In this document: positions 1-23,110 of the stretch, piece by piece
Position numbering within the stretch: the first letter of the stretch is position 1
Layout: every line of letters starts with the position of its first letter
Virus record (IMG/VR): IMGVR_UViG_3300027631_002338
Coordinates: 1-23,110 of that record
DNA length: 23,110 nucleotides
Origin: a virus
Strand: one strand, 5' to 3'
Notes under the pieces: generated by a model
What the model was told of the DNA's origin: nothing
Seen by the model: only the letters and a program-made list of their open reading frames with translations
Databases searched by the model: none
Program-made: the position numbers and the translations under genes

Positions 1-2
1 AT

Positions 3-1361
3 ATAGATGAAACTAAATTTACCGCAAAAGGATATACATATACAAATAATACTTGGAATGTAGTGAATGGAACTGCAAGACAATTAAGTGGATTGGGTAA
101 AGTTGATTTGACAAGTTTATTGGATACTGCAAAGGTTTCAGGTGGTGGAATTAAAGCAACAACATCCGCAGGACAAGTTGAGTGGGCAATAATAAATCCA
201 TATGATGCAACTTTAGGTGGACATCAATTATTAATAGACGAAAGAGAATTTGATGGAACGGGAGTATCTCCAACCAACATAACATCAATTAAATTATTTG
301 ACATATATGATGGACCGGTTACCATTAATAATGTAAGTGGATTTTGGAAAACCTACATAATGCCCGGTAATTTGACAACTAAAATAACTTCATCCACATT
401 TCAAGCTCAATTGAGATTACAAGATGGTTGGTATGGAACAAGAGCCGAATTTACTTTCTCTCCAATATTAGCATACAAACCGCACGGAATAGAATTAACA
501 CATTCAAACCAAACGGAATTAAATACACTATATAGTAGTATTGTTGGTGTATCGGATGTGTATTTGGCATTTAAGGAATTAGCGGACGGTGGACTATTTG
601 GAAATCAAAGTGGAATGGGATTAACCAATGGTATCCAATATTTGAACGCTGATGTTGATGGTAATGGTATATTCAACGAATCAGACACATACAAATTATT
701 ACAACATCTTACAGGTGTTCAACCACTTTCACAATCTACCGCATTAACATATTTGATGAAGTTATATAACAAATCAGATTATGATGCAATAACAACATCA
801 AATTGGGGAACTAAATTTAATTCAACTCGTAACCTACTTCCGTTTACATTGAGTAGTTTAAATAACACATATAACGTAAGTGTAACTTGGTTAGGAGATG
901 TAAATCTATCTCATTCAGCACAACAAAGTGTGAGTAGTGTGGTAAGTAATTCAATTAGAACAATGAGTTTGAGTAGTAATTCCGTTTCAAATGAGATAAA
1001 TGGTTTAATTATGGGTGAATTGGTTGGTAATAAAGTTATAATTACATTATCAATAGACCCGTTACAACAAGAATTGGTTGGTACACAATTCAATTTAAAC
1101 TATGATAACACCTCTTTAAAGTTCGAAAAGGTAGACTTTACAACAAAAGGTAATGCAACTAATTTTGGAACTAATAGGGGTACATTTATAACATTGGGTT
1201 CATTGATAACTGATGGCTCGGCCACATTAGATAAAACCACCGAATATCGAGTAGTATTTACACCAATAGGAAATTTAAAAGACATATTAGGGTTAACATC
1301 AATATCAACAACAGATGCTGTTAATAAAGACGGAAAACAATTAAAGGTGAAATTAAACTAA
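3..1361 (+). CDS. Large surface/virion protein with dockerin-like and cohesin-like regions (5' end outside window)
   Basis: The reading frame is open from the first bases of the window through to the stop, so this is the 3' part of a longer gene; the first apparent start (GTG at 63) is only an internal codon. Two regions can be recognised. Around 555-720 there is a dockerin-like stretch with an EF-hand style calcium loop (DVDGNGIFNESD at 651-686). At about 1008-1358 there is a cohesin-like beta-sandwich, with a core resembling VGTQFNLNYDNTSLKFEKV. In cellulosomes these two folds bind each other; having both in one phage chain suggests a self-assembling or calcium-stabilised fibre or appendage. 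The rest is Asn/Thr/Ser-rich beta-type sequence, as in tail fibres and surface adhesins. The stop overlaps the next start (TAATG), so the gene is translationally coupled to the outer-membrane barrel gene. A virion fibre and a secreted surface protein are both possible. Confidence 0.55.
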   Translation: MDETKFTAKGYTYTNNTWNVVNGTARQLSGLGKVDLTSLLDTAKVSGGGIKATTSAGQVEWAIINPYDATLGGHQLLIDEREFDGTGVSPTNITSIKLFDIYDGPVTINNVSGFWKTYIMPGNLTTKITSSTFQAQLRLQDGWYGTRAEFTFSPILAYKPHGIELTHSNQTELNTLYSSIVGVSDVYLAFKELADGGLFGNQSGMGLTNGIQYLNADVDGNGIFNESDTYKLLQHLTGVQPLSQSTALTYLMKLYNKSDYDAITTSNWGTKFNSTRNLLPFTLSSLNNTYNVSVTWLGDVNLSHSAQQSVSSVVSNSIRTMSLSSNSVSNEINGLIMGELVGNKVIITLSIDPLQQELVGTQFNLNYDNTSLKFEKVDFTTKGNATNFGTNRGTFITLGSLITDGSATLDKTTEYRVVFTPIGNLKDILGLTSISTTDAVNKDGKQLKVKLN

Positions 1362-2254
1362 TGAGAAAATTATTATTAATTCTGTTACTAATTTCGATAA
1401 CATTTGTTACAAACGCACAGATACAAAAGCCCGATACATTACAATTATCACCAAAAGAGTTATTTGGAGAAAGTGATGATTGGAATGATATTGGTATACT
1501 ACAATCATATATTGATTTCTCTAAAGATGTGCTTTCGTCATCAAATCTATCAGTTGGTATAATCGGTAAACAGGTATCTAGCACCTTAAATTTAGGGTAT
1601 AGTAAATCATCTATGAATGGTAAATTTACACATTCATTCTCAACATCAATAAATCCTATATGGAATTACTATGGTGTTGGTTATGGTTTTAGTAAAAATA
1701 CCGATAAGAGAACTACAACATTACAAACATTTTATTCGACAGATTTTGATTTTCAAAAAGATATTACCATTTCATTCATAGATGTATTCAGAACTAAAAA
1801 GTTTGGAACATTTGGATATAGTTTAATAGCATCTAAAACATTTTGGGATACATACGAAGGTGAATGGGGAGGAAAGTATACTGTCGACGAAAACGGTGAT
1901 TTTTTGGATTTGATCTATCCAAAAATACCGGCATCATCGGAAACTATTTATAAAGGAATGTTAATGTACACTTATACAATAAAAACAAAGAGAGTTAATA
2001 TATCTCCACAAATATTTGCTATGAGTGATGTCTACAAAGCATTCAAAGATGGTACTGAATCAGATTTAACATACTTGGATGATTTCAATTTGGATTTATA
2101 TTATGGTACATCACTTGACTGGAAAATAACTAAAAGATTCGTTTTGAATACCAATATTAGATTTAATAAGACTTGGGATAAATTATCAGAATCTGTTGGT
2201 TATAAGAAAGCCAATCCAATAATGTTTATGGTAGGAACAAACTTTCAATTTTAA
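1361..2254 (+). CDS. Secreted outer-membrane beta-barrel protein (paralogue of the barrel at 6305-7705)
   Basis: The 297-residue product begins with a typical signal peptide (MRKLLLILLLISITFVTNAQ, cleavage expected near AQ). The mature part is rich in alternating aromatic and polar residues, as in transmembrane beta-strands, and ends in FQF; a terminal Phe is the classical beta-signal for insertion by the BAM complex. Several blocks match the C-terminal domain of the 6305-7705 gene: LGYSKSS against VGVSKSS, ISPQIFAM against ISPQVFTM, and LDWKITKRF against FDYKITKRF. The two are therefore paralogues. The start codon overlaps the upstream stop by one base, and a lipoprotein gene follows after 3 bases, so the gene sits in a tight operon. 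An outer-membrane barrel is unusual cargo for a phage; surface remodelling, exclusion of other phages or lysis are possible roles. I cannot name a family. Confidence 0.6.
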   Translation: MRKLLLILLLISITFVTNAQIQKPDTLQLSPKELFGESDDWNDIGILQSYIDFSKDVLSSSNLSVGIIGKQVSSTLNLGYSKSSMNGKFTHSFSTSINPIWNYYGVGYGFSKNTDKRTTTLQTFYSTDFDFQKDITISFIDVFRTKKFGTFGYSLIASKTFWDTYEGEWGGKYTVDENGDFLDLIYPKIPASSETIYKGMLMYTYTIKTKRVNISPQIFAMSDVYKAFKDGTESDLTYLDDFNLDLYYGTSLDWKITKRFVLNTNIRFNKTWDKLSESVGYKKANPIMFMVGTNFQF

Positions 2255-2257
2255 GAT

Positions 2258-2599
2258 ATGAAAAGAATATTATATATGTTTCTTGTTTTACTATTAGGGT
2301 GTACTAAACCAGAGTTACCCACACCAACACCGTCTGTTGAGAAAATTTTCAGTGTAAGTGAAAGTAGTGTTACTGATGGTCAATCTATTCATTTTGACTT
2401 ACCATCGGCAGGTACCTATATATTAACGCTTGTTGATGTTGAGAGTGGACAAGTTGTTAGTCGAGAAAGATTTATTGGTGTTGCCGGAGAAAATAACAAA
2501 AAAATATATACCAAATCTATAGTATCGAAGTATTTATATTTGATACTCGCTTCGGCAGATAATGCCCAAATAAGTAAAACAAAACTAACACTAAACTAA
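2258..2599 (+). CDS. Small lipoprotein with a T9SS C-terminal-domain-like fold
   Basis: The 113-residue product starts with a short lipoprotein signal peptide ending in LLLGC, so Cys16 is the likely lipidated residue. The mature part begins TKPELPTPTP, a short Pro-rich spacer. The remaining roughly 80 residues form one beta-sandwich-like domain (GTYILTLVDVESGQVVSRE, later YLYLILASADN, ending in KLTLN). Its strand pattern resembles the type A sorting domain of the Bacteroidota type IX secretion system, and it aligns with the domain of the next gene. A T9SS sorting domain normally sits at the end of a large cargo protein; here it is nearly the whole mature protein behind a lipid anchor. It could be a decoy, a plug or simply an Ig-like domain. 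The gene is spaced 3 bases from the barrel gene and 1 base from the next lipoprotein. Confidence 0.55.
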   Translation: MKRILYMFLVLLLGCTKPELPTPTPSVEKIFSVSESSVTDGQSIHFDLPSAGTYILTLVDVESGQVVSRERFIGVAGENNKKIYTKSIVSKYLYLILASADNAQISKTKLTLN

Positions 2600-2600
2600 A

Positions 2601-2975
2601 ATGAAAAAAAGATTAATATTTGGATTATTAATATTTGGCTTAATTGGTTGCACTAAAGACGATCTTTTTATCAACCAAGAGATTAACCAAATTAAACCAG
2701 AGTTACAAATAAAGAACTCGGTTGGTCTTAAGCTAGAGACGGCGTTTGTAACCGGAGAGGTTGCTATGAACGTAAAAAGTGAAGTTGGGCAATCGGTAAC
2801 TATAAAGATTTTTGATATTTCCAATAGAGTGGTATCAAAAGAGACCGTAACTGTTAAATCTGGTGATAATATTTTAAAGGTATATACATCAACTTTACCA
2901 TCATCAGCATATAGAATTGGCTTATATGACTCTAAGGGTAATCAATTAGGAATTACAGATTTTAATAAATTATAA
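2601..2975 (+). CDS. Small, probably surface-exposed lipoprotein with a T9SS C-terminal-domain-like fold
   Basis: The 124-residue product has a strong lipobox (LIGC, Cys17) after a hydrophobic signal peptide. The residues after the cysteine read TKDD, which fits the K-(D/E)2 lipoprotein export signal known from Capnocytophaga to send lipoproteins to the outer face of the outer membrane. The C-terminal ~75 residues (SVTIKIFDISNRVVSKETV, then a G-D-N turn, LPSSAYRIGLYDSKGNQL) closely follow the type A T9SS sorting-domain pattern. They also align with the preceding gene, which makes the pair tandem paralogues. The gene lies 1 base after its neighbour in the same operon. Surface localisation is an inference from the signal. 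Function is unknown; blocking of host surface machinery or receptor masking are options. Confidence 0.55.
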   Translation: MKKRLIFGLLIFGLIGCTKDDLFINQEINQIKPELQIKNSVGLKLETAFVTGEVAMNVKSEVGQSVTIKIFDISNRVVSKETVTVKSGDNILKVYTSTLPSSAYRIGLYDSKGNQLGITDFNKL

Positions 2976-2990
2976 ATAAAAATACATAAA

Positions 2991-3308
2991 ATGTCAGAAG
3001 AATTAGAACAAAATAACGATGGTACATGGACTGGTTTAAAGAAAACCATTGTCGGTGTAATAACAACAGCAGTAATGGGGTTAGGAACTTGGGGAGTAAC
3101 TCAGTTAACGGGTGGTGGTGATGATCCAGCTCCAGTACAACAAGCAGCCCCTGTAATTAACATTACAAACTCACAAACTCAGCAACAAGCTGCAGGTGGG
3201 GGTGGTAAAACTGTTATCATTAAAGAAAAAGAAACCGTTAAAGAACCTGCAAAACCGGTTAAGAAAAAAGAAGGTGATGAATTTAAAGAAGAAGCACCTA
3301 AGTGGTAA
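2991..3308 (+). CDS. Small single-span membrane protein with charged tail
   Basis: The 105-residue product has a short acidic N-terminus, one hydrophobic segment at about residues 19-40 (IVGVITTAVMGLGTWGV), then a GGGDDPAP linker, a Gln/Asn/Thr-rich stretch and a Lys/Glu-rich C-terminus. There is no signal-peptide cleavage site, so a membrane anchor with a soluble tail is likely. It opens a run of five small membrane-protein genes between the lipoproteins and the CsgG-like gene, as a lysis cassette might be organised. The leader is A-rich (AATACATAAA before ATG), as usual for Bacteroidota. No family recognised. Confidence 0.6.
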   Translation: MSEELEQNNDGTWTGLKKTIVGVITTAVMGLGTWGVTQLTGGGDDPAPVQQAAPVINITNSQTQQQAAGGGGKTVIIKEKETVKEPAKPVKKKEGDEFKEEAPKW

Positions 3309-3309
3309 T

Positions 3310-3489
3310 ATGGAACAGGGATTAAGTTTTATAGCTGTGGTAACGTTGTGTACTCTTGCTATGTTCGTATTTAATTCTCCATTATTATTTTTAATTGCCT
3401 TTTTTAGTGGTTCAACGTATTTGGTAATTAGAGGGAAAAAAATGGGGTGGAGGTTACCTAAAAATATAAGGGATACTCACTCTTGGTAA
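3310..3489 (+). CDS. 59-residue membrane protein with two hydrophobic segments
   Basis: I place the start at the ATG at 3310, one base after the previous stop. A longer in-frame reading from 3196 exists, but its extra part overlaps the previous gene and is a lysine-rich artefact of that gene's Lys/Glu codons. The product has two hydrophobic segments, about residues 4-20 and 24-40, followed by a basic stretch (RGKKMGWRLPK) and ends in HSW. Size and topology fit a small phage membrane protein, holin or antiholin type, but no family can be assigned. It lies within the run of small membrane genes at 2991-4665. Confidence 0.55.
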   Translation: MEQGLSFIAVVTLCTLAMFVFNSPLLFLIAFFSGSTYLVIRGKKMGWRLPKNIRDTHSW

Positions 3490-3512
3490 TAAGAAAAAAA
3501 ATATTAGATAAA

Positions 3513-4127
3513 ATGAAAGAACAACCAAGTGGATTTAAGGATTTATTAAGTAGTATGATGAAACGTAGATGGTTCATCACTGCCATCGTTTTAGGTGGTT
3601 TTATGGTTATCATAATGGGTATATTCGGAGCAATAATAAATAAATCAGCAATTGAGGGTGAATGGAAAGAATTACTTCTATTGTTATTAGGTGCTTTTAT
3701 TGGATCTTATGGTAAAATAATAGACTACTGGTTTAGTGATACTGACAAGGATAAAATGTTAGTACAAAAAATGGACGAAGAAGATGGTACATCATTGAGC
3801 AATACTGCAGATATGCCAAATAATCCGATAGTTCCAACCAACGTATCCCCATTAGTATTAGAGTCAGCGATACATGATGAAACACCTAAAGTAAAAGATA
3901 TGTTTGAACAAGTACCAGCAACACAACCAAGAACTGGTATTGAAGTTGATGAAGATGGTGATGGAATTATGGACGGTATTGACTTCGATGGTGATGGTAA
4001 GATTGATGTATATTTCGCACACAGACAATGTCAACACGTTTGGGGAGATTCAGATGGGGATGGTGACCTAGAATGTTTAGTATGTGGTAAAATAAAAGAT
4101 CCTGAACCTGGCGAGGAAGAAGGATAA
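3513..4127 (+). CDS. Holin-like membrane protein with calcium-loop and zinc-ribbon tail
   Basis: The chosen start is the ATG at 3513 (204 residues), preceded by an A-rich leader; an in-frame TTG at 3483 overlaps the previous stop and is less likely. The N-terminal part has hydrophobic segments at about 21-42 and 53-68 (LLLLLLGAFIGSYGKIIDYW), similar in layout to the 3TM holin of gene transfer agents. The C-terminal tail contains Asp-rich calcium loops (DEDGDGIMDG, DFDGDGKID, DSDGDGD, residues 146-187) interleaved with a possible zinc ribbon (C173, H175, C188, C191). The two metal-site types overlap: the third calcium-type loop sits between the zinc ligand pairs. A holin-like protein with a metal-binding extramembrane domain is unusual. 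The holin role is inferred from topology and context only. Confidence 0.5.
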   Translation: MKEQPSGFKDLLSSMMKRRWFITAIVLGGFMVIIMGIFGAIINKSAIEGEWKELLLLLLGAFIGSYGKIIDYWFSDTDKDKMLVQKMDEEDGTSLSNTADMPNNPIVPTNVSPLVLESAIHDETPKVKDMFEQVPATQPRTGIEVDEDGDGIMDGIDFDGDGKIDVYFAHRQCQHVWGDSDGDGDLECLVCGKIKDPEPGEEEG

Positions 4128-4156
4128 TAAAAATAATACGCGTAAAATTTTAAAAT

Positions 4157-4420
4157 ATGGCAAGTTTTTTAAAAGAATTATTTAATGACAATAACACAAT
4201 TAACGAAAAATCAGTAGTTGGTTTTGCATCATTTATTTGTATGGTAATTGCGTTAGCAGTAGATCTCATAACTGGTTGGTTAGGTAAACCATTGGTTATT
4301 AATGAATTTATATTTGACGGTTTCTTAGTTATTACTTTGGGATCTTTCGGTATTGCGTCTGTTGACAAATGGATAAACAATAAAAATTCTAAAAATGATA
4401 CTGAAGTTTTAGAGGGATAA
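4157..4420 (+). CDS. 87-residue two-span membrane protein, holin candidate
   Basis: The product has a short hydrophilic N-terminus, hydrophobic segments at about residues 19-41 (VVGFASFICMVIALAVDLIT) and 50-69 (FDGFLVITLGSFGIASV), and a charged C-terminal tail. Two spans and a length below 100 residues are typical of phage holins. The second span, ending in SVDKW, resembles the corresponding part of the preceding gene (GKIIDYW), so the two may be a holin and antiholin pair. The gene is separated from its neighbours by short A-rich gaps and is in the same operon. No named family can be assigned from the sequence. Confidence 0.55.
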   Translation: MASFLKELFNDNNTINEKSVVGFASFICMVIALAVDLITGWLGKPLVINEFIFDGFLVITLGSFGIASVDKWINNKNSKNDTEVLEG

Positions 4421-4437
4421 CAATTAAAAACAAAAAA

Positions 4438-4665
4438 ATGACAAACTTTATAAATAAGGCTAAAAATATGATTTTTAGTTTAACACTTGTTCTTACAAGT
4501 ACTTGGATACTATTTGCACTTTCTTTCCAATTGTACGCAGTGTTTTTACAAGTAAGTGGGCAAGAAGAAGAAATGGCCAGAATATCTAATGAGATATCTT
4601 GGAGAGTTGATGGTACGTTTAAAAATAATCCAGATAATATCTGGTACGAAGGCCCTTCTAAGTAA
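4438..4665 (+). CDS. 75-residue single-span membrane protein
   Basis: One long hydrophobic segment covers about residues 11-38, followed by a hydrophilic tail (QEEEMARISNEISWRVDG, then NPDNIWYEGPSK). There is no cleavage site or lipobox, so this is probably an anchored protein with a short soluble tail. It lies 17 bases after the holin-like gene and 21 bases before the CsgG-like gene. Its role is unknown; a helper in lysis or in envelope targeting would fit the context. Confidence 0.55.
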   Translation: MTNFINKAKNMIFSLTLVLTSTWILFALSFQLYAVFLQVSGQEEEMARISNEISWRVDGTFKNNPDNIWYEGPSK

Positions 4666-4686
4666 TTTAGGTTAAAAAATATAGAT

Positions 4687-5418
4687 ATGATACAAAAGAT
4701 AAAAGTATTTGTAATTGGATTGTTATTATGCGCCTTTGCACAAGATATAATCGCGCAAACAATCGGTAAAACAAAAACAGAAGACTACAAGGCTGATTTT
4801 GAAAAAAAGAAAGACATATCAGCTTACTTAGATTATGATGGTCCTCAAATACCAATTCAAATATTAAAAGCCGGTATATCAGATGAAATATATGAAATGT
4901 ATCCTGAATTAAAAGAAAAACGCGTTGGTTTAGGGGTTGCCAATATTTCTATGGAATATCTGGAGAATTTAAATAGATTTATTTTTACTGAGGATAAAAC
5001 AGAAATAAAGAACCGTATGGTTAAACAATTTCAAGCGTCACAATCAGGTATTTCAGAAGATAAATTAGATGGTCGAGGTAAAATTAGATTAGCAAAATAT
5101 TTTGTAACAATTGAGTGTTATGATTATTCAATATCTGAAGACGAAACAATTAATCTAAAAGATGGTATAAAAGATAATATGGTAACTCGTATAGGTCTTC
5201 AGGTTAGATTTACCGATGCGGAAACTGGGGCTATGTTTGGGGCATCTGGATTAGGTGAAGCGACAACAAGAAGAGAATTAACTCTTTTATCTGATGCAAC
5301 AATCGACCCAATTAAATTCAACCAATCAACAATTTCAATTGCAACTAAAAAGGCATTAGACATTGCTTGCGCAAATATTCTTGATAGAATGATTAAAAAG
5401 GGTGTTTTTACAAAATAA
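4687..5418 (+). CDS. CsgG-like secreted protein (candidate outer-membrane pore)
   Basis: The 243-residue product starts with a signal peptide ending near residue 24 (IIAQ). A Cys within the hydrophobic stretch is preceded by Leu, so it is not a good lipobox. The mature part follows the layout of the CsgG/HfaB family: an opening strand (RVGLGVANIS), then NRFIFTEDKTEIKNRMVKQF where CsgG has its vvEReqld helix, LAKYFVTIECYDYS, the characteristic RIGLQVRFTDAETGAMFGAS, a G-x-G-E stretch, and a final helix with KKALDIACANILDRM. In bacteria CsgG forms the outer-membrane export channel for curli; family members also occur in some marine phages, where an export or egress pore has been discussed. It is the last gene of the operon, followed by a strong terminator. 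The absence of a lipid anchor differs from true CsgG. Assignment is by pattern only. Confidence 0.55.
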   Translation: MIQKIKVFVIGLLLCAFAQDIIAQTIGKTKTEDYKADFEKKKDISAYLDYDGPQIPIQILKAGISDEIYEMYPELKEKRVGLGVANISMEYLENLNRFIFTEDKTEIKNRMVKQFQASQSGISEDKLDGRGKIRLAKYFVTIECYDYSISEDETINLKDGIKDNMVTRIGLQVRFTDAETGAMFGASGLGEATTRRELTLLSDATIDPIKFNQSTISIATKKALDIACANILDRMIKKGVFTK

Positions 5419-5440
5419 TAATTTTTTAAATAATGGTATA

Positions 5441-5465
5441 AAGGGGTTTAATTACCCCTTTTTTT
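5441..5465 (+). terminator. Intrinsic terminator after the CsgG-like gene
   Basis: A seven-base stem AAGGGGT (5441-5447) pairs with ACCCCTT (5454-5460) around a six-base loop and runs into a T tract (5459-5465). It closes the envelope operon. Confidence 0.85.
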
Positions 5466-5466
5466 A

Positions 5467-5474
5467 TATTTATA
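5467..5474 (+). promoter_or_regulatory. TATTTATA phage promoter element
   Basis: TATTTATA lies two bases after the terminator T tract and 15 bases before the next start. The same octamer stands in the same place before most other plus-strand units of this window (13404, 13653, 14742, 14765, 18257, 20089). I read it as the core of a phage-specific promoter. Confidence 0.55.
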
Positions 5475-5489
5475 ATAAAACGATAAAGT

Positions 5490-6305
5490 ATGAAAACGTT
5501 ATTAATTACATTATTATTCATTCCAACAATTATGTTAGGACAGGTTTCATCTTGGAGAAGTAATCCTCCGCAACCACAAAGAACGGAAACCCCTAGAGTT
5601 CAACCAACAAGCCCACAAAGAAATGATGTGAGTAGATGGAGAACACAAACAGAACCAATTAGACCTGGCCAACCTGTTCCACAACAACCATTGGTTAGAA
5701 GATGGAGAAGTAATGTAGCAAACCCATATGGTTACTATTGGGGAAATTGGGGTTGGTATCAACCGTTTCCTTACATTTGGTATGACGATTTTGGATGGAG
5801 ACAAAGAAGTGTAGTTAGAATATACGAAAACGGTAAAAGAGATACAATTAGAAAAGAAACAGTTTACACATCTTTTGGTATTGGACACACAAATAATAAA
5901 CAAGCATCTTTTTGGGGTGCGGTAGGTGGTAAAAAAAGTTATTTTATTTTAGATTATACAATGTCATATGATATTGATCAAAATCAATATTATCCATACG
6001 GTAGAATTAATGAGGTAGATTTCACACTAAGTAAAAATGATTTTATTAAACAAGGAACTTTATATCTTGGCGGAGGTAAAAGATTTGGTAAGTTAGGTGT
6101 TCATGGTATGATTGGATTTGGTAATGAGAATATTAGATATCAAGGTAGAGACGATCTTGGTGGTATATCATTTCCAAAATCAAATTCAAATTTTACAACA
6201 TTTAAAATTGGTATTATTAGAGACTTCAAATTTTTTACAATAAAATTAGATAGAGATCCAATAAGAAATTATAACCAAATAAGTGTTGGTTTCCATAACA
6301 AGTAA
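5490..6305 (+). CDS. Secreted protein with Trp-Arg repeats and a C-terminal beta domain
   Basis: The 271-residue product has a signal peptide (MKTLLITLLFIPTIMLGQ). The mature N-terminus carries three spaced copies of a W-R motif in a Pro/Gln-rich context: SSWRSNPP at about residue 20, SRWRTQTEP at 49 and RRWRSNVANP at 71, with a fourth, GWRQRS, at 102. Next comes an aromatic segment (GYYWGNWGWYQPFPYIWY), then a domain of about 150 residues with beta-strand alternation (ASFWGAVGGKKSYFILDYTM, TLYLGGGKRFGKLGVHGMIG) that could be a small barrel. It is the first gene after its own promoter and overlaps the next start by one base (TAATG), so it is probably made together with the linker-barrel protein. 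The repeats could bind peptidoglycan, lipopolysaccharide or a partner. No family recognised. Confidence 0.55.
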   Translation: MKTLLITLLFIPTIMLGQVSSWRSNPPQPQRTETPRVQPTSPQRNDVSRWRTQTEPIRPGQPVPQQPLVRRWRSNVANPYGYYWGNWGWYQPFPYIWYDDFGWRQRSVVRIYENGKRDTIRKETVYTSFGIGHTNNKQASFWGAVGGKKSYFILDYTMSYDIDQNQYYPYGRINEVDFTLSKNDFIKQGTLYLGGGKRFGKLGVHGMIGFGNENIRYQGRDDLGGISFPKSNSNFTTFKIGIIRDFKFFTIKLDRDPIRNYNQISVGFHNK

Positions 6306-7705
6306 TGAAAAAAATATTATTTTTTATTTTTATTTTTATTTCGATAAGATCATTTGGTCAAACATATACACAAACATTCATTGATAAATGTAGTGGGGAA
6401 AAAAAGGTTGCCACAACAACAATGATGAATGGTTATGCAACAGTATCATTTTATAATCAAGTAAGGGCATTTTCACCATTAGAAGTTCAATCAGGGGTTG
6501 TACAAGCTTGGTTATTAACAACTAAAGCAACATATGAAGCAATTACATGCCCAGTAATAAACAACCCTATTGTACAACAAGCAGTAACAAATGCTGCGGC
6601 ACAAACGGCAGCAAATGCAGCATCAGCGGCAGCTAGTAGTGCGGCTTCTACGGCCGCCAGTAGTTCAGCAAGTTCTGCAGCAAGTAGTTCTGCAAGTAGT
6701 GCTGCAGCAAGTTCAGCGGCATCAACACCACCACCTGTGACACCACCGCCAGCTAGTAGTGGTTCAACACCACCACCAGCTAGTAGTTCGTCTTCATCAA
6801 GTGGTTCATCATCTTCTAGTTCATCATCCTCATCAGAATCTAAAACAGAAACAAAAACAGAGGCTAAAACAGAATCTAAGTCAGAAAGTAAAAGTGAGTC
6901 AAAATCAGAAAGTAAAAGTGAGGAAAAAAAGGAAGAGTCAAAATCAGAATCTAAGGAAGAAAAGAAAGAAGAATCTAAATCAGAAGAAAAGAAAGAGGAA
7001 GAAAAAAAGGAGGAAAAAAAAGAAGAGAAGAAAAAAGAAAAGGCTGTTGCATCAAACCCTATGTTGTTATCTTCTGATTTGTCCGTTATTGAATCACCAG
7101 ATGGTAGATGGTTACAATCGGCAACAGTTGGAGTATCAAAATCTTCATTAATGGGTGATGAAAGCTATTCTGCCAACGCGGTAATCATGAGTGATCTAAA
7201 AACGTTTATTGTTAGTGGAGGATATACTAAAATGGATTTTTCTAGTGGTAAGTTAAAAGCAATACATTCATATTCGACAGCCTTTGCATATCTAAATGGT
7301 GTATACATGAATTTGATGGGGTATACATACATTAAGCCAACAACAAAATATGGCGTGTTTGGATATAACGTTGGTTTAATAAATTTACTTATTAAGAACT
7401 CTACAGGTGGTTATGATCATAATATGTCATCATCTGTTGTTGGATTTTGGACAAAGCCATATCAATACAATAAAAAATTAAGTATTTCACCACAGGTGTT
7501 TACTATGTTTGCACCATTATCTTGGAATAGTGTTACTGGTGGATCAACAGTAAACAGAAGTGTTGGGTTTTTATTAGGTTCTTCTTTTGATTATAAAATA
7601 ACAAAAAGATTTGGATTTACAATAAACTATAAATTAAGCGGTAATACATCAGCAGGATCACCATTTTTAAGTAACTTTTTAATTGGGTCAAGGATGATTT
7701 TATAA
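6305..7705 (+). CDS. Outer-membrane beta-barrel protein with long low-complexity linker
   Basis: The 466-residue product has four parts. A signal peptide ends at SFGQ (residue 19). A small N-terminal domain of about 75 residues follows, with two cysteines (C29, C82) that could form a disulfide in the periplasm. Residues 97-247 are low complexity: Ala/Ser-rich, then Pro-rich, then poly-Ser, then Lys/Glu/Ser-rich. The C-terminal ~200 residues are a beta-barrel-like domain related to the 1361-2254 gene (SKSS, FGYNVG, ISPQVFTM, DYKITKRFGF). The layout suggests a barrel in the outer membrane with a flexible arm reaching through the periplasm, possibly to peptidoglycan. It is the last gene of its operon, followed by a terminator. 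Function unknown; an envelope-spanning tether is an inference. Confidence 0.6.
   Translation: MKKILFFIFIFISIRSFGQTYTQTFIDKCSGEKKVATTTMMNGYATVSFYNQVRAFSPLEVQSGVVQAWLLTTKATYEAITCPVINNPIVQQAVTNAAAQTAANAASAAASSAASTAASSSASSAASSSASSAAASSAASTPPPVTPPPASSGSTPPPASSSSSSSGSSSSSSSSSSESKTETKTEAKTESKSESKSESKSESKSEEKKEESKSESKEEKKEESKSEEKKEEEKKEEKKEEKKKEKAVASNPMLLSSDLSVIESPDGRWLQSATVGVSKSSLMGDESYSANAVIMSDLKTFIVSGGYTKMDFSSGKLKAIHSYSTAFAYLNGVYMNLMGYTYIKPTTKYGVFGYNVGLINLLIKNSTGGYDHNMSSSVVGFWTKPYQYNKKLSISPQVFTMFAPLSWNSVTGGSTVNRSVGFLLGSSFDYKITKRFGFTINYKLSGNTSAGSPFLSNFLIGSRMIL
6593..7046 (+). repeat. Low-complexity coding repeat (Ala/Ser, Pro, poly-Ser, Lys-Ser-Glu blocks)
   Basis: The DNA consists of imperfect repeats of GCA/AGT/TCA-type codons, then CCACCA blocks, then TCA/TCT runs, then AAA/GAA/TCA triplets. 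It encodes the linker between the N-terminal and barrel domains of the surrounding gene. Such tracts can vary in length by slippage, so the linker length may differ between related phages. Confidence 0.8.
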
Positions 7706-7715
7706 AATAAAAAAA

Positions 7716-7742
7716 CCCTTGTAAAAACAAGGGCCTTTTTTT
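7716..7742 (+). terminator. Intrinsic terminator at the convergent junction
   Basis: CCCTTGT (7716-7722) pairs with ACAAGGG (7727-7733) around an AAAA loop, followed by CC and seven T. It ends the plus-strand barrel operon. The A run before the stem could let it act on the opposing minus-strand transcript as well. Confidence 0.85.
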
Positions 7743-7792
7743 GGCAAGAAATGACTAAACGCACTCTCTATACGTTTATGATATAATATAAA

Positions 7793-8146
7793 TTATTTTT
7801 TATTTTTTGTCAAGCTTTTATACAAACTTATTATTTCAGAACATTTTTCATAATCTTCTATATCTTCAAAATATTGGATTACATGATCAATAAGAATATC
7901 GGGATCTTTTTTAGATAATTGAAATTCTGTTTTCCAGTCCATTATCTCACCTTTACTCAATAATAAACTAGCATTAACAACAAATTTAATTTCTTTTTTT
8001 CTTGTTGTTATTAAATGTTTAAACGAATCAACAACACCACCATAAATTAATGGTTTGTTTTTATCTAAAAAATCTTCAAAAGATTTGTATTTTCCAGTTA
8101 CATGAACATCCAGTGTTTCTGGTTCGTTGGCGTTAGTTGTTCTCAT
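7793..8146 (-). CDS. Hypothetical protein downstream of RNA ligase
   Basis: I start this gene at the ATG at 8146 (117 residues, MRTTNANEPETLDVHVTG...), which overlaps the RNA ligase stop by 14 bases; a longer reading from 8212 would overlap the ligase by 80 bases. The product is a hydrophilic alpha/beta protein with HVTGKYKSFEDFLDKNK, a central strand KEIKFVVNASLLLSKGEI, and a charged helical end (DYEKCSEIISLYKSL). No signal peptide or known motif is visible. It is the last gene of the minus-strand block and is probably co-translated with the ligase. Function unknown; a factor in the same RNA-repair pathway is possible from position alone. Confidence 0.5.
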   Translation of the reverse strand: MRTTNANEPETLDVHVTGKYKSFEDFLDKNKPLIYGGVVDSFKHLITTRKKEIKFVVNASLLLSKGEIMDWKTEFQLSKKDPDILIDHVIQYFEDIEDYEKCSEIISLYKSLTKNKK

Positions 8147-9326
8147 TTTTAAATGGTTTTGAGTATGTTGGGTATAATAATTTCCAAATAGTTTGTTTAG
8201 GGTTTGTTCCATCTAACATGTTAAATAAAATGTTAGAGTGTCTATATTGTTTTGCTCTTAAAGCAAAGTCTTTTCTACTTAAATTTCGATTATTTAAATT
8301 TTCAAATATTTCTCTATAATCTTTTTCTATGTTTTCAAATCTTACTGTTAAATCGCGAGCGGTTTCTTTTACCCAATTATTAAATTCGTCGGGTACTTTT
8401 TCGAGCAGCTCATCAAATGGTTTATTGTCTTTCAAGTATTCCCAAATATCTCTATTTGATATATTTGTTAAAATGCGGTGAAGTCTAATATATTCTTCAC
8501 CTTTTATTTTCATTCGAAAACCATTCTTAAATCGGATCACATACCCTTCTTTATCGTTACTGATTTCTTCTTTAAGTAAATCATATCCTTCTCCCCAAGT
8601 TTTATATAGGGTAACAACTTTAATGTTTAAATTTTTTATTAGATTTTTTAATCTAATATCTTCATTATTATCGTTGTGTATATTAACCTCATCACCGGTT
8701 TTGGTGTGGATCATACCAAGTAAAATTAAATCTTCAAAATCATAGTTACAAACTATTCTGTTTTCTGGATAAATAATTTCAAATAAATAGGTATAATCTT
8801 TGGCCAACCTATTGTAATCATATTTTTCCAATAATTCTCTTCCTTTGATTGCTTGTGTTGATGTAAATGAACCGCGTGTAGCCAATATCCACTCACCTTT
8901 TGTTTTTGGTGTTGGGTCATAATAAGTGTTATCAAAATCAGGTAAATTCTTTGGATCAAAGAATCTTTCCATTCCGGTTTCATAATTATTATTAAACCAT
9001 ATGTTATATCTTCTTTCATCAGTTAATTCTTCTTCATAATAAAAAAGAATACCTAATGAACCATCCATTTTTTCATATACCTCAAAATTTTCATTTGGTA
9101 AATCCTCAGGTTTATGTTCCTCATAATTGAAAAATTTCTTGAATGGTCTTGCAACAATTTCACCTTTAGTGTTTGTAACTAACCCACGACATTGTATAGT
9201 AATATCATCCCATAGTCTCTCATATTGAACTATTGGAGAATAATTCCAAATAGTTAAATCAAGAGTCGGGTGAGTTTGTTTATGTAACAAACCATCTTTG
9301 TAATATTTTTCTAATGTGTTTAACAC
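8133..9326 (-). CDS. rnlA: T4 Rnl1-type RNA ligase
   Basis: The 397-residue product matches ATP-dependent RNA ligase 1 of T4 (about 375 residues). Visible motifs in order are RGLVTN and ARPFKKFFNYEE upstream of the active site; nucleotidyl motif I EKMDGS with Lys86 as the likely adenylated residue; ATRGSFTSTQA; motif III-like LFEIIYPENRIV (residues 181-192); motif IV KEGYVIRF (259-266); and motif V RMKIK (271-275). The enzyme seals 5'-phosphate and 3'-OH RNA ends; in T4, together with polynucleotide kinase/phosphatase, it repairs tRNA cut by host anticodon nucleases. A kinase-like gene lies just upstream, which supports this role. The start is GTG: no ATG is available before an upstream in-frame stop. 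Confidence 0.9.
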   Translation of the reverse strand: MLNTLEKYYKDGLLHKQTHPTLDLTIWNYSPIVQYERLWDDITIQCRGLVTNTKGEIVARPFKKFFNYEEHKPEDLPNENFEVYEKMDGSLGILFYYEEELTDERRYNIWFNNNYETGMERFFDPKNLPDFDNTYYDPTPKTKGEWILATRGSFTSTQAIKGRELLEKYDYNRLAKDYTYLFEIIYPENRIVCNYDFEDLILLGMIHTKTGDEVNIHNDNNEDIRLKNLIKNLNIKVVTLYKTWGEGYDLLKEEISNDKEGYVIRFKNGFRMKIKGEEYIRLHRILTNISNRDIWEYLKDNKPFDELLEKVPDEFNNWVKETARDLTVRFENIEKDYREIFENLNNRNLSRKDFALRAKQYRHSNILFNMLDGTNPKQTIWKLLYPTYSKPFKNENN

Positions 9327-9393
9327 AGTATTTGAAGAGGGGTTTTTTTGGTGGATTTACTGACTTGGTAAAAGATTCAATAAACTTACTCAT
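9280..9393 (-). CDS. Possible 37-residue small ORF between kinase and ligase
   Basis: The ATG follows directly on the kinase stop (TAAATG), and the reading frame gives a basic 37-residue peptide (MSKFIESFTKSVNPPKKPLF...) that overlaps the first 47 bases of the ligase gene in another frame. It contains a run of seven A on the coding strand. It could be a real small peptide, a leader coupling ligase translation to the kinase, or the N-terminus of a ligase read with a frameshift. The evidence is only position and start context. Confidence 0.25.
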   Translation of the reverse strand: MSKFIESFTKSVNPPKKPLFKYCVKHIRKILQRWFVT

Positions 9394-9816
9394 TTACAAT
9401 TTGATTTGAAACCTATTTTCCATTTGCTTGAGTTTGTCTTCGGGGACATTATGTACGTTTTTACTATCATGCCTGTTTTCAACAATTAAAGTGTGAATTC
9501 GATATTTGTATCTTTCTGCCATTTCAAAATACGGTTCCATTTCCCACTCTTCAGTAAAAGTATTAGCAATAACAATTTTTGAAAATTCTAGTTTCATTCT
9601 ATCTGCACATATTTGTTGACAATTAATATGCGCCTCCTTAAGTTTACTACCATCAAAGTGGTAAACACCCTTATCATCAGTAAAATAATTGTCTGCAGAA
9701 ATAATATCTGGTTTAGTTCCCTGATTTGAATGAAGTATTACTTCAGCAAATGTCGTTTTACCGGCACCTGGCAATCCTCTTAGTAATATTACATCGCCGA
9801 TCCATTCTTTTTCCAT
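9394..9816 (-). CDS. P-loop RNA/polynucleotide kinase-like protein
   Basis: The 140-residue product is a compact P-loop kinase: Walker A GLPGAGKTT (residues 14-22), DIISADNYF (37-45), then the sequence GVYHFDGSKLKEAH, IVIANTFTEEWEMEPYFEMA (81-100), and a C-terminal VPEDKLKQMENRF. This layout matches the AAA_33/N4BP2-like family, related to the 5'-kinase domain of T4 Pnkp. No phosphatase domain is present; T4 Pnkp has one and is about twice as long. The likely role is to phosphorylate 5'-OH RNA ends so that the ligase encoded just downstream can seal them; any 3' end healing would need another enzyme. The start is separated by one base from the preceding small membrane gene (TAGCATG). Confidence 0.8.
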   Translation of the reverse strand: MEKEWIGDVILLRGLPGAGKTTFAEVILHSNQGTKPDIISADNYFTDDKGVYHFDGSKLKEAHINCQQICADRMKLEFSKIVIANTFTEEWEMEPYFEMAERYKYRIHTLIVENRHDSKNVHNVPEDKLKQMENRFQIKL

Positions 9817-9817
9817 G

Positions 9818-9970
9818 CTACTTATCTTTATTAATAATTACTTCCAATTTCTTAATTCTAACGTCTAAAGACTTCATTTCGTCTCTATAATGGTTTACAA
9901 TTGAGAGGACCATTAACAACATTAAAATGGTAACTATAAATAAAATAAAGGTATTAATTGTCTTGTTCAT
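9818..9970 (-). CDS. 50-residue single-span membrane protein
   Basis: An ATG at 9970 opens a frame to a TAG at 9818-9820, one base before the kinase start. The product has one hydrophobic segment at about residues 5-25 (INTFILFIVTILMLLMVLSI) followed by a charged, heptad-like helix (HYRDEMKSLDVRIKKLEVII) that could form a coiled coil. The coding pattern and tight spacing suggest a real gene. It may anchor a partner at the membrane; function is unknown. Confidence 0.55.
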   Translation of the reverse strand: MNKTINTFILFIVTILMLLMVLSIVNHYRDEMKSLDVRIKKLEVIINKDK

Positions 9971-10018
9971 ATCAATTATTATTAACTAAAGATAGATAAA
10001 AAAAACGAAAAAAAAAAA

Positions 10019-10357
10019 TTACTTACTTTCCCAATAACTTTTTCTAATTTTTCCACCAAGTTCTGAGTCATTTGGTGTGTTTAAAATTGTAGAAACGGGC
10101 ACCAATATTTGTTCCCTATTTGTACCAAGATTATAACATTTTTCACATAACTGGCCACATCCTTCAATATACCCATATCTCATGTCAATATGTTCATAAA
10201 ATTTATAAGGGGTTTCTTCGCCACATAAAACACATGTTTCAATTTTATCGGCTTTTTCTGTTTGTAAAACACAAGACAAATGATCTGTACCAACTAGGTA
10301 ATCATAATCAATACTAGAGGTGTCTTTATTACAAATACTGCATACATATTTTTCCAT
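10019..10357 (-). CDS. Small cysteine-rich zinc-binding protein
   Basis: The 112-residue product has three groups of likely zinc ligands: C6-x2-C9 with H26 and C29; C42-x2-C45; and C67, C71-x2-C74. This would fit two zinc fingers or ribbons. The second pair is in CVLCGEET, a zinc-knuckle form. The C-terminus is polar. Such proteins in phages often bind nucleic acid or another protein. It lies between the lipoprotein and RNA-repair genes on the minus strand. No specific family recognised. Confidence 0.6.
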   Translation of the reverse strand: MEKYVCSICNKDTSSIDYDYLVGTDHLSCVLQTEKADKIETCVLCGEETPYKFYEHIDMRYGYIEGCGQLCEKCYNLGTNREQILVPVSTILNTPNDSELGGKIRKSYWESK

Positions 10358-10424
10358 ATTAGTAGTTTATAAACTAAAAATAAGTAAAAAATATAAATTA
10401 AGGAATATTTTATTGTATTTTTAA

Positions 10425-10449
10425 AAGAAAAGGGCCGAATTAACGGCCC
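10425..10449 (-). terminator. Intrinsic terminator of the small lipoprotein gene
   Basis: GGGCCG (10432-10437) pairs with CGGCCC (10444-10449) around AATTAA. On the minus strand it is followed by TTTTCTTTT. It begins 6 bases after the lipoprotein stop codon. Confidence 0.8.
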
Positions 10450-10454
10450 ATTTA

Positions 10455-10637
10455 CTATTTTACCTCGGTAGAACTTGTAGTGTCTACGGCCGCTTTCGTA
10501 GAATCAACTGCAATTACAGCAGATGTGTCAGCTTGAGTACCGGTTGAATCTGTTGTTTCATTTGTGGTAGATCTTGAACCACATGCTGTTAGTGTAACTG
10601 CTACACCAATAGCAAAAATAAATATATATTTCTTCAT
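10455..10637 (-). CDS. 60-residue lipoprotein
   Basis: The start is placed at 10637 (MKKYIFIFAIGVAVTLTAC), where a standard lipoprotein signal peptide with lipobox LTAC (Cys19) begins; a longer in-frame reading from 10718 would run through the preceding terminator and is rejected. The mature part is a short, disordered Thr/Ser/Asp/Ala-rich tail (GSRSTTNETTDSTGTQADTS) with no acidic export signal after the cysteine, so it probably stays on the periplasmic side. It is flanked by two terminators and is thus a single-gene unit. It resembles small Bacteroidota lipoproteins. A role such as superinfection immunity is possible but not shown. Confidence 0.65.
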   Translation of the reverse strand: MKKYIFIFAIGVAVTLTACGSRSTTNETTDSTGTQADTSAVIAVDSTKAAVDTTSSTEVK

Positions 10638-10666
10638 ATAGGTTAAATATAAGGAAAAAAAATGAT

Positions 10667-10697
10667 AAAAAAAAACCCCAACGAGAAGTTGGGGTTT
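10667..10697 (-). terminator. Strong intrinsic terminator upstream of the lipoprotein gene
   Basis: A ten-base perfect stem, AAACCCCAAC (10673-10682) with GTTGGGGTTT (10688-10697), encloses a five-base loop. On the minus strand it is followed by an uninterrupted T tract (complement of 10667-10675). It ends the Clp transcript and the candidate small RNA below. Confidence 0.9.
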
Positions 10698-10776
10698 AAG
10701 GTCTTTCGGCGGGTTCAACTCCGCTTACTTTTTGAAAAAAAACGAAAGGTAATCGACAAAGAGAACCTATAGACAT
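10667..10776 (-). ncRNA. Candidate small structured RNA or 26-residue micro-ORF
   Basis: The region between the Clp stop and the terminator has a TATTTATA element on the minus strand (10783-10776), then about 100 bases ending in the strong terminator. Within it CTTTCG (complement of 10742-10747) can pair with CGAAAG (complement of 10702-10707), enclosing a GCGG/CCGC hairpin, so the transcript would be structured. The same DNA has an ATG at 10776, directly in the promoter element, opening 26 codons (MSIGSLCRLPFVFFQKVSG...) that stop at 10696 on the edge of the terminator stem. I cannot decide between RNA and peptide. A 3'-UTR-derived product of the Clp transcript is also possible. Confidence 0.35.
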
Positions 10777-10783
10777 ATAAATA
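10776..10783 (-). promoter_or_regulatory. TATTTATA element on minus strand
   Basis: The plus strand reads TATAAATA here, the complement of the TATTTATA element found before most other units. It sits inside a near-palindrome (ACATATAAATATATGT), so orientation is less certain than elsewhere. Confidence 0.35.
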
Positions 10784-10822
10784 TATGTGATTTTGGTAAA
10801 AAGCCACATATTTAGTTAAAAA

Positions 10823-12841
10823 TTATATAATCTTCGTTTTTATCAATAATTTTTCTTTAAATGTTATTTTTATGGGTGTATTTTCTTTAATATTACCCTT
10901 TAAAATTTCATCACTGAGAAAATCTTCACAAAGAGATTGAATAATTCTTTTGATTGGTCTGGCTCCATACTGTTCATCTTTGTTTCTTTTAGCAATTTCA
11001 CTCATAACACTCGCATCGAAGGTAATAAAATATTTTTTCTCATTTAAACGATCTATTAAACGATCCATTTCAAGTTTTATAATCTTCTTAATTGCTTCTT
11101 CACCTAATGGATTAAATAAAACTATATCATCAATTCTATTCAAGAACTCAGGATTGAATTGTTGCTTAAGCGATTTCTGTATAATTGTTTTTTTAACTTC
11201 ATATTGTTGATTTTCACTACTACTAGTATTAAACCCAACACCACTACCAAATTCAGATACTTTTTTAGCACCAATATTAGATGTCATAATGATCAATGTA
11301 TTTGTGAAGTTTACTTTCCTACCAAAGGCGTCAGTTAAATGACCTTCGTCCAGTATTTGTAATAATAAATTAAACACATCCTTGTGCGCCTTTTCTATCT
11401 CATCAAATAAAATAACAGAAAACGGATTATTCTTAATTTTTTCTGTTAATTGACCACCTTCTTCATAACCAACATAACCTGGAGGCGACCCAATTAATCT
11501 AGATACCGTGTGTTTTTCCATATACTCACTCATATCAACACGGATAACATTATCTTCTGATCCAAAAATTAATTTAGATAATGTTTTTGCTAGATATGTT
11601 TTACCAACACCGGTAGAACCAAGAAATATAAAAGAACCAATTGGTTTTTTACTATCTTTAATTCCAACTCTGTTTCTTCTAATTGATTTAGATATTGTAC
11701 TAATAGCTTCGTCTTGCCCAATAACCCTTTCTGATAATTTAACTTCTAAATTTATTAAATTAGAAACCTCATTACTATCCATTTTCGAAATTGGAATACC
11801 AACCATGCTCGATACCATATCATAAACATCATCAACACTAACTGGTATCAACGAATCGTTTTGTTTAGCTAACCATTTAGCTTTTTCATCATCTAATTTT
11901 TTGATGACCTTTTTTTCTTCATCTCTTAGTTTTGCAGCTTCTTCATAAACTTGTTTTTTAACAACTTCATGCTTCTTTTCTTTAATTGTTTCTATTTCTT
12001 TTTTTAATTTCTCAATTATTTCAGGAGCCTTTGTTACAACACGTTTTTCTGAACCTAGCTCATCTAAAACATCAATAGCTTTATCTGGAAATTGTTTATC
12101 TGTCATAAACCTTCCTGATAATCTTACTATTGTTTCAACAACCTCATCACCATATGATACTTTATGAAATCCCTCATATGATTTTTTTAAGTTTTTTAAA
12201 ATCTCAACCGTTTCATCTTCAGTTGGTTCTTTTAAAATAATTTTTTGAAATCTTCTTACTAATGCGCCGTCCTTTTCAATGTGTTTTTTAAATTCATCAA
12301 ATGTTGTTGCACCAATACACTGCATTTCACCTCTTGCTAATGCTGGTTTTAAAATATTAGCGGCATCCATTGAGCCAGATGCATTTCCGGCACCAACCAT
12401 TGTGTGTATTTCATCAATAAAAACAATAACATCAGGGTTCTCTTGTAGTTCATGTAAAATTGCTTTAATTCTCTCTTCAAATTGGCCTCGATATTTTGTA
12501 CCCGCGACCAATGAAGTTAAGTCAAGTGATAGTAATCTTTTATCAATTAGATTAGATGGGCAATCTCCCTTAGATATCATTAATGCTAATTTTTCAACTA
12601 ATGCGGATTTACCAACACCAGCATCACCAACAATAATCACATTATTTTTTTTCTTTCTTGAAAGGATTTGCGCAATTCTTTTAACTTCTTTATCCCTACC
12701 AACAACCGGATCAATTTTATCTTCTTCTGCTAACTTAATTAAGTCTCTAGAAAAATTGTCTAAGATTGGTGTGTTTGAATTAACTCTTTTGTTTTTAGGG
12801 TTAGTTCTGGGGTTTTCTTCATAACCAAATTCTACTGCCAT
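10823..12841 (-). CDS. clpC: ClpC-like AAA+ protein unfoldase without N-terminal Clp-N domain
   Basis: The 672-residue product is a two-ring Clp/Hsp100 ATPase. The first AAA+ module has Walker A GDAGVGKS (72-79) and Walker B VIVFIDE (138-144), with pore loop GTKYRGQ. A short UVR-type middle segment (YEEAAKLRDEEKK, about 299-311) points to ClpC rather than ClpB. The second module has Walker A GSTGVGKT (408-415), pore loop GYVG (455-458) and Walker B VILFDE (476-481). GVGFN at 534-538 is at the place of the ClpP-binding loop of ClpC (VGFN in Bacillus). Bacterial ClpC proteins are about 820-850 residues; the missing part is the N-terminal double Clp-N repeat, replaced by a short polar tail. The phage enzyme could therefore dock on host ClpP but ignore host adaptors and tags. 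It is transcribed divergently from a small heat-shock gene. Confidence 0.88.
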   Translation of the reverse strand: MAVEFGYEENPRTNPKNKRVNSNTPILDNFSRDLIKLAEEDKIDPVVGRDKEVKRIAQILSRKKKNNVIIVGDAGVGKSALVEKLALMISKGDCPSNLIDKRLLSLDLTSLVAGTKYRGQFEERIKAILHELQENPDVIVFIDEIHTMVGAGNASGSMDAANILKPALARGEMQCIGATTFDEFKKHIEKDGALVRRFQKIILKEPTEDETVEILKNLKKSYEGFHKVSYGDEVVETIVRLSGRFMTDKQFPDKAIDVLDELGSEKRVVTKAPEIIEKLKKEIETIKEKKHEVVKKQVYEEAAKLRDEEKKVIKKLDDEKAKWLAKQNDSLIPVSVDDVYDMVSSMVGIPISKMDSNEVSNLINLEVKLSERVIGQDEAISTISKSIRRNRVGIKDSKKPIGSFIFLGSTGVGKTYLAKTLSKLIFGSEDNVIRVDMSEYMEKHTVSRLIGSPPGYVGYEEGGQLTEKIKNNPFSVILFDEIEKAHKDVFNLLLQILDEGHLTDAFGRKVNFTNTLIIMTSNIGAKKVSEFGSGVGFNTSSSENQQYEVKKTIIQKSLKQQFNPEFLNRIDDIVLFNPLGEEAIKKIIKLEMDRLIDRLNEKKYFITFDASVMSEIAKRNKDEQYGARPIKRIIQSLCEDFLSDEILKGNIKENTPIKITFKEKLLIKTKII

Positions 12842-12863
12842 ATACTATCTTTTAAGTTTAACA

Positions 12864-12896
12864 CAAACATACGTAAAAAAAGTTAAAAAAACAAAA
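12864..12896 (-). promoter_or_regulatory. Bacteroidota-type promoter for the Clp gene
   Basis: On the minus strand TTTTG (complement of 12892-12896) is followed after 20 bases by TATGTTTG (complement of 12864-12871), an exact fit to the TAnnTTTG -7 box and TTTG -33 box of the Bacteroidota primary sigma factor. The -7 box lies 22 bases before the start codon. This suggests transcription by unmodified host RNA polymerase. Confidence 0.65.
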
Positions 12897-12902
12897 TATG
12901 GT

Positions 12903-12960
12903 TCAGACAAAATGTCTAAAAAAATGTCTAACGAATGTCTAAATGTCAGCTTTAGACATT
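12903..12960. promoter_or_regulatory. Operator-like array of ATGTCTAA repeats
   Basis: ATGTCTAA occurs at 12912, 12924 and 12935, with a partial fourth copy (ATGTCAG) at 12943 and an inverted copy (TTAGACAT) at 12952-12959. A degraded inverted copy, TCAGACAA, is at 12903. Copy starts are 12 and 11 bases apart, close to one helical turn, and the outer arms AATGTCTAAA (12934-12943) and TTTAGACATT (12951-12960) form a perfect ten-base inverted repeat. The array lies upstream of both the Clp and the small heat-shock genes. It is likely a binding site for a regulator of this divergent pair. Confidence 0.5.
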
Positions 12961-13001
12961 TGGTTCACAATTTGTAAATTGTAAAAATAAAATAAAACTA
13001 T

Positions 13002-13370
13002 ATGATTACATTATTTAAAGATCCGTTCTTTGATGCGTTTGATAAAGTATTAGATGCATCTCGCTACAATGTTAGCCCACAAACTAATATTCACAAAACA
13101 GAAAGTGAATATAAAATCTCAATGTCAATACCTGGTTTAACTAAGGATGACTTAAAGATTACCATAAAAGAAGGTGTTTTAAAAATCTCTTTCGAAAAGG
13201 ATGAGAAGAATGAAAGAACACATTTCATTGGTAATTTTATAAAATCTTATACAATACCTGATGATGTTAAAGAAAAAGACATTGTGGGTAATGTTGAGAA
13301 TGGTGTGTTGGTATTAACACTGCCAATCGATAAAAAGAAGTCAATTGAGAGACTTATTTCTCTTAATTAA
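13002..13370 (+). CDS. Small heat-shock protein (Hsp20/alpha-crystallin family)
   Basis: The 122-residue product has a short N-terminal arm (MITLFKDPFFDAFDKVLD), an alpha-crystallin domain starting at about residue 25 (TNIHKTESEYKISMSIPGL, DDLKITIKEGVLKISFEK) and the family hallmark NGVLVLTLPI near residue 104. The C-terminus is short and its KKKSIERLISLN gives only a weak I-x-I-type motif. Members are ATP-independent holdases that keep unfolding proteins soluble; phage versions are common in T4-like marine phages and may help capsid assembly or host proteostasis. The gene shares its control region with the ClpC-like gene and is a single-gene unit closed by a terminator. Its leader is A-rich without Shine-Dalgarno, as elsewhere in this window. 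Confidence 0.9.
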   Translation: MITLFKDPFFDAFDKVLDASRYNVSPQTNIHKTESEYKISMSIPGLTKDDLKITIKEGVLKISFEKDEKNERTHFIGNFIKSYTIPDDVKEKDIVGNVENGVLVLTLPIDKKKSIERLISLN

Positions 13371-13374
13371 ATGT

Positions 13375-13399
13375 AACCCCGATAATATCGGGGTTTTCT
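13375..13399 (+). terminator. Intrinsic terminator after the small heat-shock gene
   Basis: AACCCCGAT (13375-13383) pairs with ATCGGGGTT (13387-13395) around a three-base loop, followed by a T-rich tract. Confidence 0.85.
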
Positions 13400-13403
13400 T
13401 TAC

Positions 13404-13411
13404 TATTTATA
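13404..13411 (+). promoter_or_regulatory. TATTTATA phage promoter element
   Basis: The octamer lies just after the preceding terminator and 13 bases before the next start codon, the same arrangement as at 5467 and 18257. Confidence 0.55.
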
Positions 13412-13424
13412 ATAAATAGAAATC

Positions 13425-13610
13425 ATGAATAAATTAGAAATGAAACGTAAGCACATTGAAGAAGCTAACATTTTACTGGACAAAAGGTCTAAAGAAGTTA
13501 ACAATAAGGTGACTGCAGTTAGAGACACAACAAAAAAAGACCAGTTAAAAGACAAATTAATGAGTCAATTGAAAACCGGTAGTGGAAATTCCTTTGGTTT
13601 GGTGAAATAA
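13425..13610 (+). CDS. 61-residue charged helical protein
   Basis: The product (MNKLEMKRKHIEEANILLDK..., ending KTGSGNSFGLVK) is rich in Lys, Glu and Asp and should be mostly helical with a flexible glycine-containing end. No known motif is visible. It has its own promoter element and terminator and so forms a single-gene unit. Small abundant phage proteins of this kind can be head-internal or decoration proteins, but nothing in the sequence proves that. Confidence 0.6.
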   Translation: MNKLEMKRKHIEEANILLDKRSKEVNNKVTAVRDTTKKDQLKDKLMSQLKTGSGNSFGLVK

Positions 13611-13613
13611 ATT

Positions 13614-13639
13614 AAAACCCTCAATATTGAGGGTTTTTT
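13614..13639 (+). terminator. Intrinsic terminator after the 61-residue gene
   Basis: AAAACCCTCAAT (13614-13625) is immediately followed by its complement ATTGAGGGTTTT (13626-13637), giving a hairpin with a minimal loop, followed by a T tract. Confidence 0.85.
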
Positions 13640-13652
13640 ATTTAATATTTAT

Positions 13653-13660
13653 TATTTATA
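13653..13660 (+). promoter_or_regulatory. TATTTATA phage promoter element
   Basis: The octamer lies 16 bases before the KTSC gene start, shortly after the preceding terminator, in line with the other copies. Confidence 0.55.
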
Positions 13661-13676
13661 TTACAATAAAAAAATC

Positions 13677-13922
13677 ATGGCAATATTATCAGAAAGAATT
13701 GAGGGTACAAGTATATCTGTTGATATTAAATCGACTAATATTAGATCCGCGTCATATAATACGGAAAGCAAGTTGTTGACAGTTGTATTCAATAACGGTA
13801 GTATTTATGAATACGCAGATGTTTCATGGGAATTGTTCACCAAGTTTAGGATGAGTGATTCGCAGGGAGCATTTCTAAATGCAAAAATAAAGAATGCACA
13901 CGCCTATAAAAAGGTAAGTTAA
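13677..13922 (+). CDS. KTSC-domain protein
   Basis: The 81-residue product matches the KTSC domain along nearly its whole length: the N-terminal strand leads into KSTNIRSASYNTESKLLTVV, then FNNGSIYEYADVSWELFTKF, and the C-terminal DSQGAFLNAKIKN. KTSC domains occur alone or fused to lysyl-tRNA synthetases, RNases and phage proteins, and a nucleic-acid-binding role has been proposed but is not proven. The stop overlaps the start of the nucleotidyltransferase gene by one base (TAATG), so the two are translated together and may act together. Confidence 0.75.
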   Translation: MAILSERIEGTSISVDIKSTNIRSASYNTESKLLTVVFNNGSIYEYADVSWELFTKFRMSDSQGAFLNAKIKNAHAYKKVS

Positions 13923-14710
13923 TGAAAAATCTAGTAGACGAACTTTTAGAATTATCAGATCCGGAGACAGACAGTAAGATTATTAAGTCATTTCAGCTTA
14001 AGGATACGTTGTGTCCAACAATATTTGATAAGAACGAAACTGGGGAATTTACAATTAAAAAGGAAATTTCGGATAAGTTATTAGAGATAACAGATTCATT
14101 TATTGATTTCCTAGGTGTTGATTTTTTTATACATGATGTTATATTAACAGGCTCTTTAGCTAATTACAATTGGTCAGAATACTCGGATGTGGATTTACAC
14201 ATATTAATAGATATGAATGAGATCAGTGAAGGTGATAGTGCTTCAAACGCTATGCACGATATCGTTAAAGAGTTTTTTGATGCAAAAAAGAATGTTTGGA
14301 ATGAAAAGAATGACATTAAAATAAAAGGATTTGATGTTGAATTATATGTTCAAGATGTTAATGAAGAACACGTTTCATCTGGGGTATATTCGGTTTTAAA
14401 CAATGAATGGGTTGTTGAACCATCTATGAAAAAAGAGAATATCGACACCAAAAAGATACTAGAAAAGGGTGAATTTTTTGCCAAAAGAATTGACCAACTA
14501 ATTGATTATCATGAACATGGTAAGGATGTTGATAAAATGGCTTTAGACCTAAGAGACAAATTAAAAAAATTTAGAAAAAGTGGGCTAGAGGCTGGTGGGG
14601 AATACTCATATGAGAACTTAACTTTCAAGCTTTTAAGAAGAAATGGGTATATTGAGAAGTTAATGAATCTTAGAAATAGTATTTCAAACAAAAAATTATC
14701 CCTACCATAA
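13922..14710 (+). CDS. Nucleotidyltransferase-fold protein
   Basis: The 262-residue product has the signature of the DNA polymerase beta-type nucleotidyltransferase superfamily: ILTGSLANYNWSEYSDVDLH (residues 74-93) gives the G-S motif and the D89-x-D91 pair, and FDVELYVQD provides a plausible third acidic residue at D138. The C-terminal ~100 residues are helical and basic (DLRDKLKKFRKSGLEAGGEY, FKLLRRNGYIEKL). Similar predicted nucleotidyltransferases are widespread in T4-like marine phages, but their substrates are unknown. Candidates are RNA 3' ends, tRNA or a protein. The gene is coupled to the KTSC gene and lies before the head block. Confidence 0.75.
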   Translation: MKNLVDELLELSDPETDSKIIKSFQLKDTLCPTIFDKNETGEFTIKKEISDKLLEITDSFIDFLGVDFFIHDVILTGSLANYNWSEYSDVDLHILIDMNEISEGDSASNAMHDIVKEFFDAKKNVWNEKNDIKIKGFDVELYVQDVNEEHVSSGVYSVLNNEWVVEPSMKKENIDTKKILEKGEFFAKRIDQLIDYHEHGKDVDKMALDLRDKLKKFRKSGLEAGGEYSYENLTFKLLRRNGYIEKLMNLRNSISNKKLSLP

Positions 14711-14741
14711 TTGTTATCTGTATTTTTTTCCTTTTCCCCTG

Positions 14742-14772
14742 TATTTATAGGGTAAGAATAAGCTTATTTATA
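14742..14772 (+). promoter_or_regulatory. Two TATTTATA elements before the head operon
   Basis: One copy lies at 14742-14749, inside a small CCCTGTA/TATAGGG hairpin, and a second at 14765-14772, 11 bases before the start codon. Doubling of the element before the long head operon would fit a strong late promoter region. Confidence 0.55.
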
Positions 14773-14783
14773 ATTTAAAAACA

Positions 14784-15827
14784 ATGGGAGATATTAAACC
14801 TATCGGTAGTGAGAAATTACAAGGGGATGAAAAGTTCAAAAGAATCCTCGAATTAACTTACTATAATCAGAAATCGTCTAATCAAAAAACGTCTAATGCT
14901 GAATTAGTTAAAGAAGGTAAACATGGGGTTTACGGTATCGTTAGAGAAAAAGACGGATACTATGTTAAAAAAGGATTGAATGAATCATCACTAGATTATA
15001 TTGGTGGTATGTTCATGAAAAATAAAAACAAATTTAGTTCATATGCTGAAGCTCTTAAAAGATTAGAACTTTTAAAGGGTCAAGAAATGCTGAATGAAGA
15101 CATAACAAAATATGTTTTAAAAACAACCAAACCAACACAGGAAATGCCAATGCCAGAACCGGCTGTTGATAGTGCACCAGCACCTTCGATGCCACCTTCT
15201 GATACTGAAGCACCTGCTGATAGTATGGACAATATGGATGCTCCTATGCCAGACGCTGAAGGTGAACCAGAAGCAATGAGCCCAGAAGAAAGTAAGCGTT
15301 CTGATTATATGGCTGAGATTCAAAAGTTTTCTGGTAAATTAGGTCAAGAACTTAGAGATCAACAACCTAAAATGGAAAGTGATGATATAAAATATGTTTT
15401 AAACATGATAATTTCTGCGGTTGATTTGGATAAATTAGACGAAGATGATATCGAAGAGATTGGTAAAAAGTTTGAAAGAGATGAAGAGATGGGTTCTGAA
15501 GAAATGCCACAAGCAGATGCTGAGGCTCCAGAAGCTGAACCAGAATCTGACGAAGTTGTACCAGCACCTGAAGATGATTTAGCAGAAAGAATGTCTAAAT
15601 TAGAAGAACTTATTAACACAAAATTTGGTGAAGAACCAGAGGAAGAGGCTTTAGATGAAGTATATTTTGATTTTGAAGACGGTGGAGAAGATGCTTATGA
15701 TAAACACTTAACAAAAGATTCTGAAGAAGAGGAAGATGAGGAGGGTAACTATAATTTAGATATCACTCATGAATTATCAAATATCAACGAAGCAATTAAT
15801 ACAACCTTAAGTAAATATTTTGAATAA
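14784..15827 (+). CDS. Acidic virion-type protein of unknown function
   Basis: The 347-residue product begins with a folded region of about 110 residues (KHGVYGIVREKDGYYVKKGL, then YIGGMFMKNKNKFSSYAEAL). A long Pro/Met/Ala/Asp/Glu-rich disordered segment follows (about 117-170), then a helical middle part and a very acidic C-terminus (EEEEDEEG) ending in a short helix. LxE-type sequences such as GLNES and MLNED are compatible with T4 gp21-type prohead protease sites. It opens the head operon, and an ATG for the next gene follows its stop without a gap. I would guess a head or prohead-core protein; no family recognised. Confidence 0.6.
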   Translation: MGDIKPIGSEKLQGDEKFKRILELTYYNQKSSNQKTSNAELVKEGKHGVYGIVREKDGYYVKKGLNESSLDYIGGMFMKNKNKFSSYAEALKRLELLKGQEMLNEDITKYVLKTTKPTQEMPMPEPAVDSAPAPSMPPSDTEAPADSMDNMDAPMPDAEGEPEAMSPEESKRSDYMAEIQKFSGKLGQELRDQQPKMESDDIKYVLNMIISAVDLDKLDEDDIEEIGKKFERDEEMGSEEMPQADAEAPEAEPESDEVVPAPEDDLAERMSKLEELINTKFGEEPEEEALDEVYFDFEDGGEDAYDKHLTKDSEEEEDEEGNYNLDITHELSNINEAINTTLSKYFE

Positions 15828-16229
15828 ATGTACCTTCTATACATTAATGAACTAGGTCAAGATTATAAAGGACAAAGACAATATGAATTTATCTTTGGTA
15901 ACGACCCAGACACATTAGTTGAAGAATGGTTTATAATTCCGTCTGCCGGTAGAGCTATACCACCAGAAGTAGAATCAATCGATTTGGTTGGTTTACTTAA
16001 GAATTCTGATTTAAAACTTGAATTAGTACAGAATTCTGATTATTTTGGTGTTATCGATGCGGTTGATGGAATTATTGCATTAGGGTGGGAAGCTTTTGAT
16101 ATTGAAGCAGAAGAAAGACCAATAAGGATTTCATTTCATTTTGCTGAAGAATTAGAAAGTGTAACACAGAAATTAGCAACGAAGGGGCTTAGATTAATTA
16201 ATGAAGAAATTAAATATAAATTAAAATGA
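15828..16229 (+). CDS. 133-residue head-operon protein of unknown function
   Basis: The product (MYLLYINELGQDYKGQRQYE...) is a compact alpha/beta protein with aromatic residues and an acidic middle part (EEWFIIPSAGRAIPPEVESI). No signal peptide or catalytic motif is visible. It starts directly after the preceding stop (TAAATG), and its end overlaps the next start by four bases (ATGA), so stable stoichiometry with its neighbours is likely. The position in the operon before terminase and portal suggests a virion or assembly role. Confidence 0.65.
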   Translation: MYLLYINELGQDYKGQRQYEFIFGNDPDTLVEEWFIIPSAGRAIPPEVESIDLVGLLKNSDLKLELVQNSDYFGVIDAVDGIIALGWEAFDIEAEERPIRISFHFAEELESVTQKLATKGLRLINEEIKYKLK

Positions 16230-16888
16230 AAAGAACAGAAATAATAGAAAAACTTATTAAAGAAGGATTTTCAGAAAAAACATTGGTTAGATTCAATGAT
16301 AATCAGTTAATGAAATTTGCTGATAAAATGTTAAAAGAGGCTCAAACTGTAACAACAACTAAAACTGTTTATAATAGTAAAGATCCTAAAGATATCGCAG
16401 CGTTAAACACGGTATTACAAACTCCAGATGCTTTAAAAGATCAATCAGTTGAAGTCAAAGAAGTTGATGCGGCTAAAGTACCAAAAAAGAAAAAAGGTAA
16501 ATCTATTCTTAATTTAAAAGACCCTAGTGCATTTGTTGAAAATGTTGTAAGTAAGAAATATCATTCAGTAACAACAAAATCGGAAATTATGGAAATGGTT
16601 AAATTAAAAATGAATGGCTCAGTGTCTGAAGATTTATCTGAAAGAAAAATGCCTAAGTTACCTGAATTTTTATCTTTTGATTCTATTGTATCTGCTGGTA
16701 AACCAGAAGAAGCTCCAGTTCAACCTGAAGTAATTCCTGACACACCAACAAGAGAGAAACCAAAAAGAGAGGATGACCCAAGAAGAAGACCCTTTAGAAA
16801 TCCAAATGAAGAGCCGGTTCCAGAGTCAGATCCAAAAGCTAAAATAAAAAAATTACATAGAAATAAAATGTCTATGGCTGCCGAATAA
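16226..16888 (+). CDS. 220-residue basic head-operon protein
   Basis: The N-terminus (EIIEKLIKEGFSEKTLVRFN, then DNQLMKFADKML) is a short helical module. A Lys-rich segment (KVPKKKKGKS) follows, then an ordered stretch around residue 100 and a disordered Pro/Arg-rich C-terminus (DDPRRRPFRNPNEEPVPES). DLSERKMPKL at about residue 133 could be an LxE-type processing site. The low-complexity, charged character resembles prohead-core or internal head proteins of T4-like phages. The gene overlaps the preceding one by four bases. Function is inferred from context only. Confidence 0.6.
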   Translation: MKRTEIIEKLIKEGFSEKTLVRFNDNQLMKFADKMLKEAQTVTTTKTVYNSKDPKDIAALNTVLQTPDALKDQSVEVKEVDAAKVPKKKKGKSILNLKDPSAFVENVVSKKYHSVTTKSEIMEMVKLKMNGSVSEDLSERKMPKLPEFLSFDSIVSAGKPEEAPVQPEVIPDTPTREKPKREDDPRRRPFRNPNEEPVPESDPKAKIKKLHRNKMSMAAE

Positions 16889-16896
16889 ATTTAACT

Positions 16897-18213
16897 ATGA
16901 AACTAACAAAAAAATCGTTATTATTGAAGATAAAAGAAAATATTAACGAAATGCCAATGACATTTGATACACCTGATAGCAGGCCAAATCCTGACGTTGA
17001 AAGAGATTTGGCTGGTAGAGATCATACATTTAAGAAAGTAAACTTCCCTAAAAATGTTAATGAACCACACTCAAATTTTGAGGAATTATTAGCATCTAAG
17101 CGTTATAAGCAAATTGTTGATAACGTTAGAAATAATTTAGGTATGTCATTAGGTGTTGGTGAAGAAAACGCACATACACTAATAAGTACAATGATGCAGA
17201 CTCAAGGTGAAGTTTCAAGAATTGAATCAAGACATTTGAGAGAGTTGGAAGCGTTAGCTGTTGAGTTGGTTATGAAGGAATTAGGTATTGAAGAGGGTGA
17301 TATTGTTTATGAAGCAAAAATTGAACAACCATCTAATGAAGGGTTTAAGAACTCTCCTCCAGGTGAAATTGAACCAGAAGAGGTTGAATTAGAAAAGGAA
17401 CTTGTTGATGAATTAGACGATTTTACATTAGAAAGAGCAAAAAGAAGAATGATAAACGCTATGATGCAAGGTGCATCAACTAGAGGCCACTTTATGTTTC
17501 ATTATGCCGCAAATAAATTACAAGAAATTACTGGCCAAGGAGAAAGATTAATAGCTATGTATGGGGCCTTAATGTCAGCAGCAGATGCTATGTTATGGCA
17601 AGGAAGTAATAGAGGGTTAGGTGTTGGTGGAGGTGGGACACCACCAGTTGGCGGTAAAGAAAAATCTTATCCAAATGAAAAACCACCAAGAGTTGTTGCA
17701 ACAGCAATTAATTTTCCAATATTAGTTCATGAATTAATTAAAGGAACATACGAAGTTATTGCAGACCTACATAGTCAACCAAAAGATGCTGATGGTAATA
17801 TAGATAAGGACTTAGCCAGAAGAGTAAAGGATAAGGAAGATAGTAAGAATAAAGAGATTTGGGATTTTAGATTAGGCCCAGCAATATGGGACATTCTTAA
17901 AGATTCTTTTCCAGAAGAAACAATTACAGATGAAGATAAGGCTGGAATTCAATTAATTATGTTCCAAACTATTGTTTCTAAACCAGCTAAACAGTTTTTA
18001 GTATTCATGAGAGAAGTCCTTTCTAACACTGATACTAGTAAGAGATTAATGAAATCATTATATGATATGATCAATGGTGAAATTAATGATTATGATTATA
18101 AAGTAGCAATGGAAGAATTTGACAAACAATTGGATGACATTACCAAGGGAATTGATGATGACGATTTATATGGGGAACTAGGTGGTTTGGGAATAGATAA
18201 ACCAAGAGATTAA
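16897..18213 (+). CDS. 438-residue virion-type protein upstream of terminase
   Basis: The product starts with a short basic helix (MKLTKKSLLLKIKENINEM) that ends in an I-N-E sequence, possibly a removable head-targeting peptide. The body is largely helical (FTLERAKRRMINAMMQGAST, RGHFMFHYAANKLQEITGQG, ERLIAMYGALMSAADAMLWQ) with a Gly-rich loop (GLGVGGGGTPPVGG) and an acidic C-terminus. It is cytoplasmic, with no signal peptide. It is the last gene of the head operon before a terminator and the terminase unit. The fold is not recognised; a structural head protein or assembly factor is likely. Confidence 0.6.
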   Translation: MKLTKKSLLLKIKENINEMPMTFDTPDSRPNPDVERDLAGRDHTFKKVNFPKNVNEPHSNFEELLASKRYKQIVDNVRNNLGMSLGVGEENAHTLISTMMQTQGEVSRIESRHLRELEALAVELVMKELGIEEGDIVYEAKIEQPSNEGFKNSPPGEIEPEEVELEKELVDELDDFTLERAKRRMINAMMQGASTRGHFMFHYAANKLQEITGQGERLIAMYGALMSAADAMLWQGSNRGLGVGGGGTPPVGGKEKSYPNEKPPRVVATAINFPILVHELIKGTYEVIADLHSQPKDADGNIDKDLARRVKDKEDSKNKEIWDFRLGPAIWDILKDSFPEETITDEDKAGIQLIMFQTIVSKPAKQFLVFMREVLSNTDTSKRLMKSLYDMINGEINDYDYKVAMEEFDKQLDDITKGIDDDDLYGELGGLGIDKPRD

Positions 18214-18227
18214 TGAGAAATTAAGTT

Positions 18228-18255
18228 AAAGTGGTCAAATTTGACCACTTTTTTT
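18228..18255 (+). terminator. Intrinsic terminator before the terminase gene
   Basis: AAAGTGGTCAAA (18228-18239) is immediately followed by its complement TTTGACCACTTT (18240-18251), with a T tract to 18255. Confidence 0.88.
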
Positions 18256-18256
18256 A

Positions 18257-18264
18257 TATTTATA
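18257..18264 (+). promoter_or_regulatory. TATTTATA phage promoter element before terminase
   Basis: The octamer begins two bases after the terminator T tract and ends only 3 bases before the terminase ATG. If it is a -10 type element, the message would be leaderless or nearly so. Confidence 0.5.
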
Positions 18265-18267
18265 TAT

Positions 18268-20052
18268 ATGAGTCAAAAAATAGAACAATTAAAGGAGTAT
18301 GCTCGTGTAATAAAAGATACTCCATATGCACTTAGAACATATCTTCAAACATTTGATAATACTCAAAAAAAGTTTGTACCACTAGAGTTGTTTCCAGATC
18401 AAATACAATTATTAAAAGATTACGAAACATATAATGAAAACATTACTAGAAAATATCGTCAAGCTGGGGTTACAACAGTAACGGCTGCGTGGTTATCAAA
18501 AAAACTACAACTAGCCAAGCCAGAGAATCCTGAGAGAGTTTTGATTATTGCTAACAAGCGTGATACCGCTATTGAGATGGCGAATAAGGTTCGTCACTTT
18601 TTAGATCAATGGCCAGAGTGGTTAAATGTTGGATTCTCACCAGATAAAAACTCGGAAAGTAGATTTAGATTAAATAATGGATCTGAAGTAAAAGCGGTTG
18701 CAACATCTGCGGATGCACTTCGTGGTTTTACTCCAACAATATTAGTGTTTGATGAGGCTGCATATATTGAGGCCGGAGAAGACTTCTGGGCGGCGTCTAT
18801 GGCTTCTCTATCTACCGGTGGTAAGATTATATTAATATCAACACCAAATGGCTACGATCCAATTTATTACGGTGTTTATGAACAAGCAATTAGGGGTATT
18901 AATGATTTTCACATCACTGATTTAAGATGGTTTAAAGATCCTAGATATACTAAAGATTTGGTTTGGATTAAAGTTCCAGATATTGTGCATTATATGTTAA
19001 ATAGAGAACAATATAATGATGATGAGGTTATTTTAAAAGAATTCGACATAACAAAATACAAAGAATTAATGGATGATGGGTATCAACCTTATTCATCTTG
19101 GTTTGAGTCAATGTCCAAAAAATTCAAATATGATAAGAGAAAAATTTCTCAAGAACTTGAATGTGATTTCTTAGGATCTGGTGATAGTGTAATACCAACC
19201 GAGACAATGGAAAAAATTGCTAAAACCATGATTAAACAACCAAAAGAAAAATATATGCAAGGATTGCTTTGGCAATGGAAAGAACCTGTTCAGGGGCATA
19301 GGTATATTATGGGAGTTGATGTTAGTAGAGGTGATAGTGAGGATTTTTCATCAATCAATATTATTGATTTCGATGAAAGAGAGCAAGTTGTTGAATATGT
19401 TGGTAAAATGCCACCAGACGATTTAGCGTCTGTTGCTTATAAATGGGGTATATTATATGATGCGTTTATTGTAATCGATATCACAGGTGGTATGGGTGTT
19501 GCAACATCAAGAAAATTGCAAGAAATGAATTATAAGAACTTATTCATTGATGGTATTAATACCAAGAATGTTTGGGAATATAATGCAAAAGCAATGGAAA
19601 AAATACCTGGAATTAATTTCAATAATAAAAGAACACAAATTGTTTCAGCATTTGAAGAACAACTCAGACATGATTTTATTGTTAGATCTAATAGGCTTTT
19701 AAATGAACTAAACACTTTTGTTTATATAAATGGTAGACCAGATCATATGAAAGGACAACATGATGATTCAATCATGAGTTTAGCTATTGCTTTGTATGCT
19801 GGAGAAATATCATTTACACAATTAGTTAGAAACGAACAACAGAATAAGGCTATGCTAGATTCTTGGGTTATGTCAGAAAGAACATATCAGTCACCACAAA
19901 CAGAAAATTATTCATATGGAACTAGTTTCGATCAGGTTGGTATGATGCAAATTGATAGCTCACCATACGCAAAGAGTAGTTCTAACGGTATACCAGCGAA
20001 AGAACAGTACAATCAATATTCCTGGTTATTCGGAACTAATAAAAAGGCTTGA
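18268..20052 (+). CDS. terL: Terminase large subunit (T4 gp17 type)
   Basis: The start is set at the ATG at 18268 (594 residues); an in-frame TTG at 18241 lies inside the preceding terminator. The ATPase part shows a deviant Walker A, RQAGVTT (64-70), where the usual lysine is replaced by Val68; Walker B ILVFDEAAYI with D162-E163; and coupling motif ISTPNG (190-195). The nuclease part shows the RNase H-fold acidic residues: GVDVSRGDSEDF (D351), IDITGG (D404) and GQHDDSIMSL (D499/D500). The enzyme pumps DNA into the prohead through the portal and cuts the concatemer; length is close to T4 gp17 (610). It is followed by the portal gene, which has its own promoter element. The small subunit is not visible in this window. 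Confidence 0.93.
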   Translation: MSQKIEQLKEYARVIKDTPYALRTYLQTFDNTQKKFVPLELFPDQIQLLKDYETYNENITRKYRQAGVTTVTAAWLSKKLQLAKPENPERVLIIANKRDTAIEMANKVRHFLDQWPEWLNVGFSPDKNSESRFRLNNGSEVKAVATSADALRGFTPTILVFDEAAYIEAGEDFWAASMASLSTGGKIILISTPNGYDPIYYGVYEQAIRGINDFHITDLRWFKDPRYTKDLVWIKVPDIVHYMLNREQYNDDEVILKEFDITKYKELMDDGYQPYSSWFESMSKKFKYDKRKISQELECDFLGSGDSVIPTETMEKIAKTMIKQPKEKYMQGLLWQWKEPVQGHRYIMGVDVSRGDSEDFSSINIIDFDEREQVVEYVGKMPPDDLASVAYKWGILYDAFIVIDITGGMGVATSRKLQEMNYKNLFIDGINTKNVWEYNAKAMEKIPGINFNNKRTQIVSAFEEQLRHDFIVRSNRLLNELNTFVYINGRPDHMKGQHDDSIMSLAIALYAGEISFTQLVRNEQQNKAMLDSWVMSERTYQSPQTENYSYGTSFDQVGMMQIDSSPYAKSSSNGIPAKEQYNQYSWLFGTNKKA

Positions 20053-20088
20053 TAATTCAATAAAAATTGATTAGATTAATTACAATAG

Positions 20089-20096
20089 TATTTATA
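20089..20096 (+). promoter_or_regulatory. TATTTATA phage promoter element before portal
   Basis: The octamer ends four bases before the portal start codon, as before the terminase gene. No terminator is visible between terminase and portal, so this adds a second transcript start inside the packaging genes. Confidence 0.5.
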
Positions 20097-20100
20097 TAGT

Positions 20101-21906
20101 ATGGCGAATCAAGATTTGACAGTTTTTCAGAAATTAACTAAGATATTTGGCTTCCAGAATAAGGGAGAACAAAGTCCTCCGTCTTTTAATTTTTCAAGAG
20201 AAGAGTTATTAAAGACCGATGATCCCGTTGAATTTGAAAAAGCTAGGTTACAAGCACAACAGTCTCAATATCTTTTTGATAAGTGGGCAAAATTAGATAA
20301 TTCATTATATAACCAATCAGTATATTATGAACCAAATAGACTATCAGCATATTATGATTATGAGTCTATGGAGTTTACACCTGAGGTGTCAGCAGCATTG
20401 GACATTTATGCGGAAGAATCTACAACGGTTTCTGAAAAGGGATATATTTTAAATGTATATTCCGAATCAAAAAGAGTAAAGAACGTTTTAATAGATCTAT
20501 TTGAAAATAGATTAGATATAAACACTAACCTACAAATGTGGGCTAGAAATGTGTGTAAGTATGGTGACAACTTTGTTTATTTAAAGAGTGATCCAGAAAG
20601 AGGTATTGTTGGTTGTCAACAATTACCTAATATTGAAATTGAAAGACTTGAAGGTGCACAATCAAGAACACCAAACGCTGGTGATCTAAAATCTCCAATT
20701 CGCGAATTGAGATTCCAATGGAAAAATAAGGATATGGAATTTCAGTCTTGGGAACTTGCACATTTTAGATTATTGGGTGATGATAGAAAGTTACCATATG
20801 GTACTTCTATGTTAGATAAGATTAGAAGAATTTGGAAACAACTTTTACTTGCTGAAGATGCTATGTTAATTTATAGAACATCAAGGGCTCCAGAAAGACG
20901 TGTATTCAAGATTTTTGTTGGTAATATGGATGATAAGGATATTGAACCATATGTACAACGTGTTGCAAACAAATTTAAAAGAGATCAGGTAGTAGATAGT
21001 AGAAATGGCCAAGTAGACATGAGATACAATCAAATGGCTGTTGATCAAGATTATTTTATTCCTGTTCGTGATCCTGCGGCCCCAAGTCCAATTGAAACAT
21101 TAGCCGGTGCGCAAAACTTAGGTGAGATTGCTGATATTGAATATATTCAAAAGAAATTATTGGCAGCACTTCGTATTCCTAAGGCGTTCTTAGGGTTTGA
21201 AGAAGTTGTTGGTGACGGTAAGAATCTTGCTTTAATGGATATTCGTTTTGCAAGAACAATCAATAGAATTCAAAAATCTTTAATACAAGAATTAAATAAA
21301 ATCGCTTTAATTCACTTATATCTTTTAGGATTAGAGGATGAATTAGAAAACTTTACATTAGGTTTAACAAACCCTTCTTCACAAGCAGATTTATTAAAAA
21401 TTGAGCAGTGGAAAGAAAAGGTTACATTATATAAAGATGCAACTTCAGATCAATCTCAAGTGGGTATATTACCAGTATCACATACGTGGGCTAAAAAGAA
21501 TATTCTTGGTATGAGTGATAATGAAGTGTTGTTAGATTTACAACAACAACGTCTTGAAAGAGCTATGGGAGCTGAATTACAAAATACAGCACAGATCATT
21601 AAAAGGTCTGGTGTGTTTGATGAGGTTGATAGTAAGTATGGTATTCCGGAAGAAGAAAGAGCGGAAATTGAAGCACAAGCGAACGCTGGCGGTGATGAAG
21701 GTGCATTAGGCGGAGGTATGCCACCTAGTCCATCATCAGAACCACCTGGAGAGGCTTCTGAACCATTAAGTGAAAGAAAAAAGTTTAGTAAAATTAGAAG
21801 TGTTTTAGGGGAATCACAAGAAAATAATGATTTATTTAATCTTGAAAAGGCACAGAAGAATATTTATGAAATAGAAAATAAATTGAACGACATTATAAAC
21901 GATTAA
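20101..21906 (+). CDS. gp20: Portal protein (T4 gp20 type)
   Basis: The 601-residue product follows T4 gp20 (524 residues): an N-terminal region ending in YYDYESMEFTPEVSAALDIY, then YGDNFVYLK, and the family core LLLAEDAMLIYRTSRAPERR followed by VFKIFVGNM. The region around 340-390 (IADIEYIQKKLLAALRIPKA, FLGFEEVVGDGKNLALMDIR) matches the stem and crown of T4-type portals. The C-terminus is extended by a Gly/Pro/Ser-rich tail (GGGMPPSPSSEPPGEASEPL) and a charged helix, longer than in T4. The tail holds LSER and LGES, similar to prohead protease sites. Twelve subunits form the ring at the packaging vertex that the terminase docks to. The stop is followed after 2 bases by the next start. Confidence 0.92.
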   Translation: MANQDLTVFQKLTKIFGFQNKGEQSPPSFNFSREELLKTDDPVEFEKARLQAQQSQYLFDKWAKLDNSLYNQSVYYEPNRLSAYYDYESMEFTPEVSAALDIYAEESTTVSEKGYILNVYSESKRVKNVLIDLFENRLDINTNLQMWARNVCKYGDNFVYLKSDPERGIVGCQQLPNIEIERLEGAQSRTPNAGDLKSPIRELRFQWKNKDMEFQSWELAHFRLLGDDRKLPYGTSMLDKIRRIWKQLLLAEDAMLIYRTSRAPERRVFKIFVGNMDDKDIEPYVQRVANKFKRDQVVDSRNGQVDMRYNQMAVDQDYFIPVRDPAAPSPIETLAGAQNLGEIADIEYIQKKLLAALRIPKAFLGFEEVVGDGKNLALMDIRFARTINRIQKSLIQELNKIALIHLYLLGLEDELENFTLGLTNPSSQADLLKIEQWKEKVTLYKDATSDQSQVGILPVSHTWAKKNILGMSDNEVLLDLQQQRLERAMGAELQNTAQIIKRSGVFDEVDSKYGIPEEERAEIEAQANAGGDEGALGGGMPPSPSSEPPGEASEPLSERKKFSKIRSVLGESQENNDLFNLEKAQKNIYEIENKLNDIIND

Positions 21907-21908
21907 AA

Positions 21909-22652
21909 ATGAACAGAATTGGGATTATAAAGAGCAAACTCTTAAAAAAACTAACAGAATCATATGGTTCTAACAATAAATCTGAAATGAAAAACATTTT
22001 AAAATCTGTTGTTGAGAATAAGGAGTTCAAGGAGATGTATCTTTTCTACGAGGAAATTGAAAATAAATATTTTGAAGATAAGGAAATAGCTAAATTATAT
22101 GTTGAAGGTATTGATACCGAAATGGTAAAACAACAAGTTAAAAATTTAAAAACATTCTGTGAATCACTAGATAAGAAGTTAGGGGATATTGAGGTAACAA
22201 CAAATGAAATATATGAGGCATTAGATCAATTGGGATCTGAAGATTCGTTATCAAACCTTGAAAAGAAAATTGTGGCAAAAAAGAGACTAATTGAACATTT
22301 AACAACTAAAAAATCAGTAGAAAACATCTCTGAGAGTAAAACTTACACAGCAAATGAAAATTTGTTACATGCAGTATTGGTAAATAATTTCAATAATCTA
22401 TACGAAAATACATTATCTAAAGAAGATAAAGAGGCGCTTAAGAATATTTTGGATATAAACGGTGAAGAGTTATTAACTAAAACATCTGAACTAAAAGAAA
22501 CAATTCTTTCTAAAGTTACAAATATTTTATCAGAATCTAAAGATGCTGATTTGGAAACAAAACTTAAATCAGTTAGAAATGAGGTTACTTCGATGACTCC
22601 ATCAAAATACAATTATTACAGATTAACACAACTTAAAAATGGTCTTGATTAA
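21909..22652 (+). CDS. Probable prohead-core or head protein downstream of portal
   Basis: The 247-residue product is almost entirely helical and highly charged (FKEMYLFYEEIENKYFEDKE, KTFCESLDKKLGDIEVTTNE), with no signal or membrane segment. Its N-terminus (MNRIGIIKSKLLKKLTES) is a basic helix ending in an L-T-E-S sequence, and further ISES and LSES sites follow; T4 gp21 cleaves after LxE or IxE before small residues. In T4 the genes after the portal gene 20 encode prohead-core proteins gp67 and gp68, and then protease gp21. Position, composition and sites therefore suggest a scaffold or core protein. There is no direct family match that I can see. Its stop lies inside a bidirectional terminator. 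Confidence 0.6.
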   Translation: MNRIGIIKSKLLKKLTESYGSNNKSEMKNILKSVVENKEFKEMYLFYEEIENKYFEDKEIAKLYVEGIDTEMVKQQVKNLKTFCESLDKKLGDIEVTTNEIYEALDQLGSEDSLSNLEKKIVAKKRLIEHLTTKKSVENISESKTYTANENLLHAVLVNNFNNLYENTLSKEDKEALKNILDINGEELLTKTSELKETILSKVTNILSESKDADLETKLKSVRNEVTSMTPSKYNYYRLTQLKNGLD

Positions 22653-22667
22653 ATCAGACCATTTTTT
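22635..22667. terminator. Bidirectional intrinsic terminator between head operon and bS21 gene
   Basis: AAAAATGGTC (22635-22644) pairs with GACCATTTTT (22657-22666), with a short inner TGA/TCA extension. The T tract on the right serves the plus strand and the A run on the left serves the minus strand. Both flanking stop codons lie inside it, and the two genes overlap by four bases. Confidence 0.8.
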
Positions 22668-22840
22668 AATTTTTCCACATAAACAGCTTTTAATACTTCA
22701 GCACGTTTTTTAACAGAGGGTTTTGTAAACGATTGTCTTTCCCTTAGATTTTGAATCTGTTTAGTTTTTTGTACCTTACTTTTGTAAGTTTTAAGAGCAG
22801 ACTCAATGCTCTTTTCTTTTTTCATATCAATTATAATCAT
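22649..22840 (-). CDS. rpsU: Phage-encoded ribosomal protein bS21
   Basis: The 63-residue product matches bS21 over its whole length, in the Bacteroidota form: IESALKTYKSKVQKTKQIQN, then LRERQSFTKPSVKKRAEVLK and AVYVEKLKNG. bS21 is the last protein to join the 30S subunit and sits next to the anti-Shine-Dalgarno end of 16S rRNA. In Flavobacterium it helps hide that end, which is why these hosts do not use Shine-Dalgarno pairing. The tyrosine at position 54 corresponds, as I recall, to a residue described in that pocket. Phage-borne bS21 is known from metagenomic and cultured viruses and is thought to enter host ribosomes and favour phage messages. An alternative start at the ATG at 22825 would remove the first five residues. 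The leader has no Shine-Dalgarno sequence, and a TATTTATA element lies four bases upstream. Confidence 0.88.
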   Translation of the reverse strand: MIIIDMKKEKSIESALKTYKSKVQKTKQIQNLRERQSFTKPSVKKRAEVLKAVYVEKLKNGLI

Positions 22841-22844
22841 ATAT

Positions 22845-22852
22845 TATAAATA
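22845..22852 (-). promoter_or_regulatory. TATTTATA element before the bS21 gene
   Basis: The minus strand reads TATTTATA here, ending four bases before the bS21 ATG, the same spacing as before the terminase and portal genes. This suggests bS21 is produced together with the virion genes. Confidence 0.5.
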
Positions 22853-22865
22853 TTTTCATTTAATC

Positions 22866-22898
22866 TTTTGGAATATTAAAAAAAAATCCTTATTTTAT
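22866..22898 (+). promoter_or_regulatory. Possible host-type promoter for the last gene
   Basis: TTTTG (22866-22870) is followed after 20 bases by TATTTTAT (22891-22898), the same spacing as in the Clp promoter but with a weaker -7 box that lacks the final TG. Confidence 0.3.
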
Positions 22899-22939
22899 AT
22901 CTTATCACCATAATATAATTAAAATTATGAAAAAAATTA

Positions 22940-23110
22940 ATGAAAATCGGAAAATTTATTCCATTAGGCGATCACAAAGATGTAAAAGTTGGCTATGGAA
23001 CAGTAGATTTTAAAAATCTTAAAACAGTTTATGTAAAAATGAATGCATGGGTAGAACCCAATAATGAAAATGAAGACTTTGACAAAACAATCTCTAAAGC
23101 AAGAAAAAAA
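22940..23110 (+). CDS. Start of an unknown gene, truncated by the window end
   Basis: An ATG at 22940 opens a frame that stays open to the last base (57 codons visible: MKIGKFIPLGDHKDVKVGYG, ending KTISKARKK). The visible part shows alternating strands (GTVDFKNLKTVYVKMNAWVE) and then an acidic turn (PNNENEDFD). A competing ATG at 22927 in another frame closes after 28 codons and is rejected. It is transcribed divergently from the bS21 gene. No family can be named from this fragment. Confidence 0.5.
   Translation, partial: MKIGKFIPLGDHKDVKVGYGTVDFKNLKTVYVKMNAWVEPNNENEDFDKTISKARKK

Follow-up and report, generated by a model that had tools for sequence, protein, structure and literature searches.

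Organization of the locus

We analysed a 23,110-nt stretch of viral DNA (IMGVR_UViG_3300027631_002338), hereafter the window, and all coordinates are positions in it. An earlier note on this DNA described two tightly spaced plus-strand units at 1361-7705, and the open reading frames are present there (Table 1). The first unit begins further upstream than the note placed it, with the cohesin-like g0, which is part of this unit and whose reading frame overlaps that of g1 by one base. Upstream of g1, the nearest relative, L002, has a small CsgG-like gene followed or accompanied by two copies of g0. Terminator-like stem-loops follow g9 and g11, in agreement with terminators proposed at 5441 and 7716; positions 1-9000 hold 7 such sites on both strands, against 3.1 in shuffles.

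Table 1. Genes and sequence features of the cassette
Feature	Position	Strand	Description	Basis
g0	3..1361	+	exported modular protein, 5' end beyond window; cassette member	domains, homologues, g1 overlap
g1	1361..2254	+	Sec-exported outer-membrane beta-barrel, Phe at end	homology to g11; signal TNA-Q
g2	2258..2599	+	lipoprotein, g3 paralogue, partial surface-export signal C-T-K-P-E	lipobox; BLASTP
g3	2601..2975	+	lipoprotein, optimal surface-export signal C-X-K-(D/E)2-X	C-T-K-D-D-L
g4	2991..3308	+	small protein, N-terminal segment weakly hydrophobic; core gene	conservation, hydropathy
g5	3310..3489	+	small membrane protein, poorly conserved	hydropathy
g6	3513..4127	+	small membrane protein, C-terminal part acidic, putatively holin-like	hydropathy
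g7	4157..4420	+	small membrane protein, putatively holin-like	hydropathy; neighbours
g8	4438..4665	+	small membrane protein	hydropathy
g9	4687..5418	+	Sec-exported CsgG-fold protein, best conserved member	AF2, Foldseek, VIA
Stem-loop	5440..5461	+	terminator-like, after g9	stem-loop scan
TATTTATA motif	5467..5474	+	23 bases before g10	motif scan
g10	5490..6305	+	Sec-exported, N-terminus rich in Pro/Arg, C-terminal part beta-rich	signal MLG-Q
g11	6305..7705	+	Sec-exported; N-terminal domain, linker, C-terminal 12-stranded barrel; core gene	AF2; fold comparison
Stem-loop	7716..7733	+	terminator-like, after g11	stem-loop scan

The note had reported at least six proteins with export signals, and six were found: the lipoproteins g2 and g3, with lipoboxes (LLGC and LIGC), and the Sec/SpI proteins g1, g9, g10 and g11. 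The signals of the latter end in TNA, IIA, MLG and SFG, respectively, and Gln directly follows each presumed cleavage site, in agreement with the Q-rule predicted for Bacteroidetes, by which Gln stands after the signal-peptide cleavage site (parts of PMC10653852). In the 251-kb relative G003, a crude rule flags export signals in 5 of 12 cassette ORFs and 4 of 246 others (Fisher p 1e-5), so their clustering in the cassette is not due to chance. The rule is rough, missing g1 and g10 of the window and g9 of G003, and G003 g10 entered the count as a truncated ORF. Five small membrane proteins had also been proposed; a hydrophobic segment stands out clearly in g5, g6, g7 and g8, whereas g4 falls below the hydropathy threshold.

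Phage lineage and conservation

The window encodes ribosomal protein bS21 (PF01165, 1.3e-11) at 22652-22840 on the minus strand, near TerL and portal genes (PHROGs). This places the window among the bS21-encoding huge phages described for Bacteroidetes, in which bS21 is likewise encoded on the reverse strand next to the genes for terminase and portal; the main-text portions of that study covered here do not mention the cassette (PMC9723584).

We compared 161 loci, selected by presence of the CsgG-like g9. The gene set was to be sought in other Bacteroidota phages, and a core of g9, a barrel gene, g4 and g0 recurs across these g9-selected loci. The barrel gene is present in 159 (in 157 loci it starts downstream of g9 at a distance of up to 3.5 kb), g4 in 145 (within 5 kb upstream of g9 in 138) and g0 homologues in 137; by position, g0 lies upstream of g9 in 110. 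The other genes are less widespread: g6 occurs in 98 loci, g7 in 85, g10 in 44, g8 in 37 (excluding small CsgG-like proteins also caught by the g8 HMM) and g5 in 10. Median g9 identity is 86.6% across 81 loci, and the core stays intact even where g9 identity drops to about 52%, so selection for the module is likely strong. The carriers are large phages of freshwater and related Bacteroidota in which the module is common, with g9 relatives in 478 stretches from one IMG/VR scan. A cultured relative, Flavobacterium phage immuto (host Flavobacterium sp. LMO8), has the core.

Predicted structures of g9 and the barrel proteins

Structure prediction and structure search, run for g9 and g11, returned a CsgG fold and a barrel. 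CsgG entries top both the Foldseek and VIA lists for the AF2 model of g9 (pLDDT 75.5, pTM 0.69), with 4uv2 at E 5.2e-7 and 6l7a at Z 11.8 (173 aligned, rmsd 3.7). PelC, Cj1090c and TraT have folds akin to that of g9 (Z 9.3, 10.5 and 6.5; a Z under 8 may reflect only a common arrangement), at sequence identities of 6-12%, and window g9 differs from them in having no lipobox. TraT functions in surface exclusion.

As a CsgG by sequence, g9 fails on both PF03783 and N-terminal lipidation. PF03783 does not match window g9; it matches 2 of 37 relatives (best 1.9e-4), and among 20 phage records a single one has a match above its curated cut-off. The window protein has an SpI-type rather than a lipidation-type signal end, and lipobox-like signals occur in some relatives (e.g. 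L150, L158). A SGGVGARYFGIG stretch common to E. coli and HTVC008M CsgG is absent from alignment A1. CsgG, the secretion channel of curli, builds its pore from beta-hairpins inserted into the membrane; hairpins are present in the g9 model, and g9 and CsgG are not told apart by hydropathy alternation.

A second, smaller CsgG-like protein is encoded in 103 of the 161 loci. Its profile, built without g9 sequences, matched the g9 profile in hhalign (95.7%, E 8.8e-9, 151 columns for one seed; 88.0%, E 3.2e-6, 42 columns for the other). Six control families gave 0.1-66.7%, and the match with the top value covered 23 columns at the signal peptide.

In the AF2 model of g11, 12 long strands are predicted and span 253-465. 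The linker is rich in Ser/Ala/Lys/Glu (pLDDT under 50), and the N-terminal domain has two cysteines (Cys 29 and 82). FapF, whose 12-stranded barrel has a plug and a periplasmic coiled coil, ranks first by Foldseek E-value (8.5e-7), and in VIA NalP (Z 23.6), EspP and COG4313 outscore FapF (19.8). The modelled barrel is thus predicted to resemble those of type V autotransporter translocators and FapF. These share a 12-stranded barrel preceded by an N-terminal region and differ from g11 in that region and the linker; the PDB search with g11 found no sequence relative. The barrel g1, which ends in Phe as the note had reported for one barrel, is related to g11 (BLASTP E 4e-5; one HMM family, 195 hits in common). 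The Pfam scan gave no match for g10, whose C-terminal part may form a small barrel. Because the CsgG-like and barrel calls survive fold comparison, the outcome that the earlier note took as contrary evidence, models devoid of a barrel or pore fold, did not occur.

Modular adhesins and surface lipoproteins

Window g0 has a dockerin-like stretch and a C-terminal cohesin-like domain, and Cohesin is its sole family match in the domain scan (Pfam, 4.8e-4, under cut-off). Among 37 family members scanned, we identified Cohesin (16), Lectin_C (12), Por_Secre_tail (10), Dockerin_1 (10) and the type IX sorting domain TIGR04183 (9). Of 216 g0 proteins, 36 contain a dockerin-like motif (0.3 in shuffled sequences). 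TIGR04183 was detected in 11 of 20 phage records, above its curated cut-off in 10, including the isolate immuto, and all ten of these matches sit within 2 kb upstream of g9 (positions compared by hand). Some g0 relatives thus combine the two features of T9SS type A cargo, a C-terminal sorting domain over cut-off and a signal peptide; in immuto gp15 the N-terminus is signal-like. This combination is not seen in the lineage of the window: the scan detected no T9SS sorting domain in its closest large relative, G003, or in 8 others of the 20 records.

The paralogous lipoproteins g2 and g3 (BLASTP E 3e-5) differ in their signals. Only g3 carries the full C-X-K-(D/E)2-X motif that, after the lipidated Cys, acts as the surface-export signal (LES) of Bacteroidota lipoproteins (PMC5080379). 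In agreement with this motif, 80 of the 86 lipoprotein relatives that have a lipobox carry Lys at +3. A weak DUF3244/Por_Secre_tail-like domain is present in g3 (0.0011 and 0.019, neither reaching cut-off). The tail of g4 is rich in Pro/Ala/Gln, with a terminal Trp in the members printed. As a side observation, g4 with g2/g3 could be read as a spanin pair, g4 as the i-spanin of the inner membrane and g2/g3 as the o-spanin, a lipoprotein of the outer membrane; the O_Spanin_T7 search gave matches in 2 of 42, best 0.038.

A candidate late motif

The TATTTATA motif found before g10 also precedes the terminase, portal and bS21 genes. In G003 it occurs in 40 of 254 upstream regions (shuffled mean 6.8). 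Across relatives it precedes 21 of 45 g10 starts, 39 of 240 g0 starts, 8 of 31 g8 starts and 13 of 160 g9 starts, against 1.1, 2.1, 0.3 and 0.5 in shuffles. The shuffles for the motif, those in G003 included, preserve base content only and not dinucleotides. The motif is rare before g4 (2/136), g11 (0/68), g1 (1/92) and the small CsgG-like gene (6/99), as expected for genes internal to operons, but the gene leading the unit in L002 has a near match only.

Proposed function

Late in infection, the conserved block of exported proteins probably remodels the exterior of the host cell. We tentatively interpret the cassette as a module for surface display, expressed late by a T4-like huge phage of Bacteroidota that encodes bS21, a reading that we find plausible while remaining slightly more doubtful than confident. 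The earlier note had left lysis, remodelling and exclusion side by side as outer-membrane roles; its assignment to the cell envelope stands, and the added evidence favours display, given the type IX sorting, C-type lectin, cohesin and dockerin domains of g0 relatives and the surface-export signal of g3. Weighing against display are the lack of a T9SS sorting domain in G003 and 8 other records, the endolysin genes near g9 and holin-like genes inside the cassette, the CsgG sequence tests that g9 fails, and the near match only of TATTTATA before the leading gene of the L002 unit.

As the Q-rule signal peptides suggest, the infected cell's own Sec system would export the cassette products, and the modular g0 proteins, with cohesin, dockerin, C-type lectin and other domains, would end up on the cell surface. 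In many relatives, the sorting domain points to delivery by the host type IX secretion system; in the window lineage, the surface-exported lipoproteins g2/g3 may assist instead. The predicted fold of g9 suggests that, with its smaller relative where present, it may form a ring in the outer membrane or on its periplasmic side. This ring would adjoin the barrels g1/g11, which together with it may translocate or anchor the adhesins, and g4 may tie it to the inner membrane. The holin-like g6/g7 may be lysis genes in a shared late unit. The cell would become coated with phage-made adhesive protein, most likely hindering adsorption of competing or sibling phages and/or, until lysis, making the cell stick to particles or to its neighbours. 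We consider rather unlikely the specific arrangement in which self-linking cohesin-dockerin lectin proteins are displayed by a mixed ring of two different CsgG-fold proteins working with an autotransporter/FapF-like barrel and with g4 as a strap to the inner membrane.

Lysis keeps some weight because some relatives have endolysin and holin-like neighbours. Here g6/g7 and a GH19 enzyme would open the inner membrane and wall, and g4, the g9 ring and the barrels would breach the outer membrane in place of spanins. A GH19-type endolysin (PG_binding_1 + GH19) is encoded in 61 of the 161 loci; 10 of the 19 records having it place it no more than 10 kb from g9 (distances measured by hand), g7 directly adjoins it in L097 and L084, and in immuto an endolysin is annotated about 7.7 kb downstream of the g9-type gene. 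The holin-like genes lie inside the cassette, the TATTTATA motif is late-like, and such a role was proposed for Melnitz CsgG (parts of PMC9004378). However, the GH19 gene is 40-44 kb from g9 in five window-lineage records (G003, G004, G005, G009 and G010, by hand), and the 28-kb locus of immuto keeps g4, g9 and a barrel without g6 or g7 relatives. The cassette products scanned gave no convincing match to holin or spanin families, g6 matched no named family, and the lectin, cohesin, dockerin and type IX sorting domains would be of no obvious use. We regard lysis as unlikely, though the likeliest of the rival readings.

Secretion of curli- or Fap-like fibres through g9 or g11, with amyloid or cohesin-dockerin fibres aggregating hosts ('sibling capture'), appears quite improbable. 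The CsgG fold of g9, the FapF match of g11, the cohesin and dockerin matches within one family, the dockerin-like motif of g0 proteins and the pelagiphage curli clusters with CsgG, CsgF and CsgA/B (parts of PMC9599517) are consistent with it. No curlin, CsgE or CsgF family was found in 11 of 12 products scanned (all but g5), however, and g9 lacks the sequence features of CsgG while autotransporter translocators fit g11 equally well or better.

A surface complex capturing polysaccharide for the infected cell would account for the sugar-binding domains of the g0 family and for the TonB-receptor-like barrel and lipoprotein in the L055 region (L074 has a similar-looking pair), but no enzyme or transporter among the families tracked is conserved with the core and the motif is late-like, making this very doubtful. 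That the products are virion tail adhesins is scarcely credible: TATTTATA is common to structural genes, and lectin and PA14-type domains are also found in phage adhesins, but signal peptides, lipoboxes and type IX sorting route proteins away from the cytoplasm, the site of virion assembly.

Relation to known phage systems

The earlier note knew of no phage system with this combination, and the literature searched likewise held no report of a CsgG-fold protein, barrel, T9SS-type adhesin and surface lipoprotein together in a phage. The phage-encoded outer-membrane barrels or lipoproteins of the lambda Lom, Bor and T5 Llp type are single genes, unlike this multi-protein cassette. Its two halves are already known separately, as CsgG/CsgF curli modules of pelagiphages and a methylophage and as T9SS cargo of Cryophage. 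Curli (T8SS) clusters occur in pelagimyophages, pelagipodophages and methylophage Melnitz, some of them T4-like, and combine the outer-membrane protein CsgG with other exported proteins; their function is unproven, with exclusion, aggregation or lysis suggested (parts of PMC7029224, PMC9599517 and PMC9004378). In contrast, g9 is unrecognisable as CsgG by sequence, CsgF, CsgA/B and CsgE were not found here, and the cassette has barrels, T9SS-type adhesins and surface lipoproteins instead, in phages of Bacteroidota. Cryophage encodes proteins with T9SS type A sorting domains, one of them with a PA14 domain, for which its authors suggest exclusion; these are variable genes (endoglucanase, GH39, PA14), whereas the module described here is conserved and includes CsgG-fold and barrel proteins (parts of PMC7468147). 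From LPS genes, Chen et al. suspected surface remodelling against superinfection in the bS21-encoding phages (parts of PMC9723584).

If the display reading holds, the cassette would be a further case, besides pelagiphage curli, of phages running a host outer-membrane secretion or display apparatus, and would link phage infection to the host type IX secretion system. The mixed-ring assembly machine, if real, would be previously undescribed and would change which phages infect Bacteroidota cells and what sticks to them. Because the cultured immuto/LMO8 pair has the core, the purpose of phage CsgG-like proteins is testable.

Phage lineage and genomic context

The window is a virus record of 23,110 bases. 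Downstream (3') of the cassette, PHROG and profile matches identify genes for a phage RNA ligase, a Clp-type ATPase, Hsp20, the large terminase and the portal. We assign the window phage to the bS21-encoding huge phages of Bacteroidetes because a reverse-strand gene for ribosomal protein bS21 follows the portal region, an arrangement by the terminase and portal genes that passages of Chen et al. 2022 (PMC9723584) present as a hallmark of these phages. Rfam and tRNA searches across the window found nothing. On the same side of the cassette, the RNA ligase ORF overlaps g12 by 80 bases, and relatives of the small lipoprotein g16, among them an immuto protein annotated YcfL, occur in 68 of 161 loci.

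Among 50,697 GenBank phage records, a tblastn search (E up to 0.01) matched g9, the CsgG-fold protein, only to the cultured Flavobacterium phage immuto, represented by four records from three isolates; its CsgG-like protein is 51.7% identical to g9. Forty-four stretches of bacterial genome contigs fit a search pattern and two of them encode a relative; since both relatives sit in phage-like MAG stretches, no host homologue was found in genome contigs at the pattern-search sensitivity used. The MAG contigs L163 and L164, from GTDB genomes (Flavobacterium sp. Ww15; uncultured Bacteroidetes), seem to be phage DNA that was placed in bacterial bins. On L164 there are g0, g4, g6, g9 and two barrels, and L163 has the same set, except that its only barrel is a short barrel-like ORF, followed by an endolysin-like ORF.

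Organization and conservation of the cassette

The cassette forms two tight plus-strand units, each closed by a terminator-like stem-loop. The ORF of g0, a cohesin-like protein, overlaps the barrel gene g1 by one base, and thus the first unit begins upstream, beyond the window edge. Signal peptides were identified on the barrels g1 and g11, on g9 and on the exported protein g10. All four mature proteins presumably begin with Gln, as do most Bacteroidetes SpI substrates according to passages of PMC10653852. Sequence signals mark g2 and g3 as lipoproteins. These two are paralogues, as are the barrels g1 and g11. The closest relative, L002, is a 251-kb contig whose g9 is 99% identical to that of the window and whose gene order is small CsgG-like protein, two g0, g1 barrel, two lipoproteins, g4, g5, g6, g7, g8, g9, g10 and g11. 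When cassette proteins were searched singly against Pfam and PHROG, all matches were weak and below cut-offs; the small protein g4 matched a Zot-like PHROG weakly (0.0057).

A scan with g9 found 478 related stretches in IMG/VR, and we fetched the best 80 of these and the best 80 of 113 related stretches. The 161 loci studied were chosen by g9, are often cut at contig ends and include near-duplicates, with immuto present twice (L082, L083). HMM families were iterated on these same 161 loci, g1/g11 and g2/g3 each merging into a single family. Families were detected for the barrel in 159 loci, g4 in 145, g0 in 137, g6 in 98, g7 in 85, g2/g3 in 59, g10 in 44, g8 in 37 and g5 in 10. By position, 157 of 161 loci have a barrel no more than 3.5 kb downstream of g9; upstream of g9, 138 have g4 at up to 5 kb and 110 have g0, many contigs being cut. 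From these counts and positions we therefore define the core as g0, g4, g9 and a barrel. The core is often accompanied by the small CsgG-like protein (103 of 161 loci), whose gene is downstream of g9 in 72 and upstream in 28; its HMM also catches 77 g9 ORFs, whose removal left 103 ORFs in 103 loci.

In one relative, L055, the cassette is interrupted by two genes side by side, one for a TonB-dependent-receptor-like barrel (Plug, OMP_b-brl_3) and the other for a lipoprotein of 400 aa; L074 has a pair of similar appearance after g9. A DNA/RNA non-specific endonuclease with a signal peptide, represented in immuto by gp12, is found near the cassette in 22 loci and could degrade DNA outside the cytoplasm.

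Alignment A1 combined the window with every one of the 36 cluster representatives that stand for 161 g9 relatives. A2 combined it with 62 of the 79 representatives of the barrel proteins (149 in all), and A3 with 32 representatives drawn from 216 g0 proteins, a further protein from L002 and three immuto proteins that we chose to include. A5 joined window g2 and g3 to 40 of 54 representatives. The g0 set excluded proteins with E above 1e-8 (256 to 244) and then those at locus edges or shorter than 200 aa (244 to 216). Scans for TIGR04183, GH19 and PF03783 used 20 hand-picked phage records, mostly long contigs.

Coordinates of features in the window and in related loci
Sequence	Position	Strand	Feature
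Window	1361-5418	+	First cassette unit
Window	5490-7705	+	Second cassette unit
Window	6560-7050		Very long low-complexity repeat inside g11, Ser/Ala/Pro then Lys/Glu-rich
Window	7793-8212	-	g12
Window	8133-9326	-	RNA ligase ORF
Window	10455-10718	-	g16, small lipoprotein
Window	22649-22840	-	bS21 ribosomal protein gene (PF01165, 1.3e-11), beside terminase/portal region
Window	5490, 13425, 13677, 14784, 18268, 20101		Starts with TATTTATA 11-24 bases before
Window	22840	-	Start with TATTTATA 11-24 bases before
L002	157-729		Small CsgG-like protein
L078	4172-4654		Small CsgG-like protein
L093	8144-8596		Small CsgG-like protein
L055	4321-6576		TonB-dependent-receptor-like barrel
L055	6576-7775		400-aa lipoprotein
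L074	10606-14279		Pair resembling that of L055, after g9
L079	10644-11243		Non-specific endonuclease with signal peptide (PF01223, 1.2e-19)

CsgG-fold proteins and barrels

The predicted model of g9 (pLDDT 75.5, pTM 0.69) places CsgG entries first in both Foldseek (E 5.2e-7) and VIA (Z 11.8, 173 residues), with Cj1090c, PelC and LptE below it and TraT lower. By sequence g9 is not CsgG, as PF03783 (CsgG) matches above the cut-off in only 1 of 20 phage records and hhalign of the g9 profile gives probabilities of 0.7% for E. coli CsgG and 3.1% for the CsgG of pelagiphage HTVC008M. A PDB sequence search with the same profile returned one unrelated match (E 0.69). The view that the g9 hairpins are too polar for membrane insertion was dropped, as a hydropathy count gave no support, and g9 may form a pore.

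Profile comparison points to the small exported protein as a second CsgG-like protein, related to g9. Profiles built without g9 rows matched g9 at 95.7% (E 8.8e-9, 151 columns) from one seed family and at 88.0% (E 3.2e-6, 42 columns) from a second, whereas none of six control families exceeded 66.7%, the value for g0, whose match spanned 23 columns at the signal peptide. When the profiles were rebuilt with single-round searches, one seed gave the same result and the other a weaker and shorter match.

The g11 model (pLDDT 64.7) predicts a 12-stranded barrel at residues 253-465, preceded by a disordered Ser/Ala/Lys/Glu-rich linker. FapF, a functional-amyloid exporter, tops the Foldseek list; NalP, EspP and COG4313 channels outscore it in VIA, and for this reason we describe g11 only as an 'autotransporter/FapF-like barrel'. 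Pfam (CDC27, TFIIA and alike), PHROG and PDB sequence matches to g11 were discarded, as they fall largely on the low-complexity linker. Together, the CsgG-fold proteins and barrels are likely to be outer-membrane machinery.

Adhesins and surface lipoproteins

Among 37 scanned members of the g0 family, 16 match Cohesin (best 1.4e-12), 12 a C-type lectin domain (2.6e-17), 10 a T9SS sorting domain (8.4e-12) and 10 Dockerin_1 (0.0014), with one match each to PA14, LCCL, GLEYA and laminin-G. The sorting-domain model TIGR04183 matches in 11 of 20 phage records, 10 of them above the cut-off, and in each of these ten the match lies within 2 kb upstream of g9 (positions compared by hand). These ten include immuto gp15, two genes before the immuto CsgG-like gene. 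TIGR04183 was not found in the other nine records (G003, G004, G005, G008, G009, G010, G011, G013 and G021), which include close relatives of the window. In the lipoprotein family of the window lineage, 20 of 42 members have weak DUF3244 similarity and 18 weak sorting-domain similarity. The lipoprotein g3 bears the exact C-X-K-(D/E)2-X surface-export signal that passages of PMC5080379 define in Capnocytophaga, and of 86 family members, 80 have Lys at +3 and 64 have an acidic residue at +5. The adhesive domains, the T9SS sorting domains and the surface-lipoprotein signals point to the outer surface of the host as the likely final location of the products.

A candidate late promoter

The T4 late promoter is TATAAATA, which is enriched in the window with both strands taken together (14 versus 5.4 expected). 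We rejected it as the motif before genes, since its reverse complement, TATTTATA, is the enriched form in G003, a 251-kb close relative. Within 100 bases upstream of 254 ORFs there, TATTTATA is found at 40 versus 6.8 in base-content shuffles, and TATAAATA before genes at 13 versus 8.9. TATTTATA in G003 stands mostly at ORFs preceded by a gap (32 of 124, versus 6 of 130 other ORFs). It precedes the genes for terminase, portal and bS21, along with further genes that look structural. Upstream of g10 in the window, the motif is 23 bases from the start. Across the loci, 21 of 45 g10 and 39 of 240 g0 starts have the motif upstream (1.1 and 2.1 in shuffled sequence), as do 8 of 31 g8 and 13 of 160 g9 starts (0.3 and 0.5); it is rare before g7 (7 of 84), the small CsgG-like gene (6 of 99), g4 (2 of 136), g1 (1 of 92) and g11 (0 of 68). 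We read TATTTATA as a candidate late promoter of this phage group; lying 11-24 bases before the start codon, it could alternatively be a translation signal. The motif would place the cassette genes with late functions.

Possible roles of the cassette

The main rival reading, which we regard as unlikely, is that the cassette is an outer-membrane lysis system. All but one of the 20 records have a GH19 gene. In 10 of these 19 it lies no more than 10 kb from g9, but in the five records of the window lineage (G003, G004, G005, G009 and G010) the distance is 40-44 kb (all distances by hand). In immuto, g9 is followed at about 7.7 kb by an annotated endolysin, and g7 directly adjoins a GH19-type endolysin in L097 and L084. 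The small membrane proteins g6 and g7 look like holins, although no family library identifies either as one.

The separate halves of the system are already published: passages of PMC9599517 and PMC9004378 report curli CsgG/CsgF in pelagiphages and Melnitz, and passages of PMC7468147 report T9SS cargo in Cryophage. For their combination, searches of a 5.39-million-paper library (subscription papers and most preprints lie outside it) listed no report, judged by titles and abstract openings. From LPS genes, Chen et al. (PMC9723584) had already suspected that such phages remodel the surface against superinfection. The best fit, which we favour tentatively, is that the cassette builds a coat that would block re-adsorption and competitors, or would stick infected cells together.

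Follow-up and report, generated by a model that had tools for sequence, protein, structure and literature searches.

The lipoprotein genes described here adjoin cohesin genes that lack a T9SS C-terminal domain (CTD), and in the single gene slot concerned, lipoprotein and fused CTD are mutually exclusive and have been swapped repeatedly. As judged from profile comparisons, the two lipoproteins of the analysed DNA, lipo1 and lipo2, share one Ig-like domain that is remotely related to the T9SS type A CTD. The window, i.e. the whole stretch of DNA that was analysed, is a 23.1-kb virus record containing terminase, portal and RNA ligase/tail-fibre attachment genes and is therefore part of a large tailed phage. 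Its relevant features are listed below.

3-1361 (+): adhesin, 3' part, secreted, without T9SS CTD; only the end of the gene lies inside the window
1361-2254 (+): B, 297-aa outer-membrane barrel-like protein, optional in the operon (present in 45 loci)
2258-2599 (+): lipo1, lipoprotein with CTD-like Ig domain, 113 aa, lipid Cys15 (CTKPEL), called from its lipobox
2300-2302 (+): codon of lipo1 Cys15, predicted lipidation site (invariant Cys)
2601-2975 (+): lipo2, lipoprotein with CTD-like Ig domain, 124 aa, called from conservation and profile homology
2649-2666 (+): lipo2 lipid Cys17 and surface-export signal C-T-K-D-D-L, fitting C-X-K-(D/E)2-X (PMC5080379)
2703-2972 (+): lipo2 CTD-like Ig domain, aa 35-124, a predicted 7-strand sandwich (hhalign to host CTDs 84%)
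2991-3308 (+): gene E, 105-aa membrane protein, constant 3' neighbour
3483-4127 (+): gene G, 214 aa, membrane segments, common in window-type operons
4157-4420 (+): gene H, 87-aa membrane protein, optional
4438-4665 (+): gene I, 75-aa membrane protein, optional
4687-5418 (+): gene J, 243-aa exported protein, no assigned family, module marker
6305-7705 (+): gene L, Ser-rich and barrel-like protein, module member

A ClpA/B-type ATPase gene (10823-12841, minus strand) and an Hsp20 small heat shock gene (13002-13370, plus strand) are also present in the window.

Operon layout and the lipoprotein gene pair

The preceding gene is separated by three bases from the start of lipo1 (ATG at 2258, stop at 2599), which is in turn followed after one base by lipo2 (ATG at 2601, stop at 2975), and the gene order on the 3' side of the lipoproteins is E, G, H, I, J, K, L. 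Relatives of lipo2 were collected from viral contigs (124 found, 80 kept), and the lipo1-lipo2 tandem was located inside the same operon in all 86 loci read. The dN/dS ratios of lipo1 and lipo2 were about 0.1-0.2, with substitutions between the window and its relatives strongly skewed to silent ones; on the basis of these ratios and of the invariable tandem, both were considered to be real genes. The signal peptide is conserved in both proteins, and the lipobox Cys was identified by a strict pattern in 66 of 67 lipo1 and 63 of 65 lipo2 members, the remaining members also having a Cys at this position. After removal of the signal peptides, mature lipo1 and mature lipo2 were found to be homologous (hhalign 97.8%, E 9e-13), confirming the tandem paralogous lipoproteins of the original prediction, for which the coordinates 2258-2975 proved exact. 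No relative of lipo2 and none of barrel B was identified in the phage collection. A lipo2 relative in a Cytophagales MAG was considered as a clue to the host and rejected, as it is a short fragment beside masked sequence and probably an assembly artefact. One phage (L300) carries two adhesin-lipoprotein sets, which flank J and L (6309-6686 and 12524-12865).

The surface-export signal C-X-K-(D/E)2-X was defined in Capnocytophaga canimorsus (PMC5080379), and processed lipo2, which starts C-T-K-D-D-L, matches its optimum exactly; among lipo2 relatives, 26 of 65 carry the strict signal and 53 of 65 fit a relaxed version. The CTKPEL of lipo1 misses the strict signal, sharing with it only two positions, +3 (K) and +5 (acidic). 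As the signal is exact in lipo2 and partial in lipo1, surface exposure is predicted for lipo2 and uncertain for lipo1.

Two secreted adhesins are encoded upstream of the lipoproteins, one of 547 aa with a cohesin and one of 761 aa in which a C-type lectin and a cohesin are combined with an EF-hand/dockerin-like loop, and both genes were present in all 64 loci with enough upstream sequence. The full-length relative of the window adhesin (L001:4479-6764, 761 aa) has a C-terminal cohesin and a Lectin_C match above the cut-off. The window adhesin itself matched cohesin PF00963 at aa 341-399 with an E value of 4.8e-4, below the curated cut-off; cohesin calls in the window clade are under the Pfam cut-off, while that of gp015 of Flavobacterium phage immuto is over it. 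The EF-hand loop was found in 28 of 30 adhesin relatives, and no T9SS match at E<=10 was obtained among the 148 adhesin ORFs of window-type loci. In 34 of the 36 loci without barrel B, lipo1 and the adhesin stop codon share 1 or 4 bases, which suggests that the translation of lipo1 and adhesin is coupled. Since the window-type adhesin carries the EF-hand/dockerin-like loop and the cohesin together, head-to-tail self-assembly into a fibre is conceivable.

Several observations were made on the other genes of the operon. Barrel B is homologous to the C-terminal part of the gene L product (hhalign 96%), in which a long Ser-rich and Glu/Lys/Ser-rich low-complexity stretch is fused to this barrel-like domain. 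Gene J is one of a large family, with 283 relatives in a single scan, of exported phage proteins of 240 aa that are predicted to have long beta strands and a terminal helix; a first reading by eye as CsgG, the curli pore, was abandoned after searches that gave no PF03783 match, an hhalign value of 2% to host CsgG and no PDB profile match. In most window-type loci the first gene of the operon encodes a member of a 190-aa protein family (L001:2257-2832), whose conserved segment DGTFKNxPxNIW resembles gene I (4438-4665).

Relation of the lipoprotein domain to the T9SS type A CTD

A profile of host CTDs was built from 30 CTDs taken from 12 Bacteroidota genomes and used to search 6,789 ORFs from the 86 loci, yielding 78 matches at E<=1, namely 69 lipo2, 8 lipo1 and one true CTD, that of immuto gp015. 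This selectivity bears out the original view that the mature part of each protein is almost only a T9SS-CTD-like domain. In profile-profile alignments with host T9SS CTDs, mature lipo2 scored 84% (hhalign, E 7e-6) and mature lipo1 gave a weak 40% (E 3e-4), reversed and unrelated controls reaching 1% or less; the T9SS link of lipo1 is thus weak alone and clear via lipo2. Reciprocally, a search of eight Bacteroidota genomes with the lipo2 profile led in 6 of 8 cases to the C-terminal T9SS CTD of a protein, the other two being a phage fragment and a signal-peptide match. As the host-CTD profile, profile-profile and reciprocal searches agree, the likeness was considered real but remote.

The TIGR04183 search suggested with the original prediction did not find the domain at curated stringency, as window lipo2 scored 12.5 bits against a cut-off of 23 (and 15.7 against 27 for PF18962) and window lipo1 matched neither model; one relative attains 23 bits with the T9SS model only through summed neighbouring stretches. 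In the alignment, the CTD-like domain is located at the protein C-terminus, as T9SS type A membership requires, and both the YPNP-type start and the G-x-Y motif of CTDs are absent from lipo2. The functional motifs of CTDs include a glycine in the L-beta3-beta4 loop and a C-terminal motif of which the beta-7 lysine is part (PMC11285876). The loop glycine is replaced in lipo2 by Asn75, which is invariant in all 54 lipo2 members, and window lipo1 has a Gly at about this position (VESGQVV). The penultimate residue of lipo2, Lys123, is likewise invariant, its exact equivalence to the beta-7 lysine being unsure. With the T9SS type A domain (TIGR04183/PF18962) lipo1 and lipo2 therefore share the fold class, the C-terminal position, significant profile similarity and, in sister phages, the operon slot, but they are separate lipidated proteins that score under the curated cut-offs and have lost the YPNP start, loop glycine and G-x-Y residues. 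Because of these low scores and missing diagnostic residues, they were classed as CTD-like and not as working sorting signals. More generally, the presence of such a domain in a phage is no proof of T9SS secretion.

AlphaFold2 modelled lipo2, with modest confidence (pLDDT 68), as an Ig-like sandwich of seven strands. Its best whole-domain structure match was the DUF3244 protein 4g5a (Z 9.9, rmsd 2.4, 80 residues), which ties with unrelated Ig domains; the Ig/fn3-like domains of complement C3 and Brr2 score equally well, so the fold search is not discriminating, and the lack of a T9SS CTD structure among the fold matches listed is uninformative either way. PDB profile searches with lipo1 and lipo2 returned repeats and chance matches only. 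At the sequence level, each of the 54 lipo2 members has a DUF3244 match at E<=0.1 (the strongest at 2.9e-5), below the gathering cut-off of 25 bits (19.4 bits; best relative 23.5); sampling of 148 Bacteroidota genomes for DUF3244 at E<=1e-7 yielded none. DUF3244 proteins (PF11589; 4g5a, 3d33) resemble lipo1 and lipo2 in being small Ig-like domain proteins with weak sequence and apparent fold similarity, but lipo1 and lipo2 lie under the gathering score and the solved DUF3244 members are from Bacteroides.

These DUF3244 matches would suit generic Ig-like surface lipoproteins of the DUF3244 kind that share no more than a fold with T9SS domains and act, for example, in superinfection exclusion by masking receptors. 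We regard this as unlikely, although it is the strongest of the competing explanations, as the sequence profile is CTD-specific among the 6,789 ORFs, the reciprocal matches are CTDs, the slot exchange described below is with true CTDs and DUF3244 itself may be a CTD relative. The original prediction was to fall if no T9SS-domain match and a structural match to an unrelated Ig-like family were obtained, and here the outcome was divided: no curated T9SS match was found and the fold matches are mostly generic Ig-like domains and DUF3244, while the relationship to T9SS profiles is specific.

Exchange of fused CTD and lipoproteins in one slot

The module was defined by the cohesin gene, E, J and L. 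Its slot before gene E was surveyed by homology scans with immuto gp015 and three J proteins, which returned 191 loci, 8 of them stopping short of gene E; loci gathered in this way are not independent, and since 19 contigs came up twice in the first two scans, the 145 loci with a fused CTD represent about 126 contigs. In these 145 loci a true T9SS CTD closes the cohesin gene that precedes E, and a small lipoprotein was present in the slot in none of them (0/145). A fused CTD is missing from 38 loci; in 36 of them the slot is taken by one or two small ORFs with a Cys lipobox, a count that becomes 37 when a locus in which the lipoprotein gene overlaps E (L334) is included, and the remaining locus (L234) carries a truncated fused gene. 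The window-type loci contained lipo1 and lipo2 in 86 of 86 cases and a fused CTD in none. Most of the single slot lipoproteins belong to a separate family, type 4, which is unmatched by the lipo1 or lipo2 profiles and resembles CTDs weakly (hhalign 39%; reversed controls 2-3%), with one member (of L343) matching the host-CTD HMM directly.

On the scale of whole contigs, the fused-form phages have one CTD over the cut-off, that of the cohesin protein, and no lipo2 relative. An unfused phage (L298), however, combines a lipo1-type lipoprotein in the slot with a T9SS-tailed 645-aa protein elsewhere, so the exclusion holds for the slot and not for every genome. Mapped on the J tree, the fused and unfused states require a minimum of 3 changes, which indicates that the exchange is recurrent; recombination between J and the genes upstream of it could have raised this number.

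The original prediction had proposed that the domain could occupy or block the T9SS from the membrane side, which agrees neither with the outer-face location predicted from the lipo2 export signal nor with the slot exclusion in the 145 fused-CTD loci. A blocker should be indifferent to whether the neighbouring cohesin protein carries a fused CTD, yet no such locus has a slot lipoprotein, which argues for replacement of the tail and not for inhibition. A version of this idea is a T9SS decoy, in which the CTD-like domain would bind PorV or the PorU/PorZ attachment complex and alter secretion or gliding, for example stopping superinfection through T9SS-dependent receptors. It draws on the remote CTD homology and on P. 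gingivalis PorA (PMC7712824), which arrives at the cell surface without the T9SS translocon and uses its CTD to bind PorV, showing that such binding can take place apart from normal secretion; PorA has a FimH-like N-terminal domain, in contrast to lipo1 and lipo2, and is not called a lipoprotein in that paper. Given the slot exclusion, which is not expected of a blocker, and the loss from lipo2 of the YPNP start, L-beta3-beta4 glycine and G-x-Y motif, a decoy was judged improbable, and somewhat more so than the generic DUF3244-kind explanation; a secondary effect on the T9SS is possible.

A slot shared with a true sorting tail, together with the invariant Lys123 of lipo2 and the place of the beta-7 lysine in the C-terminal CTD motif (PMC11285876), could also point to an export carrier acting in trans, whereby the lipoproteins still use the T9SS and pull the tail-less adhesin through. 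The glycine and start motifs are lost, though, and lipidation suggests a different route, which makes such a carrier quite improbable, below even the decoy. We know of no T9SS carrier of this kind. Finally, the position of small outer-membrane lipoproteins next to small membrane proteins would be shared by spanin-type lysis lipoproteins of the outer membrane, an identity rendered highly implausible by the surface-export signal, the Ig fold, the constant pairing with lectin/cohesin genes and the distance of several kb between the immuto endolysin gene and the module.

Proposed role and known systems

Because the fused tail and the CTD-like lipoprotein recur, mutually exclusive, in one slot beside the cohesin gene, the same role, surface display or retention of the adhesin, is proposed for both. 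With roughly even chances, we read lipo1 and lipo2 as surface lipoproteins that take over in trans the part played in cis by a fused T9SS CTD in related phages, bringing the lectin/cohesin adhesins to the outside of the infected Bacteroidota cell or holding them there. Lipo1 and lipo2 would be lipidated and flipped to the outer leaflet via the LES pathway, where their Ig-like domain would bind the cohesin adhesin; display of the adhesin would fall to the host T9SS where the CTD is fused, and its anchoring to the lipoproteins in the window form. Cohesins normally bind dockerins, which counts against their binding to an Ig domain. The module as a whole probably encodes a lectin-and-cohesin coat on the infected cell, held by the lipoproteins when the cohesin protein is tail-less, from which the phage might gain an altered host surface, for instance through aggregation or through the capture or exclusion of other phages. 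More tentatively, and with the balance somewhat against it, the T9SS sorting domain may have been cut loose from the cohesin cargo repeatedly in Bacteroidota phages, becoming a separate lipid-anchored surface protein that displays the phage's lectin/cohesin fibres in trans on infected cells. If correct, phages of a major aquatic phylum would build their own surface coat on infected cells, and its anchor could be either of two interchangeable parts, a secretion tail of the host or a lipoprotein of the phage.

T9SS sorting domains have been described before in genes of Bacteroidota phages: Cryophage encodes T9SS cargo with the CTD fused to enzymes or to a PA14 protein (PMC7468147), and CTD proteins are reported from a crAss-like cluster (PMC6949934). 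The window module differs from Cryophage in having a cohesin and in the CTD-like domain being detached and lipidated. In the literature collection searched, no paper combined phage, T9SS and cohesin domain. Phage-encoded T9SS cargo is already known; what appears to be new is a CTD-like form that is detached and lipidated, and the exchange between cis and trans.

The idea is directly testable, as both forms occur in large phages and one of them, immuto (host Flavobacterium sp. LMO8), is cultured. Its genes gp013-gp018 (NC_055915) are a relative of the module, with gp016, gp017 and gp018 corresponding to E, J and L; in contrast to the window, gp015, directly before E, comprises a cohesin and a true T9SS CTD (44.8 bits, cut-off 23), and immuto is without lipo1 and lipo2. 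The genuine T9SS sorting domain of gp015 (L086:12691-13422) goes unmentioned in its annotation, which reads just cohesin domain-containing.
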